Source: Rhodobacteraceae bacterium HLUCCA12
GTDB taxonomy: Bacteria > Pseudomonadota > Alphaproteobacteria > Rhodobacterales > Rhodobacteraceae
DNA: 64,000 nt
Assembly (NCBI GenBank): GCA_001314715.1
Contig: LJSV01000006.1
Span: forward strand, 62,001-126,000
Direction of reading: 5' to 3'
The notes beneath the pieces were generated by a model. It searched no databases, had not been told where the DNA came from, and saw only the letters and a list, made by a program, of their open reading frames with translations. Positions 1 to 64,000 of this stretch are shown in pieces (within the stretch, counting starts at the first letter, position 1; each line of letters begins with the position of its first letter). The position numbers and the translations under genes are program-made.

Positions 1-75
1 CCGTGGGGGCCCTATTACATCTGGGGGGCAACGGCGCGAATGCTGAAGGTTCTGGCAGAAAGGCTTGAGCAATGA
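1..75 (+). CDS. C-terminal end of a Nudix hydrolase, probably CoA pyrophosphatase (partial)
   Basis: Only the last 24 codons are inside the window. The tail reads ...GPYYIWGATARMLKVLAE..., and the WGATA segment is what the CoA/NTP pyrophosphatase branch of the Nudix family carries at its C-terminus. The catalytic Nudix box is outside the window, so the assignment rests on this tail and on the neighbour: in Rhodobacteraceae a CoA pyrophosphatase gene commonly precedes cca. The stop TGA overlaps the cca start as ATGA, so the two are translationally coupled. Confidence 0.6.
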   Translation, partial: PWGPYYIWGATARMLKVLAERLEQ

Positions 76-1226
76 AGGTTGCGGGCGACTGGCTGACCAG
101 CAATGCCACCCAGTCGGTCCTGGCCATGCTGACCGGCGCTGGCCACCACGCCCTGTGCGTGGGCGGATGCGTGCGCAACGCGCTTTTGCAAATGCCGGTC
201 TCGGATGTCGACATCGCCACCGACGCAACGCCCGAAACCGTCACCAGCCTGGCCGAACAAGCCGGGTTGCGCGCCGTTCCCACCGGTTTCGCGCATGGCA
301 CCGTCACCGTGGTCGTCGATGGCACCGGGTTCGAGGTCACAACCTTTCGCCATGATGTCGAAACCTTTGGCCGCCATGCGCGCGTGGCCTTCAGCGCGGA
401 CCTGACGCAAGATGCCCGGCGCCGCGATTTTACCATGAACGCGCTCTACGCGCAGGCCGATGGCCAGGTGATCGACCCGATCGGCGGGCTGCCCGACCTT
501 CAGGCGCGGTGCGTGCGCTTTGTCGGCACCCCCGAAAACCGCATCCGCGAGGATTTTCTGCGAATTCTGCGTTTTTTCCGGTTTCACGCGCAATATGGCG
601 ATCCGGCCCAAGGCCTGGATGCCGATGCGCTGGCCGCCTGCGCCGCATTCGCGCCCAGGCTCGAAACCCTCTCGCAAGAGCGGGTTGGCGCCGAGATGCG
701 CAAGCTGCTGGCAGCAGCCGACCCCGCGCCCGCGGTCGCGGCCATGCAGGCCAGCGGCGTGCTGCGCCATATCCTGCACGGCGCCGATGCCCGCGCCCTG
801 CCCGTTCTCGTGCATCTTGAGGGGGACACGCCGGGCGGATGGCTGCGGCGGCTGGCGGTTCTGGGGGGCGCGGATGCGGCCGATGCGCTGCGCCTGACCC
901 GCGCCGAAACCCGCGCTCTGGCCCAGATCCGCGACCAGATCGGCAGCACGGCCGGACCTGCGGAACTGGGCTACCGGCTGAACCCGCATCTGGCCACGGA
1001 CGTGGTGCTGGCCCGTGCCGCCCTGACGGAAAGCCCACCCCCCGCGAACTGGCAAGACGACATTGCCGCCGGCGCGAAAGCGCGGTTTCCGCTGCGCCCG
1101 GCGGACCTGATGCCCGATCTGCAAGGCGCCGCGTTGGGCGCCGCGCTCAAGCGCGCCGAGGCTTACTGGATCGCCAGCGGCTTTCAGGCCGATCGCGAGA
1201 CACTTATTGCCATCGCACAACCCTGA
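72..1226 (+). CDS. cca: CCA tRNA nucleotidyltransferase
   Basis: Adds or repairs the 3' CCA end of tRNAs using CTP and ATP (class II nucleotidyltransferase / poly(A) polymerase head family). The 384-residue protein shows the family signature in order: GGCVRN at about residues 31-36, the metal-binding DVD at 45-47, an RRRDFTMNALY block near 120-130 that fixes the nucleotide, then IDPIGG and the RIREDFLRILRFFRF neck helix near 160-175. The rest is the helical tRNA-binding part. The start overlaps the stop of the upstream Nudix gene by four bases. Length is normal for alphaproteobacterial versions. Whether it is a complete CCA enzyme rather than a poly(A) polymerase is inferred from family similarity and its length. 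Confidence 0.93.
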   Translation: MKVAGDWLTSNATQSVLAMLTGAGHHALCVGGCVRNALLQMPVSDVDIATDATPETVTSLAEQAGLRAVPTGFAHGTVTVVVDGTGFEVTTFRHDVETFGRHARVAFSADLTQDARRRDFTMNALYAQADGQVIDPIGGLPDLQARCVRFVGTPENRIREDFLRILRFFRFHAQYGDPAQGLDADALAACAAFAPRLETLSQERVGAEMRKLLAAADPAPAVAAMQASGVLRHILHGADARALPVLVHLEGDTPGGWLRRLAVLGGADAADALRLTRAETRALAQIRDQIGSTAGPAELGYRLNPHLATDVVLARAALTESPPPANWQDDIAAGAKARFPLRPADLMPDLQGAALGAALKRAEAYWIASGFQADRETLIAIAQP

Positions 1227-1291
1227 GCGCAGCCCTTTCCTTTCGTTCGTGCGCGGCCTATTTTTGCCATCACAGATCGAAAGTCCCTTCC

Positions 1292-3139
1292 GTGTTGCAT
1301 TTATTTGAACGACTGGTGGACCCCTACACCAGCTATACCGAAACGGACCACCCGCCGCAGCGGCTGTGGCCGTTCCTGCGCCAGTACATGGGGCCGTTCC
1401 GCAAGGTCTTCTGGGCCGCGGGGGTGATGTCGGTCATCGTGGCCTTCGTCGAGATCGGTCTCTTGTGGTATCTGGGCCGGGTCGTCGACCTTCTGGAAGA
1501 AGCCGGTGCGCGGGACTTCTGGGCCCTGCATGGCTGGGAGATGGTCGCCGCGGCGGTGTTCATCCTGCTGATCCGCCCGATCTTGCAGGCGATCGACGTG
1601 GGGCTGATCAACAACGCCATCCTGCCCAATTTCGGCACGATCATCCGCTGGCGCGCGCATCGGCAGGTGCTGCGCCAGTCGGTCGGCTGGTTCGAGAACG
1701 ATTTCGCCGGGCGCATCGCCAACCGGATCATGCAGACGCCCCCGGCGGCAGGCGAGGCGGTGTTCCAGATCTTCGACGCGCTGAGCTTTTCGATCGCCTA
1801 TATCGTCGGTGCCGCGCTTTTGCTGATGGGGTCCGACCCACGGCTGGTGATCCCGCTCATGGTCTGGCTGGCGCTTTATGCGCTTCTGGTGCGCTGGACC
1901 ATCCGGCGCGTGGGTCCGGCCTCCAAGGCCGCCTCGGATGCGCGCAGCGCCGTCACCGGCCGCGTGGTCGATGCGTATTCGAACATCCATAGCGTCAAGC
2001 TTTTTGCCCATCATGAACGCGAACTGGACTACGCGCGCGAGTCGATCGAGACCGCGCGGCGCACCTTTCAGAAGGAAATGCGCATCTTCACCATCATGGA
2101 CCTGTGCCTGGTCACGCTGAACGGGCTCTTGATCGTGGCGGTCGTGGGCTGGGCGATCTGGCTCTGGACAACCGGCGCGGCCAGCCTGGGCGTGGTCGCC
2201 GCGGCGTCGGCGCTGGTGCTGCGCCTCAACGGGATGACCGGCTGGATCATGTGGGCGGTGTCGAGCTTCTTTCGCAACCTCGGCGTGGTGGCCGAAGGCA
2301 TGGAAACCATCGCCCAGCCGATCTCGCTGGTGGATGCACCCGATGCCCGGCCACTGAACTTTACCGAAGGCCGGATCGAGCTGAAAGGCGTGACCCATCA
2401 CTACGGCCGCGAGTCCGGCGGGTTGCAGGATGTTTCGCTGACCATAGAACCGGGGGAAAAGCTGGGCGTGATCGGTCGCTCGGGCGCGGGAAAATCGACG
2501 CTGGTGAAACTGCTCTTGCGGTTCTACGACACCGAGCGCGGGCAGATCCTGATCGACGGACAGGACATCGCGACGGTGACGCAGGACAGCCTGCGCAAGA
2601 AGATCGGCATGGTGCAGCAGGATACATCGCTCTTGCACCGCTCGGTGCGCGAAAACATCCTCTATGGTCGCCCCGACGCCACCGAGGACGAGATGCGCGC
2701 CGCCGCCCGCCGGGCCGAGGCGCATGAATTCATCCCTGATCTGGCCGACCCCGAGGGCCGAACCGGCTATGACGCGCGGGTCGGCGAACGCGGGGTCAAG
2801 CTGTCAGGCGGGCAACGCCAGCGGATCGCGCTGGCCCGCGTGATCCTGAAGGATGCGCCGATTCTGGTTCTGGACGAGGCCACGAGCGCGCTGGACAGCG
2901 AGGTCGAGGCCGCGATTCAGGACACGCTTTATGGCGTGATGGAGGGCAAGACCGTGATCGCCATTGCCCACCGCCTGTCGACGATTGCCCGGATGGACCG
3001 GATCGTGGTGCTGGACGACGGGCGCATCGTCGAGCAGGGAACGCACGGCGAACTGCTGGCCAAGGGCGGGCTATATGCCCGGTTCTGGGCCCGGCAATCG
3101 GGCGGTTTCATCGGCACCGACGAGGAGGCCGCGCAATGA
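1292..3139 (+). CDS. ABC exporter half-transporter (TMD-NBD), first of a tandem pair
   Basis: Membrane exporter subunit with six predicted transmembrane helices in the first ~320 residues and a C-terminal ATPase domain. All ATPase motifs are intact: Walker A GRSGAGKST, Q-loop MVQQDT, signature LSGGQRQR, Walker B ILVLDEATSALDSE, and switch histidine in AIAHRLSTI. No ATG fits the beginning; the reading frame upstream runs inside cca, and the conserved start is GTG at 1292 (VLHLFERL), or TTG one codon later. That gives 615 residues, a normal half-transporter length. It is followed by a homologous half-transporter, so a heterodimeric exporter is likely. The substrate cannot be told from sequence. 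Confidence 0.9.
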   Translation: MLHLFERLVDPYTSYTETDHPPQRLWPFLRQYMGPFRKVFWAAGVMSVIVAFVEIGLLWYLGRVVDLLEEAGARDFWALHGWEMVAAAVFILLIRPILQAIDVGLINNAILPNFGTIIRWRAHRQVLRQSVGWFENDFAGRIANRIMQTPPAAGEAVFQIFDALSFSIAYIVGAALLLMGSDPRLVIPLMVWLALYALLVRWTIRRVGPASKAASDARSAVTGRVVDAYSNIHSVKLFAHHERELDYARESIETARRTFQKEMRIFTIMDLCLVTLNGLLIVAVVGWAIWLWTTGAASLGVVAAASALVLRLNGMTGWIMWAVSSFFRNLGVVAEGMETIAQPISLVDAPDARPLNFTEGRIELKGVTHHYGRESGGLQDVSLTIEPGEKLGVIGRSGAGKSTLVKLLLRFYDTERGQILIDGQDIATVTQDSLRKKIGMVQQDTSLLHRSVRENILYGRPDATEDEMRAAARRAEAHEFIPDLADPEGRTGYDARVGERGVKLSGGQRQRIALARVILKDAPILVLDEATSALDSEVEAAIQDTLYGVMEGKTVIAIAHRLSTIARMDRIVVLDDGRIVEQGTHGELLAKGGLYARFWARQSGGFIGTDEEAAQ

Positions 3140-3175
3140 TGCCCCGCCCGTCCGCCAGATCGCGGGGGCCCGGCG

Positions 3176-3250
3176 AAAGGGGGGCGCTGCCCCCCTCGCC
3201 CTGCGGGCTCACCCCCCGGCGTATTTTCGGCAAGATGAAGGGGCGCGCGG
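3176..3250 (+). repeat. Dispersed two-hairpin intergenic element, copy A
   Basis: The gap between the two ABC genes holds hairpin 1 GGGGGGC-gct-GCCCCCC (3179-3195), hairpin 2 GCCC-tgc-GGGC (3198-3208), then a conserved tail CACCCCCCGGCGTATTTTC (about 3209-3228) running on to CGGCAAGATGAAGGGG. Two more copies lie at about 40154-40232 and 45198-45252 in the opposite orientation. In those copies the second stem is GGCC/GGCC rather than GCCC/GGGC, so pairing is kept while the bases change. The first hairpin resembles a terminator stem but lacks a T run in this orientation. Confidence 0.75.
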
Positions 3251-3281
3251 CCGGATCGGCAATTGCGTCCGGGGGCAACCC

Positions 3282-5114
3282 ATGAGCCTGACCACGCTGA
3301 TTCCCGCCTTCCGCCCCGCTGACGGGCCACCGCCGGGGCGGCTGGGCGCGTTTTTCCGCTGGGCGCTGACCGGGGCCTGGCCGGGGATATCGCTGGCAGC
3401 CGCGGTCTCGGCGCTGGCGGGCATGGCCGAGGTGGCGGCGGCCCTGGTGCTGGGCTGGGTGATCGACGCCGCCGTGGCATCCGAGGGACCGGGGTTCTTT
3501 GCCGAAAACTGGAAGCTGCTGGCGCTGTTCGTGGTCTTTTTCCTGGTGCTGCGCCCGGTCGCGTTCGGGATCAGCTCGGCCACGAACTTTCTGGCGATCG
3601 CGCCGAATGTCGACCCGCTGGTGCTGTCACGCCTCAACCGCTGGACCATGGGGCAGGATATCGGCTTTTTCGACAACGACTTTGCCGGGCGCATCGCGCA
3701 AAAGCAGATCCAGACCGCGCGGGCCCTGACCGATGTCGTCAGCGAAAGCGTGAACACCGTGGCCTTCGCAATGTCGTCGCTGCTGGCCTCGGCGGCGCTG
3801 GTGGCCGCAATCGACTGGCGGCTGGGGATCTGCCTAGTGGTCTGGGCGGCGGCCTATCTGGGCCTGATCAAGCTGTTCTTGCCGCATATCCGCGCGCGTT
3901 CGGGCGCGCGGGCCGGGGCGCGGGCGATGGTGACGGGCCAGGTCGTGGACACGATCACCAATATCCGCACCGTCAAGCTGTTCGCCCATGCCCGCCACGA
4001 GGATCGCAACGCGTTGGACGCGATGGCCCGGTTTCGGGAACGGGTGCTGGCCTTCGGCAAGGTTTCGGCGCTGTTTCGGTTCTCGCTGATGCTGCTGGCC
4101 GGGGTTCTGCCGGTGGTTCTGGTCGCGGGCGCGCTGTGGCTGTGGTCATTCGGCCTGACCACGCCGGGCGCCATCGTGGCTGCCGGCACCGTGGCGATCC
4201 GGCTGGCACAGATGACCGGCTGGGTCAGTTTCACGCTGATGACGATCTATGCCAATATCGGCGAGGTCGAGGACGGCATGCGCACGCTGAGTGCCGCGCA
4301 TGCGCTGACCGATGCCGACGACGCCTATGCCTTGCCGCCGATCGAGGGCGAGATCACCTTTGACGCGGTCGGGTTTGCCTATGGCCGGCGCAGTGGCGGG
4401 GTCGATGGCATCAGCCTGACCATCCGACCCGGCGAGCGCATCGGTATCGTCGGCGCCTCGGGTGCGGGGAAAAGCACGCTGGTGGCGCTGCTGCTGCGGC
4501 TTTACGATGTCGAGGCGGGCGCGGTGCTGATCGATGGCCACGACCTGCGCCGCGTCACGCAGGAATCCTTGCGCCGGCAGATCGGCATGGTCACGCAGGA
4601 TACGGCGATGTTCAACCGTTCTGCGCGCGACAACATCCGCTATGGCCGGCCCGAAGCCACCGAGACCGAGATCGAGGCCGCCGCCCGCGCCGCCGAGGCC
4701 CATGACTTCATTCTCGACCTGCAGGACGGTGCGGGGCGCCGGGGATACGACACATTTCTGGGCGAGCGTGGGGTGCGCCTGTCGGGCGGGCAACGCCAGC
4801 GCATCGCGCTTGCCCGCGCATTCCTCAAGGATGCGCCGATCCTGGTTCTGGACGAAGCCACGAGCGCGCTGGACAGCGAGGTCGAGGCCCAGATCCAAGG
4901 CGCGCTTGAGCGGATCATGCAGGGCAAGACCGTGCTGGCCATCGCGCACCGGCTGTCCACCATCGCGCATATGGACCGCATCATCGTTCTGGACGAGGGG
5001 CGCATCGTCGAGCAGGGCAGCCATGACGAGCTGCTGGCGCGCGGCGGACTTTATGCGCGCTACTGGGCGCGGCAGTCGGGCGGTTTCCTGGGCATGGACG
5101 ACGAGGTGGCGTGA
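3282..5114 (+). CDS. ABC exporter half-transporter (TMD-NBD), second of a tandem pair
   Basis: 610 residues from the ATG at 3282 (MSLTTLIPAF). Six predicted membrane helices occupy roughly residues 20-330. The ATPase domain carries Walker A GASGAGKST, MVTQDT Q-loop, LSGGQRQR signature, ILVLDEATSALDSE Walker B and AIAHRLSTI switch. It resembles the preceding gene throughout, and both have catalytic glutamates. If they form a heterodimer, neither ATP site is visibly degenerate, unlike TM287/288-type exporters. The 142-bp gap between the genes is filled by a dispersed repeat element. The end overlaps the next gene as TGATG. Substrate unknown; lipid, peptide or drug export are all possible. Confidence 0.9.
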   Translation: MSLTTLIPAFRPADGPPPGRLGAFFRWALTGAWPGISLAAAVSALAGMAEVAAALVLGWVIDAAVASEGPGFFAENWKLLALFVVFFLVLRPVAFGISSATNFLAIAPNVDPLVLSRLNRWTMGQDIGFFDNDFAGRIAQKQIQTARALTDVVSESVNTVAFAMSSLLASAALVAAIDWRLGICLVVWAAAYLGLIKLFLPHIRARSGARAGARAMVTGQVVDTITNIRTVKLFAHARHEDRNALDAMARFRERVLAFGKVSALFRFSLMLLAGVLPVVLVAGALWLWSFGLTTPGAIVAAGTVAIRLAQMTGWVSFTLMTIYANIGEVEDGMRTLSAAHALTDADDAYALPPIEGEITFDAVGFAYGRRSGGVDGISLTIRPGERIGIVGASGAGKSTLVALLLRLYDVEAGAVLIDGHDLRRVTQESLRRQIGMVTQDTAMFNRSARDNIRYGRPEATETEIEAAARAAEAHDFILDLQDGAGRRGYDTFLGERGVRLSGGQRQRIALARAFLKDAPILVLDEATSALDSEVEAQIQGALERIMQGKTVLAIAHRLSTIAHMDRIIVLDEGRIVEQGSHDELLARGGLYARYWARQSGGFLGMDDEVA

Positions 5115-5536
5115 TGGATCTTGAAACCGTCGCCCCTGAGGATCTGGGCCGCAGCCTGGCGGGTATCGGCGTCAACCTTCTATGCCGGGACGTGCGGGCG
5201 ATGGCCGGATTTCTCGAACAGGTTTTCGGACTGTCGATCCATCGTCTGAGCCGCGATTTCGCGCTGGCGCGCCATGATTCGGTGCTGTTGCAACTGCATG
5301 CCGATGCCACGTTTGCCCGGCATCCGTTGCACGCGCTGTTGCCCGAAACCCCACCACGCGGTGCGGGCGTGCAGCTTTACCTGTTCGGCATCGACCCCGA
5401 TCTGAGCGCGGCGCGGGCCATGGCCGCAGGCGGCGTGGTGATCGAACCGCCCGCCGACAAGCCACACGGCCTGCGCGAAGCGACGATCCTGGCACCCGAT
5501 GGCTATGCCTTCTCGCCGGCGGTGGCGCGGCCATGA
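5114..5536 (+). CDS. Glyoxalase/bleomycin-resistance (VOC) fold protein
   Basis: Small protein of 140 residues with the paired beta-alpha-beta-beta-beta pattern of the vicinal oxygen chelate superfamily: an opening GVNLLCRDVRAMAGFLEQVFGL segment (written here only as its 5' core LLCRDVRAMAGFLEQVFGL), and a second half ending REATILAPDGYAFSPA, where such proteins place the last metal-ligand strand. No specific enzyme can be named. The ATG at 5114 overlaps the ABC transporter stop as TGATG, and its own stop overlaps the next methyltransferase start as ATGA, so it is probably made from the same mRNA. A GTG one codon upstream is a possible alternative start. Confidence 0.75.
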   Translation: MDLETVAPEDLGRSLAGIGVNLLCRDVRAMAGFLEQVFGLSIHRLSRDFALARHDSVLLQLHADATFARHPLHALLPETPPRGAGVQLYLFGIDPDLSAARAMAAGGVVIEPPADKPHGLREATILAPDGYAFSPAVARP

Positions 5537-6753
5537 GCTACCGGATCGAGCGGCTGGGCCTGCGCGGCGAGGGCGTGGCGAAGGGCGTCTTTGTCGCCCG
5601 CGCCCTGCCCGGCGAGTTCGTCGATGGCCCGGTCGTGGACGGGCGGATCACCCAGCCGCGCATCCTGACGCCCTCAGCCGATCGGGTTTCGGCGCCGTGC
5701 CGTCATTACAAGGCCTGCGGTGGGTGCGCCTTGCAGCATGCCTCGGATACGTTCGTGGCCGCGTGGAAACAGCAGGTCGTCGAACAGGCGCTGGCCGCGC
5801 AGGGCCTGTCGGCCCCGTTTCGCCCGCTGCAAACCTCGCCCGCGCAATCGCGCCGCCGTGCCACTCTGGCCGGACGGCGGCTGAAATCCGGTGCGCTGGT
5901 CGGGTTTCACGCCCGCGGATCGGACACCGTGACCGACGTGGCGGGCTGCCTACTTCTGCATCCCGCGCTTGTGGCCGCGCTGCCGGCGCTGGAGGCAGTC
6001 ACGATCGAAGGCTGCTCACGCAAAGGGGAACTGGCGCTGACCCTGACCGCGCTGGAGGACGGGATCGACCTGGCGGTGTCCGACGGCAAGCCGCTGGATA
6101 CCGCGTTGCGCCTGGCGCTGCCGCGGATCGCGGCGCGCCACGGGCTGGCGCGGCTGACCTGGGACGGCGAGACGCTCTATCAGACCCATGCGCCGGGCCT
6201 GACCTTTGGCGGCGCCCGCGTGACCCCGCCGCCCGGCGCGTTCCTGCAAGCCACGGCCCAAGGCGAGGCGGCGCTGACGCAGGCCCTGCGCGCGGCCATC
6301 GGCGGTGCCCGGCGGGTTGCCGACCTTTTTGCCGGTTGCGGCACCTTTGCGCTGCCGCTGGCGGAACGGGCCGAGGTGCACGCGGTCGAGGGAGACAGCG
6401 CGATGCTGGCAGCGCTCGACGCCGGCTGGCGCGGCAGCGCGGGCCTCAAGCAGGTGACGACCGAGGCGCGCGATCTGTTCCGGCGGCCGCTGCTGGCCGA
6501 TGAGCTGGCGCGGTTCGACGCATTGGTCATCGACCCGCCGCGCGCCGTGGCCGAGGCGCAGTTTGCCCAGATCGCGGCGGCCCGTGTGCCCGTGGTCGGC
6601 GCGGTGTCATGTAACCCGGCCAGTTTTTCCCGCGATGCGCGCATCCTCGTGCAGGCGGGATACCGCATCGATTGGGTTCAGGTCGTCGATCAGTTTCGCT
6701 GGTCATCGCATGTCGAGCTTGCAGCGCGGCTCAGCCTTGCCCATATCGGCTGA
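5533..6753 (+). CDS. Class I SAM-dependent RNA (uracil-C5) methyltransferase, RlmD/TrmA family
   Basis: Predicted to methylate C5 of a uridine in rRNA or tRNA. The 406-residue protein starts with a short TRAM-like RNA-binding part (GVFVARALPGEFV, residues 18-30). It then has the iron-sulfur cysteines C56, C62 and C65 in APCRHYKACGGCALQ, with a fourth candidate in VAGCLLLHP. The methyltransferase domain shows LFAGCGTFALPLAE, the DPPRA motif, the catalytic cysteine in VSCNPASFSRD, and a C-terminal WSSHVE. These match the RumA/RlmD group more than TrmA, which lacks the cluster. The exact target uridine cannot be read from the sequence. Translationally coupled to the VOC protein before it. Confidence 0.88.
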   Translation: MSYRIERLGLRGEGVAKGVFVARALPGEFVDGPVVDGRITQPRILTPSADRVSAPCRHYKACGGCALQHASDTFVAAWKQQVVEQALAAQGLSAPFRPLQTSPAQSRRRATLAGRRLKSGALVGFHARGSDTVTDVAGCLLLHPALVAALPALEAVTIEGCSRKGELALTLTALEDGIDLAVSDGKPLDTALRLALPRIAARHGLARLTWDGETLYQTHAPGLTFGGARVTPPPGAFLQATAQGEAALTQALRAAIGGARRVADLFAGCGTFALPLAERAEVHAVEGDSAMLAALDAGWRGSAGLKQVTTEARDLFRRPLLADELARFDALVIDPPRAVAEAQFAQIAAARVPVVGAVSCNPASFSRDARILVQAGYRIDWVQVVDQFRWSSHVELAARLSLAHIG

Positions 6754-6774
6754 ACCCAAACCACGAGAGTGACG

Positions 6775-7575
6775 ATGACCCTGCGCGAAAACACTGCTCA
6801 TTTCCTGGACCGCCCCATTGTGCGCAACGGAATTATCGCCGTGATCCTGTTCAATGCGGTGCTGCTGGGCATGGAAACATCGGAACCGCTGATGGCGGCG
6901 GCGGGCTCGACGATCATCGCGCTCGACATGGCCTGCCTGGCCGTGTTCGTGGTCGAGCTTGCCTTGAAGATGTTCGCGCAACGCCTGTCGTTCTTTCGCT
7001 CGGGCTGGAACCTGTTCGACTTCTTGATCGTCGGCATCTCGCTGGTGCCGGGGGCGCAAACCTTCAGCGTGCTGCGGGCGCTGCGCATCCTGCGCCTGTT
7101 GCGCGTGATATCGGTCGCGCCATCCCTGCGCCGGGTGGTCGAAGGGTTCGTGCGGGCGCTGCCGGGTATGGGGTCGGTTTTTCTGCTGATGGGGATGCTG
7201 TTCTACATCGGCGCGGTGATGTCGACCAAGCTTTTTGGCGACAGCTTTCCTGAATGGTTCGGTGATCTGGGAAATTCCGCCTTTTCGCTGTTTCAGATCA
7301 TGACGTTGGAAAGCTGGTCCATGGGCATCGTGCGCCCGGTGATGGAGGTGTATCCGCAAGCCTGGCTGTTCTTTGTTCCGTTCATCATGGTGACCACATT
7401 CGCGGTGGTGAACCTGCTGGTCGGCCTGATCGTCAATTCCATGCAGGACGCCCATGCCGAAGAGGCGAATGTGCGCACCGACAGCTACCGCGACGAGGTT
7501 CTGGCACGGTTGCGCGCGATCGAAGCGCGGCTTGAGAAGGCACAGGAACAGAACGTACACGAACACGAGCGGTGA
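6775..7575 (+). CDS. NaChBac-type voltage-gated sodium channel
   Basis: Homotetrameric voltage-gated Na+ channel subunit of 266 residues. S1-S3 lie about 16-36, 47-68 and 78-93. The voltage sensor S4 has arginines every third residue (R101, R104, R107, R110 in RALRILRLLR). S5 is about 129-152, the pore helix and filter TLESWS are at 177-182, and S6 is about 196-223. A heptad-rich coiled coil (about 235-262) is the tetramerisation tail of the family. The filter and following residues match those of the well-studied channel NavAb. The start at 6775 is chosen because GAGAG lies 5 nt upstream; a GTG two codons earlier is possible. Probable roles are Na+-coupled motility, pH or taxis, by analogy. 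Confidence 0.93.
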   Translation: MTLRENTAHFLDRPIVRNGIIAVILFNAVLLGMETSEPLMAAAGSTIIALDMACLAVFVVELALKMFAQRLSFFRSGWNLFDFLIVGISLVPGAQTFSVLRALRILRLLRVISVAPSLRRVVEGFVRALPGMGSVFLLMGMLFYIGAVMSTKLFGDSFPEWFGDLGNSAFSLFQIMTLESWSMGIVRPVMEVYPQAWLFFVPFIMVTTFAVVNLLVGLIVNSMQDAHAEEANVRTDSYRDEVLARLRAIEARLEKAQEQNVHEHER

Positions 7576-7593
7576 ACCCACGCCGCCCGGCGG

Positions 7594-8871
7594 TCACAGG
7601 GCCGGTGGGCCGTCGTATTCGAACAACGCGCAGGACACGTCATCGGGGAAGTCCTCGGACCCGGACCAGCGCGACAGCTCCCACATCAGGGCCTCCAGCA
7701 GGGTGTTGCCGCGCAAGCGCCTGAGGTCTGACAGGATGCGGCCAAGACCGGAATGGCCCAGCTGCTCGCCGCACGGGCCGGGGCATTCGGTGACGCCATC
7801 GGACACGAGGAGCAATCGCTCGCCCGGATTGAGGCGGATTTCGCAATCCTCGTATTCGGCATCGTCGATCAACCCCACCGGCAGGCCACCGTCGCCCAGA
7901 AAGCTGATGCTGCCATCGCGATGCTGGACCAGCGGATGCGGGTGTCCCGCCTGCACCAGGCGAATGATCCCGGTCGTCAGGTCCAGTTCGGCATAGGCCA
8001 GGGTGGCATAGCGTTCGGTCTGGATTTCCGACAGCATCAGGCGGTTCATCGCCGCCGCCACCTGAGACGGCGCGCGACCGACCATGCCCCCGGCGCCCCG
8101 GACGATGGCGATGTTTTGATCCGCCGATGCGCCCGACAGCAGCCCCGCCAGCCGCGCGGTCATCAGCGCCGAGGCCACGCCGTGGCCCGATACGTCAAAG
8201 GAATAAAGGCCCATCTGCTGCGCGTTGATGGCAAAACAGCCGACCATGTCGCCTCCGATATGCCCGCTGGGGCGCAAAAGCATGCTGACATGGCCCGAAT
8301 CGAAGGCATGATCGCGCTCGCGCAGAATCGATTGCTGCAGTTTGCGCGCCTCGATCAGGTCGCGATCCAGCGCCTCGTAGAGATTGCGCAGCTTTGCCAG
8401 CGTGTCGCTGAGTAGGCGGTTCTTGGCGCGCAGCTCGCGTTCCATGGTCAGAAGACGCTCGCCCGCCTTTATCCGGGCGCGCAATTCGCCGGGATCGACG
8501 GGCTTGGCCAGAAAATCGTCGGCGCCAACCTCAAGCCCCTGGGCAACGGCGGCCTTGTCGGAATTCGACGTCAGCAGGATGAAATAGACATAGCGATCAT
8601 CGTCCAGCGCACGCAAGGCACGGCAGAATTCGATGCCATCCATACCCGGCATCATCCAGTCCGACAGGACCAGATCGACATGGGCACGCTGACAGAGCGT
8701 CAGCGCCTCGTCGCCCGAGGCCGCCTGCAACACGTCGAACCCGCAAGCGCGCAGGCCCGAGGCCACCAGGTGGCGCTGCGCGCGCGAATCGTCCACCACC
8801 AGGACGGTGCGAATGCCATGGCGCGGCAATACCGGATTGCCGGGCAGACTGTTGGCGACTGAAGCATTCAC
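7594..8871 (-). CDS. Response regulator fused to SpoIIE/PP2C-type serine phosphatase
   Basis: 425 residues. An N-terminal receiver domain (about 20-140) has the acidic pair VVDDS, the phospho-acceptor aspartate in LVLSDWMMPG and the lysine in FLAKPVDP. A ~50-residue helical linker follows, then a PP2C/SpoIIE phosphatase domain with SFDVSGHGVASALMTARL and RLLLVSDGVTEC. This is the RsbU/RssB-like architecture that dephosphorylates anti-sigma-factor antagonists when the receiver is phosphorylated. The start is a GTG at 8871 with GAAGGTG ahead; no in-frame ATG is close. It is divergent from an Hpt protein gene, which could be its phosphodonor. No antagonist or anti-sigma gene is beside it. Confidence 0.88.
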   Translation of the reverse strand: MNASVANSLPGNPVLPRHGIRTVLVVDDSRAQRHLVASGLRACGFDVLQAASGDEALTLCQRAHVDLVLSDWMMPGMDGIEFCRALRALDDDRYVYFILLTSNSDKAAVAQGLEVGADDFLAKPVDPGELRARIKAGERLLTMERELRAKNRLLSDTLAKLRNLYEALDRDLIEARKLQQSILRERDHAFDSGHVSMLLRPSGHIGGDMVGCFAINAQQMGLYSFDVSGHGVASALMTARLAGLLSGASADQNIAIVRGAGGMVGRAPSQVAAAMNRLMLSEIQTERYATLAYAELDLTTGIIRLVQAGHPHPLVQHRDGSISFLGDGGLPVGLIDDAEYEDCEIRLNPGERLLLVSDGVTECPGPCGEQLGHSGLGRILSDLRRLRGNTLLEALMWELSRWSGSEDFPDDVSCALFEYDGPPAL

Positions 8872-9026
8872 GCGGCACCTTCACATTCTGGGTCGTCTGG
8901 TTCTGACTGCAACGTCCTTAGATTTGATTGACGATTCAATTTGTTTGCTTTTCCGCCATTCGTGGTAATGGAATGGATCTGGATTGTTCGTATGCTGCCG
9001 TATTGCAGTTGTTTGTGAGGATTGGC

Positions 9027-9353
9027 ATGATCGATTGGACCCAAGTTGATGAAATGAAGCTGGAAATGGGCACCGGCTTTAACGAGGTGGTTTCGATGTT
9101 CCTGGATGAAGTGGGCGAGGTGATCGCCAGGCTTGAATCCGGTGCTGACCCTGAAACACTGGGCGCGGATCTGCACTTTCTGAAAGGCGCAACCCTCAAC
9201 CTGGGCTTCAGCGATTTTGCCGATATGTGCGAATCCGGCGAACGGCTTGTGCAACAGGATCGCGGTGACGCCGTCGACATCGATGCGCTGCTGGTCTGCT
9301 ATCGCGCCTCCCGCGAGGTGTTTTGCGCACGACTGGCCCTGAACGCCGCTTGA
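9027..9353 (+). CDS. Stand-alone histidine phosphotransfer (Hpt) protein
   Basis: 108 residues. The start at 9027 (MIDWTQVDEMK) has GTGAGG 6 nt upstream; a longer open frame from 8928 has no comparable site. The Hpt signature is DLHFLKGATLNLGF, where the histidine of HFLKG is the phosphorylated residue, in a four-helix bundle pattern. It would relay phosphate between a hybrid kinase and a receiver. The divergent neighbour, a receiver-phosphatase fusion, is the obvious candidate partner, but this is an inference from position. Confidence 0.85.
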   Translation: MIDWTQVDEMKLEMGTGFNEVVSMFLDEVGEVIARLESGADPETLGADLHFLKGATLNLGFSDFADMCESGERLVQQDRGDAVDIDALLVCYRASREVFCARLALNAA

Positions 9354-9370
9354 CGGCGGCCATCCGGCGG

Positions 9371-10615
9371 TCAGACCAGGAACCCCGAAAGCGTTTCGTC
9401 CAGCGTGATGTCGCGATAGACAAAGCCGGCCGCGTCCATCCGGGCGAACAGGCGCGCGAAATTCGCCGCCTCGGATGTCTCGATCCCGATCAGGACGGTG
9501 CCGAAGTTGCGCGCCGATTTCTTGAGGTACTCGAACCGCGCGATGTCGTCCTCGGGGCCAAGGATCTCCAGAAAGTCGCGCAGCGCGCCGGGCCGCTGCG
9601 GCAATCGCAGCAGAAAGTACTTCTTCACCCCGGAAAAGCGCATGGCGCGTTCCTTGACCTCGGGCAGGCGTTCGAAATCGAAATTCCCGCCCGAGGTCAC
9701 GCAGACCACGGTCTTGCCGCGAATCGCCTCGGCCAGATCGGGCAAGGCGTCGACCGACAATGCCCCGGCGGGTTCCAGCACGATCCCTTCGACATTGAGC
9801 ATCTCAAGGATGGTGACGCAGATCCGGTCCTCGGGCGCGACCAGAACCGACTCGACCGGCACATCGGCCAGATGGTCGAACGGCACCGCCCCGATCCGGG
9901 CGACCGCCGCGCCATCGACGAAGCTGTCCACCCGCGACAATGTCACCGCCGCTCCCGCCTTTAGCGCGGCGCGCAGGCTGGCGCCGCCTGCCGGTTCGAT
10001 GAAACGAAAATCCGTGCCCCCGCGTGCCATCAAATACCGCCGCATGCCCGAGGCCAGCCCGCCGCCGCCGACCGGCAGCACCACCATGTCCGGCATCCGG
10101 CCCAGTTGGGCCAGCAACTCGACCGCGACACTGGCCTGCCCCTCGATCACGTCGGCATCGTCAAAGGGCGACAGGAAATGCCCGCCGCTTTGCGTGCAAT
10201 AGTCCTGCGCGGCGGCAAGCGACTGGTCGAAATAGTCGCCGGTCATGCGGATCTCGACCTGGCCGCCGCCAAAGATGCGGGTCTTGTCGATCTTCTGGCG
10301 CGGGGTTGTGACCGGCATGAAGATCACGCCGCGCACCCCGAAATGCCGGCAGGCATAGGCAACGCCCTGGGCATGATTGCCCGCGCTGGCACAGACGAAG
10401 ATCGCCTGATCGGGACGCCGCGCCAGAACCTTGCGCATCGCGTTGAAGGCGCCGCGCAGCTTGTAGGAGCGCACGGGCGCCAGATCCTCGCGCTTGAGCC
10501 AGATGTCGGCATCAAAGCGCGCCGACAGATGTTCGTTGCGCTGTAACGGCGTGGGATCGAACAGATCCCGCAACGCGGCGGTGGCGGCTTGTGCCAGATC
10601 GGGGAAATCGCTCAT
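9371..10615 (-). CDS. ilvA: Threonine ammonia-lyase (threonine dehydratase)
   Basis: PLP enzyme that deaminates threonine to 2-oxobutanoate, the first step of isoleucine synthesis. 414 residues from the ATG at 10615 (MSDFPDLAQA); another ATG six codons upstream gives 420. The PLP lysine is K52 in RSYKLRGA, with the substrate loop CASAGNHAQG and the glycine-rich phosphate cradle VGGGGLASG near 178. The last ~85 residues form an ACT-like regulatory domain (KKYFLLRLPQRPGALRDFLEI), so feedback control by isoleucine is expected. Convergent with the Hpt gene, with a 17-bp gap. Confidence 0.92.
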   Translation of the reverse strand: MSDFPDLAQAATAALRDLFDPTPLQRNEHLSARFDADIWLKREDLAPVRSYKLRGAFNAMRKVLARRPDQAIFVCASAGNHAQGVAYACRHFGVRGVIFMPVTTPRQKIDKTRIFGGGQVEIRMTGDYFDQSLAAAQDYCTQSGGHFLSPFDDADVIEGQASVAVELLAQLGRMPDMVVLPVGGGGLASGMRRYLMARGGTDFRFIEPAGGASLRAALKAGAAVTLSRVDSFVDGAAVARIGAVPFDHLADVPVESVLVAPEDRICVTILEMLNVEGIVLEPAGALSVDALPDLAEAIRGKTVVCVTSGGNFDFERLPEVKERAMRFSGVKKYFLLRLPQRPGALRDFLEILGPEDDIARFEYLKKSARNFGTVLIGIETSEAANFARLFARMDAAGFVYRDITLDETLSGFLV

Positions 10616-10655
10616 GTGCCCATCTAGTGGCATCGCGCCGATGTGTGAAGCGGAT

Positions 10656-10670
10656 TCTATCTGTGATAGA
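10656..10670. promoter_or_regulatory. Perfect inverted repeat TCTATC-tgt-GATAGA in a divergent promoter region
   Basis: The dyad has 6-bp arms and a 3-bp spacer, and lies 41 bp upstream of the ilvA start and 80 bp upstream of the lipoprotein start. Its AT-rich sequence stands out from the GC-rich surroundings. The position fits a repressor or activator operator acting on one or both divergent genes. No regulator gene is adjacent, so the binding protein is unknown. Confidence 0.4.
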
Positions 10671-10749
10671 TTGGACCCTTGACCGCCGCCCTGGCTGCGA
10701 ACATTGAGTGGCAGGGCGCCACTGCCTTTTCTTTTTGGACATTCCCCGG

Positions 10750-11886
10750 ATGCGCCTTGCCCTTGTTCTTGTCGTCGTTCTTATCGCCGGTTGCACCGAT
10801 CGGGCGCGAATCGACCGCTTGCCCGACGACGCGCCCGTCGGCGATCTGCGCAGCGTCCATGTCGGCACGACGCGCGCGATCGACCCCGAAACCGGCGCAC
10901 ACGGACGCGGCCGGGCTTCGGACATGCAGTTCATCCAGTATGAAGTCTCGATCCCGCCCGAACGCGAAACCGGCGCGATCGAGCGTCCGCGCCGCAACCA
11001 GCCCTTCGACCCGGAACGCCATTTCGGCGTGCGTGACTCGATTGAGATGGACGCCGCCGAATACCGGGCGGCGGTCCGCCGGCGGCTGGCCGAGATGCCA
11101 TCCGATCAGCGCGAGTCGATCATCTTTGTCCATGGGTTCAACACCACGTTCATCGAAGGCGTCTATCGCGTTGCGCAAATGTCAAACGACCTGACGCTGC
11201 CCGGCGTCGCGCTGCATTATTCCTGGCCCTCGCTGGGCGCGCCGCTTGCCTATGCGCATGATCGCGACAGCGCGCTGTTCGCGCGCGACGGGCTGGAACG
11301 GATGATCCGCGAAACCGCCGCCGCCACCTCGGGCCGGGTGATTCTGATCGGCCATTCGATGGGCGGCCATCTGGTCATGGAAACCCTGCGCCAGATCGCG
11401 ATCAGCGGCAATCGTTCGCTGCTGGACAGGATCGGCGGCGTGATGCTGATCTCACCCGATATCGATGTCGAATTGTTTCGCGCGCAAGCCGAGCGCATCG
11501 GCGAATTGCCGCGGCCTTTCCTGATCGTGTCGTCGCAGCGCGACCGCATCCTGCAACTGTCCGCGCGACTGACAGGTCAGCGCGAACGATTGGGCAATAT
11601 CAGCGACCCCGAGGTGATCGACGGCCTTGGCGTCACGGTGCTGGATGTCAGCGCCTTCTCGACCGGCGCAGGACATTTCACGGTCGGCTCGTCACCAGCC
11701 CTGATTCAGCTTCTGGGCCAGGTCGGCGCGGTCGAGGCGGCGCTGGGCGACGAACAGGCAGGGCGGCTGCCGCTGCTGCCGGCAACGATCCTGACCTTGC
11801 AGAACACGACCCAGATCATCCTGGAGCCTCTGACCGATTCGCGACGAACCATGCCACGCCTGGAACAGGCGCTCGCTGACGAATAG
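10750..11886 (+). CDS. Alpha/beta-hydrolase lipoprotein (DUF900 family)
   Basis: 378 residues from the ATG at 10750. The N-terminus MRLALVLVVVLIAGC is a lipoprotein signal with lipobox LIAGC, so the mature protein is probably attached to a membrane from the periplasmic side. The hydrolase core contains FVHGFNTTF (oxyanion region), the Ser nucleophile elbow GHSMGGHLVMETL and later ISPDIDVELF. This pattern is the DUF900 esterase/lipase-like family; no substrate is known. The upstream gap carries a perfect dyad. Convergent with the Smr gene. Confidence 0.82.
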   Translation: MRLALVLVVVLIAGCTDRARIDRLPDDAPVGDLRSVHVGTTRAIDPETGAHGRGRASDMQFIQYEVSIPPERETGAIERPRRNQPFDPERHFGVRDSIEMDAAEYRAAVRRRLAEMPSDQRESIIFVHGFNTTFIEGVYRVAQMSNDLTLPGVALHYSWPSLGAPLAYAHDRDSALFARDGLERMIRETAAATSGRVILIGHSMGGHLVMETLRQIAISGNRSLLDRIGGVMLISPDIDVELFRAQAERIGELPRPFLIVSSQRDRILQLSARLTGQRERLGNISDPEVIDGLGVTVLDVSAFSTGAGHFTVGSSPALIQLLGQVGAVEAALGDEQAGRLPLLPATILTLQNTTQIILEPLTDSRRTMPRLEQALADE

Positions 11887-11895
11887 CCCGTCCGA

Positions 11896-12525
11896 TCAGC
11901 GCCGCCGCCGCAGATAGACGTAGTAGGCACCCGTGCCGCCATGGCTGCGATGCGCCTCGCGCAGGTCCAGCACGACCGGGCGCAGAACGCCGCTACGCAG
12001 CCACTGCGGCACGACATGCTTCAATGCGCCGGCACGGCGCGGCATCGGCGCCAGATCGTCATCGGGGTGGCTGCGGCCCTTGCCGGTAATCACCAGGACC
12101 AGGCGCAGACCGCGCGCATGGGCGTTCAGGATGAACCCGCTCAATACCGGTTGCGCCTGCGCCAGCGTCATGCCGTGCAAATCGATCCGCGCCTCGGGCG
12201 TCATCTTGCCGCGCATCATACGGGTATGGATGTTTCGATCCATTCGCACGGGCTCGCGCGCCACCGTCTCGGACACCGATGCGACACGGTCCAGCGACAC
12301 GGTCGGGCCGTGCGCGGGCCCCGTTCCCGGCTTTGGCATTTTTTTCGGGGGGTGTGATGCCTTGCTCGTTTGCCGCCCCGAAACCGGCGGTGCGCCAGGG
12401 TCGGGCACCGGCCCCGACCGGGTATCGGCGGCGGGATCATGCGCCTTTTGCAACCGCCGGGTCGAGCGCGCGACCCGCTGCCAGAGCGCGCTTTCATCCT
12501 GGGTCAGGGATCGGCGGCGGGCCAT
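11896..12525 (-). CDS. Smr domain protein
   Basis: 209 residues with a C-terminal Smr (small MutS-related) domain: DLHGMTLAQAQ, LVLVITGKGR and the closing HGGTGAYYVYLRR. The first ~90 residues are basic and proline-rich and look disordered. Smr domains are nucleases or nicking domains acting on DNA or RNA; the bacterial stand-alone forms have no agreed role. It lies 5 bp downstream of mltA on the same strand and closes the timA-like/mltA/smr operon, a gene order seen widely in Rhodobacteraceae. Confidence 0.85.
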   Translation of the reverse strand: MARRRSLTQDESALWQRVARSTRRLQKAHDPAADTRSGPVPDPGAPPVSGRQTSKASHPPKKMPKPGTGPAHGPTVSLDRVASVSETVAREPVRMDRNIHTRMMRGKMTPEARIDLHGMTLAQAQPVLSGFILNAHARGLRLVLVITGKGRSHPDDDLAPMPRRAGALKHVVPQWLRSGVLRPVVLDLREAHRSHGGTGAYYVYLRRRR

Positions 12526-12530
12526 GGCGA

Positions 12531-13538
12531 TCAGAACCCCGTATGGCGGGCAAAGGCCAGCTCGACCGGCATCAGCACGACCATGCGCCCGGTATCGCGG
12601 ATCCGGCGTGCGGCCTGTTCGGCCCCCAGCCCGGTGCCGAAGAATATATCGGCCCGCTGCGGCCCACGAATGGCACCGCCGGTATCCTGTGCCACCATCA
12701 GGCGCCGCATCGCCCCGCGTTCGACCCAGACCGGCGCACCCAGCGGCGTATGCGACGGATCGACCGCCAGCGAACGCAGCGGCGTCAAGGGCACGTCCAC
12801 CGCGCCAAGCGGTCCGAGGCGCGCGGGATGCTGCTCGATCTCGCGGAAAAAGACATACGAGGGGTCGTGTTGCAGCAGCGCACGCCCCTCGTCGGGGTGA
12901 TTGGCGACATAGGCGCGCATCGACCGTGCCGAAGCCTCATGCGGAGCCAGGATACCCCGGCGCACGGCCTCGGCGCTGACCGAGCGGCGCGGGTGGCCAT
13001 TCTGGCCGCCCCATCCCAGGCGCGTCACGCTGCCATCGTCAAAGACCAGCCGTCCGGACCCCTGCATCTGAAGGTAATAGAGATCGGCGGCGTTGCGCAG
13101 CCAGCCCAGCGTCAGCCCGCGCCCGCGCAGGGCCCCGGCGTCGATCTCGGCGCGGGTATGGGTGCGCTGGCCCGGCCGCAAACCGGGCGGGGCGCGATGG
13201 ACCGGAATGTCATAGCCCGGCGCGCGCTCGTGTGCCGCGCGCAGTTCGGGCTCGAAATAGCCGGTGAACAGCGTCGCCTCGCGCCCGCCGATCAGGACCG
13301 GACGAAAGAACCGCTCGAAAAAGGCGCGCGGGTCGGGGTCGGCCTGTTCGGCAAAGGTGCAGACCGCCAGCCATTCGTCGCCGCGCAGGCGCGGGCACGA
13401 ACGCACGAAAACCTCAAGCGCGGCGGCGTGGTCATCCTCGTGCCAGCCGTCCAGCGCGTCGAATGTCAGCAACTCGGCCTCGGCGGCGATACCGGGTGTG
13501 GCGACTGCCAGACACAGGCTCACCGCAAGGGCGCGCAT
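12531..13538 (-). CDS. mltA: Membrane-bound lytic murein transglycosylase A
   Basis: Cleaves peptidoglycan glycan strands, leaving 1,6-anhydromuramic ends. 335 residues; the N-terminus MRALAVSLCLAVATPGIAA is a signal peptide without a lipobox cysteine, so this copy is probably soluble periplasmic rather than a lipoprotein as in E. coli. MltA-family motifs include LFTGYFEPEL, YYLQMQGSGRL and the C-terminal 3D domain with VAQDTGGAIRGPQRADIFFG, where the conserved aspartates sit. The start at 13538 overlaps the stop of the upstream Tim44-like gene (TGATG). Confidence 0.9.
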   Translation of the reverse strand: MRALAVSLCLAVATPGIAAEAELLTFDALDGWHEDDHAAALEVFVRSCPRLRGDEWLAVCTFAEQADPDPRAFFERFFRPVLIGGREATLFTGYFEPELRAAHERAPGYDIPVHRAPPGLRPGQRTHTRAEIDAGALRGRGLTLGWLRNAADLYYLQMQGSGRLVFDDGSVTRLGWGGQNGHPRRSVSAEAVRRGILAPHEASARSMRAYVANHPDEGRALLQHDPSYVFFREIEQHPARLGPLGAVDVPLTPLRSLAVDPSHTPLGAPVWVERGAMRRLMVAQDTGGAIRGPQRADIFFGTGLGAEQAARRIRDTGRMVVLMPVELAFARHTGF

Positions 13539-14197
13539 CACTCACCCGTGGCAACAAGCCGCCAGTTCGGGTTGTCCGAGCCCATCTTGCGCGCGAAGGT
13601 CCAAATGTCGCGCTGCTGCTTGACGGTATTCGGATCGCCCTCGACCACCTCGCCTTCGCGGTTGCGCACGACCGAGGTCAGTTCCGCCACGAAACGCACG
13701 GTCAATTCGGCCTCGCTGCGCTCGGTGTCAAACGCGGCATCCACCAGTTCCAACTCGCGCACGCCGACAAAGCTGGCCTCGACCTTGAGGCCCTCGCGCT
13801 CGCGCAGTTGTACGACCTCGTCAAAGCTTTCGAACACGTCGCGCGACAGCAGCGGCACCAAGTCATCCAGTTCGCCGCGCTCGAAGCCCATGATGATCAT
13901 TTCATAAGCCTGTCGCGCACCCCCCAGGAATTCGCCGACATGGAAATCGGACTCGACCCGCTTCATCGCGCTCAGCGCCTGCGCGGCGGCGGACCCCGGC
14001 GGCACATGGTCGGCGATGTCGTGGTCCACCCCGCCTTCGATGACATCGAAACCCCGCCGGTTGTCGGCGGGTTTATCGGCAAGCGGCTCGGGCGGGCGTT
14101 CGTAGCCTTCGCGCGAGCCGAGAACGCTTCTGAGCCGAAGGATCAGAAATACGGCAATTCCGGCTAGAACAAGAAGTTGAATCACGGCGGAGTCCAT
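13538..14197 (-). CDS. Tim44-like (TimA family) membrane-anchored protein
   Basis: 219 residues. One N-terminal membrane span (VIQLLVLAGIAVFLILRL) is followed by a charged linker and a Tim44-like domain of about 140 residues beginning FHVGEFLGGARQAYEMII and ending RDIWTFARKMGSDNPNWRLV. Bacterial Tim44-like proteins are related to the mitochondrial import motor component and are proposed to act at the inner membrane; the function in bacteria is poorly defined. First gene of a minus-strand operon with mltA and smr, divergent from fxsA-secB. Confidence 0.85.
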   Translation of the reverse strand: MDSAVIQLLVLAGIAVFLILRLRSVLGSREGYERPPEPLADKPADNRRGFDVIEGGVDHDIADHVPPGSAAAQALSAMKRVESDFHVGEFLGGARQAYEMIIMGFERGELDDLVPLLSRDVFESFDEVVQLREREGLKVEASFVGVRELELVDAAFDTERSEAELTVRFVAELTSVVRNREGEVVEGDPNTVKQQRDIWTFARKMGSDNPNWRLVATGE

Positions 14198-14302
14198 AGA
14201 GTCCTCAACGGGGGGGCGGGCTTGGTTTCAAGCGTTGAATGGTTATGTAAGGTGCCGGGACGCCCAAGTCCACCACCCGCCACCCTCAAGGAGTCGAATC
14301 TG

Positions 14303-14761
14303 ATGCCGGTTCTGCTTGTCCTGATCATCCTGCCGCTGATCGAGATCGCGCTGTTCATCGCGGTCGGCGGCTGGTTGGGGCTGTGGCCGACATTGGCCTT
14401 GGTGGTTCTGGGCGCGCTGGCGGGCGTGTTGATCCTGCAAGGCCAGTCCGAACGTGCGGCGCAGATGATGCAGCGTGGTTTGCGCGGCGTATCGCCCGGC
14501 ACTTTCATGGCGCGGGGCGCGTTCCGGGCATTGGGCGGGATCCTGCTGATCCTGCCGGGCTTCTTTACCGATGCGATCGGCCTGATCCTGCTGATACCTC
14601 CGGTGCAGCGACTGATCCTGCGCACCCTTGGCCGGGGCATGAACGTGACCACCGTGCATGTTCATCGCCGCGGCGACATCATCGATGGCGATTATGAGGT
14701 TCATGAACCCGATGCCGACACCCGCCCCGAACACCGTATCGACGGACCGCACGGGCATTGA
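14303..14761 (+). CDS. fxsA: FxsA family membrane protein
   Basis: 152-residue inner-membrane protein. It opens directly with a hydrophobic span (MPVLLVLIILPLIEIALFIAV), then a second span and a third, LLILPGFFTDAIGLILLIPPV, whose PGFxTDxxGLxLLxPP core is the FxsA signature. The start is fixed by AAGGAG at 14288-14293, 9 nt upstream. The hydrophilic C-terminal tail is acidic. The biochemical role of FxsA is unknown beyond its suppression of phage exclusion in E. coli when overproduced. It precedes secB by 60 bp on the same strand. Confidence 0.88.
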   Translation: MPVLLVLIILPLIEIALFIAVGGWLGLWPTLALVVLGALAGVLILQGQSERAAQMMQRGLRGVSPGTFMARGAFRALGGILLILPGFFTDAIGLILLIPPVQRLILRTLGRGMNVTTVHVHRRGDIIDGDYEVHEPDADTRPEHRIDGPHGH

Positions 14762-14821
14762 GGCGGGCGCTGGCACCTGCTAGAACCCGCCAAGCAAAAC
14801 AGTGATGACCAGGAGATGTCG

Positions 14822-15358
14822 ATGGCCGAAAATGGCAATGGTGCCGCCCCACAGCCCGGTGCGCAACCCGGCGCACAGCCCGCAGGGCAATCGCAGATGA
14901 AGGTCCAGGTTCTGGCGCAGTATATCCGCGACCTGTCGTTCGAGAACGGGCTTGCCCAGCGCGGACTGCAAATGCCGTCAGGCCAGCCCGATATTCAGGT
15001 TCAGGTCAGCCTTGACGCGCGCAAGCGCGACACCGAGCACCAGTTCGACGTCATCACCAAGTTCCGCATCGAATCGAAGTCAAAGGATGACGGGCAGGTG
15101 CTGTTCATCGTCGAGATGGAGTATGCCGGCCTGTTCCATGTCGAGGGCGTTCCCCAGGACCAGTTGCACCCGTTCCTGCTGATCGAATGTCCGCGCATCC
15201 TGTTCCCCTTCGCGCGCCGGATCATCAGCGACATTACCCGTGATGGCGGTTTCCCGGCACTGAATCTGGACATGATCGACTTCATGGCGCTCTATCGTCA
15301 GGAACTCGCCCGCCAGCAGCAGGCGCAAAAGGGCGATCAACCGGCGCCCAGCGCCTGA
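14822..15358 (+). CDS. secB: Protein-export chaperone SecB
   Basis: Tetrameric cytoplasmic chaperone that keeps preproteins unfolded and hands them to SecA. 178 residues; a Gln/Pro/Ala-rich N-terminal extension (about 25 residues) precedes the conserved core starting KVQVLAQYIRDLSFEN, with ECPRILFPFARRIISDIT near residues 122-140. AGGAG at 14811-14815 sits 6 nt before the ATG at 14822 and directly abuts the ATG at 14816, so the later start is preferred. A strong terminator follows. Confidence 0.94.
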   Translation: MAENGNGAAPQPGAQPGAQPAGQSQMKVQVLAQYIRDLSFENGLAQRGLQMPSGQPDIQVQVSLDARKRDTEHQFDVITKFRIESKSKDDGQVLFIVEMEYAGLFHVEGVPQDQLHPFLLIECPRILFPFARRIISDITRDGGFPALNLDMIDFMALYRQELARQQQAQKGDQPAPSA

Positions 15359-15380
15359 TTTCCGGGGGTAAGCATTGACG

Positions 15381-15413
15381 GGGCGGCGCGGGCCATCCGC
15401 GGCCGCCCTTTTT
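15381..15413 (+). terminator. Rho-independent terminator of fxsA-secB
   Basis: Stem GGGCGGC-GCGG against CCGC-g-GCCGCCC with a short loop (GCCAT) and one bulged G, followed by TTTTT at 15409-15413. It lies 22 bp after the secB stop. Confidence 0.85.
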
Positions 15414-15465
15414 CATGGGCAAAAGCTGGCACGCTGTAAGGGTGTGTTAATATCTGCGCGTGATC

Positions 15466-15978
15466 ATGGCCGCGAACCGACCCAAGGCAGTCAAGGGCGC
15501 CATGATCACCGACACCAGCCCCACCCCGGACCTGCCGGGCGATCCCCGGTCGCTTGGGCGGGCAAAACGTCAGGCGCGCGTGGGCTTGCTGCGCAATCCC
15601 AACGCGCCGCCGCGACCGCCGGCGCGCAAGGCCCGCCTGATGGGCAAATGGCCCGAATTGCGCAGCAGCCGGCGGCATCCGGGCGTCACGGCACCCGCCG
15701 GCGGGGCGGACCCTGCCGCGACCGACGGTCCGAACCTGCCAACGGCCCTTGAACTGGCGCAACGGATGCGCCAGGCCGACCATGACGCACCCGCCGCGCA
15801 ACCGGCCAAGCCCTTGCCGGCGGACAGCCCAGCGACATCGCCGCAACATGCCCGGCACCAAACAACCGTGACCGCGCCCGCGACCGGGATGCACAGTACG
15901 GGACGCGGCCGTGTTCTGGTTCCGCTTGCGGGGTTCGTGTTGCTGTTTGCCTGTGCGATGGCGGCGGTCATGGCCTGA
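15466..15978 (+). CDS. Hypothetical Pro/Ala-rich protein with C-terminal membrane span
   Basis: 170 residues from the ATG at 15466 (MAANRPKAVK); another ATG at 15502 (MITDTSPTPD) is equally possible. The body is rich in Pro, Ala, Arg and looks disordered. It ends with one hydrophobic stretch (VLVPLAGFVLLFACAMAAVMA region), as in a tail-anchored protein. I do not recognise the family. Coding is supported by GC-rich third positions and by filling a ~600-bp gap between the secB terminator and the HD gene; long open frames on the other strand are compositionally poorer. Confidence 0.5.
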   Translation: MAANRPKAVKGAMITDTSPTPDLPGDPRSLGRAKRQARVGLLRNPNAPPRPPARKARLMGKWPELRSSRRHPGVTAPAGGADPAATDGPNLPTALELAQRMRQADHDAPAAQPAKPLPADSPATSPQHARHQTTVTAPATGMHSTGRGRVLVPLAGFVLLFACAMAAVMA

Positions 15979-16065
15979 AAGCGGCGCACGACCGCGCGGG
16001 GGCGTTGCTCCTGGACGGGCACAAGCGCTATAGCGGCGCCAGCAAGACCGCAAAGCGAGACCGCC

Positions 16066-16665
16066 ATGAAACAACCCCGCGCCTGGCAACGCATGCTCTC
16101 GGGCCGGCGTCTGGATCTGCTGGATCCGACGCCCGTGGATATCGAACTGGAGGACATCGCCCACGGCCTTGCCTTCGTCGCGCGCTGGAACGGACAGACG
16201 CAGGGCGACTGGCCCTATTCGGTGGCCGAGCATTCGCTGCTGGTCGAATCGCTTTTCAACCGCCTGGCACCGCGCGGCGAAACACGCTGGAGCCTGGCGG
16301 CACTTTTGCATGATGCACCCGAATATGTGATCGGCGACATGATTTCGCCGGTCAAATCGGCGGTCGGCCCAGGATACAGCGAGCTCGATCAGCGCCTTAC
16401 CGCCGCGATCCACATCCGCTTTGGCCTGCCCGCGCAACTTCCCGCGCGCATCAAGACCCTGATCAAGCGCGCCGACCGGATCTCGGCCTGGCTGGAAGCC
16501 ACCCAGATCGCGGGTTTTTCAACCGCCGAGGCCGATCGCTTTTTCGGCGCGCCCCCCGCCGGCGAAGGCGCCGGGATCACCATTGCCCCCCGCCCCCCGG
16601 TCGATGCGCGCAACGCCTTCATCGCCCGCTACCACGCGCTGGAAGCGCGGATGCGTCAGGGCTGA
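16066..16665 (+). CDS. HD-domain phosphohydrolase (YfbR-like)
   Basis: 199 residues. The HD metal site is visible as AEHSLLVESL (first His), LLHDAPEYVIGDM (HD pair, residues about 85-86) and IKRADRISAWLEATQ (last Asp). This arrangement fits the HD hydrolases related to 5'-nucleotidase YfbR, so a nucleotide phosphohydrolase activity is likely; the substrate is not determined. It is convergent with hslU, with 21 bp between the stops. Confidence 0.83.
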   Translation: MKQPRAWQRMLSGRRLDLLDPTPVDIELEDIAHGLAFVARWNGQTQGDWPYSVAEHSLLVESLFNRLAPRGETRWSLAALLHDAPEYVIGDMISPVKSAVGPGYSELDQRLTAAIHIRFGLPAQLPARIKTLIKRADRISAWLEATQIAGFSTAEADRFFGAPPAGEGAGITIAPRPPVDARNAFIARYHALEARMRQG

Positions 16666-16686
16666 GACCCGAACGCGCGCCCGGCG

Positions 16687-17988
16687 CTACAGCACATAGC
16701 GGCTCAGATCGGCAGAGCGCGACAGATCGCCGATGTTTTCCTCGACAAAGGCGTCATCGATGACCACTTCGTCGCCGCCTTTGTCGGGCGCGGTAAAGGA
16801 CAACTCCTCGAATACGCGTTCCATGACGGTGTAAAGCCGCCGCGCACCGATATTTTCCACCGATTCGTTGACCTCGGCCGCGATCCTGGCCACCGCCTGG
16901 ATGCCGCTGTCGGTAAAGGTCACCTTCAACCCTTCGGTCTGCAACAGCGCGGTGTATTGCAGGGTCAGCGCATTGTCGGTTTCGGTCAGGATGCGGACGA
17001 AATCGCCCTCGCTGAGCGCGCGCAATTCAACCCGGATGGGCAGGCGGCCCTGCAACTCGGGCAGCAGGTCCGACGGTTTGGCGACGTGAAACGCCCCCGA
17101 GGCGATGAACAGGATATGGTCGGTCTTGACCGGCCCATGCTTGGTCGAAACGGTCGTGCCCTCGATCAGGGGCAGCAGGTCGCGCTGGACGCCCTCGCGG
17201 CTGACATCGGCCCCGCGCGTCTCGGCCCGCGCGCAAACCTTGTCGATCTCGTCCAGAAAGACGATGCCGTTCTGCTCGACCGACTCCAGCGCCGCCGCCT
17301 TGACGGCCTCGTCATCCAGCAGCTTGTCGGCCTCGTCACTGATCAGGATGTCATGACTTTCAGCCACGCTCATGCGCTTTTTCTGGCTGCGCTGGCCAAA
17401 GGCCTTGCCAAAGATGTCACCCAGATTCATGCCCCCCTGCTGCGGCATGCCCGGCAATTCGAACATCGGCATCGACGGCCCCGACTCGGACACCTCGACC
17501 TCGATCATCGTATCGTCCAGCTCGCCCCGGCGCAGCTTGTTGCGGAAAAGATCGCGCGTTCCCGCCCGCGCATCCTTGCCGGCAATCGCATCAAGAACAC
17601 GTTCCTCGGCGGCGGCCTGGGCACGGGCGCGCACATCCTCGCGCATCTGCTCGCGGGTCATGGCGATGGCGGAATCGGTCAGATCGCGAATGATCTGTTC
17701 GACATCGCGCCCGACATAGCCCACCTCGGTGAATTTCGTGGCCTCCACCTTCAGGAACGGTGCTTTCGCCAGTTTCGCCAGGCGGCGGCTGATCTCGGTC
17801 TTGCCGACGCCGGTGGGGCCGATCATCAGGATGTTCTTGGGGTGAACCTCGTCGCGCAGCGCGGGTTCAAGCTGCTTGCGCCGCCACCGGTTGCGCAGCG
17901 CCACGGCCACCGCGCGCTTGGCGCCGGCCTGACCAATGATGAAGCGATCCAGTTCCGAGACAATCTCGCGGGGTGTCAGGTCGGTCAT
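16687..17988 (-). CDS. hslU: ATP-dependent protease ATPase subunit HslU
   Basis: AAA+ unfoldase that feeds substrates to the HslV peptidase. 433 residues with the opening [28 protein letters not shown] (family start, shown in part), Walker [12 protein letters not shown], the intermediate domain, Walker [14 protein letters not shown] and the C-terminal tail DLSRYVL that inserts into HslV. Its ATG overlaps the hslV stop by four bases, so expression is coupled. Confidence 0.95.
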
Positions 17989-18542
17989 TTGCTGATTGTC
18001 TCCACGGTCAGGTTGCCATTGGTATAGACGCAGATGTCGGCGGCGATCGCCATGGCCTTGCGCGCCACCTCCTCGGCCGACAGATCGCTTTCCATCAGCC
18101 CGCGGGCCGCGGCCAGGGCAAAGTTGCCGCCCGATCCGATGGCGGCGACGTCGTGTTCGGGTTCAAGCACGTCGCCCGCGCCAGTGATGACATAGAGATC
18201 GGTGCCATCGGTGACGATCAGCATGGCCTCGAGGTTGCGCAGATACTTGTCGGTGCGCCAGTCCTTCGCCATCTCGACGCAGGCGCGCATCAACTGGCCG
18301 GGCGCGGCGTCGAGCTTCTTTTCCAGCCGTTCCAGCAATGTAAAGGCATCCGCGGTGGAACCCGCGAACCCGGCAACCACCGCGCGCCCCTCGGCGCCGA
18401 TGCGGCGCACCTTGCGCGCCGTGCCCTTGATCACCGTCTGGCCCAGGCTGACCTGCCCGTCGCCCGCGACCACGACCTTGCCACCGCGCCGAACCGCCAG
18501 AATTGTCGTGCCATGCCAGCCGGGAAACCGATCATCCGCCAT
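17985..18542 (-). CDS. hslV: ATP-dependent protease peptidase subunit HslV
   Basis: Proteasome-like N-terminal threonine hydrolase. 185 residues from the ATG at 18542 ([15 protein letters not shown]), with AGGAAAGG 6-7 nt upstream; a frame-extending ATG at 18563 lacks such a site. The catalytic Thr is the first of GTTIL, so the first 11 residues would be a propeptide, longer than in E. coli but usual in alphaproteobacteria. The [14 protein letters not shown] block is also conserved. Promoter elements like those of RpoH lie upstream. Confidence 0.95.
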
Positions 18543-18570
18543 TGCGTGCCTTTCCTGTTTCAACCGCCCC

Positions 18571-18600
18571 TATATGGCCGTGCGACCCGCCTTCGGCAAG
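18571..18600 (-). promoter_or_regulatory. Possible heat-shock (RpoH-type) promoter of hslVU
   Basis: Reading the minus strand, CTTG (18600-18597) is followed after 19 bp by CCATATA (18577-18571), 29 bp before the hslV start. The alphaproteobacterial RpoH pattern is CTTG-17/18-CYTATNT. The match is close but not exact and the spacer is 1 bp long, so this is tentative; hslVU being a heat-shock operon elsewhere supports it. Confidence 0.4.
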
Positions 18601-18644
18601 AACCCCCTCTGGCGGGTGCCCGGAGGCGGCGCTATGCTGGCGCC

Positions 18645-19118
18645 ATGCAGCCGGTTCACCCCCCATTTACGCTGTCCGATCCCGCCGCGATGACCTGTTT
18701 TGCCGCGCGACTGGCACCCATGTTGCGCGCGGGCGACGTGCTGCTGCTTGAAGGGCCGATCGGCGCGGGCAAGACCCATTTCGCCCGCGCGCTGATCCAA
18801 TCGCTGCTGCCCGTTCCCGAGGATGTGCCCTCGCCCACCTTCACGCTTGTGCAGACCTATGAGGGTGCGGCATTCGAGATCTGGCATGCCGATCTCTATC
18901 GCCTGACCCACCCTGACGAGGCCGTCGAACTGGGCTTGACCGAAGCGTTCGAGACTGCGCTTTGCCTTGTCGAATGGCCCGACCGTCTGGGGCCGGACCG
19001 GCCGAAAAAGGCTCTGACATTGCGGTTTTCGGCCCAGCCCGACGATGTGCGCGACATGGCGCTGCTGTCTGATGCGCCCGAATGGGCGTCGCGTCTGAAA
19101 GGCTTGTCCGATGTTTGA
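18645..19118 (+). CDS. tsaE: tRNA threonylcarbamoyladenosine biosynthesis ATPase TsaE
   Basis: 157-residue P-loop ATPase needed for the t6A modification of ANN-decoding tRNAs, acting with TsaB and TsaD. The Walker A is EGPIGAGKTHFAR at about residues 40-52; SPTFTLVQTYEG and the YRLTHPDEAVELGL block are family signatures. The first ATG of the conserved region is at 18645 (MQPVHPPFTL). Its end overlaps addB by 8 bp, beginning the tsaE-addB-addA chain. Confidence 0.92.
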   Translation: MQPVHPPFTLSDPAAMTCFAARLAPMLRAGDVLLLEGPIGAGKTHFARALIQSLLPVPEDVPSPTFTLVQTYEGAAFEIWHADLYRLTHPDEAVELGLTEAFETALCLVEWPDRLGPDRPKKALTLRFSAQPDDVRDMALLSDAPEWASRLKGLSDV

Positions 19119-22041
19119 GCCCGCATCGCGCCCGCGCGTCTTTGCGCAGGAACCTGGCGCGGACTTTCCCGCCGCCGTGGCGCAGGGATTGCGCGCGCGC
19201 CTTGCCGACCACCCGCCCGAGGCGATGGCGCGGGTCGAGGTGCTGGTGAACACCGCGCGGATGGCGGGACGCCTGCGCGGCGCAATGATCGACGCCGGCG
19301 CCGGGTTCCTGCCGCGTATCCGGTTGATCACCGAGCTGGAGCAAACTGGCGGCACCGATGCCCCCACCCCGCTGCGTCGGCGGCTGGAACTGGCGCAACT
19401 GATCCGCAAGCTTTTGGAAGCCGAGCCCGATCTTGCGCCGCGTCATGCTGCTTTTTCTCTCGCCGAGAGCCTTTCGCGCCTGCTTGACGAAATGCAGGTC
19501 GAAGGGGTTGCGATGACCGCGCTCGAATCCCTGGATGTCAGCAACCATTCGGAACATTGGGCACGGTCCTTGCGGTTTATCGCCCTGGTGGCGCGCTATC
19601 TGGGCGCCGAGGCCGCGCATGATGCGCAGGCCCGCCAGCGCCAGGCGGTCGAGGCCTTGACCGAACGCTGGCGGCACGAACCGCCAGCGCATCCTCTGAT
19701 CGTTGCCGGTTCGACAGGCTCGCGCGGGACCACGGCCTTGTTGATGCGGGCCGTGGCGCGCCTGCCGCGGGGTGCCCTGATCCTGCCGGGGTTCGATTTC
19801 GACATGCCGGGCGCCGTGTGGTCGGGGCTGGAGGACCCGCTTCTGAGCGAGGATCATCCCCAATACCGCTATTTCGCGCTGCTCAAGGCGCTTGATCTGG
19901 ATTTCGACTCGGTGGCGCATTGGGCCGGGCCCTTGGCCCCCGACCCGGCGCGCAACAAGGTCGTCTCGCTGGCAATGCGGCCCGCGCCGGTGACCGATCG
20001 CTGGCTGGCCGAGGGCAAGGGCCTGGGCGATCTGGTCCAGGCGTTGCAAGGGGTCGCGCTGATCGAGGCCCCAACCCCCCGTGCCGAAGCGCTCGCCATC
20101 GCGCTGCGATTGCGGCAGGCGGTGCTGGATGGCGAAAAAGCGGCTCTGATTACGCCTGATCGCACGGTTGCCCGGCAAGTCACCGTCGCGCTGGATCGGT
20201 GGCATATCCGCCCCGATGACAGCGCCGGGCGCCCGCTGGCAATGTCGGCGCCCGGCCGTTTCCTGCGCCAGACGGCAGAGCTGCTGCGCGGCGAGATCGC
20301 ATCCGAGGCGCTGGTCGCCCTGCTGAAGCATCCGATCACCCAAAGCGCCTATGATCGCGGGCCGCACCTGATCAGTCTGCGCGAGCTGGAACTGTGGCTG
20401 CGCCGAAGGGCGATCCCGTTTCCAAAGCCGGACGATCTGGCACGCTGGGCCGGCACGGACACGGCGCGCAAGGACTGGGCGGCGTGGTTGTCGGCCTCCC
20501 TGCCCCAGCCAATGGGTGCGCAGCCCCTGGGCGACTGGCTGGTGCGGCATCTCGCGCTGAGCGAGGCCATCGCGCGCGGCATGGCGGGTGCGGACAGCGG
20601 CGAGCTTTGGCAGAAAGAAGCCGGGCAAAAGGCGCGCGCGGTCATGGACGAGCTTTGCGCCCATGCCGAACATGGCGGTACACTGTCAGTAGGTGACTAT
20701 ATCGCCTTGTTAGAGACGATTCTGGCAGGCCATGACGTGCGCGAAAGCGTCGAAAGCAACCCAGAGGTGATGATCTGGGGCACGCTGGAGGCCCGTGCGC
20801 TGGGCGCTGACCTTGTGATTCTGGCGGGTCTGAATGACGGCATCTGGCCGCAATCGCCCCAGCCCGACCCTTGGCTGAACCGCAAGATGCGGCTGGATGC
20901 GGGTCTGTTGCTGCCGGAGCGCCAGATCGGGCTGTCGGCACATGATTTCCAGCAGGCCATCGGTGCGGGTTCCGTGATCCTGACGCGCGCCGCCCGCGAC
21001 GCCGAGGCCGAGACGATTCCGTCGCGCTGGCTGAACCGGCTCAAGAACCTTGTGGGTGGCCTGCCCGATGGTCACGGCCCCGAAGCGCTCAAGGCGATGG
21101 CGGCGCGGGGGCAGGTCTGGCTGGATCGCGCCGCCGCTTTCGAGGCCGGCGCCCGGCCGGAACTGACGGCGCTGTCCATGCGCAACCCCCGCCCGGCGCC
21201 CGCCCCGCCCGGCCCGGCGCGGATGCGCGCGTTGCCGGTGACGGCGATCAAGACCCTGATCCGCGACCCGTTTCACATCTATGCCCAGCATATCCTGCGA
21301 CTGCGCCCGCTTGACCCCCTTGTGCCCGAACCCGATGCCCGGCTGCGCGGCACGGCGTTGCATCGCGTGTTCGAGGCGTATGTGCAAAGCCTGCAACCTG
21401 GCGAGGCGGGAACCGCCGCGCAATTCCTGGCCATCGCCGAAACCATCCTGACCGAAGAGGTGCCCTGGGCCGCCAGCCGCATTCAGTGGCTGGCGCGGCT
21501 GGCGCGCGTGGCCCAGCCGTTCGTTGACTGGCACGCCGCGCAACCCGGCACCCCGGTCGTGACCGAAAGCACGGGCACGCTGGATTTGCGCGACCCGCTG
21601 TTTCGCCTGACCGGCAAGCCCGACCGGATCGATGCGCTGGAGTCTGGCGCGGTGCGGATCTTCGACTACAAGACCGGCACACCGCCCAGTGACCGCGAAC
21701 AGGCGCATTTTGACAAACAGTTGATCTTGCTGGCGATCATGGCCGAAGATGGCGCGTTTTCCGACCTCGGGCCGGTGCGCGTGGACCAAGCCGCCTTCAT
21801 CGGCGTCGGGGCCGAGTTCAAATGCCAGGACGCCGATGTATCCGCGCCGGCGCTGTCGGAACACCGGCAGCGGCTGGCGCAACTGCTGCGAACCTATCTC
21901 GATCCCGGCCAGGGCTTTATCGCCCGCCGCGCGCTGAAAAAAGACACCGATACCGGCCAGTACGACCAGCTTGCCCGGCTCGGCGAATGGCAGCTGACGG
22001 ACGCGGCCGTCACGATCCGGGTGGGCGACCATGACGGATGA
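19111..22041 (+). CDS. addB: Double-strand break repair protein AddB
   Basis: 976-residue partner of AddA in the alphaproteobacterial helicase-nuclease that resects DNA ends for RecA. AddB has an inactivated helicase fold (no clear Walker A) and a C-terminal RecB-type nuclease domain, visible here as VPVTAIKTLIRDPFHIYA-type entry (only VTAIKTLIRDPFHIYA cited), LRGTALHRVFEAY and the catalytic IFDYKTGTPP near residue 850. Overlaps tsaE by 8 bp and addA by 11 bp, so the three are one operon. Confidence 0.93.
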   Translation: MFEPASRPRVFAQEPGADFPAAVAQGLRARLADHPPEAMARVEVLVNTARMAGRLRGAMIDAGAGFLPRIRLITELEQTGGTDAPTPLRRRLELAQLIRKLLEAEPDLAPRHAAFSLAESLSRLLDEMQVEGVAMTALESLDVSNHSEHWARSLRFIALVARYLGAEAAHDAQARQRQAVEALTERWRHEPPAHPLIVAGSTGSRGTTALLMRAVARLPRGALILPGFDFDMPGAVWSGLEDPLLSEDHPQYRYFALLKALDLDFDSVAHWAGPLAPDPARNKVVSLAMRPAPVTDRWLAEGKGLGDLVQALQGVALIEAPTPRAEALAIALRLRQAVLDGEKAALITPDRTVARQVTVALDRWHIRPDDSAGRPLAMSAPGRFLRQTAELLRGEIASEALVALLKHPITQSAYDRGPHLISLRELELWLRRRAIPFPKPDDLARWAGTDTARKDWAAWLSASLPQPMGAQPLGDWLVRHLALSEAIARGMAGADSGELWQKEAGQKARAVMDELCAHAEHGGTLSVGDYIALLETILAGHDVRESVESNPEVMIWGTLEARALGADLVILAGLNDGIWPQSPQPDPWLNRKMRLDAGLLLPERQIGLSAHDFQQAIGAGSVILTRAARDAEAETIPSRWLNRLKNLVGGLPDGHGPEALKAMAARGQVWLDRAAAFEAGARPELTALSMRNPRPAPAPPGPARMRALPVTAIKTLIRDPFHIYAQHILRLRPLDPLVPEPDARLRGTALHRVFEAYVQSLQPGEAGTAAQFLAIAETILTEEVPWAASRIQWLARLARVAQPFVDWHAAQPGTPVVTESTGTLDLRDPLFRLTGKPDRIDALESGAVRIFDYKTGTPPSDREQAHFDKQLILLAIMAEDGAFSDLGPVRVDQAAFIGVGAEFKCQDADVSAPALSEHRQRLAQLLRTYLDPGQGFIARRALKKDTDTGQYDQLARLGEWQLTDAAVTIRVGDHDG

Positions 22042-25000
22042 GGCCAGCCAGCGCCAGATCGTCGCCGCGGAACCCACGGCATCAACCTGGCTTTCCGCCA
22101 ACGCCGGTTCGGGCAAGACCCGCGTTCTGACCGACCGGGTGGCGCGTTTGCTGCTGCGCGGGGTCGAGCCCCAGCGCATCCTGTGTCTGACCTATACCAA
22201 GGCCGCCGCCAGCGAGATGCAGAACCGCCTGTTCGATCGTCTGGGCCGATGGGCGATGCTGGAAGAGGGCGCGCTGCGCGGGCAACTGGCCGAACTGGGC
22301 GAACCGGTTGCGGACGATCCGCAACTTTTGCCGCGCGCGCGCCGCCTGTTCGCGCGGGCGATCGAGACGCCGGGCGGGCTGAAGATCCAGACGATTCATT
22401 CGTTTTGCAGCGCGCTTTTGCGCCGCTTTCCGCTGGAGGCCGGCGTCCCCCCCGACTTCACCGAAACCGAGGATCGCAGCCTGCACCAACTCAGGCTTGA
22501 GGTGCTGGGCGCGCTTGCCAGCGGCCCCCAGGCCGAACGGCTGCGCGATCTGGCCGCCGTCACCAACGAGACCGCGCTTGAGTCGATTCTGGACCAGATC
22601 GGCAAGCATAGAGACCTTTTTGCCGATGGCGCGGCACCCATCGACCTGCCCGCCGTGTTCGACCTTCCCGCCGATTTCGACGAAGCGGCGCTGTTGGACA
22701 TGGTCTATCTGGGCCATGAAACCGCGTTGATCGACGCGCTGTTGCCCCCGTTGCAGGCCAGCGGCCGCAACGACACCAAATTGGCCGAGGCGCTGGACGA
22801 AGCGCGCGCACCCTCGATTTCGTCTCTGATCACGCTGGAAAGGGCCCTTCTTTTCGGCCGGACTGCCAAGGCCGGCCCCTTCACCGCCAAGATCGGCGCG
22901 ATTCCGACCAAGGCGGTGCGCCCGGCGATCGCGCCCGAGGTTCTGGACGGGCTCGATGCGCTTGCCCGGCGGGTCGAGGCTGCGCGCCCACGCCGTCAGG
23001 CGCTGGCCGCACTCACGCGCACACAGGCGTTACATCGCTTCGCCAAAGCCTGGATACCGGCGCTTGAGGCGGCCAAGGCCGCGCGCGGATGGCTGGATTT
23101 CGACGATCTGATCTTGCGCGCGCGCCGCCTTCTCAGCGATCCGGCGGTGGCGCAATGGGTTCTGTTCAAGCTTGATGGCGGGATCGACCATATCCTGATC
23201 GACGAGGCACAGGACACCAGCCCCGAACAATGGCGCGTGGTCGAGTTGCTGACACAGGAGTTCACCGCCGGACACGGCGCGCGCGAGGCCGAGCGCACGA
23301 TCTTTGTCGTCGGCGACAAGAAACAGTCGATCTATTCGTTCCAGGGGGCCGACCTGCGCGGCTTCGACCGGATGCGCGCCACCTTCGACGCGGCGCTGGC
23401 CGATATCGGGCGGCGGCTGACGCATATGGAACTGACACACTCGTTCCGGTCCTCGGATGCGATCCTGCGGCTCGTGGATCACTGTTTCGCCCCCGAGACC
23501 GGCACAACCGGCATGGGCGGCACGATTGAGCATCTGGCCTTTCACGACCGCATGGCCGGACGCGTGGACCTGTGGCCCATGGTGCCCCCCGCAGGCAGCC
23601 ACGAGGACGGCGACTGGGACGAGCCGCTGGACCGGCCGTCCGAGCGCAACCACGAGGTCGTGCTGGCACATCAGATCGCCGACGAGATTCGCGCGATGAT
23701 CGACCGGGGCGAACAGATCGAGGATGCCGAGGGGCCGCGCCCGGTGCACGAGGGCGATTTCCTGATCCTTGTGCGGCGGCGCAAGCTTCTGTTCAACGCG
23801 CTAATCCGCGCCTGCAAGGCCAACGGGCTGGAGATTGCCGGCGCCGACCGGCTGGTCCTGGGCGACGAGCTTGCGGTGCAGGACATGATCGCGCTCTTGC
23901 GGTTCCTGGCCTTGCCCGAGGATGACCTGTCGCTTGCGACCGCGCTGCGCTCGCCCCTGTTCGGATGGAGCGAGGACGAGTTGTTCCGTCTCGCCCATGG
24001 CCGTGACGGCCGGTATCTGTGGGAACGGTTGCGCGCAGAAACCGACCAGGCCGAAACAGTCTCTGTGCTGGCGGATTTGCGCGACCAGACCGATTTTCTG
24101 CGCCCATATGAGTTGATCGAGCGCATCCTGACACGGCACGACCGCCGACGCCATCTGATCGCGCGGTTCGGCCCCGAGGCCGAGGACGCGATCGAGGCCT
24201 TCGTCACCCTTGCGCTGCAATACGAACAGGGGCGTATCCCGTCGCTTGACGGCTTCCTGGGCTGGCTGACGGCAAGCGATGCCGAGATCAAGCGCCAGTC
24301 CGAGGCCGCGGGACGACGCATTCGGGTGATGACGGTTCATGGCGCCAAGGGGCTGGAGGCGCCGATCGTCATCCTGCCCGACACCGCGGAACGGCGCGCA
24401 CCGTCGGGGCGCGGCCTTTCGGCGATCGGGGGCGTGCCGGTGTTGCGCATGAACAAGGATGAGGCGCCCCCCGCCCAGCGTGCCGCCGATCAGGCCCAGG
24501 ACGACCAGCGCCACGAGGAATCCGACCGGCTGCTCTATGTCGCGCTGACCCGTGCCGAACGCTGGCTGATCGTGGCGGGGGCGGGACAGGACACGGGCGC
24601 GGGATGGCATGCAAAGGTGGCGCGGGCGCTAGAGGCTGCGGGGGCCGCCCCTTGCACGTTTCCGACCGGCACGGGGTTGCGGCTTGCGCATGGGTCGTGG
24701 CCGTCCCCCGCCGCCGCGGAATCGCGGGGGGCCGCCCGCCGGGCGGCAGAACCGCTGGCACCCGCGCTTCTGGCGCCGGTTGCCAGCAGTGCGGTCGCCT
24801 TGCCCGTTCTGAGCCCGTCGCGTCTGGGCGGAGCCAAGGCCCTGCCTGGCGAGGCAGGCGCCGAGGAGGCCGTGGCCCTGCGCCGGGGCGACATGGCGCA
24901 TCTGCTGCTCGAACACCTGCCCGCCATCGAATCCGATGCCCGCCCCGACACCGCGCGGGCGCTGTTGCGCCACTTCGATGCCCCGCCGTCCGAGGTCGAT

Positions 25001-25393
25001 CTGTGCCTGTCCGAGGTGCTGGCCCTGTTCGATGCGCCGGAACTTGCGCCGATCCTGACCGGCGCGGCGCTGTCCGAGGTCGGCATAAGCGGGGTGTGGA
25101 AGGGGCGGCGGATGTTCGGCCTGATCGACCGGCTGCTGATCGCGCCGGATCGCGTTCTGGCCGTCGATTTCAAGACCAACCGGGTGGTGCCCGGCGATGC
25201 CGCGCAGGTGCCCGAAGGGCTGTTGCGGCAGATGGGCGCCTATGCACAGCTTCTGGCGCCGCTCTATCCGGATCGGCCGGTGGAAACCGCGCTGGTCTGG
25301 ACCGCGACGCGGCAGGTCATGCCGATCCCCGGACCGATTGCCGCACAGGCGCTGGCTCGGGCGGCCCTTGACCCTGGGGTTGCCGCCTCATAG
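22031..25393 (+). CDS. addA: Double-strand break repair helicase-nuclease AddA
   Basis: 1120-residue UvrD-type helicase joined to a RecB-like nuclease. Helicase motifs in order: Walker [17 protein letters not shown] (about 18-33), [59 protein letters not shown] and [15 protein letters not shown]. The nuclease motif is [10 protein letters not shown] near residue 1055. Overlaps addB; trxA follows 44 bp downstream. All catalytic motifs appear intact. Confidence 0.95.
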
Positions 25394-25437
25394 GTAAAAC
25401 TGAATGCCTCGCAATCCCCGTATGCTGGAGAGATCTC

Positions 25438-25758
25438 ATGCCGACAATTCCCGTGACCGATCAGAATTTCGACACCGAAGTGCGCGACAGCGACCTGCCC
25501 GTCGTCGTCGATTTCTGGGCCGAGTGGTGCGGCCCCTGCAAGCAGATCGGTCCGGCGCTTGAAGAACTGGCCGAGGAATATGCCGGCCGGATCAAGATCG
25601 CCAAGGTCAATGTCGATGAGAACCCGCAGGTCACCGCCGCCATGGGCATTCGCGGGATCCCGGCGCTGTTTCTGGTGAAAGACGGCCAGATCGTTTCGAA
25701 CAAGGTCGGCGCCGCGCCCAAGGCCGCGCTGGCAAGCTGGATCGACGCGTCGATCTGA
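25438..25758 (+). CDS. trxA: Thioredoxin
   Basis: 106-residue cytoplasmic dithiol-disulfide carrier. The active site WCGPC holds C31 and C34, preceded by VVVDFWAEW, and the cis-proline appears in [20 protein letters not shown] sits 6 nt upstream of the ATG. It sits at the end of the tsaE-addBA run, as in other Rhodobacteraceae, with a 44-bp gap that could hold its own promoter. Confidence 0.95.
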
Positions 25759-25836
25759 TTGCCGCTCGGCAAGACACCGGTTCGCCGATGCGGCGGGCCG
25801 GATAGCGGCGCGCATTCGGCCTTTGCGTGCCTGAGT

Positions 25837-27501
25837 TCAGGCGCTGGCGCGCATCACATGCGCACCGCGATAGGACACGCTGCGGCGGGGACGGGCCGTT
25901 TCGGTATCGTCGGATAATCCGCGGCCGGCGCCCCGCTCGTTTTCCGTCACGTCATTGCCCTGATCTCGCTGCCTGTCGAACGCGATAACGACCATCGCGT
26001 TCGACACCTTTTGCGCCGAGACGGCAAGACATTCGCCATCGTCCAGTTGCATCACTCCCGAAACCAGCGCCGGCGCAGCACCCCGGCGGGCAAGCTGCGC
26101 GATCTGATCCCACAGGGCCGGATCGCGGCTGTCCTCGCGCCAGTTCGCCAAGGCTTCGGACAGGGTGAAACCGGCAAGCGAGTCGGCGCCTTCCAGTGTC
26201 CAGAGTCGATTGAAGGCGCTGTTGGTCAGGATAAGAAGGCCGTTCTGGGCAAAGACCACAAGCGCGGTATCCAGAATGTCGAGCGCCGCCTGGCTGGTTT
26301 CCAGATCGGCACGGAAGTTGCGCGTCATGTGAACTTCCGAGGTGATATCCTCGATCAGGAAGGCAAGCGCGCCATCGGGATGCGGGCTGGCGGACACGCG
26401 AAATGTCTGGCCCGTCGGCAGCGACCATGTCTCCTCGAACGCGTTGTTGGCCGCGCCCTGCTCGATCTCCAGAAGGCGGCGCGACCAACTGCGATAATCG
26501 CGCGGTTCGGGCAGGACGCGCTTGTCGCGCATGCGGTTGAGAAACCCCTCGATCCCCGGCCGCGACGACAGGAATTCGGGCTCAAGCCCCGTCAGATCGG
26601 CCAGGGCCGGATTGAACAATTGCAAACGACGGGTGCGGTCGAACACCGCCAGGCCAATTGTCAGGGTCGCAAAGGTCTTGGTCAGCGTCTGGATGAATTC
26701 GCGCTTGGTCTTTTCGGCGCGATACGCCTCATCGGCGGGCAGCGCGTATTTCAGTTGACCCGCGTCATCGTCGCTGACGGTGACATCGAACCAGCGCTGA
26801 CGTCCCTTGGCGCCCATCGTCAGCGCGATGCGCTGAGGCGACTCGGACACCTCGGCGGGGAATAGCCGGGGCAAGGGCCAGGCGACGGAATCGCCCATGC
26901 CGTTCTCGGCCAGTTGCCGCAAATAGGCGCCGTTGGCCCAGATCACCTGGCCCTGCGCATTCTCGCGCCACGTCAGGACCGGCGCCTGATCGGTGGCGCG
27001 GCGCAGCAAGGCCAGTTCATCCTGCATCGCGCGAAAGCTCATCCGGTCCAGCGTCACACTGCCGTCGTCGGCGATGGCGTCGATCAGCGTCAGCCGGGCC
27101 GTGCCGTCCAGCCATTCGGCGCGCAGCCCCAGGCCCGACCCGTCATCGGCATTCAGCCGGATGCTGCCCGCCTTGGACAACGTGCCCAGTGCCGCGTGCA
27201 GGTCGGGAAAGCCCGCCGCCAGGAAGCGCGACAGAAGCCGCCAGTTTTCCGGCCCTGTCCTGGTACGCGTCATGCCGTCGGCCGTGGCGAGCGTGTCCAG
27301 CAGCGCCGCGCCCCGGTCATTGGTGTCGATCAGCCGCGTATCGTCGAACAGAAAGACCGGGTCCAGCCGGTTGCTTCCCAGCGCCAGATCCTGCCGGCGC
27401 GCGCTGCGCCGCGACAGTCCGCCAGCGATCAGCGCCACCGCTAGCGCGGTCAGGGCCGAGGTTACGACCAGGACAACGGCGAATAGGAATGCATTCTGCA
27501 T
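25837..27501 (-). CDS. Membrane-anchored multi-PAS protein without kinase domain
   Basis: 554 residues. One N-terminal membrane span (FLFAVVLVVTSALTALAVALIAGG region) is followed by at least three PAS-like segments: LDPVFLFDDTRLIDTNDRGA, PVLTWRENAQGQVIWANGAYL and LDTALVVFAQNGLLILTNSAF, plus FATLTIGLAVFDRTRRLQLFN. No HisKA/HATPase, GGDEF or EAL motif is seen at the C-terminus, which ends basic. It is probably a redox- or ligand-sensing scaffold. It lies directly downstream of regB on the same strand, 73 bp away, with a CtrA-type box in that gap. The exact function is unknown. Confidence 0.8.
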   Translation of the reverse strand: MQNAFLFAVVLVVTSALTALAVALIAGGLSRRSARRQDLALGSNRLDPVFLFDDTRLIDTNDRGAALLDTLATADGMTRTRTGPENWRLLSRFLAAGFPDLHAALGTLSKAGSIRLNADDGSGLGLRAEWLDGTARLTLIDAIADDGSVTLDRMSFRAMQDELALLRRATDQAPVLTWRENAQGQVIWANGAYLRQLAENGMGDSVAWPLPRLFPAEVSESPQRIALTMGAKGRQRWFDVTVSDDDAGQLKYALPADEAYRAEKTKREFIQTLTKTFATLTIGLAVFDRTRRLQLFNPALADLTGLEPEFLSSRPGIEGFLNRMRDKRVLPEPRDYRSWSRRLLEIEQGAANNAFEETWSLPTGQTFRVSASPHPDGALAFLIEDITSEVHMTRNFRADLETSQAALDILDTALVVFAQNGLLILTNSAFNRLWTLEGADSLAGFTLSEALANWREDSRDPALWDQIAQLARRGAAPALVSGVMQLDDGECLAVSAQKVSNAMVVIAFDRQRDQGNDVTENERGAGRGLSDDTETARPRRSVSYRGAHVMRASA

Positions 27502-27563
27502 GAACGGGCCTGCATGTGAGTCCCCCGCCTTGTAGCGGATGGCCCAAGCATTGCCGTGATTGG

Positions 27564-27578
27564 TTAAGCCCTGGTTAA
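27564..27578 (-). promoter_or_regulatory. Full CtrA-type box TTAA-N7-TTAA
   Basis: TTAA (27564-27567), seven bases, TTAA (27575-27578). On the minus strand it reads TTAACCAGGGCTTAA and lies 62-77 bp ahead of the PAS gene start. The second half overlaps the regB stop codon. The CtrA consensus TTAA-N7-TTAA is established for alphaproteobacteria; no other full site was noticed in the gaps of this window. Confidence 0.5.
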
Positions 27579-28972
27579 GAGGCGCCGATCTCGGCGTTGC
27601 GGCGGTTGCTTCCCAGTGGCTGGCGGCTGTCGGCCTCGATCCGCCGACGTTCCCAGCTCACTTCGGCAATGGCGCCGCTTTGTTCGCCACGTCCGGGCGT
27701 GGAACTGCGCGCGGCACCATTCGAGAACCGGACGCTCGCGCCCGACCGTTCCAGCAGGGTCTTGGCGATGAACAACCCCAGTCCCATCCCTTCGTATTGC
27801 GCGCGCTGATCGGGGCGCGCGCCTTCGCGGCGGTCGCGCAGGTAGGGCTCGCCGATCCGTGCCAGCAGCCCGGCCGGATACCCCGGCCCGTCGTCGGCCA
27901 CGCGCACGGTCAGGCGATCGCGGCTCCATTCGGCCTCGACCCAGACGTGCGAACGGCTGAAATCGACGGCGTTCTGGATCAGGTTGCGCAGGCCATGCAC
28001 CACCTCGGCGGCACGCCGGATCTGTGGCGCCTCGGTTTCGGCACCGTCGAGCGGCGTGAAGGTATAGATCACCTCCTTGCCGCGGTCGGCATGCGGCGCG
28101 GCGGCTTCTTGCAGAACGGTTTGCAGCGGGGCATGGCGCATGTGCAGATCGTCCTTTCCGGTCTGACCCATCGAGCGCAGGATCGCGCGGCAACGCTCGG
28201 TCTGGTCGCGGATCAGGCTGGCATCCTCGCGCAGGTCGGGCCGGTCGCCCAACGCGTCGATCAGTTCCGCACTGGCCAGCTTGATCGTGGCCAGGGGCGT
28301 GCCCAGCTCATGCGCGGCGGCGGCAACGACGCCGCCCAGATCGGTCAGCTTCTGTTCGCGGGCCAGCGCCATCTGCGTGGCCAGAAGGGCCTCGGCCAAT
28401 GCGTGCTTTTCCGCTGCGACGCTGCGCGAATAGAGGCCGATGAACACGACCCCGACCACGATCGCCAGCCAGAACCCGAACCGGAACAGATCCGGCAGGA
28501 CCAGGGGCGCCCCGTCCGGCAGAATCAGCGGTTGCGAGGCCAGCGCCAGAAGCGTCGCCAGCACGATGGTCAGACCGCCAAGCGCCAATGAGGCGCGCAG
28601 CGGCAGCGTGGTCGCGGCGATCGTGACCGGCGCCAGCAGGAGCACCGCAAAAGGATTGCCCAGGCCCCCCGTCAGAAACAGCAGAAGCGACAGTTGCGCC
28701 GTGTCGAAGACCAGCGTCAGCAGGGTTTCGCCCTCGGACAGGCGGCGGATGCGCGGAAAGATCGCGGCGCTGAGAATGTTCGAAACCGCCGACACGCCCA
28801 CGACGACCAGGCACAGCGCCAGATTGAAGCGCAGGCCAAAGCCGTGGTAGGCCGACAGAAGGGCCAGCAACTGGCCCGCCGCCGCCAGCCAGCGCACCCG
28901 TGTCAGCGTTGCCAGGCGCACCCAGTGTCCCTGGATGTCGCGGTCCATCATGCCTTCGGGTTGGGGCAGCAT
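27575..28972 (-). CDS. regB: Redox sensor histidine kinase RegB/PrrB
   Basis: Membrane kinase that senses the quinone pool and aerobic respiration and phosphorylates RegA. 465 residues from the ATG at 28972 (MLPQPEGMMDRD), chosen because it aligns with the known PrrB/RegB starts; a longer frame begins at 29008. Six membrane helices occupy residues ~27-180. The quinone-binding GGLGNPF is at 102-108, the phosphorylated His is H221 in AAAAHELGTPLATIK, and the redox-active cysteine is C261 in TERCRAIL. The ATPase domain has ADDGPGYP and GMGLGLFIAKTL. Divergent from senC, the classic arrangement. Confidence 0.95.
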   Translation of the reverse strand: MLPQPEGMMDRDIQGHWVRLATLTRVRWLAAAGQLLALLSAYHGFGLRFNLALCLVVVGVSAVSNILSAAIFPRIRRLSEGETLLTLVFDTAQLSLLLFLTGGLGNPFAVLLLAPVTIAATTLPLRASLALGGLTIVLATLLALASQPLILPDGAPLVLPDLFRFGFWLAIVVGVVFIGLYSRSVAAEKHALAEALLATQMALAREQKLTDLGGVVAAAAHELGTPLATIKLASAELIDALGDRPDLREDASLIRDQTERCRAILRSMGQTGKDDLHMRHAPLQTVLQEAAAPHADRGKEVIYTFTPLDGAETEAPQIRRAAEVVHGLRNLIQNAVDFSRSHVWVEAEWSRDRLTVRVADDGPGYPAGLLARIGEPYLRDRREGARPDQRAQYEGMGLGLFIAKTLLERSGASVRFSNGAARSSTPGRGEQSGAIAEVSWERRRIEADSRQPLGSNRRNAEIGAS

Positions 28973-29071
28973 CGGGTGGCCTGTTGTCGCGGTCGGGTCG
29001 ATTGGCATTGTTAGGCCGCGCCGGCTGGGGCATCAAGCGCGGGACATCGGGAAACGGCCACGGAGGGTCAA

Positions 29072-29695
29072 ATGATTCGGATCTACAGTATCGGTGCGGC
29101 AGCACTGATCGCGGCGATGCTGGGTGTCCTTGGCTGGCTGGTGTTCGCCGGGCGGGGTGGCGACGATCAGTTCGCGCAATGCCGCGATACCGCCATCTCC
29201 GGCGGTGCCGGGTCGATCGGCGGGCCGTTCGAACTGGTGGATCAGGACGGGCGCACCGTCACCGATCAGGATGTCATCACCATGCCGACGATCCTGTATT
29301 TTGGCTATACCTTCTGCCCCGATGTCTGCCCGCTGGACACGGCACGCAACGCCGAAGCGGTCGAGCTGCTGGAGGATGCAGGCCATACCACACAGCCGGT
29401 CTTCATCTCTGTCGATCCCGAGCGCGACACGCCCGAGGTTCTGAGCGAGTTCACAAGCATCTTTCATGACCGCATGATCGGCCTGACCGGCAGCGACGAG
29501 CAGATCCGCGCGGCATCGCGCGAATATCGCACCTTCTATTCGGTGCAGCCCAGCGAGGACGAGTTCTATCTCGTCGATCATTCGACTTTCAGCTATCTGG
29601 TGCTGCCCGAACATGGCGTCGTCGAGGTGTTTCGCCGCGACCAGTCGGCCGAGGAAATCGCCGAGCGGACGGCGTGTTTCATCGAACGGATGTGA
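29072..29695 (+). CDS. senC: SCO1/SenC copper chaperone family protein (PrrC)
   Basis: 207 residues. An N-terminal span (AALIAAMLGVLGWLVFAG) anchors a periplasmic thioredoxin-fold domain. The copper/redox site is C82-x3-C86 in FCPDVCP with H170 in LVDHSTFSYL, as in Sco proteins that load CuA of cytochrome oxidase and, in Rhodobacter, affect Reg signalling. GGAGGG precedes the start. It lies between regB and regA as in R. capsulatus and R. sphaeroides. Confidence 0.94.
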   Translation: MIRIYSIGAAALIAAMLGVLGWLVFAGRGGDDQFAQCRDTAISGGAGSIGGPFELVDQDGRTVTDQDVITMPTILYFGYTFCPDVCPLDTARNAEAVELLEDAGHTTQPVFISVDPERDTPEVLSEFTSIFHDRMIGLTGSDEQIRAASREYRTFYSVQPSEDEFYLVDHSTFSYLVLPEHGVVEVFRRDQSAEEIAERTACFIERM

Positions 29696-29725
29696 CAACG
29701 CGACGACACGGGAATACGGCAGCAT

Positions 29726-29754
29726 TTGACCTTGCAAGCCGGGTTGCCTAGATC
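29726..29754 (+). promoter_or_regulatory. Sigma70-like promoter ahead of regA
   Basis: TTGACC (29726-29731), 17-bp spacer, TAGATC (29749-29754), 28 bp before the regA start. This would let regA be transcribed apart from senC. Confidence 0.5.
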
Positions 29755-29782
29755 AGGGGTCATTCAGCTAAGGATTGCCGAT

Positions 29783-30340
29783 ATGTCCGATGACACCCCG
29801 CTCGATCTTGGCCCCGATCCGTCGCTGCTGCTTGTCGATGACGACGAGGTGTTCCTGAAGCGTCTGGCACGGGCCATGGAACGGCGCGGTTTCCAAGTGC
29901 AGACCGCCAGTTCGGTGGCAACGGGCAAGGCCATCGCCGCGACCCATCCACCCGCCTATGCGGTGATCGACCTGCGGCTTGAGGACGGCAACGGTCTGGA
30001 TGTCGTCGAAACCCTGCGCGAACGCCGCCCCGACAGCCGGATCGTGGTGCTGACGGGCTATGGCGCCATTGCCACGGCAGTGGCGGCCGTCAAGATCGGG
30101 GCCACCGACTATCTGTCAAAGCCTGCCGATGCGGGCGAGGTGGTGCATGCTCTGCTGGCGCGCGACGACAATTCGCTGCCGTCGCCGCCGGAAAACCCGA
30201 TGTCGGCCGACCGCGTGCGCTGGGAACATATCCAGCGGGTTTACGAGCAGTGCGACCGAAACGTCTCGGAAACCGCGCGACGGCTGAGCATGCACCGGCG
30301 CACGCTTCAGCGCATCCTGGCCAAGCGAAGCCCGCGCTGA
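29783..30340 (+). CDS. regA: Global redox response regulator RegA/PrrA
   Basis: 185 residues. The receiver domain has LLLVDDDE, phospho-acceptor D63 in AVIDLRLEDGNG, and the LSKPAD lysine. A proline-containing linker and a Fis-type helix-turn-helix at the C-terminus (NVSETARRLSMHRRTLQRIL) follow. The start ATG at 29783 has AAGGA 8 nt upstream. RegA controls photosynthesis, respiration, nitrogen and carbon fixation genes in relatives. Its regulon here cannot be seen in the window. Confidence 0.96.
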   Translation: MSDDTPLDLGPDPSLLLVDDDEVFLKRLARAMERRGFQVQTASSVATGKAIAATHPPAYAVIDLRLEDGNGLDVVETLRERRPDSRIVVLTGYGAIATAVAAVKIGATDYLSKPADAGEVVHALLARDDNSLPSPPENPMSADRVRWEHIQRVYEQCDRNVSETARRLSMHRRTLQRILAKRSPR

Positions 30341-30355
30341 GGCGAGCGGCGCGGG

Positions 30356-30787
30356 TCACACCAGAAAGCGTTCCATCTTCTGACGCACGGCCTGCGGCAT
30401 CGGGGCCGAGCGCCGGGTTTCGGGGTCAAAGAACACCTCGGTCAGGTCATAGGTGGCATGCACCGCCCCGGTCTCGACATGGATCATGCGCAACTGGTGC
30501 GTGCAGCTTTTGGTGCCCAGCCGGACAACCGCGCCGTCGATCAGAAAGATGTCACCTGCCGTCAACTCGCGCAGGAAGTTGGTCTCGGCCTTGGCCGTGA
30601 CGATGTGCACGCCGAATTCGTCCAGCACCTGCTGGATGCCGACCCCCAGCGCCGAATACAGGTGAAACGTGGCATCGTCGAAGAACGGCGCATAGTGGCG
30701 CACGTTCATATGGCCAAAGATATCGTGGTGCCACGGATGGACGACGCCACGCAGAAGTTGCAGGCGGGACGTTCCGGTATCAGGCAT
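30356..30787 (-). CDS. Acyl-CoA thioesterase (4HBT hotdog fold)
   Basis: 143-residue single-hotdog protein. The catalytic/substrate region is HDIFGHMNVRHYAPFFDDATF, here cited as the GHMNVRHYAPFFD core, typical of the 4-hydroxybenzoyl-CoA thioesterase/YbgC group. The acyl specificity is not evident. Its start overlaps the stop of the upstream membrane-protein gene by 8 bp. Convergent with regA. Confidence 0.8.
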   Translation of the reverse strand: MPDTGTSRLQLLRGVVHPWHHDIFGHMNVRHYAPFFDDATFHLYSALGVGIQQVLDEFGVHIVTAKAETNFLRELTAGDIFLIDGAVVRLGTKSCTHQLRMIHVETGAVHATYDLTEVFFDPETRRSAPMPQAVRQKMERFLV

Positions 30788-31559
30788 TCAGTGCTCGTTT
30801 TTCGACAAAGTGGCCATAGATGGTGGTCAGAACGCTGACCCCGACCAGCAAAACCGCCCATTGCACGGCGAACGACCAGACGAACGCCAGCAATGACGAC
30901 AGACCGGCCAGCAGGAACGCCGGCAGGTTGATCACCCATACTGCCAGGACCGACACGATCGCCAGCACGACAAAAGCCGCACCGCTGGTGCCGGTGGCAT
31001 ACCATGCCTCCTTGAGCGGGATCGGCTCTTGCACCGCCGCGGCCGGCAGGATCGGCGAGATGCGATAGGATACATAGGTCACCGGCAGCCACAGCACCAG
31101 GAACAGAAGCGTGCCGCCAATGGTTAACCCGGCGGTCGAACCCGTGCTCATCAGCGGGCCGGCAATAAGCCCGCCCAGTATACCAAAGGGAATCGCCACC
31201 ACGACGAGGATCAACACAAAGATGATCCCTGCCCATACATAGGACAGGATCGCCGCGCCGTTGAACGCGGGCAGCGCGCCGCCCGGCACCTCTTCGCGCA
31301 GGATGAACCGGTGCCATGCCACCGCGATCCAGAGCGTCGAAACCGCCTGGATCACGAACATCAGACCCGTGGACGCATAGGGGTATTGCCCTGACATCAT
31401 CAGCTCTGTCGTATCCTCGCCGGTATAGAGGAACTGCACACCCAAGACGATGGCCAGAACGAATTGAATCGCCATCAGCACGGCCGAAATGCGCAAGGCC
31501 GCGCCCAGATTGCCGGTAACCATGCCAATGGCATGGATCAGGATTGACAGGCCCTTCAT
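30780..31559 (-). CDS. Polytopic membrane protein of unknown function
   Basis: 259 residues with six or so hydrophobic helices spread along the protein (for example AVLMAIQFVLAIVLGVQFL, AGIIFVLILVVVAIPFGIL, FVWSFAVQWAVLLVGVSVL). No enzymatic motif or transporter signature is seen. GGGGGAG lies about 3 nt before the ATG. It overlaps the thioesterase gene and is divergent from argG. I do not recognise the family. Confidence 0.7.
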   Translation of the reverse strand: MKGLSILIHAIGMVTGNLGAALRISAVLMAIQFVLAIVLGVQFLYTGEDTTELMMSGQYPYASTGLMFVIQAVSTLWIAVAWHRFILREEVPGGALPAFNGAAILSYVWAGIIFVLILVVVAIPFGILGGLIAGPLMSTGSTAGLTIGGTLLFLVLWLPVTYVSYRISPILPAAAVQEPIPLKEAWYATGTSGAAFVVLAIVSVLAVWVINLPAFLLAGLSSLLAFVWSFAVQWAVLLVGVSVLTTIYGHFVEKRALNA

Positions 31560-31695
31560 GCGCTCCCCCGCGGTTGAACTTCAGCGATGCTCAGTAGGGG
31601 TGCAGCCGCGCCCGCTGTCAACCCCGCCGGCGGGTGTTGCGAAGCCCTTGCAAAGCGGATAGCGAAGGGCAAACCGTCAGCTCTGGAGTTTCCCC

Positions 31696-32922
31696 ATGTC
31701 CGCGCCCAAGAAAGTTGTCCTGGCCTATTCCGGCGGGCTGGATACCTCGATCATCCTGAAATGGCTGCAAACCGAATATGGCTGCGAGGTCGTCACCTTT
31801 ACCGCCGATCTGGGTCAGGGCGAGGAACTGGACCCGGCGCGCAAGAAGGCCGAACTGTTGGGGATCAAGCCCGAGAACATCTATATCGAAGATGTGCGCG
31901 AGGAATTCGTGCGCGATTTCGTATTCCCGATGTTCCGCGCCAATGCGCTTTACGAAGGGTTGTATCTGCTGGGCACCTCGATCGCGCGGCCGCTGATTTC
32001 CAAGCGGCTGGTCGAGATCGCGGCGGAAACCGGGGCCGACGCCGTTGCCCATGGCGCGACGGGCAAGGGCAATGACCAGGTGCGGTTCGAACTTTCCGCC
32101 TATGCGCTGAACCCCGATATCAAGGTGATCGCCCCCTGGCGCGAATGGGATCTGACCAGCCGCACGAAACTGCTGGAATTTGCCGAGGCCCACCAGATTC
32201 CGATCGCCAAGGACAAGCGCGGCGAGGCACCGTTTTCGGTCGATGCGAACCTGCTGCATACCTCCAGCGAGGGCAAGGTGCTGGAAAACCCGGCCGAGGA
32301 GGCACCCGATTTCGTGCTTCAGCGCGTCATGCCGGTCGAACAGGCGCCGGATACGCCCGAAATGGTGGAAATCACCTTTGAGCGTGGCGATGCCGTTGCG
32401 ATCAACGGCGAGGCGATGTCGCCGGCCACCATCCTGACCCGGCTTAACGAACTGGGCGGCAAGCACGGGATCGGTGTTCTGGACCTGGTGGAAAACCGCT
32501 TTGTCGGCATGAAGTCGCGCGGTGTCTATGAAACGCCTGGCGGCACGATCCTGCTGGAGGCGCATCGCGGGATCGAGCAGATCACCCTCGATTCCGGCGC
32601 CGGGCACCTGAAGGATTCGATCATGCCGCGTTATGCCGAACTGATCTACAACGGCTTCTGGTTCAGCCCCGAGCGCGAAATGCTGCAAGCCCTGATCGAC
32701 AAGAGCCAGGAGCATGTCAGCGGCACAGTGCGCGTCAAGCTTTACAAGGGTGCGGCGCGCACGGTCGCGCGGTGGTCGGATCACTCGCTCTATTCCGAGG
32801 CGCATGTCACGTTCGAGGATGATGCCGGCGCCTATGACCAGAAGGACGCGGCCGGTTTCATCAAGCTCAACGCACTGCGGCTGAAACTGCTGGCCACGCG
32901 CAAGCGCCGTCTGGGGCTTTAA
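31696..32922 (+). CDS. argG: Argininosuccinate synthase
   Basis: Condenses citrulline and aspartate using ATP in arginine synthesis. 408 residues. The ATP-binding N-type PPi motif is [18 protein letters not shown]; further markers are [21 protein letters not shown] and [20 protein letters not shown] (cited in part). Length and motifs are normal. The leader holds a CTGGAG Shine-Dalgarno about 7 nt upstream. A strong hairpin without a T run follows. Confidence 0.96.
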
Positions 32923-32938
32923 CGGCGGGCGCGCAACG

Positions 32939-32962
32939 GTCCGGGCGATCCGCAGCCCGGAC
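32939..32962 (+). terminator. Perfect 8-bp stem-loop after argG, no T run
   Basis: GTCCGGGC, loop GATCCGCA, GCCCGGAC, 16 bp after the argG stop. Without a T tract it may be a 3'-end stabilising hairpin or a Rho-linked terminator rather than an intrinsic terminator. Confidence 0.5.
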
Positions 32963-33023
32963 GCGTGACCACAGCAGCATAAGCCAAGACACCCGGCGGT
33001 GGCGCGGCACGCATCGCCGGGCG

Positions 33024-33149
33024 TTATGTGAACAGCGCGAGAATCCCCAGCCACATCAGCGCACCCAACCCCGCACCGATCACCACGCCGGACCCGGCGG
33101 GCAGATCGCCATGGCCGTTGGCGGCACGGTTTTTAAGTGAAAGTGGCAT
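33024..33149 (-). CDS. 41-residue single-span membrane protein
   Basis: Short frame in the 345-bp argG-msrA gap: MPLSLKNRAANGHGDLPAGS followed by a glycine-rich hydrophobic span (GVVIGAGLGALMWLGILALF) and a final Thr. AGGG lies about 5 nt before the ATG. The amphipathic split into a polar N-terminus and one helix with GxxxG-like spacing, the start signal and the otherwise empty gap support a real small membrane protein. The family is not recognised. It is divergent from msrA, sharing a ~118-bp promoter region. Confidence 0.55.
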   Translation of the reverse strand: MPLSLKNRAANGHGDLPAGSGVVIGAGLGALMWLGILALFT

Positions 33150-33267
33150 CGCGACCCTGCTTTTCGATCATAGTTGCGTGAAATCCTGAAGAAACGCTTA
33201 ACCGGGGCAGGAAGATGGCCACAATCGGGCCATATCATTGCACCAAGGCATGATATGGGAGACGACG

Positions 33268-33903
33268 ATGAATCGCAGCGTTCTGGCTTTGGCTCTGGCA
33301 CTGGGCACGGCGGCCACCACCGCCGCCGCCGAAAGGATCGAGACCGCGCTGGTCGCCGGCGGGTGCTTCTGGTGCGTCGAGGGCGACTTTACCCGCGTCG
33401 AGGGCGTGACCGATGTGACCGTGGGCTATGCCGGCGGCACGACGGAAAACCCGACCTACAACGAAGTGACGGGTGGCGGCACCGGGCATCTGGAAGTGGC
33501 GGAAATCACCTATGATGCCGAAGAGATCAGCTATGCGCAGATCCTGCATCTGTTCATGCGTTCCATCGATCCGCTGGATGATGGGGGCCAGTTCTGCGAT
33601 CGCGGCGAAAGTTACACCACCGCGATCTTTGCCACACCTGGACAACGCCCCATCGCCGAAGACGCGATCGAAGACGCCAGCGAGGAGCTGGGCGAAACCG
33701 TGGTCACGCCGGTGCGCGAGATGGCCCGGTTCTGGCCCGCCGAGGATTATCACCAGGGCTATCCCTTCAGCTCGGAACTGGTGTTGACCCGGTTCGGGCC
33801 GCTGACGCGCCGCGCCGCCTATGACCGCTATCGCGAGGCCTGCGGCCGCGATGACCGGATTCGCGAACTCTGGGGCGAGGATGCGCCCTTCGTCAGCTAC
33901 TGA
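33268..33903 (+). CDS. msrA: Peptide-methionine (S)-S-oxide reductase MsrA, exported
   Basis: Repairs methionine-S-sulfoxide in proteins. 211 residues; the first ~21 (MNRSVLALALALGTAATTAA) look like a signal peptide, so the enzyme should act in the periplasm, where it would need an external thiol source. The catalytic Cys33 is in AGGCFWCVEGDF; TVGYAGG and EDYHQGYPFSSELVL-like blocks follow, and a C-terminal Cys (REACGRDD) may be the resolving residue. Start at 33268 with GGGAG upstream. Its end overlaps the convergent ribokinase gene by 7 bp. Confidence 0.9.
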   Translation: MNRSVLALALALGTAATTAAAERIETALVAGGCFWCVEGDFTRVEGVTDVTVGYAGGTTENPTYNEVTGGGTGHLEVAEITYDAEEISYAQILHLFMRSIDPLDDGGQFCDRGESYTTAIFATPGQRPIAEDAIEDASEELGETVVTPVREMARFWPAEDYHQGYPFSSELVLTRFGPLTRRAAYDRYREACGRDDRIRELWGEDAPFVSY

Positions 33904-34769
33904 CTCGCCAGAAAGGCATCGACCTCGTGGTTTTCGGGCATCGCCTCGGCGGTGCCCGCGCGCGTGACCTTCAGCGCGGCGGCCGCGGCAGCGAAACGCA
34001 TCGCATGTTCGGGCGCCATGCCCTGATCGACCGCGGCGGCCAGTGACCCGGCAAAGCAATCGCCGGCGCCGGTCGTATCCACCGCCTTGACCGAAAAGGC
34101 GGGGCGGTGCAGCACGCCGTTCGCGTCGATCCAGTCGGCCCCCTCGGCGCCGCGCGTCACGATCACCGCCTGCACCGGAAGATCGGCCAGCTCCGCGCCG
34201 GTCTCGGCCTTCAATGCCGCGGCCTCGACCGCGTTGACCAGCAGATGCGTGACATGCGGCATGATCGCGGTAAGCGGTGCCAATTCGAACGGCGCTGCGG
34301 AATAGAACACTTTCATTCCATGCTCGCGCGCCAGTTTCGCGGCCTCGACCTGGTGCGATGTCTCGTTTTGCAGCAGCAAGACATCGCCGGCCTGCCCGGA
34401 ATTCAGGGTCTGTTCGATGATGGAAAGCACCTGCGTGCGATTGGCGCCGGGGTGAATGACAATCGCGTTCTCGCCCTGAGCATCCGTTGCGACCACGGCA
34501 TGGCCCGTCGGTTCATCGACCCGCGCGATGGCCCCCATGTCCAGGCCCAGGACGGCCAGTCGGCCTGCCGTCCAGGCATCGCCCTTGCCGATGGCGCCGA
34601 TATGCACCACGCGCGCCCCGGCACGCAGCGCGGCGACCGACTGGTTGGCCCCCTTGCCGCCCAACCCCTTGACATGCGCCTGTGCGGCGACCGTTTCCCC
34701 GGCCTGCGGCAGGTTCGGCACGCGGTAATAATGGTCGATGTTGATCGAACCGAGGTTGAAAACCGTCAT
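33897..34769 (-). CDS. rbsK: Ribokinase-like PfkB family sugar kinase
   Basis: 290 residues from the ATG at 34769, preceded by AGGAGGGGG. PfkB signatures are GGKGANQSVAALRAG near residue 38 and the C-terminal DTTGAGDCFAGSLAAA, whose Asp is the catalytic base. Ribokinase is the best match by motif pattern (NLGSINIDHYYRV start), but other sugar specificities are possible. No ribose transport genes are next to it. Its strand is opposite to both neighbours. Confidence 0.82.
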   Translation of the reverse strand: MTVFNLGSINIDHYYRVPNLPQAGETVAAQAHVKGLGGKGANQSVAALRAGARVVHIGAIGKGDAWTAGRLAVLGLDMGAIARVDEPTGHAVVATDAQGENAIVIHPGANRTQVLSIIEQTLNSGQAGDVLLLQNETSHQVEAAKLAREHGMKVFYSAAPFELAPLTAIMPHVTHLLVNAVEAAALKAETGAELADLPVQAVIVTRGAEGADWIDANGVLHRPAFSVKAVDTTGAGDCFAGSLAAAVDQGMAPEHAMRFAAAAAALKVTRAGTAEAMPENHEVDAFLASQ

Positions 34770-34850
34770 GCCCCCTCCTGACAGCGCTTGCGCCTGTCCC
34801 AGCCATACAGGAGGATGCCGCCGCAGCACAATCCGACAGTGGAGCGCGAC

Positions 34851-35714
34851 GTGCCGGAACTGCCCGAAGTCGAAACCGTTCGCCGCGGCCTGGAACCGGC
34901 GATGGCAGGGCAGCGCATCGCCCGCGCCGAGGTTCGGCGCGAGGGGTTGCGCTGGCCTTTCCCGGCCGGGCTGGCGGACCGGCTGGCGGGAGCTGTCGTC
35001 GAACGCCTCAGGCGGCGGTCGAAATACATCCTGGCCGATCTTTCCACCGGCGAGACGATGCTGCTGCATCTGGGCATGTCGGGCCGGATCACAATCTCGG
35101 GCATGGCGGCACCACATGTGCCCGGTCGGTTCCACCATCACCACCCGCCGGTCGAAAAGCACGATCACGTCGTGTTTCACATGGAAAACGGCGCCCGGAT
35201 CGCACTGAACGACGCGCGCCGCTTTGGCGCGCTGGACCTTGTCGCCACCGAGGCGTTGGATAGCCACCCGCTGCTGGCCGCACTGGGGCCGGAACCGCTG
35301 GGCAATGCCTTCAGCGGCGCGCATCTGGCCCGTTCGCTGCAACGGCGCAAGAGCCCGATCAAGGCGCTTTTGCTGGATCAACGGATCGTGGCGGGGCTGG
35401 GCAATATCTATGTCTGCGAGGCCCTGCACCGCGCCCTTATCCATCCGCGCCGGGCTGGCGGCCGTATCGGCGCCGCACGGCTGGAACGGTTGGCATCCGA
35501 GGTCCGTCTGGTGCTGCAAGAGGCGATCGCGGCGGGCGGATCAAGCCTGCGCGACTATCGTCAGGCCGATGGCGAACTGGGCTATTTCCAGCACAGTTTC
35601 CGCGTTTACGACCGTGCCGGGCACCCCTGCCCGACCCCCGGCTGCACCGGCAAGATCCGTCGAATCGTGCAGGGCGGGCGGTCCAGTTTCTACTGCCCGG
35701 CGTGTCAGAAATAG
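34851..35714 (+). CDS. mutM: Formamidopyrimidine-DNA glycosylase
   Basis: Removes oxidised purines such as 8-oxoguanine. Starts at GTG 34851 because the mature enzyme must begin with Pro2-Glu3 ([13 protein letters not shown]), the catalytic residues; GGAG is 6 nt upstream. A longer frame from ATG 34788 would bury this proline and is rejected. 287 residues, with [10 protein letters not shown], the H2TH part with [18 protein letters not shown] and the C-terminal zinc finger CPTPGC...CPAC. All functional residues are present. Confidence 0.96.
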
Positions 35715-35787
35715 CCCGCCAGACTCTGCTTGATCCCCGCGCCCATCCTGATATGCACGTGCGGATGAACGCTGAAGGGGTCCCCTC

Positions 35788-36564
35788 ATGGCATACGAGA
35801 CCATCATCGTCGATATCGACCAGCATGTTGCGCTGATCAAACTCAACCGGCCCGAGGCGCTGAACGCGCTGAACGCCAAGCTGATGTCGGAATTGGCCGA
35901 GGCCGTGAAATCCGCGGACCGCAACGACAAGGTGCGCTGCATCGTCATCACCGGCTCGGACAAGGCCTTTGCCGCCGGGGCCGACATCAGCGAAATGGCG
36001 CCCAAAAGCTATATCGACGTCCTGGAAAGCGACATGTTCGCGCCCGAAAGCGAAGCGCTCATGGGCGTGCGCAAGCCCGTCATCGCGGCTGTTGCAGGCT
36101 ATGCCCTTGGCGGTGGCTGCGAACTGGCGCTGATGTGCGATTTCATCATCGCCGCCGACAATGCCAAGTTCGGCCAGCCCGAGATCAACCTGGGCGTCGT
36201 CGCCGGCATCGGCGGCACCCAGCGCCTGACGCGCTTCATCGGCAAGTCCAAGGCGATGGACATGCACCTCACCGGCCGGTTCATGGATGCCGACGAGGCC
36301 GAACGCTCGGGCCTTGTCAGCCGCGTGGTCCCGGCCAAGAAGCTGATGGACGAAACCATGGCCGTGGCGCAGAAGATCGCCGACAAATCCGCCATCGCCA
36401 CCAAGGTGGTCAAGGAGGCGGTCAATCGCAGCTATGAAACGACCCTGCGCGAGGGGCTCTTGTTCGAGCGCCGCAGCTTCCACGCGCTCTTTGCGACGGA
36501 CGACCAGAAAGAAGGCATGAGCGCCTTTCTTGAAAAGCGCGAGCCGCAATTTCGCGACCGCTGA
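35788..36564 (+). CDS. Enoyl-CoA hydratase (crotonase family)
   Basis: 258 residues. The oxyanion hole residues are in [10 protein letters not shown] and [13 protein letters not shown], and the two catalytic glutamates are in GGGCELA and [19 protein letters not shown]. These fit the short-chain enoyl-CoA hydratase (FadB/PaaF/Ech) group that hydrates trans-2-enoyl-CoA in beta-oxidation. The length is typical. AGGGG lies about 10 nt before the ATG. It stands alone between mutM and rpsT. Confidence 0.9.
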
Positions 36565-36667
36565 TCGCCGCAGATTCCCACTTTCCTTCCTCCCGGCTTT
36601 GACGTATAGGCTGCCGGCACATGCGCGTGGGCCCGCTTAGGCAAGAATCGATCCGTCCATTTGGGGG

Positions 36668-36708
36668 CGGTTCCGGGTCTTTTGCGCTTTTGAACCGTAA
36701 CTGACCCG
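36668..36708 (+). promoter_or_regulatory. Candidate pseudoknot in the rpsT leader
   Basis: Two perfect 6-bp complementary pairs occur in interleaved order: CGGTTC (36668-36673) with GAACCG (36692-36697), and CGGGTC (36674-36679) with GACCCG (36703-36708). The order a-b-a'-b' is that of a pseudoknot. The connecting segment is TTTTGCGCTTTT, the last loop 5 nt, and the first loop 0 nt. The structure ends 16 nt before the rpsT ATG, and the start has only a weak ribosome-binding site (GAAAGA), which suits translational control. Confidence 0.45.
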
Positions 36709-36724
36709 AAAGACCGAACAAACC

Positions 36725-36991
36725 ATGGCCAATACGCCCCAGTCCAAGAAACGCGCCCGCCAGAACGAACGCCGCTTTGAAGTCAACAAGGCCCGCCGTT
36801 CGCGCATCCGCACCTATCTGCGCAAGGTCGAAGAAGCGCTCGCTTCCGGCAATGCCGATTCGGCCAAGGCCGCCCTGCTGGCCGCGCAGCCCGAACTGGA
36901 TCGCGGTGTCACCAAGGGCGTGCTGCACAAGAATACCGCGTCGCGCAAGATGGCCCGCCTGGCCGCCCGCGTGAAGGCGCTGGCCAACTGA
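36725..36991 (+). CDS. rpsT: 30S ribosomal protein S20
   Basis: 88-residue basic protein that binds 16S rRNA early in 30S assembly. It reads [20 protein letters not shown] and ends in the helical [21 protein letters not shown]20 from E. coli is known to repress its own translation; here the leader has a pseudoknot-like pairing pattern just upstream. A strong intrinsic terminator follows 42 bp after the stop. Confidence 0.97.
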
Positions 36992-37033
36992 TCAGCGCCG
37001 ACCGATGCCGGGCCCGCCCGGAACAGGCCTCGA

Positions 37034-37059
37034 CGCGCGCCCGAACGGCGCGCGTTTTT
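37034..37059 (+). terminator. Rho-independent terminator of rpsT
   Basis: Eight-bp stem CGCGCGCC / GGCGCGCG with the 5-nt loop CGAAC and a TTTTT run at 37055-37059. Confidence 0.9.
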
Positions 37060-37091
37060 CTTTGCCCGACCCGTCCTTGCGCGTCGCCCCG

Positions 37092-37202
37092 CAAGCGCCT
37101 GTGGCAGGAAGCCCACGGCTCAAGCGATTCTTTTCCCCCGGTTCTGTGTCAAGCGAGTTGTTTGATTGCCTGTCGTCGCAAGCGCTTGCTAGCGTGCGCT
37201 TG
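37092..37202 (+). repeat. CAAGCG array with exact 29-bp period upstream of dnaA
   Basis: CAAGCG occurs at 37092, 37121, 37150 and 37179, each 29 bp after the last. The fourth overlaps an inverted copy (CGCTTG, 37183), making the palindrome GCAAGCGCTTGC, and another inverted copy lies at 37197. Two GATTC (GANTC) sites at 37126 and 37204 directly abut copies. Outside the hexamer the 29-bp units are unlike each other, so this is a site array rather than a decayed tandem repeat. Confidence 0.65.
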
Positions 37203-37516
37203 CGATTCACATTGCCCTGGGGGGCTTTGACGCGAAACATGTGCCATTGGGTGGCGCGGCCGGTGGCTGCGCCGGGGTTGGCCTGTGTTTTCATGCGCGA
37301 CCTGTCATGGCGCGCCGCGTCCGGGTCATGCGGGCCCCCGGTTCTTGTGTGTAGACGTTCGCAGGCATCTTGCCCGTGGCGTTCCGGTTTCTGTTCGGGT
37401 CCGGTCTCGGCCGGACCGCCAGGGTGATGTGACGCGCGCGGACCGGGAATGCCCGGCACGGATCGAAAACAACAAGAGGCCGGCGCGAACGCGCATGGCG
37501 CATGGGTCGGGACAGA
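37203..37516. other. Leader region of dnaA without a recognisable gene
   Basis: This 314-bp stretch together with the array before it separates the rpsT terminator from dnaA. I see no coding frame, no DnaA box TTATCCACA on either strand and no convincing -35/-10 pair. Presumably it contains the dnaA promoter and a long leader. Confidence 0.4.
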
Positions 37517-38899
37517 ATGACAAACGCAGCGTGGAGCGATGTTCGCACGGTTTTGCGGGGCCTTGTTGGCGAGAACAATTACATAACCTGGATCGAACCG
37601 CTGCGTCTGTCCGGGCTCGGCGACGGGGTCGCACGCCTGGTCGCGCCGACCAATTTCGTTGCCAACTGGGTCAATCGCAACTTCGCCGAACAAATCCGCC
37701 GCGCCCTGATTGCCAATGGCCAGGTGGTTCATCGTGTCGAGATCCTGGTCGACGATCAGGCCGCGCGCCCCCGCGCCGCGGTCCAGCGCGCCATCACCGC
37801 GCCCGCGACCCCGGCCGTGGCGCCGACGAGTGCCGCGCGCGGCGACGATGACAGTGACCTGCCCACCGCCGCGCTCGACCATCGGTTCACCTTCGACAAT
37901 TTCGTCGTCGGAAAGCCCAACGCCCTGGCCCATGCCGCCGCCCGCCGCGTCGCCGAGGGCGGGCCGGTCACCTTCAACCCATTGTTTCTTTACGGCGGCG
38001 TCGGGCTCGGCAAGACCCACTTGATGCATGCGATTGGCTGGGAATTGCAGTCGCGCCAGCCCGACCTGCGGGTGCTGTATCTGTCGGCCGAGCAGTTCAT
38101 GTATCGCTTCGTCCAGGCGCTGCGCGACCGCCAGATCATGGATTTCAAGGGCCTGTTCCGCTCGGTCGATGTGCTGATGGTCGATGACGTGCAGTTCATC
38201 GCCGGCAAGGAAAGCACACAGGAAGAGTTCTTTCACACCTTCAACGCGCTGGTCGATCAGAACAAGCAGATCGTGATTTCCGCCGATCGCGCCCCCGGCG
38301 AGATCAAGGATCTGGAAGACCGGATCAAGAGCCGCCTGCAATGCGGCCTGGTGGTGGATCTTCACCCCACCGATTACGAGTTGCGCCTGGGCATTCTGCA
38401 ACAGAAGATCGAGCAGAACCAGACCACCTATGGCACGGTCGTCATCGGCGATGGCGTGCTGGAGTTTCTGGCGCATCGCATCTCCACCAATGTCCGCGTG
38501 CTCGAAGGGGCGCTGACCCGCCTCTTCGCGCTGGCCAGCCTGGTGGGGCGCGAGATCACGCTGGACCTGGCGCAGGATTGCCTGGCCGACATCCTGCGCT
38601 CGTCCGAACGCAAGGTCACGGTCGAGGAAATCCAGCGCAAGGTGGCCGAGCACTACAATATCCGCCTGTCCGACATGATCGGCCCCAAGCGCCTGCGCAC
38701 CATCGCCCGCCCGCGTCAAATCGCCATGTATCTGGCCAAGCAGATGACCACCCGCTCGCTGCCCGAAATCGGGCGCCGGTTCGGCGGGCGCGACCATACC
38801 ACGATCATGCATGGCGTGAAAAAGGTCGAGGAGTTGCGCGCCGCCGACAGGCAACTGGCCGAGGATGTCGACCTGCTCCGCCGGCTCCTGGAAAGCTGA
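37517..38899 (+). CDS. dnaA: Chromosomal replication initiator protein DnaA
   Basis: 460 residues from the ATG at 37517 (MTNAAWSDVR); an ATG five codons earlier is possible. Domain I (about 1-80) binds DnaB and has the conserved NYITWIEPL. A short Pro/Ala-rich domain II is followed by the AAA+ domain with Walker A GGVGLGKTHLMHA (about 160-172) and Walker B VLMVDDVQFI. Domain IV has the DnaA-box-binding helix region with GRDHTTIMHGVKKVE. All initiation motifs are intact. The upstream gap has an unusual site array. Confidence 0.97.
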   Translation: MTNAAWSDVRTVLRGLVGENNYITWIEPLRLSGLGDGVARLVAPTNFVANWVNRNFAEQIRRALIANGQVVHRVEILVDDQAARPRAAVQRAITAPATPAVAPTSAARGDDDSDLPTAALDHRFTFDNFVVGKPNALAHAAARRVAEGGPVTFNPLFLYGGVGLGKTHLMHAIGWELQSRQPDLRVLYLSAEQFMYRFVQALRDRQIMDFKGLFRSVDVLMVDDVQFIAGKESTQEEFFHTFNALVDQNKQIVISADRAPGEIKDLEDRIKSRLQCGLVVDLHPTDYELRLGILQQKIEQNQTTYGTVVIGDGVLEFLAHRISTNVRVLEGALTRLFALASLVGREITLDLAQDCLADILRSSERKVTVEEIQRKVAEHYNIRLSDMIGPKRLRTIARPRQIAMYLAKQMTTRSLPEIGRRFGGRDHTTIMHGVKKVEELRAADRQLAEDVDLLRRLLES

Positions 38900-38954
38900 T
38901 CGCTTGACCTTGCCGCCAAAGGGCCGCAAACCGTTGCAAAACGTCACTTAGCCC

Positions 38955-38982
38955 TTGAGGCCGGGCCGGTTTTCGCTAGTCT
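38955..38982 (+). promoter_or_regulatory. Weak sigma70-like promoter ahead of dnaN
   Basis: TTGAGG (38955-38960), 16-bp spacer, TAGTCT (38977-38982), 49 bp before the dnaN start, in a 132-bp dnaA-dnaN gap. Confidence 0.35.
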
Positions 38983-39031
38983 CGGCCTCCCCTGTTTTGC
39001 TGTATGCCCTCCGGGGCGGAGGATCGGAGCC

Positions 39032-40150
39032 ATGAAGATCAGCATCGAACGTGCGACCCTGCTCAAGGCCGTCTCGCAGGCGCAATCGGTTGTCGAACGG
39101 CGCAACACCATCCCGATCCTGGCCAATGTCCTGATCGAGGCCGAGGGCGATACCGTCAGCTTTCGCGCCACCGATCTCGATATCGAGGTCGTCGACCGCG
39201 TGCCCGCCCAGGTCGAACGCGCGGGCGCAACCACCGTTTCGGCGGTGATGCTGCACGAGATCGTGCGCAAGCTGCCCGATGGCGCGCTGGTCTCGCTGAC
39301 CGACGATCCCCGCACCGGGCGCCTCGCGGTCGAGGCCGGGCGCTCGAACTTCTCGCTGGCGACCCTCCCGCGTGAGGATTTTCCGGTCATGGCCTCGTCG
39401 GAATACAGTTCCAATTTCGCGGCACGGGCGGGCGATCTGAAACGGCTGTTCGAAAAGTCGAAATTCGCCATCTCGACCGAAGAGACGCGCTATTATCTCA
39501 ACGGCGTCTACATGCATGTCGCCGAGGGCGAGGACGGGCGCATGCTGCGCTGCGTGGCGACCGATGGACACCGCCTCGCGCGCGTCGACGCGTCCCTGCC
39601 AGAAGGGGCCGAAGACATGCCCGGCGTGATCGTCCCGCGCAAGACGGTGGGCGAGCTGCGCAAGCTGCTGGACGATGACGACATGCAGATCGCGATCTCG
39701 GTGTCGGAAACCAAGGTGCGCTTTGCCACGCCGGAAATCTCGCTGACCTCCAAGGTGATCGACGGCACCTTCCCCGACTACACCCGTGTCATTCCAGTCG
39801 GAAACACCAAACGGCTGGAAGTGGACGCGAATGATTTCGCCAAGGCCGTCGATCGCGTGGCCACCGTCTCGTCCGAGCGCTCGCGCGCCGTCAAGCTGAT
39901 GCTCGAAGAAGACAAGCTCACGCTGTCCGTGAATTCGCCCGACAGCGGCAATGCCACCGAAGAGCTGGTGGTGGCCTATGGCGACGAGCGGCTGGAGATC
40001 GGATTCAATGCCAAATACCTGTTGGAGATTTCCAGCCAGATCGACCGCGAAAATGCGGTGTTCCTGTTCAATTCCGCCGGCGATCCGGCGCTTGTGCGCG
40101 AAGGCAACGACACCAGCGCGGTCTATGTCGTGATGCCGATGCGGGTCTGA
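39032..40150 (+). CDS. dnaN: DNA polymerase III beta subunit (sliding clamp)
   Basis: 372 residues, the normal three-domain clamp length. The protein opens MKISIERATLLKAVSQAQSV and includes RRNTIPILANVLIEA, GTFPDYTRVIPVGN and the C-terminal VYVVMPMRV that forms part of the partner-binding pocket. GGAG is about 8 nt upstream of the ATG. It follows dnaA and precedes recF, the standard origin-proximal order. Confidence 0.97.
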   Translation: MKISIERATLLKAVSQAQSVVERRNTIPILANVLIEAEGDTVSFRATDLDIEVVDRVPAQVERAGATTVSAVMLHEIVRKLPDGALVSLTDDPRTGRLAVEAGRSNFSLATLPREDFPVMASSEYSSNFAARAGDLKRLFEKSKFAISTEETRYYLNGVYMHVAEGEDGRMLRCVATDGHRLARVDASLPEGAEDMPGVIVPRKTVGELRKLLDDDDMQIAISVSETKVRFATPEISLTSKVIDGTFPDYTRVIPVGNTKRLEVDANDFAKAVDRVATVSSERSRAVKLMLEEDKLTLSVNSPDSGNATEELVVAYGDERLEIGFNAKYLLEISSQIDRENAVFLFNSAGDPALVREGNDTSAVYVVMPMRV

Positions 40151-40153
40151 AAC

Positions 40154-40232
40154 GGCCGCCCCCTTCATCTTGCCGCAAATACGCCGGGGGGTGAATGGCC
40201 GCAGGCCAGAGGGGGGCAGCGCCCCCCTTTCC
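40154..40232 (-). repeat. Dispersed two-hairpin intergenic element, copy B, between dnaN and recF
   Basis: Inverted relative to copy A. The conserved tail comes first (CTTCATCTTGCCGCAAATAC), then hairpin 2 TGGCC-gca-GGCCA (40196-40208) and hairpin 1 GGGGGGC-agc-GCCCCCC (40211-40227) with TTT after it. In this orientation the last hairpin and T run could weaken readthrough from dnaN into recF. Confidence 0.75.
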
Positions 40233-40250
40233 TTGTTCATGGTGCCGTTC

Positions 40251-41348
40251 ATGGCGTTGCGCCTGACCCATCTCGAACTGTCGCATTTCCGGTCGCATCG
40301 GCGCACCGAACTGACCTTCGACGGCCGGCCGGTCGTGTTCGCCGGTGCCAACGGCGCGGGCAAGACCAATCTGCTCGAAGCAATCTCGCTTCTCTCGCCC
40401 GGCCGCGGCCTGCGCCGCGCGGCGATCGACGCGCTGTCGCGCCAGCCACAGGGGATCGGCTGGAAGATCCGCGCCACGATAACGCGCAACGGCACGCCCT
40501 TCGAGATCGACACCGGCGCCGCGCCGGGCCAGCCGCGCAGCCTGCGCATCGACGACAAGCCCGCGGCACAATCGGCGCTGGGGCGTATCGCGCCGATGCT
40601 TTGGCTCACCCCGGCGATGGACCGGCTCTGGATCGAGGCGCCCGAGGGGCGACGGCGGTTTCTGGATCGCATGGTTTTGGCCTTTCGCCCCGATCATGCC
40701 GATGCCGCGCTGGCCTATGAAAAGGCCATGCGCGAACGCAACCGCCTGTTGCGCGACCGGATCGGCGACAGCGCCTGGCATGGCGCGCTCGAGGCTCAGA
40801 TGGCCCAGGCCGGCGCCCGGATCAGTGCCAACCGCCGCGCGATCATCGCGCGCCTGGGTCAGGCCACCGACGAGGGGGGCGCCTTTCCCGCCGCCGATCT
40901 GACGCTGATCTGCGATGCCCCCGATGACGAGGCCGGTCTGGCGCGCGCGCTGGCGGCGAACCGGCGCGGCGACATGGCCGCCGGCCGGTCGCTTCTGGGT
41001 CCGCACCGGGCCGATCTGGGCGCCGTCTGGCGCGAGAAGGGCATGCCGGCCGCGCAATGCTCGACCGGCGAGCAAAAGGCGCTCTTGCTGTCGCTGGTTC
41101 TGGCCAATGCCCGCGCGCTGGCCGCCGATACCGGCCTGGCGCCGATCCTGCTCCTGGACGAGGTCGCCGCCCATCTTGACGCCGAACGCCGGGCCGCGCT
41201 TTATGATGCGATCTGCGCGCTTGGGGCGCAGGCTTTCCTGACCGGGACCGAACCCGCATTGTTCGACGCCCTCGCCAAGCGCGCGGCCTGTTATACCGTG
41301 ATCGACGATGGCGGATCGTCCCGCCTGACGCAAGGATTCGCGCCATGA
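40251..41348 (+). CDS. recF: DNA replication and repair protein RecF
   Basis: 365 residues, SMC-like ATPase that loads RecA at gaps with RecO and RecR. Walker A is GANGAGKTNLLEAISLLSPG; the ABC-type signature is STGEQKALLLSL and Walker B is LLLDEVAAHLD. The ATG at 40251 (MALRLTHLEL) is preferred; a second ATG four codons earlier is possible and neither has a strong Shine-Dalgarno. Its ATGA end overlaps the following LysE-family gene. Confidence 0.95.
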   Translation: MALRLTHLELSHFRSHRRTELTFDGRPVVFAGANGAGKTNLLEAISLLSPGRGLRRAAIDALSRQPQGIGWKIRATITRNGTPFEIDTGAAPGQPRSLRIDDKPAAQSALGRIAPMLWLTPAMDRLWIEAPEGRRRFLDRMVLAFRPDHADAALAYEKAMRERNRLLRDRIGDSAWHGALEAQMAQAGARISANRRAIIARLGQATDEGGAFPAADLTLICDAPDDEAGLARALAANRRGDMAAGRSLLGPHRADLGAVWREKGMPAAQCSTGEQKALLLSLVLANARALAADTGLAPILLLDEVAAHLDAERRAALYDAICALGAQAFLTGTEPALFDALAKRAACYTVIDDGGSSRLTQGFAP

Positions 41349-41965
41349 CCGTGACCGCCTATGACCTGCTGCTCTATGGCGGTGCGATCTTTCTTCTGTT
41401 CATCACGCCGGGCCCGGTCTGGGTGGCGCTGACCGCGCGCAGCCTGTCGGGCGGCTTTGCCGCGGCGGTGCCGCTGGCCGTGGGCGTGTCGCTGGGCGAT
41501 CTGATGTGGCCACTGGCGGCGATCTTCGGGCTCAGCTGGATCGTATCGATCTATGGCGACATCCTGGGCCTGATGCGCTGGATCGCGGTGGCGATGTTCG
41601 TCGTCATGGGGGTTCAGTTGATACGCCATGCCCGGCGCGATCTCTCGGCCGACAGCCGGCTGGCCCGGCCCGGCCACTGGGCCGGCTTTTCGGCCGGGGT
41701 GGCGGTGATCCTGGCCAACCCCAAGGCCATCCTGTTCTACATGGGCGTCCTGCCCGGCTTCTTCGATCTGAGCCGGATCACCGCGGCCGATATCGCCGCG
41801 ATCCTGGCGATTTCGTCCATCATCCCGATGACCGGAAACCTGACGGTGGCGGCGATGATCGGGCGTGCCCGATCGTTCCTGCGCTCATCGCGGGCGGTGA
41901 CGCGCACCAACCGGATCGCGGGCGCGCTGCTGATCCTTGTGGGGGCGGCGATCGCCCTGGGCTGA
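41345..41965 (+). CDS. LysE family amino-acid/metabolite exporter
   Basis: 206-residue inner-membrane protein with about six helices. Family features include FITPGPVWVALTARSLSGG near the start and the NPKAILFYMGVLPGF block in the middle. Substrate unknown; LysE/RhtB members export amino acids or homoserine lactones. It is coupled to recF by an ATGA overlap, an unrelated gene inserted into the recF-gyrB interval as seen in some Rhodobacteraceae. Confidence 0.85.
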   Translation: MTVTAYDLLLYGGAIFLLFITPGPVWVALTARSLSGGFAAAVPLAVGVSLGDLMWPLAAIFGLSWIVSIYGDILGLMRWIAVAMFVVMGVQLIRHARRDLSADSRLARPGHWAGFSAGVAVILANPKAILFYMGVLPGFFDLSRITAADIAAILAISSIIPMTGNLTVAAMIGRARSFLRSSRAVTRTNRIAGALLILVGAAIALG

Positions 41966-44464
<2,499 letters not shown>

Positions 44465-44566
44465 ACAAGGTTAGGCAGCCGCGGACTGGTTTTTCGCTCT
44501 GCGGCGTCAGAATCGCGTTACATCCAGGGGGCAAGACAACCCGAACCGCAAGGAGCCACACCCGGC

Positions 44567-45181
44567 ATGGAACTGGACGCTGTCAAATCCTCGTATCGCC
44601 GCTGGGCGCCGGTCTATGACGCCACCTTCGGCCGGATCACCCGCATGGGACGAAATCGCGCCGTCGAGACGATCAACGCCAGCCGCGGGCGCGTGCTCGA
44701 GGTCGGGGTCGGCACCGGCCTGTCGCTGTCGCGCTATGCCCCGCATCTTCAGGTGACCGGCATCGACTATTCCGATGACATGCTCGATGTCGCCCGCCGC
44801 CGTGTGGCCGAGGAAGGGCTGACACAGGTGCAGGAACTGCGCCAGATGGACGCCCAGTTACTGGATTTCCCCGATGGCCATTTCGACACCGTCGTGGCGA
44901 TGTACCTGGTCTCGGTCGTGCCCGACCCCGAGCGCGTCATGGCCGAGGTGGCGCGCGTGTGCAAACCTGGCGGGCAGGTGATCATCGTCAACCATTTCGC
45001 GCGCGAACGCGGCTTCCTGGCCTGGATCGAGCGGCTTTTCGCGCCCCTGGCCGACAAGCTGGGTTGGCATTCCGATTTCGAGCGCGCGCGCATCCTGGGC
45101 GAACCCTCGCTCAAGGTGGCCGAGGAACGCCGCATGGCGCCCTTCGGCCTGTTCACCTTCCTGCGGCTGCAAAAGACCTGA
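44567..45181 (+). CDS. pmtA: Phosphatidylethanolamine N-methyltransferase (PmtA)
   Basis: Soluble SAM-dependent enzyme making phosphatidylcholine from phosphatidylethanolamine by three methylations at the membrane face. 204 residues, starting MELDAVKSSYRRWAPVYDATF, closely matching the Rhodobacter sphaeroides PmtA opening. The SAM motif I is LEVGVGTGLSLS; DFPDGHFDTVV and PGGQVIIVNHF are motifs II/III. AAGGAG is 9-10 nt upstream. Ends beside repeat copy C. Confidence 0.9.
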   Translation: MELDAVKSSYRRWAPVYDATFGRITRMGRNRAVETINASRGRVLEVGVGTGLSLSRYAPHLQVTGIDYSDDMLDVARRRVAEEGLTQVQELRQMDAQLLDFPDGHFDTVVAMYLVSVVPDPERVMAEVARVCKPGGQVIIVNHFARERGFLAWIERLFAPLADKLGWHSDFERARILGEPSLKVAEERRMAPFGLFTFLRLQKT

Positions 45182-45197
45182 GTGTCATTTTCTGTCT

Positions 45198-45252
45198 GGA
45201 AATATCCTCAGGGGGTGAATGGCCGCAGGCCAGAGGGGGCAGAATGCCCCCT
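45198..45252. repeat. Dispersed two-hairpin intergenic element, copy C
   Basis: Fills the gap between convergent pmtA and fghA. Tail GGAAATATCCTCAGGGGGTG is a diverged form of the copy A/B tail, followed by hairpin 2 TGGCC-gca-GGCCA (45220-45232) and hairpin 1 GGGGGCA-gaa-TGCCCCC (45235-45251). Its position between two convergent stops fits a two-way terminator. Confidence 0.7.
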
Positions 45253-45254
45253 TC

Positions 45255-46088
45255 TCACACCAGCCTTTCCGCCTGCCAGTCCAGTTGCGCGCCCATGACG
45301 CTCGAGATGAAATAATAGCTGTGATCGTATCCCTCGCGCAGGTTGAGGGTCATGTCGATCCCGGCCTTGTCGCAGGCCGCGCGCAGCGCCTCGGGCATCA
45401 ACTGGCTGTCCAGGAAACCGTCTGCCGCGCCCTGGTCCACCAGGATCTCGGGCACCCGCGCCCCGGCCTCGATCAACCGGCACGCATCGTATTGCGCCCA
45501 TTGTGCCGCGTCGTCGCCCAGGTATCCGCCCAGCGCCTTCTGTCCCCAGGGGCACTCGCTGGGCGCGCAGATCGGCGCAAAGGCCGAAACGGCGCGAAAG
45601 CGCTCCGGGTTGCGCAGCGCGATGGTCAGCGCGCCATGGCCGCCCATGGAATGGCCCATGATCCCCTGCCGCGCCGGATCGGCGGGGAAATGCCGCGCCA
45701 CCAGGTCCGGCAGTTCGCGCTCGACATAGCTGCGCATGCGGTAGTGCCGTGCATAGGGCTCAAGCGTCGCATCGACATAGAACCCCGCCCCCAGCCCGAA
45801 ATCATAGGCGCCTTGCGGGTCGTCCGGCACGCCTTCGCCGCGCGGCGAGGTATCGGGCGCAACCAGGATCAGCCCGTGACGCGCGCAAGCGGCACGAAAC
45901 TCGCCCTTTTCGGTGACATTCGACCAGTTGCAGGTCAGTCCGGACAGATACCACACCACGGGGCGTGGGCCTTCCGCATCGGGCAGAAAGATCGAGAACT
46001 CCATCGGCGTGCCGGTCTCGGCGCTGTCATGGCGCCAGACCTCCTGCCAACCGCCATGGCTGCGCCAGCGTTGCAGACGTTGCATCAA
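45255..46088 (-). CDS. fghA: S-formylglutathione hydrolase
   Basis: 277 residues, esterase-D type alpha/beta hydrolase. The nucleophile elbow is [17 protein letters not shown]; the catalytic Asp and His are in [11 protein letters not shown] and [12 protein letters not shown]. It hydrolyses S-formylglutathione to formate and glutathione, the step after the dehydrogenase encoded just upstream. Its ATG overlaps the adhI stop by four bases. Confidence 0.94.
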
Positions 46089-47194
46089 AAGACCACGACC
46101 GAACGGATCGACTTGCCTTCGTGCATCAGCTCGAAGCCCTTGTTGATTTCGTCCAGGCTCAGCGTATGCGTGATCATCGGGTCGATCTGGATCTTCTGGT
46201 TCATGTACCAGTCAACGATCTTTGGCACATCCGTGCGTCCGCGGGCCCCGCCAAAGGCCGAGCCCTTCCACACCCGGCCCGTCACCAGCTGGAACGGACG
46301 GGTCGATATTTCCTTGCCGGCCTCGGCAACGCCGATCACGGTGGACACGCCCCAGCCACGGTGACACGCCTCCAGCGCCTGGCGCATGACATGGGTGTTG
46401 CCGGTGCAGTCGAACGTGTAATCCGCGCCGCCGTCGGTCAGTTCGACCAGATGCGCGACGATATCGCCGTCGATCCTGGTGGGGTTCACGAATTCGGTCA
46501 TGCCGAACAGTTTGCCCCATTGCGCCTTCTCGTCGTTGATATCGACCCCGATGATCTTGTCGGCGCCAACCATGCGCGCACCCTGGATCACGTTCAGGCC
46601 GATACCGCCCAGGCCGAACACCACCACATTGGCCCCCGGCGTGACCTTGGCGGTGTTGATCACCGCGCCGACGCCGGTGGTCACGCCGCAACCGATGTAG
46701 CAGATCTTGTCAAAGGGGGCATCGGTGCGCACCTTGGCCACGGCGATTTCCGGCAGAACGGTGAAGTTCGAGAACGTCGAACACCCCATGTAATGATAGA
46801 TCGGCTGTCCCTTGTAGCTGAATCGCGTGGTGCCGTCGGGCATCAGCCCCTTGCCCTGCGTCGCACGGATCGCGGTACACAGGTTGGTCTTGCCCGACAG
46901 GCAGCTTTTGCACTGGCGGCATTCGGGTGTGTAGAGCGGGATCACATGATCGCCCGGCTGCACCGAGGTCACGCCCGGCCCCACCTCGCGCACGATGCCG
47001 GCGCCTTCATGGCCCAGCACCGAAGGAAAGATGCCTTCGCTGTCATGGCCATCCAGCGTGTAGCTGTCGGTGTGGCAGATGCCCGTCGCCATCACCTCGA
47101 CCAGCACTTCGCCCGCACGGGGGCCTTCCAGATCAAGCTCGACGATCTCAAGCGGTTTCTTCGCCTCGAAGGCCACGGCGGCGCGGGTTTTCAT
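46085..47194 (-). CDS. adhI: S-(hydroxymethyl)glutathione dehydrogenase / class III alcohol dehydrogenase
   Basis: 369 residues from the ATG at 47194 ([14 protein letters not shown]), with AAGGAAGGGG upstream. The catalytic zinc ligands are in ICHTDSYTL and GHEGAGIV; four structural-zinc cysteines occur in [15 protein letters not shown]. The NAD-binding Rossmann motif is [14 protein letters not shown]. Oxidises the formaldehyde-glutathione adduct, and S-nitrosoglutathione in many species. Forms a two-gene formaldehyde-detoxification operon with fghA. Confidence 0.94.
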
Positions 47195-47339
47195 CGGATG
47201 CCCCTTCCTTGCTGATGTTTGCCCGCAAACTAGCGCGGACAGGGCCGAATTGCCATGTCGGATCACGCCGCCGCGCGGCCCGTTTGCGACGGTTTTCGCC
47301 CATTGCGGGCGCCCCGCGATCCGCGATAGCTTGCGCCTC

Positions 47340-48287
47340 ATGAGCACCGCCCTTTTCACCCACCCCGCCTGCCTTGGCCATGTCACGCCCGAGGGCCACC
47401 CCGAGCGCGCGGCCCGGCTGGAGCATGTCCTTGCCGCGCTGGCAGCGCCGGCGTTCGCCGCACTCGATCGTCGGCAGGCCCCGCCCGCCGATCCGGCCGA
47501 ACTGCTGCGCAGCCATCCGCAGTCCTATGTCGATGAAATCCGCGCGGCGATACCCGCCAGCGGTCTGAACCAGCTTGACCCCGATACCCATGTCTCGCCC
47601 GGCAGTTTCGATGCCGCGCTGGCCGGGGTCGGGCAGGCGCTGGGGGCGCTGGATGCCGTCATGGCGGGCGAGGCACAGAACGCCTTTGTTGCGCCCCGCC
47701 CACCCGGCCACCATGCCGAAACCGCCCGGCCGATGGGCTTTTGCCTGTTTGGCACCGTCGCGATTGCCGCCATGCGCGCGCTGGATCATCACGGGCTGAA
47801 CCGGGTGGCGGTGGTGGATTTCGATGTTCACCACGGCAACGGCACGCAGGATCTGTTGTGGAACGAGGCGCGCACGCTGTTCGTGTCCAGCCACCAGATG
47901 CCGCTCTGGCCCGGCACCGGCGAGGCGTCCGAGCGCGGGGCGCATGACAACGTCATCAACCTGCCGCTGGCGCCGGGCTGCGACGGCACCGCCTTTCGCA
48001 CTGCTTATGAAGCGCATGTCCTGCCCCGGCTCGAAGCCTTCGCGCCCGAACTGGTTCTTGTTTCTGCGGGTTTCGACGCCCATGCCGACGACCCGCTGGC
48101 GCAACTGATGCTTGAGGACGCGGATTTCGCCTGGATCACGCATCGTCTTTGCGATCTGGCGCAGGCACATGCGGGCGGGCGACTGGTTTCGGTGCTTGAA
48201 GGGGGCTATGATCTGGCGGCGCTGTCGTCCGCGACCGCGACGCATGTACAGGTATTGATGGAGCGGGGCGCGCATGAAAGCCGTTGA
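47340..48287 (+). CDS. Histone deacetylase family (acetylpolyamine/acuC-like) amidohydrolase
   Basis: 315 residues. The zinc and charge-relay motifs of the arginase/deacetylase fold are intact: [17 protein letters not shown] and [15 protein letters not shown], then [15 protein letters not shown] and SVLEGGYDL. Substrates of bacterial members include acetylpolyamines and acetylated proteins; none can be assigned here. It overlaps xseB by 14 bp and heads the operon leading to ispA and dxs. Confidence 0.88.
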
Positions 48288-48510
48288 AGAAATGACATTC
48301 GAAGAAGCCCTGCGCGAGCTGGAGTCCGTGGTCGGGCAACTGGAACGCGGCGATGTCGAACTGGAAAAGTCGATCGCCCTCTACGAACGCGGCGCCGAGC
48401 TGAAAAAGCATTGCGAAGCCAAGCTTTCGCAGGCGCAGGCGCGGATCGAGCAGATCACCCTGGCCGAGAACGGCACGCCATCCGGCACCGCCGATTTCGA
48501 CGCCGGATGA
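48274..48510 (+). CDS. xseB: Exodeoxyribonuclease VII small subunit
   Basis: 78 residues with the family core MTFEEALRELESVVGQLERG and the helix LEKSIALYERGAELKKHCE. Several copies bind each XseA large subunit in single-strand-specific exonuclease VII. The xseA gene is not in the window. Overlaps both neighbours (14 bp with the deacetylase gene, ATGA with ispA). Confidence 0.95.
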   Translation: MKAVEEMTFEEALRELESVVGQLERGDVELEKSIALYERGAELKKHCEAKLSQAQARIEQITLAENGTPSGTADFDAG

Positions 48511-49367
48511 GCTTTCCCGACCGTCTGAAAACCGCCGCGAGCCAGGTGGCCGGGCGGCTGGATACCGCGCTTGCCGCTCTGCCTGCCAGCGCGGTGCGCG
48601 ATGCCATGGGCTATGCCCTCAGGGGCGGCAAGGGGTTGCGCGGTTACCTGGTTCTGGAAAGCGCGGCGCTTCACGGTATCGACCGTGACCACGCGCTTGC
48701 CGCCGCCGCCGCGATCGAATCGGTTCATGCCTATTCGCTGGTGCATGACGATCTGCCCGCGATGGATGATGACGACCTGCGCCGTGGGCAGCCCACCGTG
48801 CATATCGCCTGGGATGAGGCCACAGCCATCCTGGCGGGCGATGCCCTTCAGGCGCTGGCGTTCGAACTGGTCTGCCAGCCCGGCCAGCCCAACGCCGCTG
48901 ACATGGCGCGCGCGCTGGCGCGGGCGGCGGGCGCGGGCGGCATGGTGCTGGGTCAGGCCCTCGACATCGCTGCCGAAACCGCCCCGCGCCCCCTGACACT
49001 GGACGAGATCACCGCGCTTCAGGCCGGAAAGACCGGCGCCTTGTTCGACTGGGCCTGCACCGCCGGGGCGCGCATGGCCAGGGCCGACTGCGCGCCGCTG
49101 TCGGCCTATGCCGCGTCGCTGGGGCTGGCGTTCCAGATCGCCGACGATATTCTGGATACCGAAGGCGATGCCGAGACCGCAGGCAAGCGCCTGCGCAAGG
49201 ACGCGGCGGCGGGCAAGGCGACCTTTGTGTCGCTTCTGGGGCTGGACACTGCGCGAAAACGCGCCCAAAGCCTGATCGACGAGGCCTGCGCGGCGTTGGA
49301 ACCCTATGGCACAGCGGCCGAATCCTTGCGCGAGGCGGCCCGATTCGTTATCAGCCGAGACAGGTAA
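48507..49367 (+). CDS. ispA: Polyprenyl (farnesyl/geranyl) diphosphate synthase
   Basis: 286 residues from ATG 48507. First aspartate-rich motif: [18 protein letters not shown]; second: [13 protein letters not shown]. The bulk before the first motif (AYSLVHDD) fits a short-chain C15 synthase. It supplies farnesyl diphosphate for quinones, undecaprenyl carrier and, if present, carotenoids and bacteriochlorophyll. Sits 13 bp before dxs, as in Rhodobacter. Confidence 0.92.
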
Positions 49368-49380
49368 ACGGAAGAAACGC

Positions 49381-51312
49381 ATGAGTTCGGACCGCCCCCA
49401 CACGCCACTTCTGGACACCGTGAAGGTGCCGTCCGACCTGAAACGGCTTTCCGATGCGCAGCTTCGGCAACTGGCCGACGAATTGCGCGCCGAAACGATC
49501 AGCGCGGTGTCGGAAACCGGCGGCCATCTGGGCGCCGGGCTGGGCGTGATCGAACTGACGGTCGCCATTCATGCCGTGTTCGACACCCCCCGCGACCGGC
49601 TGATCTGGGATGTCAGTCATCAATCCTATCCGCACAAGATCATCACCGGCCGGCGCGACCGCATTCGCACCATTCGCCAGAAAGACGGGCTCAGCGGTTT
49701 CACCAAGCGCAGCGAATCGCCCTATGACCCGTTCGGCGCGGCGCACAGCTCGACCTCGATCTCGGCCTCGCTGGGCTTCAAGGTCGCGCATGACCTGGGT
49801 GGTGCCCCCGACCCGGCGCTGGGCGATGCCATCGCGGTGATCGGCGACGGCAGCATGTCGGCGGGCATGGCCTATGAGGCGCTGAACAATGCCGGCCATA
49901 TGGGCAAGCGCCTGTTCGTCATCCTGAATGACAACGAGATGTCGATCGCGCCCCCGACCGGCGCGATGTCATCCTATCTGTCGCGGCTTTACGCGCAATC
50001 GCCGATGCACGATCTGAAGGCCGCCGCCAAGGGCGCGCTCAGCCTGCTGCCGCCCCCGTTTCAGGAAGGGGCCAAGCGCGCCAAGGACATGGTCAAGCAC
50101 CTGACGATCGGCGGCACCCTGTTCGAGGAGCTGGGCTTCAAATACGTCGGCCCCATCGACGGGCATGACATGGAACAGCTTCTGGCGGTTCTGCGCACCG
50201 TGCATGACCGCGCAACCGGGCCCATGCTGATCCATGTGCTGACGAAAAAGGGCAAGGGCTATCACCCCGCCGAAACCGCCGCCGACAAGGGCCACGCCAC
50301 GGCCAAGTTCGATGTCGTCACCGGCAAGCAGAAATCGGCGCCGTCGAACGCGCCCAGCTTCACCAAGGTGTTCGCCCGTTCGCTGATCAGCGAGGCCGAA
50401 CGCGATGACAAGATCGTCGCCGTGACCGCCGCGATGCCCGATGGCACCGGGCTCAACCTGTTTGCCGAGCGCTTTCCGCGCCGCTGCTTCGATGTGGGCA
50501 TTGCCGAACAACACGGCGTGACCTTCAGCGCGGGCATGGCGGCGGGTGGGCTGAAGCCGTTTTGCGCGATCTATTCCACGTTCCTGCAACGCGGCTATGA
50601 CCAGGTGGTGCATGACGTGGCGCTGCAACGCCTGCCCGTGCGCTTTGCCATCGACCGGGCCGGGCTGGTGGGCGCCGATGGCGCCACCCATGCCGGGTCG
50701 TTCGACGTGGCCTATCTGTCGAACCTGCCGGGTTTCGTGGTCATGGCCGCCGCCGACGAGGCCGAACTGGTGCACATGGTCGCCACCGCCGCCGCGCATG
50801 ACGAAGGGCCCATCGCCTTTCGCTTTCCGCGCGGCGAGGGCGCGGGCGTGGACATGCCTGAACGCGGCCAGCCACTGGAAATCGGCAAGGGCCGGATGAT
50901 CCAGGAGGGCGGGCGCGTGGCGATCCTGTCGTTCGGCACCCGCCTGGCCGAAGTAATGAAGGCCAGCGAGGCCTTGCGCGCGCGCGGCATCCGGCCAACG
51001 GTCGCCGATGCGCGCTTTGCCAAACCGCTGGATCGCGACCTGATCTTGCAACTGGCATCGCACCACGAGGCACTGATCACCATCGAAGAGGGGGCGATCG
51101 GCGGTTTCGGCAGCCATGTCGCCCAGCTTCTGGCAGACGAGGGCGTGTTCGATCGCGGACTGAAATATCGCTCGATGGTGCTGCCCGACATCTTCATCGA
51201 TCAGGCCAACCCTGCCGACATGTATGCCGTCGCCAGGATGAACGCCCCCGATATCGAGGCCAAGGTGCTGGATGTTCTGGGCGTGACCCAGATCGGCAGC
51301 AAACGCGCCTAG
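49381..51312 (+). CDS. dxs: 1-Deoxy-D-xylulose-5-phosphate synthase
   Basis: First enzyme of the MEP isoprenoid pathway: thiamine-diphosphate-dependent condensation of pyruvate and glyceraldehyde 3-phosphate. 643 residues. Key parts: [32 protein letters not shown], the ThDP/Mg motif [18 protein letters not shown], and the transketolase-type [23 protein letters not shown] lies about 6 nt upstream. With ispA it makes a compact isoprenoid operon. Confidence 0.95.
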
Positions 51313-51331
51313 AAAGGCCGGCTTGCGCCGG

Positions 51332-51349
51332 GCGGGGCGCCCCCGCTTT
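51332..51349 (+). terminator. Probable terminator after dxs
   Basis: Stem GCGGGG / CCCCGC with loop CGC, followed by TTT. The short T run makes it weaker than the secB and rpsT terminators. Confidence 0.55.
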
Positions 51350-51450
51350 CCTTTCGGGCCGGGCAATGCCATCCTTGGGCAACACGCGCTGTCACGCCGT
51401 CGCCATTTCGGGCGGGCAGGGTGGCGCGGATCGCCCTTTACGAGATGTCC

Positions 51451-52932
51451 ATGAACGAATCCCACTCGCGTCCCGTCGAAACCCTGCCCACGGCTGAACC
51501 GCGCCTGTTCACCGCGCCTGAACCGGCGGTCGATTACCTGTGCGCGTTGCATGCCTCGGCAACCGGGTTCCTGGTCGATCGCTTTCATGAGCTTCTGGAA
51601 ACGGGGCAGGCCAATGCCCGCTATCGCGCCTATTACCCCGAGATCCGGCTGACCACGACGACCTATGACCAGCCCGACAGCCGCCTGTCCTTTGGGCATG
51701 TGCCCGAGCCCGGCACCTATGCGACCACGATCACCCGGCCGGATCTGTTTCGCAACTATCTTGAACAGCAGATCGGACTCTTGATCCGCAATCACGGCGT
51801 GCCGGTGCGCGTCGGCCCGTCGGAAACACCCATTCCGCTGCATTTCGCCATGGCGGGCCGGGGCGACGTGGTGCTGCCCGGCGGCGGCGAGTTGAAACTG
51901 AGCCTGCGCGATCTGTTCGATGTGCCGGATCTTTCGATTACCAGCGACGATATCGTCAACAGCGAACGCGCCCGCAATGCCGACGGCTCGATCCCGCTGG
52001 CACCCTTTACGGCCCAGCGCGTCGATTACTCGCTGGCGCGGCTGGCGCATTACACCGCGACCGAACCGCACCATTTCCAGAACCATGTCCTGTTCACCAA
52101 CTACCAGTTCTATGTCGATGAATTCGAAGGTTACGCCCGTCAGGCGCTGGCCGATCCGTCCAGCGGCTATACAGAATTCGTCGCACCGGGCAACGCGGTC
52201 CTGATCGACCCCAGGGCGCCGTTGGAGTCGATCACGCGCATGCCGCAGATGCCGGCCTATCACCTCAAGCGGGCGGGATCGCAGGGCGTGACGCTGGTCA
52301 ATATCGGCGTCGGGCCGTCGAACGCGAAGACCGCGACCGACCATATCGCCGTGCTGCGCCCGCATGCATGGTTGATGGTGGGCCATTGCGCGGGCCTTCG
52401 CAATTCGCAATCGCTGGGCGATTTCGTTCTGGCCCACGCCTATCTGCGCGAGGACAACGTGCTGAACGACGATCTGCCGATCTGGGTGCCGATCCCGGCG
52501 CTGGCCGAGATCCAGATCGCCCTGCAGGAGGCGGTGGCCGAGATCACGCAGCTGGAGGGGTATGAGCTGAAGAAGATCATGCGCACCGGCACCGTCGCCA
52601 CGATCGACAACCGAAACTGGGAATTGCGCGACCAGTCGGGCCCCGTGCAACGCCTGTCGAAATCGCGCGCCATCGCGTTGGACATGGAAAGCGCCACCAT
52701 CGCCGCCAACGGGTTCCGGTTTCGGGTTCCCTATGGCACGCTTTTGTGCGTGTCCGACAAACCGCTGCATGGCGAGTTGAAATTGCCGGGCATGGCCAGC
52801 GCCTTCTACAAGACCCAGGTCGCCCGGCATCTGCTGATCGGGGTGCGCGCGATGGAGCGTTTGCGCGAAATGCCGCTGGAGCGCATTCACAGCCGCAAAC
52901 TGCGTTCCTTTGACGAAACAGCCTTTCTCTGA
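51451..52932 (+). CDS. amn: AMP nucleosidase
   Basis: Cleaves AMP to adenine and ribose 5-phosphate, controlling AMP levels. About 493 residues from the ATG at 51451 (MNESHSRPVE); ATG 51445 and GTG 51421 are alternatives, and GAG at 51442-51444 gives best spacing to 51451. The N-terminal AMN domain includes YYPEIRLTTTTYD. The catalytic part resembles the nucleoside phosphorylase fold with VGPSNAKTATDHIAVLRPH, VGHCAGLRNSQ and ALDMESATIAANGFRF. Confidence 0.93.
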   Translation: MNESHSRPVETLPTAEPRLFTAPEPAVDYLCALHASATGFLVDRFHELLETGQANARYRAYYPEIRLTTTTYDQPDSRLSFGHVPEPGTYATTITRPDLFRNYLEQQIGLLIRNHGVPVRVGPSETPIPLHFAMAGRGDVVLPGGGELKLSLRDLFDVPDLSITSDDIVNSERARNADGSIPLAPFTAQRVDYSLARLAHYTATEPHHFQNHVLFTNYQFYVDEFEGYARQALADPSSGYTEFVAPGNAVLIDPRAPLESITRMPQMPAYHLKRAGSQGVTLVNIGVGPSNAKTATDHIAVLRPHAWLMVGHCAGLRNSQSLGDFVLAHAYLREDNVLNDDLPIWVPIPALAEIQIALQEAVAEITQLEGYELKKIMRTGTVATIDNRNWELRDQSGPVQRLSKSRAIALDMESATIAANGFRFRVPYGTLLCVSDKPLHGELKLPGMASAFYKTQVARHLLIGVRAMERLREMPLERIHSRKLRSFDETAFL

Positions 52933-53092
52933 AGCGCGGAGTCTTGCCGAATTCGCCTTTTTTTATGGCTTTTCTCTTTGCTTTCGGATTGTATGCGCGG
53001 ACGAATTGCGGCTACATGCGCAACAGTCCCGAGGGAAGGGGGAAATCCCCGGTGTTCTGGAACAAAGCAAAACACGACAAATGGAGCAAACG

Positions 53093-53380
53093 ATGTCGAA
53101 ACCGATGACCAAGACCCAGCTCGTCGCAGCCCTTGCCGAAGAAATGGGCTCGGACAAGAAATCCGCCGCCGCCGCGCTGGACGCAGTCGGCGCCCTGGTG
53201 ACGCGCGAGGTCGCCAATGGCGGCGCGGTCACCCTGCCCGGCATCGGCAAGATCTTTTGCCGCGCACGCCCCGAGCGTCAGGTTCGCAACCCCGCCACCG
53301 GCGAAACCATGACCAAGCCTGCCGACAAGACCGTCAAGGTGACCATCGCCAAGGCGCTCAAGGACAGCGTGAACAGCTGA
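53093..53380 (+). CDS. HU-family DNA-binding protein
   Basis: 95 residues. The start at 53093 (MSKPMTKTQL) has GGAG 6 nt upstream; an ATG at 53081 is possible. Nucleoid-protein features: helices KTQLVAALAEEMGSDKKSA and the beta-arm FCRARPERQVRNPATGETM, whose RNPxTGE tip intercalates in DNA. It differs from the usual HU consensus in having a Cys (IFCRAR) and a GxGKI loop. A strong terminator follows. Confidence 0.9.
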   Translation: MSKPMTKTQLVAALAEEMGSDKKSAAAALDAVGALVTREVANGGAVTLPGIGKIFCRARPERQVRNPATGETMTKPADKTVKVTIAKALKDSVNS

Positions 53381-53401
53381 TCCTTTCGGCCTTGCGCCAC
53401 G

Positions 53402-53428
53402 GGGGCTGCGGGTTCGCGGCCCCTTTTT
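53402..53428 (+). terminator. Rho-independent terminator of the HU gene
   Basis: GGGGCTGCG / CGCGGCCCC stem (one T-G pair), loop GGTT, TTTTT at 53424-53428. Confidence 0.88.
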
Positions 53429-53494
53429 CATGGGCAAATCCCATTCGGGCGGTTTCTGTGGCGCTTCACATCACCGGGCAAATCTGTTTCCCTG

Positions 53495-53514
53495 TCGGAC
53501 CAGCAACCGTCCGA
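53495..53514. promoter_or_regulatory. Perfect dyad TCGGAC-N8-GTCCGA upstream of a two-component operon
   Basis: Six-bp arms separated by eight bases, 17 bp ahead of the start of the sulfite-oxidase-fold gene and 7 bp before its GGAGGAG site. It could be an operator for the LuxR-type regulator encoded in the operon, or a small stem-loop in the mRNA leader near the ribosome-binding site. Confidence 0.4.
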
Positions 53515-53530
53515 TCATGGGGAGGAGATG

Positions 53531-54004
53531 ATGCGAACCAGCGGGTTATCCGTGGCCGCCGGCGTTCTGATCGCCCTCGCCGGCCCTGCGCTGACCGACA
53601 CGCCGATCCTGACCGTCACCGGCCAGGTCGCCGATGCGCCGGTCGAATTGACCGAACGTGACCTGAAGGCCCTGCCGCAGCATCGGCTTGCCACATCGAC
53701 AACGGTAACCGACGGCACGCCAGTGTTCGAGGGGTTCCTGATGCGCGATCTGCTTGCGCAAGTCGGGGCCGAGGGCGAGGCCGTCGTGGCGCTGGCGCTC
53801 AACGACTACCGGATCGAGATCCCGCTGACCGATTTTCAGGATTTCGACGTGATCGGTGCCATGACGATGGACGGCGAACCCTTGAGCCCGCGCGACAAGG
53901 GGCCAGTCTGGATCGTCTATCCGCGCGACGACCATTCCGAACTGCAAGACATCCGCTATGATACCCGGTGGGTCTGGCAGCTTGTCTCGCTGCATGTGCA
54001 ATGA
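53531..54004 (+). CDS. Periplasmic sulfite-oxidase-fold protein lacking the molybdenum-ligand cysteine
   Basis: 157 residues from the ATG at 53531, preceded by GGAGGAG (ATG 53528 is too close to it). A signal peptide (AAGVLIALAGPALT) directs export. The body resembles the oxidoreductase molybdopterin-binding (SUOX) fold: VELTERDLKALPQHRL, FEGFLMRDLLAQVGA, ALNDYRIEIPLTDF, GPVWIVYPRDDH. There is no cysteine anywhere, so it cannot ligate molybdenum as sulfite oxidases do. Its ATGA end overlaps the kinase gene, suggesting it is a ligand- or partner-binding protein for that sensor. Confidence 0.78.
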   Translation: MRTSGLSVAAGVLIALAGPALTDTPILTVTGQVADAPVELTERDLKALPQHRLATSTTVTDGTPVFEGFLMRDLLAQVGAEGEAVVALALNDYRIEIPLTDFQDFDVIGAMTMDGEPLSPRDKGPVWIVYPRDDHSELQDIRYDTRWVWQLVSLHVQ

Positions 54005-55356
54005 GCACGCTGGCGAACGCACCTCCGCGCGGCGGTCTGTCGATCTATGCGCCGTTTCTGCCGCTGCTTGTGGTCTGTCTGGGTCCGTTGATCTTTGCCC
54101 TGGCCAAGACCTCGGCGCTGGAGCGCGACATGCGCATCGCCGCGACCGAGAACATGCTCTGGGTCGTGACGCAGACACAGATGGAAGTCCTGTCGCTGAC
54201 CCTCGAAACCGGCCGCAACCCGCCCGAACCGGGGCAGATCGACCGTCAGTATGACCTGACGCTGTCACGCCTGAACCTGCTTCTGGAGGGGCCGCAGGCC
54301 CGGTATCTGGCCCAGCTTGGCCATGACGATCCGGTGCGCGGGTTCCTGGACGATTTCCTTGCGCTCGATCCGCAGGTGCAAGGCCACGACGCCGCCCTGC
54401 ACGACGCGCTGCATGCCCTGGGCGAACGGGTCCATCCCCGGATCAACCGGATCGCCAATGACGTGATGACCCATGAATGGGAACGCTCGGCCACGCGGCT
54501 GGACGCGTATCGCAGCACCCAGCGGCTGGTGATCATGGCGGTGTCCTTCGCCTTTCTGGCGGCTTTGGCGATTTCGGCGCTCTTGCTGCGAAACCAGAAC
54601 CGGCTGCACCGCGCCGAAGTGCAACGCCTGCGCGCCGCGACCTTGCTGGAGCGCGAGCGCGGCACATCGGCGATGTATCGCGACTTCGCCGCGATGGTGT
54701 CGCACCAGATGCGCACGCCGCTGTCACTGATCGACAGCGCCATGCACCGCCTGGCCCGCCGGGGCGAGGCGATCACCGCCGCGGATGTGGCCGAGCGCCA
54801 GGGGATCGTGCGCGATGCCGTGCGGCGGCTGACGCGGCTGGTCGAAACGGTGCTGATGCTGGGTCGGCTGGACAACGACCAGTTGCAGCGGACCCTGGCC
54901 CCGGTCGCGCTGGACGCGCTGGCCGCCGATGTCGTCAAGCGCATGCGCAGCCAGTTTCCCGGCCGCGAGATCAAGCTTTCGGCCACCGCCACGGGGCTTG
55001 CGGCGCTGGGCGATCCGCACCTGGTCGAACATATCCTGGACAACCTGTTGTCGAATGCGCTCAAGTACAGCGCGCCCGACAAGTCGGTCGAGCTGCGCCT
55101 GTTCCCGCAGGGCGGGCGCGTCGCCTGTGCGGTAACCGATCAGGGGCCCGGCATCGCCGCCGAAGACCGCGCGCGCGTCTTTGACCGATATTACCGGGGT
55201 CGCGACCAGCGCGACGGGCAGGGCACCGGGCTGGGGCTTGCCCTTGCCCGCGAGCTTGCAGAGGCCCAGAACGGCAGCGTGACACTTGACTCCTGGCCCG
55301 GTCGCGGTTCGGTGTTCACCCTCTGGCTGGAGCGCGCACAGGGAGGCGCTGAATGA
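54001..55356 (+). CDS. Sensor histidine kinase
   Basis: 451 residues. TM1 about 16-35 and TM2 about 176-197 bracket a ~140-residue periplasmic, mostly helical sensor. The phosphorylated His is H235 in AAMVSHQMRTPLSLI; ATPase motifs are DNLLSNALKYSAPD, VTDQGPGIAAEDRARVFDRYYRG and GTGLGLALARELAE. Overlaps the upstream periplasmic protein and the downstream regulator by four bases each, so the three products are made together. The signal is unknown. Confidence 0.92.
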   Translation: MSTLANAPPRGGLSIYAPFLPLLVVCLGPLIFALAKTSALERDMRIAATENMLWVVTQTQMEVLSLTLETGRNPPEPGQIDRQYDLTLSRLNLLLEGPQARYLAQLGHDDPVRGFLDDFLALDPQVQGHDAALHDALHALGERVHPRINRIANDVMTHEWERSATRLDAYRSTQRLVIMAVSFAFLAALAISALLLRNQNRLHRAEVQRLRAATLLERERGTSAMYRDFAAMVSHQMRTPLSLIDSAMHRLARRGEAITAADVAERQGIVRDAVRRLTRLVETVLMLGRLDNDQLQRTLAPVALDALAADVVKRMRSQFPGREIKLSATATGLAALGDPHLVEHILDNLLSNALKYSAPDKSVELRLFPQGGRVACAVTDQGPGIAAEDRARVFDRYYRGRDQRDGQGTGLGLALARELAEAQNGSVTLDSWPGRGSVFTLWLERAQGGAE

Positions 55357-56318
55357 ACGCATCCGACGCCCCGCTGATCCTGTGTTGCGAGGATGAGCCA
55401 CAGCTTCTGCGTGACATTACCGACGAATTGCGCGAGGCCGGATATCGCGTGATCGCGGCAGAAAGCGGAACCGCGCTGCTGGCGCTTTTGGCCGATCACC
55501 GGCCCGATCTGGTTCTGTGCGACATCATGATGCCGGGCATCGACGGCTATGGTGTGCTGGCCGGGTTGCGGCGCGATCATCCGCATCTGGCGCATGTGCC
55601 GCTGATCTTTCTGTCGGCGCTGTCAATGACCGAGTCGGTGATCCGTGGTAAGCGCGCGGGTGCCGATGATTACCTGACCAAGCCCATCGATTACGATCTG
55701 TTGCTGTCGACCATCGAGGCCCGTTTGCGCCAAAGCGCGCAGGCGCGCGGCACCAACGCCCGGTCGGCGGGGGTCGGGCGGCACCTTCTCAGAACCCTGT
55801 CGGTGGGTCTGCTGATCCTGGATGCCGATGGCAGGCTGACAGAAACCAATCCCGCCGCCCGACAGATGGTGGGGCTTGATCGTGCCGCAACGACGCTGCC
55901 TGCCGCGCTGAATGCGCCGGTGCGAAAGATGGCGGCTTGCGCGCGCAGCGGCGACGAAAACAGCCTTTCGCTGCCGCTGGACGACACGGCCGAGATATTG
56001 GCGCAGGTCCACGCCTGTCCCGCCGATGCGCAGCTTGGCACGCCGGCCGGGGTTCTGGTGTATCTGATCGACCGCAAGACCCGCGTGCCGCTGTCGGCAA
56101 CCGCGCTGACCGGCATGTTCGGCCTGACCCCGACGGAATCGCAGGTGGCCCGGCACCTGGCACGCGGGCTTCGGCCCGACCAGATCGCGCACGAGATGGG
56201 GATCGCCCAGACCACCATCGCCTTTCACCTGCGCAACGCCTTTGCCAAGACCGGCACCCACCGTCAGGCCGAACTGGTGGCGCTCTTGCTGTCGCTGCCG
56301 CTGCGCGAAACCGGCTGA
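55353..56318 (+). CDS. Response regulator with REC-PAS-LuxR architecture
   Basis: 321 residues. The receiver has CCEDEPQLL, phospho-acceptor D57 in LVLCDIMMPGIDG and the YLTKPID lysine. A PAS-like middle (LSVGLLILDADGRLTETNPAA) follows at about 150-235, then a LuxR/GerE helix-turn-helix at the end: LTPTESQVARHLARGLRPDQ and GIAQTTIAFHLRNAFAKTGT. A PAS insert between receiver and LuxR output is uncommon. The partner kinase is encoded immediately upstream. Target genes unknown; the dyad ahead of the operon is a candidate. Confidence 0.9.
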   Translation: MNASDAPLILCCEDEPQLLRDITDELREAGYRVIAAESGTALLALLADHRPDLVLCDIMMPGIDGYGVLAGLRRDHPHLAHVPLIFLSALSMTESVIRGKRAGADDYLTKPIDYDLLLSTIEARLRQSAQARGTNARSAGVGRHLLRTLSVGLLILDADGRLTETNPAARQMVGLDRAATTLPAALNAPVRKMAACARSGDENSLSLPLDDTAEILAQVHACPADAQLGTPAGVLVYLIDRKTRVPLSATALTGMFGLTPTESQVARHLARGLRPDQIAHEMGIAQTTIAFHLRNAFAKTGTHRQAELVALLLSLPLRETG

Positions 56319-56390
56319 TCCCCGCAAAACGGACGGGGCGGCACGGCGATGCGCCCACTATCCTGCGCCCAATCGCTACAGGAGCTGACG

Positions 56391-57365
56391 ATGTGGGATT
56401 TCTCCTTCGGCCGGGCCATCGCCCTGATGATCCAGACGCTGCCGTTCGTTCTTCTGCGCATCGCCGTCTATTTCGGCGCGGCGCTGGCCTATGTGCTGAT
56501 CACCGGCACCGGGGCCGGCATCGGCTGGGGCATCGGCGCGCTGGGCGATGAGGGGTTTCGCGCCTCGTCCACGTTTTTCGGCGGGGTGACGGGCTTTGTC
56601 GTCGTGGTCGTCGTCATGTACTGGCTGCGCGAATACATCCTCTACATGGTCAAGGCGGGCCATATCGCCGTCATGGTCGAGCTGATCGACAATCGCCCCA
56701 TGCCCGAAGGGCGCAGCCAGATCGGCCACGCCCAGGCGATGGTGCGCGAACGCTTCGGCCAGGCCAGCGTCCTGTTCGCGTTGGATCAGCTGATCAAGGG
56801 CGTGCTGCGCGCCGTCACCGGCCTGATCCGCGGCGTGTTCACGCTGTTGCCCATTCCGGGCGTGCGCCAGTTGATCACCATTCTGCGCGCCTTTCTCAGT
56901 GTTGCGGTCGGTTTCATCGACGAGGTGATCCTGGCCCACGGAATGCGCACGCGCGCCACCGACCCCTGGGCGTCGGCGCGGGCGGGGCTGGTGCTCTATG
57001 CGCAGAACTACAAACCCATGCTGATCAATGCCGCCTGGATCACGGTCTTCGTCTATGGGCTGATGGTGGTTCTGTTTCTGGTGATGCTGGCCCCGGCGGC
57101 GCTGATTTCGAACCTGTATCCGGGCGGGATGTCGGTGATGGGCGTGGTGATCGCGCTGATCCTGGCGTGGTCGGTCAAACAGGCGTTTCTGGAACCCCTG
57201 GCCGTGGCGTGCCTGCTGCAGGCTTATTTCCGCTGCACTGACGGGCAGACGCCAAACCCCGAATGGGACCAGAAGCTGCAAGACATGTCCGGCAAGTTCC
57301 GCAAGATCAAGGAACGCGCGGGCAGCGCCATGCCCGGCACGCCGGCCGCCGGGGCCGCGCAATGA
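56391..57365 (+). CDS. Polytopic membrane protein of unknown function
   Basis: 324 residues from ATG 56391, with AGGAG 6 nt upstream. About six hydrophobic helices: ALMIQTLPFVLLRIAVYFGA, FFGGVTGFVVVVVVMYWL, a long amphipathic middle with FALDQLIKGVLRAVTGLIRG, and VVLFLVMLAPAALISNLY near the end. The C-terminal tail is basic and Pro/Gly-rich. No family is recognised. It overlaps the following exported protein by four bases, so the pair probably act together. Confidence 0.75.
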   Translation: MWDFSFGRAIALMIQTLPFVLLRIAVYFGAALAYVLITGTGAGIGWGIGALGDEGFRASSTFFGGVTGFVVVVVVMYWLREYILYMVKAGHIAVMVELIDNRPMPEGRSQIGHAQAMVRERFGQASVLFALDQLIKGVLRAVTGLIRGVFTLLPIPGVRQLITILRAFLSVAVGFIDEVILAHGMRTRATDPWASARAGLVLYAQNYKPMLINAAWITVFVYGLMVVLFLVMLAPAALISNLYPGGMSVMGVVIALILAWSVKQAFLEPLAVACLLQAYFRCTDGQTPNPEWDQKLQDMSGKFRKIKERAGSAMPGTPAAGAAQ

Positions 57366-58156
57366 TCCGCGCGGCGGTCGCGGTCGCGGCGGCGCTGTCG
57401 CTGGCCCCGGCCGTGCCCGGCGATGCCCGCGCCCAGACCGCGCCGCCGATCGCGCGGACCGGCGATCTCAACCGCATCCTTTCCGATTTTCTTGGCGACA
57501 CCATGCGCCGCAACACCGACGCGCTTGAAGCGGCGTTGCGCCTGCACCTGCCGCAGAATGCCGATTCGGTGTTCTGGCCGGATGCCGACTTTACGCCGCC
57601 GCGCCGCGCCGTGATGTTGGTGCGATCGCAGGAACGCGATCTGCCGCACAGCAGGGTCTTTGTAACCGAGGAACGGGTCGAGATTGCCGCCGCCGGCGCG
57701 GGTGGTCCGGTGGAACTGTCGCTGATACGGGTTCAGCGGTTCAACCTGGGGCCGGCCCGCCGGGTTGCGCTGCAAGACAGCCTTGGCGCGGACCAGGTCG
57801 GCCCGGCCGCGGAATTCGGTGAAGGGCCGCATGTGGAATGGCGCTTCGTCATGCGCCCGCTTCAGGGCATGAACGCCGCGTTGGTCGCCGCCGGCCGGCG
57901 CGAGCTGCAACCGGCTGACGATGCCGACTGCGGCCCGGTCGCCTGCCTGTCACCCGACCCGGTGCCGCTGGGTTCGACCGAGCCCGACATGGCGGGTGAT
58001 GATACCAATACGGACGACCTGATCGCCCGGCTTGACCGGATGACAGAAGCCGACGCCTGGCTGATCGAGCGCGGAATGGGTCAGGATACGGGCATTCTGG
58101 CCGTCGCGCTGTCGCAAGGACGCATCACCGAGGCCGCGGCGGCCTTCCCGCGCTAA
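57362..58156 (+). CDS. Exported protein of unknown function
   Basis: 264 residues with a signal peptide (AAVAVAAALSLAPAVPGDARA, cited 20: AAVAVAAALSLAPAVPGDAR). The mature part is acidic, soluble and has two Cys residues close together (DADCGPVACLS) that might form a disulfide. No motif is recognised. Translationally coupled (ATGA) to the upstream membrane protein and found nowhere else in the window. Confidence 0.72.
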   Translation: MIRAAVAVAAALSLAPAVPGDARAQTAPPIARTGDLNRILSDFLGDTMRRNTDALEAALRLHLPQNADSVFWPDADFTPPRRAVMLVRSQERDLPHSRVFVTEERVEIAAAGAGGPVELSLIRVQRFNLGPARRVALQDSLGADQVGPAAEFGEGPHVEWRFVMRPLQGMNAALVAAGRRELQPADDADCGPVACLSPDPVPLGSTEPDMAGDDTNTDDLIARLDRMTEADAWLIERGMGQDTGILAVALSQGRITEAAAAFPR

Positions 58157-58309
58157 GGCGCAATTCGGTGGCGGACGCGCCAGTCGATGCCATCGGGGCG
58201 GTCCTGGCGCGCTGCACCCCTGCCCTGCGCGACGGTCCTCTGGCATCTGCCGCCGTTACCGGCTATCCCGGCACCAAGGGCCCGGCGGGCCGTGACAAGG
58301 GGGCCCGGC

Positions 58310-59185
58310 ATGGACCTGCGCGCGATCTTCATGGGCCTGATGTTTGCCCTGATGTGGTCTTCGGCATTCACCTCGGCACGCATGATCGTGCTGGATGCGC
58401 CACCGCTTTACGCGCTGTCTTTCCGGTTCCTGCTGTCGGGGATCATCGGCGTCGCGATCGCGTTGCTGCTGCGCCAGAACTGGCGCCTGACGCGGGGCCA
58501 GTGGTATGCCACCATCCTGTTCGGGCTGTGCCAGAACGCGCTCTATCTGGGTTTCAATTTCGTCGCGATGCAATGGGTCGAAGCCTCGGTCGCGGCGATC
58601 ATCGCCTCGACCCTGCCGCTGATGGTGGCACTGGCCGGGTTCGTCGTGCTGGGCGACCGTCTGAGGCCGGTGGCGGTGGCCGGGCTGTTCGCGGGGTTCG
58701 GCGGCGTGGTCATCATCATGGGTGCGCGCTGGGGCGGCGGGCTGGACCCGCTGGGCCTGGCGCTGTGCGTGGCCGGGGCGCTGGCGCTGACCGTGGCCAC
58801 GCTGGCGCTGCGCGGCGCGTCCTCGGGCGGGAACGTGATGATGGTGGTGGGGCTTCAGATGCTGGTGGGCGCGGCGATCCTGATCGGTCCGGCAATGGCA
58901 CTGGAAGAGCTGACGATCACCTGGACGCCGCGACTGGTTCTGGCCTTCCTATATACCACGCTGATCCCCGGACTGGCCGCAACCTGGGTCTGGTTCATGC
59001 TGGTGCAGCGCATCGGCGCGGTGCGCGGCGCGACCTTTCACTTTCTCAACCCGTTCTTCGGCGTCGCGATTGCCGCGCTGCTTCTGGGCGAGCGGCTGGG
59101 GCTGGGCGATCTGATCGGCGTTCTGGTCATCATGGCCGGCATCCTGGCGGTGCAGCTTTCCAAGACCCCCGCGCGCGCCGGTTGA
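58310..59185 (+). CDS. EamA/DMT family exporter
   Basis: 291 residues, ten transmembrane helices in two EamA repeats. Typical segments: FALMWSSAFTSARMI at the start and LIPGLAATWVWFMLVQRIGA, then FLNPFFGVAIAALLLGERL in the second half. AAGGGGG lies 5 nt before the ATG. Drug/metabolite exporters of this kind carry amino acids or nucleobases; substrate not inferable. Not overlapping its neighbours. Confidence 0.88.
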   Translation: MDLRAIFMGLMFALMWSSAFTSARMIVLDAPPLYALSFRFLLSGIIGVAIALLLRQNWRLTRGQWYATILFGLCQNALYLGFNFVAMQWVEASVAAIIASTLPLMVALAGFVVLGDRLRPVAVAGLFAGFGGVVIIMGARWGGGLDPLGLALCVAGALALTVATLALRGASSGGNVMMVVGLQMLVGAAILIGPAMALEELTITWTPRLVLAFLYTTLIPGLAATWVWFMLVQRIGAVRGATFHFLNPFFGVAIAALLLGERLGLGDLIGVLVIMAGILAVQLSKTPARAG

Positions 59186-59237
59186 ACCCCGCCGCGCTTT
59201 GCGGCTACGCTTGGGCCGAACTGGCATCGGATTGACC

Positions 59238-60341
59238 ATGCGCCCGAACCATCGCCCCAGCCGCCGAAACATCGGGCCGCGTCGCCGCAATCCGCCCGGC
59301 ACGCCGCCGGGAACCCTGAGCGTCGATCCGCGCGCCGCGCCACCGCGCATCGCGGTGATGTCGTATGGCGCCGACGCCTTGACGGAAACCACGGACCCCG
59401 ATCCCGACGCGCTTGGGCGCTTGCCAGAGACCGATCGCACCGCCTGGATCAATGTCGACGGGCTGGGCGACGGTGCCACGCTATCGCGCATCGCGACGCG
59501 TTTTCGCCTGCATCCGCTGGCGATGGAAGATGCGGTGAACCTGCATCAACGGCCAAAATTCGAGGATTACGACAACCACCATTTCGTGGTGCTGCGCATG
59601 CCGGGCAATTTCGACGGACGGTTCATCAGCGAACAGGTTGCGCTGTTCCTGGGCCCGGACTTCGTCGTCACCTTGCAGGAACATCAGGGCGACGTGTTCG
59701 ACCCGGTCCGGCGATGGCTGCATAGCGCATCCAGCCCGATCCGGTCGCGCCGCGCCGATTACCTGGCCTACGCCCTGATCGATGCGGTGGTCGACGCCTA
59801 TTTCCCGATCCTGGAGCAGATCGGCGAAACCGCCGAGGCGCTGGAGGACGCGGTGATCGCGCAGCCACACGCGGCGCATGGCCCACGCATTCACGCACTC
59901 AAGCATGAGCTGATGGCAATCCGGCGGGCGATCTGGCCGATGCGCGACATGATCGCGGCCATGCTGCGCGATGAAAGCGCGCTGATCGCGGATGGCACGC
60001 GGGTCTATCTGCGCGATTGTCACGACCATACCATCCAGTTGCTTGAAATCGTGGAAACCTATCGCGAGCTTGCCTCGGGCCTGGTCGAGATTCATCTCGC
60101 CAGCATCAGCAACCGCACCAACGAGGTGATGCAGGTGCTGACCTTGATCGCCACGATCTTCATTCCGCTGACGTTTGTCGTTGGCGTCTACGGGATGAAC
60201 TTCAACCCCGAGGCCGGCGCGTGGAACATGCCCGAACTCAATTGGCGATACGGCTACCCGGCCGTGATGGCCGCGATGCTGGCCATCGCCCTGGGGTTGG
60301 TGATCGTGTTCTGGCGCAAGGGCTGGATCGGGCGGCGCTGA
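59238..60341 (+). CDS. CorA-family metal ion transporter
   Basis: 367 residues. A basic, Pro-rich N-terminus leads to the PPGTL element. The cytoplasmic funnel includes FEDYDNHHFVVLRMP and the long helix NRTNEVMQVLTLIATIFIPL, and the pore signature YGMNF lies between the two C-terminal membrane spans (VLTLIATIFIPLTFVVGVYG and MAAMLAIALGLVIVF). Transports Mg2+ or Co2+; the ZntB branch (Zn2+) has the same GMN-type loop, so the ion is not certain. Its stop touches the convergent sulfotransferase stop. Confidence 0.9.
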   Translation: MRPNHRPSRRNIGPRRRNPPGTPPGTLSVDPRAAPPRIAVMSYGADALTETTDPDPDALGRLPETDRTAWINVDGLGDGATLSRIATRFRLHPLAMEDAVNLHQRPKFEDYDNHHFVVLRMPGNFDGRFISEQVALFLGPDFVVTLQEHQGDVFDPVRRWLHSASSPIRSRRADYLAYALIDAVVDAYFPILEQIGETAEALEDAVIAQPHAAHGPRIHALKHELMAIRRAIWPMRDMIAAMLRDESALIADGTRVYLRDCHDHTIQLLEIVETYRELASGLVEIHLASISNRTNEVMQVLTLIATIFIPLTFVVGVYGMNFNPEAGAWNMPELNWRYGYPAVMAAMLAIALGLVIVFWRKGWIGRR

Positions 60342-61733
60342 TCAGAGATCGGCAAAACCGAACTGCTCGTAATCGCGCCAATAGGCCTCACGCGCGGCGG
60401 CCTGCACCTCGGCATCGGCCGGCGGCGACATGCCCTGGGCCGCGGGTTCCCAGGGCGACGGCGCTATCCGCCCCACCGCTTCGGCCAATCGTGGCAGATC
60501 GGTGTCCAGCGCATCCTCGCGCAACAGATGATCGGGCGGCGCGACCTGGCAATACCCGTCCAGAAGCGCGGCCTGGCTGGCCCAGAATGGCCAGGGCCTA
60601 AGGCCGGTCTGCCCTGACAGGCTGGCCCTGGCAAATCGCAGATACGCAAGGAAAGCCGCGCGCCGGTCGTCCGGCGTCAGGGTGGCGGGATCGTCGGGCA
60701 AGTCCACGCCGTAAAGCCGGGCAAGATGTTCGCGCACGGGCCTCACCTCGCCACCGAGAATGCGGTGCGAGAACCCGTCCCAGGCGCGGCGCAGCGGATG
60801 ACGCAGAACCGTAAAGCTGCGAAATCCGGGGTTGGCGCGGCGCCAGTCGCGCAGCCGGCGGGCATCAAAATCGCGCGGCAGATCGCGCGGCGTGACCCCG
60901 TCAAGACCGGCCATCCAGCGCACGACCTCGCCCTCGGGGGCGCCGCGCAGGGGCATGAACAGCAAGGGCGTGCGCAGACCGGCATGGCAGGCCGGCAGCA
61001 TCGGCGCGCGTCGCGGCTCGAAACTGGGTGTTCGGCCCAGATCGAACCGATCCAGCCGCGCCAGGGCCGGTGCAAGGTCCTGGGGGTTTGCAAGCTTGTC
61101 CTCGACCGGCTCGGGGTTCTGTTTCTTGAGCTTGCGCGACGGCGCGTCGATACGCGCCGCGATGCCCAGCCACCGGGCCAGCCCGTTCAGCACATCGACA
61201 TCGCCCAGATCGTCATAGGTGATGTAGAACGCGCTCTGGCCGCTGGTCTGCAACGCATGCTGTATGTCAAGCTGCGCGCGCTGAAGCGTTGTCAGATGTG
61301 TCTCGAATTCCGCCGCATCAAACTCGGCACGGGCGGTTTTCAGATTGGCGACGTTGTGCAACTTCCATTGCCCCGTGCCGGCCGCGATCTTGCGCGACAC
61401 ATAGCTGTCCAGCGGATTGCGCGTCAGCACGATCTTGGCGCAGCCGGGGTCGGCCAGCACATGCGCGCGAATCCGTGGATCGTGGTCATGAAACAGGCGA
61501 AACCCGGTCAATCCGCCCTGCGTCCGCACGGCCGACAAAAGCGCAAGGGGATCAGCCTCGCGCTGGGCGAAACCGATGCCCAGATACGCGTCGGTATCGG
61601 GCTTGTTTATGAACGACGGGTTGAAAAGCTCGCCATGGCAGGTAACGCCCTCGAACTCGTTGAGCGTCGTTTCCAGAAAGTTCGAGCCGGTTCGCATTTC
61701 GGCCAGAACGACGAAGGATTCGAACCGCGCCAT
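60342..61733 (-). CDS. Sulfotransferase family protein, possibly with two sulfotransferase halves
   Basis: 463 residues. The N-terminal half matches a Stf0/NodH-like sulfotransferase: 5'-phosphosulfate loop EMRTGSNFLETTLN (about residues 12-25), and 3'-phosphate loop VLTRNPLDSYVSRKI (about 102-116). The second half repeats a 3'-phosphate-like element, FTVLRHPLRRAWDGFSH, and begins with LLFMPLRGAPEGEVVRWM, but lacks a clear first loop, so it may be a degenerate second domain. Expected to sulfate a sugar or lipid with PAPS. Encoded with two glycosyltransferases on the same strand. Confidence 0.82.
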   Translation of the reverse strand: MARFESFVVLAEMRTGSNFLETTLNEFEGVTCHGELFNPSFINKPDTDAYLGIGFAQREADPLALLSAVRTQGGLTGFRLFHDHDPRIRAHVLADPGCAKIVLTRNPLDSYVSRKIAAGTGQWKLHNVANLKTARAEFDAAEFETHLTTLQRAQLDIQHALQTSGQSAFYITYDDLGDVDVLNGLARWLGIAARIDAPSRKLKKQNPEPVEDKLANPQDLAPALARLDRFDLGRTPSFEPRRAPMLPACHAGLRTPLLFMPLRGAPEGEVVRWMAGLDGVTPRDLPRDFDARRLRDWRRANPGFRSFTVLRHPLRRAWDGFSHRILGGEVRPVREHLARLYGVDLPDDPATLTPDDRRAAFLAYLRFARASLSGQTGLRPWPFWASQAALLDGYCQVAPPDHLLREDALDTDLPRLAEAVGRIAPSPWEPAAQGMSPPADAEVQAAAREAYWRDYEQFGFADL

Positions 61734-61736
61734 CTG

Positions 61737-63434
61737 TCAGGTTGCCTTGAGCGAATGGTCCGGGTGTTGCGCAACGGACGAGAAGTCGCCCATCAACACC
61801 GGCTGCATCCCCCGGTTGCGCAACTCCTGCAAGAAGGAACCGAATCCGGATAGATCGACAAGATCGGGAATGCGGATCAGGCGCGCCTGCTGATGCGGCG
61901 CAATCTCGTCGAACAGGGTGTGCAGGGGCTCGGCCGGGTTCTCAAGGAAATCGGCCAAGGTCCAGCTGCGCACCCGCGCGCGCACCCATGGACTGCGCAG
62001 GATGTCCAGCATCTCGGTCTCGATGCGTTGCAGCCGCGCGGCCTCGCGCCGGGCATCCGCCATGTCGAGACCGCTGCGAAACAGCGGCACCGCCCAGGCC
62101 CCTGTGATGACCGAGATCTGAGCATTCGAATCGGTCGCCATGAACCATAACAGCTCATGCCCCGGCCCGTCATGATCGGCCGGGCCAAGCTGAAAGCACT
62201 GCCGTTCGCCGCGCGTGGCCCATAGAAGATTGGTCAGGAAGGCGCGCGGGTTGTAGTCGCGCAGGCTTGCCCGGTCGGACAGGCCGCCGGCAAAGACCTT
62301 CTCGCGCCCGGCAAACTCGGCCTTGGCGGGGGCGAACAGATGCCCGTGCACCCGGCAACTGGCCACCGCCGCCAGCCAGCCCTCGAAATCCTCGAACACT
62401 TCGGTAAAGCCCTGGAACACTGAATAGGGCTCGGCGGTCTTGCCATTCTCCCGATCCTTGGCGGGAAAGCGGCTGGCCATGTAAAGCCCGGCACGGCCGC
62501 GCACGCGCTGTTGCGTGGCGCGGGCGAAATGGCGGTCAATTCGACCCGGCTGAGGTTCTGAATCCGACAAAGGCCCGTCATGCGGGGCCAGAAAGTGCCG
62601 ATACAGGCGCTCGGCCCCCGGCCAGATCTTGCGCGCCACGAAACAGTTGGACCGGCGCAACAGTTGCAGATGATCGTCATAGAAGATGTGCGGCCGGCCC
62701 TGATGGTCGAACTTGCCCAGCGTCAGCGAGCGGCTCTCGATCCTGCGCGCATGAAGCCGCGCCAGGGTCTGGAAATAGCTTTCATCCGGTATCCAGACCC
62801 GCCTGAAATACCGGTCGAACACGGGCCTTGCGGGATCGTCCAGAATCGCCTCAAGCGTTTGGCGGGTCAGACACCACCATTGCGAGCCGATATGCGGTTC
62901 GACCCCTTCGGGCAAGTCGCGCCGAATGCGCAATCGGCGCTGCAAGTTCACCATTCGGTCGAACAGCCATTTGTGGCGTTTGTAGGCAATGGGAAAGAAC
63001 AGGGTGAAACGCTCTTGCGACAGCCCGCCCTTGGTCCAGTTGACATCGGCCACGTTGACCGACTCGATGAAATCGGTGTCGGGGTGCCGGGCCAGAAACT
63101 GCGTCAGCTCGGCAATCGGGCGCAGCGGCATGCAGGCGCCCGACGCGGCATAGACATGGGTCACATCCGGGCGGGCACGCACGAGGTCGCGCGCGGCAAT
63201 CTGCATAGCCGCAACCAGCGACCATGTTCCCCATTCGCAGCGCAAACGGCGGCAAAAGCGCACCTCGGGCAGATCCTTGAGCGTCTCGCTCAATGCGCTG
63301 AACGCGGCGCGCGGCACCCTTGCATCGACATGGATCACCACCGGGGCGCCGGACTGCGCCCAGACGCGGGCCACCTGCGCGGCGCGATCCAGCGCCGTAT
63401 GAACCAGCATGATGCAGCCCGGGCGTGCCGTCAT
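61737..63434 (-). CDS. Core-2/I-branching-like glycosyltransferase (GT14) with C-terminal domain of unknown function
   Basis: 565 residues. The first ~290 resemble GT14 N-acetylglucosaminyl/xylosyltransferases: IMLVHTALDRAAQV start, VTHVYAASGACMPLRPI, GSQWWCLTRQTLEAIL and a WIPDESYFQTLARL acid region. The remaining ~270 residues form a separate domain found in Rhodobacteraceae (DUF5927/5928 type) of unknown role, beginning after the SRFPAKDRENGKTAEPYS turn. Follows its upstream glycosyltransferase by an ATGA overlap and precedes the sulfotransferase by 3 bp. Confidence 0.83.
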   Translation of the reverse strand: MTARPGCIMLVHTALDRAAQVARVWAQSGAPVVIHVDARVPRAAFSALSETLKDLPEVRFCRRLRCEWGTWSLVAAMQIAARDLVRARPDVTHVYAASGACMPLRPIAELTQFLARHPDTDFIESVNVADVNWTKGGLSQERFTLFFPIAYKRHKWLFDRMVNLQRRLRIRRDLPEGVEPHIGSQWWCLTRQTLEAILDDPARPVFDRYFRRVWIPDESYFQTLARLHARRIESRSLTLGKFDHQGRPHIFYDDHLQLLRRSNCFVARKIWPGAERLYRHFLAPHDGPLSDSEPQPGRIDRHFARATQQRVRGRAGLYMASRFPAKDRENGKTAEPYSVFQGFTEVFEDFEGWLAAVASCRVHGHLFAPAKAEFAGREKVFAGGLSDRASLRDYNPRAFLTNLLWATRGERQCFQLGPADHDGPGHELLWFMATDSNAQISVITGAWAVPLFRSGLDMADARREAARLQRIETEMLDILRSPWVRARVRSWTLADFLENPAEPLHTLFDEIAPHQQARLIRIPDLVDLSGFGSFLQELRNRGMQPVLMGDFSSVAQHPDHSLKAT

Positions 63435-64000
63435 GCCCAGTTGCCCTTTGACATCAGGCCAAGGATCTCAAGCTGGCGCCAGTTGATGAACCGCTCGGAC
63501 CAGCGGCACCACAGATCGGCCCTGGCACCGGCGTGATAGGCCCGATACTCGCGGCTGTCGCCGAAATGCTCACCCCGCGCCACCTCCTCGCTTGCCTTGT
63601 CGCCAAGGGTGGCAAGAAACTTCGCGTGCAGCAGGCACCCCGATGCCTTTTCACCGCCCATCCGGTCGTAAACCAGATTCAGCCCGCGCGGCAAAAGCAT
63701 GTGGGTCGAGCTGACATAGACATAGTCGCGGTGCCATTTGACCAGTGGTATCTTGTTCAACGCCGGGGCATCCTGCGGGCTGTCGGCAAAAAAGACACGC
63801 GCCCGCGGCCCGCCCTGAATCCACAGGTTCCGCAACCGCGGATTGCGCGCGATGGTGTAATTGGCGCTGTCGAACCAGCAGGCGACCTCCAGCGGGTTCT
63901 GCCCCTCGATACAGGGGTGGTCCGCGACCGGCCCCTTTGGATACATGTCCAGAAGCAGGGTTCCAAAGGCGCGTATCCCCGATGCATCCAGCCAGTCCGT
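63431..64000 (-). CDS. Glycosyltransferase family 2-like protein, C-terminal part (5' end outside window)
   Basis: The open frame runs off the right edge; 189 codons are visible. The piece includes LLLDMYPKGPVAD, then a RVFFADSPQDAPALNKIPL segment, CLLHAKFLATLGDKASEEV and YHAGARADLWCRWSERFIN near the end. This resembles the Rhodobacteraceae GT2-like proteins (Glyco_tranf_2_4 type) that accompany GT14/sulfotransferase genes. The nucleotide-sugar motifs are outside the window, so the family call is tentative. Coupled by ATGA to the GT14 gene. Confidence 0.6.
   Translation of the reverse strand, partial: TDWLDASGIRAFGTLLLDMYPKGPVADHPCIEGQNPLEVACWFDSANYTIARNPRLRNLWIQGGPRARVFFADSPQDAPALNKIPLVKWHRDYVYVSSTHMLLPRGLNLVYDRMGGEKASGCLLHAKFLATLGDKASEEVARGEHFGDSREYRAYHAGARADLWCRWSERFINWRQLEILGLMSKGNWA

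Follow-up and report, generated by a model that had tools for sequence, protein, structure and literature searches.

The rpsT-dnaA gap in the window (the whole 64,000-nt stretch analysed, from Rhodobacteraceae bacterium HLUCCA12, contig LJSV01000006.1) carries six copies of the hexamer CAAGCG within 111 bp, four of them in exact 29-bp register. The locus raises the question of whether these repeats form a protein-binding array upstream of the initiator gene or lie over something else. Comparison with relatives points to the latter: the stretch is probably (probability about 0.72) the main dnaA promoter, dependent on sigma70, tuned by GANTC methylation and equipped with a family-specific upstream element, the CAAGCG register being coincidental. 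The features referred to below are as follows (positions in the window; counts are rows of a 105-row family alignment).

36725–36991, + strand: rpsT (ribosomal protein S20), the upstream neighbour (Pfam Ribosomal_S20p, 1.9e-28)
37032–37056, + strand: intrinsic terminator of rpsT, 10-bp stem and T run (consensus scan; also seen in a 17-row alignment)
37092–37202: the CAAGCG set, with + strand copies at 37092, 37121, 37150 and 37179 (copies 1–4) and − strand copies at 37183 and 37197
37126–37130, unstranded: GANTC site 1 (GATTC), ~75–76 bp 5′ of the predicted start; GANTC in 104/105, GATTC in 103
37148–37165, + strand: upstream element with invariant GTCAA (37148–37152; 105/105), abutting the putative −35
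37166–37171, + strand: putative −35, TTGCCT here; TTG (37166–37168) in 105/105
37188–37195, + strand: putative −10, GCTAGCGT here; commonest form GCTAGCTT (29/105), with an invariant A
37201–37203, + strand: predicted transcription start, 6–8 bp 3′ of the −10 and placed from its position
37204–37208, unstranded: GANTC site 2, at ~+1 to +7; GANTC in 102/105 (GATTC 91, GACTC 7, GAGTC 4)
37212–37224, + strand: leader start, conserved and TCGTCCTGGGGGG-like (family alignment)
37517–38899, + strand: dnaA (Pfam Bac_DnaA, 7.5e-70; DnaA_N; Bac_DnaA_C)

All six hexamer positions reported in an earlier note on this DNA were recovered, with the four direct copies exactly 29 bp apart, and the sequence between copies shows no similarity from unit to unit, as that note had described. 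Its statement that the copies exceed what base composition predicts also holds for the rpsT-dnaA gap (510 bp), where six copies compare with a shuffle mean of 0.67 and at least six were reached in 1 of 5000 shuffles; across the window the hexamer is not enriched (73 found, 67.4 expected). An exact four-copy register of any hexamer, at spacings of 10–60 bp, was found in 0/100 shuffles of the window and 0/5000 shuffles of the gap, and nowhere in 902 kb of relatives' DNA except in one run of N. Registers of three copies are frequent (39 in the 902 kb; 13/105 dnaA-upstream regions; 83/5000 gap shuffles). Counted over the whole 3.73-Mb genome, CAAGCG-N23-CAAGCG has four occurrences, three of them at the array (two for the reversed control pattern), leaving a single pair outside it. 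The 29-bp register is real, rare and a priori unlikely, although the hexamer and its spacing were chosen post hoc. A second four-copy register is present in the window, within the dnaA coding region (CCGCGC, four copies at 36-bp spacing, 37761–37874), and probably results from the alanine/proline-rich linker encoded there.

Conservation was read from two alignments, one of 17 rows covering the gap (16 of the genus and one from another genus) and one of 105 rows covering dnaA-upstream regions (18 from the same genus and 87 from other genera of the family, in which 285 genomes gave a DnaA match). Other-genus rows were taken in order of DnaA match quality, best first, as 28 loci and 60 more; 14 places in this order were skipped, four with dnaA at the contig start and ten with no recorded reason, and one region (L097) was left out of the alignment because its DnaA match was not found, its module being detected later by HMM. 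The near relatives belong to the genus Pararhodobacter, and the closest among the matches listed is a MAG with a DnaA 89% identical and a gap 71% identical to those of the source genome. Copies 1, 2 and 4 and the − strand copy at 37197 each occur in exact form in 1/105 regions, that of the source genome itself; exact forms of copy 3 are found in 39/105 and of the − strand copy at 37183 in 11/105. A + strand CAAGCG pair at 29 bp is absent from all other aligned dnaA-upstream regions (1/105 being the source genome). Relatives without the hexamers or the register are what the earlier note had itself named as speaking against a protein array of 29-bp CAAGCG units, and CAAGCG as a conserved binding unit was rejected, the register having no counterpart in any relative among the 105 regions. 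Evenly spaced short repeats adjoining an initiator gene are reminiscent of iterons and other direct-repeat arrays at replication loci, but repeat unit and spacing are not kept here (29-bp pair in 1/105), and the repeat register is absent from every relative examined.

What the relatives do share is a set of sites on which several of the hexamers lie. Comparison of the family regions examined shows GANTC, GTCAA, TTG, a −10-like element and a second GANTC conserved in one rigid module, with 14 invariant positions in the 105-row alignment and both GANTC sites present together in 101/105. Measured start to start, GTCAA follows GANTC site 1 by 22–23 bp in 90/105 rows, TTG follows GTCAA by 18 bp in 102/105, the TA of the −10 follows TTG by 24 bp in 104/105, and GANTC site 2 follows this TA by 14 bp in 86/105 and by 15 bp in 16/105. 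GTCAA is often succeeded by GAAGTTC (31/105) or GTTGTTC (10/105), and GANTC site 2 mostly stands in the context GCGATTCAC (75/105 rows).

This conserved module of ~100 bp is touched by four of the six hexamers. Copy 2 reads CAAGCGATTC, its last G being the G of GANTC site 1; copy 3 overlaps the invariant GTCAA, with CAA in common; the right half of the palindrome GCAAGCGCTTGC is the CTTGC preceding the −10 and thereby lies on the extended −10; and the − strand copy at 37197, reading CGCTTGCGATTC, abuts GANTC site 2. Copies 1 and 4 have almost no contact with conserved positions. Since CAAGCG copies sit on conserved elements, the register needs no cause besides chance acting on predisposed sites, chance itself being unproven; the CAAGCG words and their register are probably a lineage-private coincidence over conserved elements, and, given how rare the register is, a genuine species-specific role retains some probability. 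The role in initiator synthesis suggested by the earlier note is retained for the same ~100 bp, as a strongly conserved family dnaA promoter module, and unsupported for the CAAGCG array. The accompanying remark that the hexamer alone does not match the GcrA/CcrM motif overlooked that copy 2 and the 37197 copy touch conserved GANTC sites. The case also illustrates how conspicuous spacing in a single genome may arise by accident on top of genuinely conserved elements.

The module extends through the family. A first HMM was built on the 17-row alignment (the 16 genus regions and the one other being its training set), and the weakest of its 105 matches had an E value of 0.0012. In total the module was found by HMM in 108/108 family regions tested, comprising the 105 aligned, the one dropped and two members of a class-level sample. 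This sample covered 60 of 141 rpsT places, mainly the best rpsT matches, and the two family members in it both matched; none of the 58 non-family alphaproteobacterial rpsT-downstream regions did so at E 0.01 (best 0.077), with DnaA found in the stretch examined in 34/58.

The upstream element was also searched on its own. The strict pattern GTCAASNNNNWWGTTYNRTTG occurs once each in 44/120 family genomes (reversed control, 0) and is absent from the other 76/120, the pattern being narrower than the conservation in the alignment. Thirty of these 44 loci were examined, and 28 lie at dnaA (26 with DnaA, two at contig ends that show rpsT and the module). The remaining two, L302 and L310, have the exact pattern away from dnaA, probably by chance. 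In the source genome the pattern is matched with 0 mismatches at the dnaA site only, and the −10/GATTC pattern has one exact match, at dnaA, and three at one mismatch (control, 1). The GTCAA element thus appears close to dnaA-specific, with no sign of being a regulon motif. A wider GTCAA-element regulon was considered for the source genome and rejected, 11 matches at ≤2 mismatches comparing with 15 for the reversed control.

TTG and GCTAGCTT, at the distance observed, would be read as −35 and −10, and we infer from the latter a start ~315 nt 5′ of the dnaA ATG (37517, from the 17-row alignment). A sigma70 consensus scan called no promoter at the dnaA module, probably owing to the divergence of the −10 from TATAAT, and Rfam gave nothing above its gathering score (a single weak match, E 0.3). 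Replication genes of Caulobacter have an RRF motif, a 13-mer located between −10 and −35 according to the accessible parts of PMC1175088. The present module resembles it in being tied to the promoter of a replication gene but, compared by description, differs in that its spacer (37170–37184) is poorly conserved (≤0.68 bits per column) and the conserved elements flank the spacer.

Two features of a CcrM-regulated dnaA promoter are present, namely GANTC at fixed promoter places and a CcrM gene (a 369-aa ORF with a RAMA domain; best PDB match CcrM 6pbd, 4.8e-164). GANTC occurs at only ~1.35 per kb in the 902 kb of relatives' DNA, so the two fixed sites are not background. At site 2 the N differs in 11/102 rows with GANTC kept, as expected for recognition by CcrM, and at site 1 the N is T in 103/104, a near-constancy suggesting that more than methylation alone is needed there. 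GANTC counts 5′ of genes do not by themselves prove control, and in Caulobacter CcrM activates the dnaA promoter through methylation, as stated in the parts of PMC2877005 available to us. For Caulobacter dnaA, the accessible text of PMC3973325 and PMC3708114 describes a small but significant shift of transcription with GANTC methylation state, and that of PMC3708114 adds that the methylation sites are non-essential and that dnaA had no known methylation-dependent regulator.

These elements can be assembled into a working model. Sigma70 RNA polymerase would start near 37202, and both GANTC sites would be methylated by CcrM and become hemimethylated on passage of the replication fork. Hemimethylation may then affect transcription from the dnaA promoter in the way reported for Caulobacter, such that initiator synthesis would drop after the locus is copied and return once CcrM has acted, the two GANTC marks in effect reporting the replication status of the locus. 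The GTCAA element 5′ of the −35 is a candidate factor site or RNA polymerase contact, presumably used chiefly at dnaA. A more specific version is put forward tentatively, as conceivable rather than probable: a dnaA-dedicated switch of the Rhodobacteraceae, in which a factor acting at the one-per-genome GTCAA element, together with GANTC at ~−75 and at the start, would let replication of the locus directly reset the production of DnaA independently of the Caulobacter GcrA motif.

A mechanism identical to that of Caulobacter, in which GcrA activates dnaA by way of methylated GANTC, would account for part of the same evidence, given that GcrA (match 3.9e-46) is encoded in the genome together with CcrM and that GANTC lies near the predicted start in 102/105 rows. 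GcrA-CcrM activated promoters likewise have GANTC near the promoter core with both regulators encoded. The extended form of the GcrA activation motif, given as YGAKTCG in the accessible portion of PMC7987155, is however almost missing, being found on the + strand in 2/105 rows at site 1 and 1/105 at site 2, and on the reverse strand in 0/105 and 7/105, respectively; Caulobacter-style GcrA activation as such is therefore unsupported, and we consider it unlikely. The invariant TTGAC that GTCAA forms on the minus strand (37152–37148) could instead be the −35 of a divergent transcript running toward rpsT, with GAATC as its −10 at a spacing of ~16–18 bp (37124–37152). This spacing varies by a few bp, as is usual for promoter spacers. 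Against it, GAATCG is unlike a −10 in lacking T at position 6, and GTCAA keeps a fixed 18-bp distance to the forward TTG (102/105); a divergent promoter is quite improbable.

The repeats themselves could serve a protein that binds the 29-bp-spaced CAAGCG units and controls dnaA in the source lineage only, and four copies in exact register among six in 111 bp, rarer than shuffles predict and with no four-copy register of any hexamer in the relatives' 902 kb (the run of N aside), would fit such an array. Against it, the hexamer is unenriched in the window, the genome has one pair at 29 bp outside the array, the + strand 29-bp pair is found in no other of the 105 regions, and copies 1, 2 and 4 and that at 37197 are exact only here. 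A length of 29 bp corresponds to ~2.8 helical turns, so the CAAGCG sites would not share one face of the DNA, and we regard a species-specific array as very improbable. An origin of replication, the other activity suggested in the earlier note, was sought in the gap as well. Adjacency to dnaA, the GANTC sites and a conserved element present once per genome where it occurs would suit a portion of oriC inside the gap, and by GC skew, sampled at 20 points in one single-contig relative, the origin falls approximately in the chromosomal part with rpsT and dnaA; the sampling is too coarse to place it, the skew changing between the 210–230 and 420–440 kb samples with rpsT at the contig's far end. The E. 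coli-type DnaA box TTATCCACA was not found in the source-genome gap at ≤2 mismatches, on which ground oriC in the gap was rejected, and the spacing of the module is promoter-like; an origin here is thus highly improbable.

Read as the main dnaA promoter, the stretch has both familiar and apparently new parts. Like the Caulobacter crescentus dnaA promoter, in which methylation state affects transcription (accessible parts of PMC3973325 and PMC3708114), it carries GANTC, and dnaA promoters with GANTC are already known in kind; the apparently new part is the family-wide module with its GTCAA element. Compared by description with C. crescentus, the combination of GTCAA, 18 bp and TTG with two fixed GANTC sites was found in the Rhodobacteraceae only (0/58 rpsT-downstream regions from outside the family). 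No description of a family-wide GTCAA module turned up in searches of open-licence PubMed Central papers, nor is the module described in those parts of PMC2877005, PMC3973325, PMC4287350, PMC1175088, PMC6699656, PMC3708114 and PMC7987155 that were accessible. A module of such constancy, probably methylated at the transcription start and bearing an element found almost only at dnaA, offers a concrete target in the search for the factor controlling dnaA in this large family. To our knowledge, the timing of DnaA synthesis in alphaproteobacteria other than Caulobacter is poorly known.

Two further segments flank the module. The leader start (37212–37224) is G-rich and TCGTCCTGGGGGGACAT-like across the family, with an ATG right after the G run in 47/105 rows. 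Upstream, the segment at 37099–37116 is TGTGGCAnGAAnCCCAC-like and, in the 17-row alignment, mostly retained among rows of the genus, a conservation that is not family-wide; it is possibly an extra site 5′ of the dnaA module at the level of the genus.
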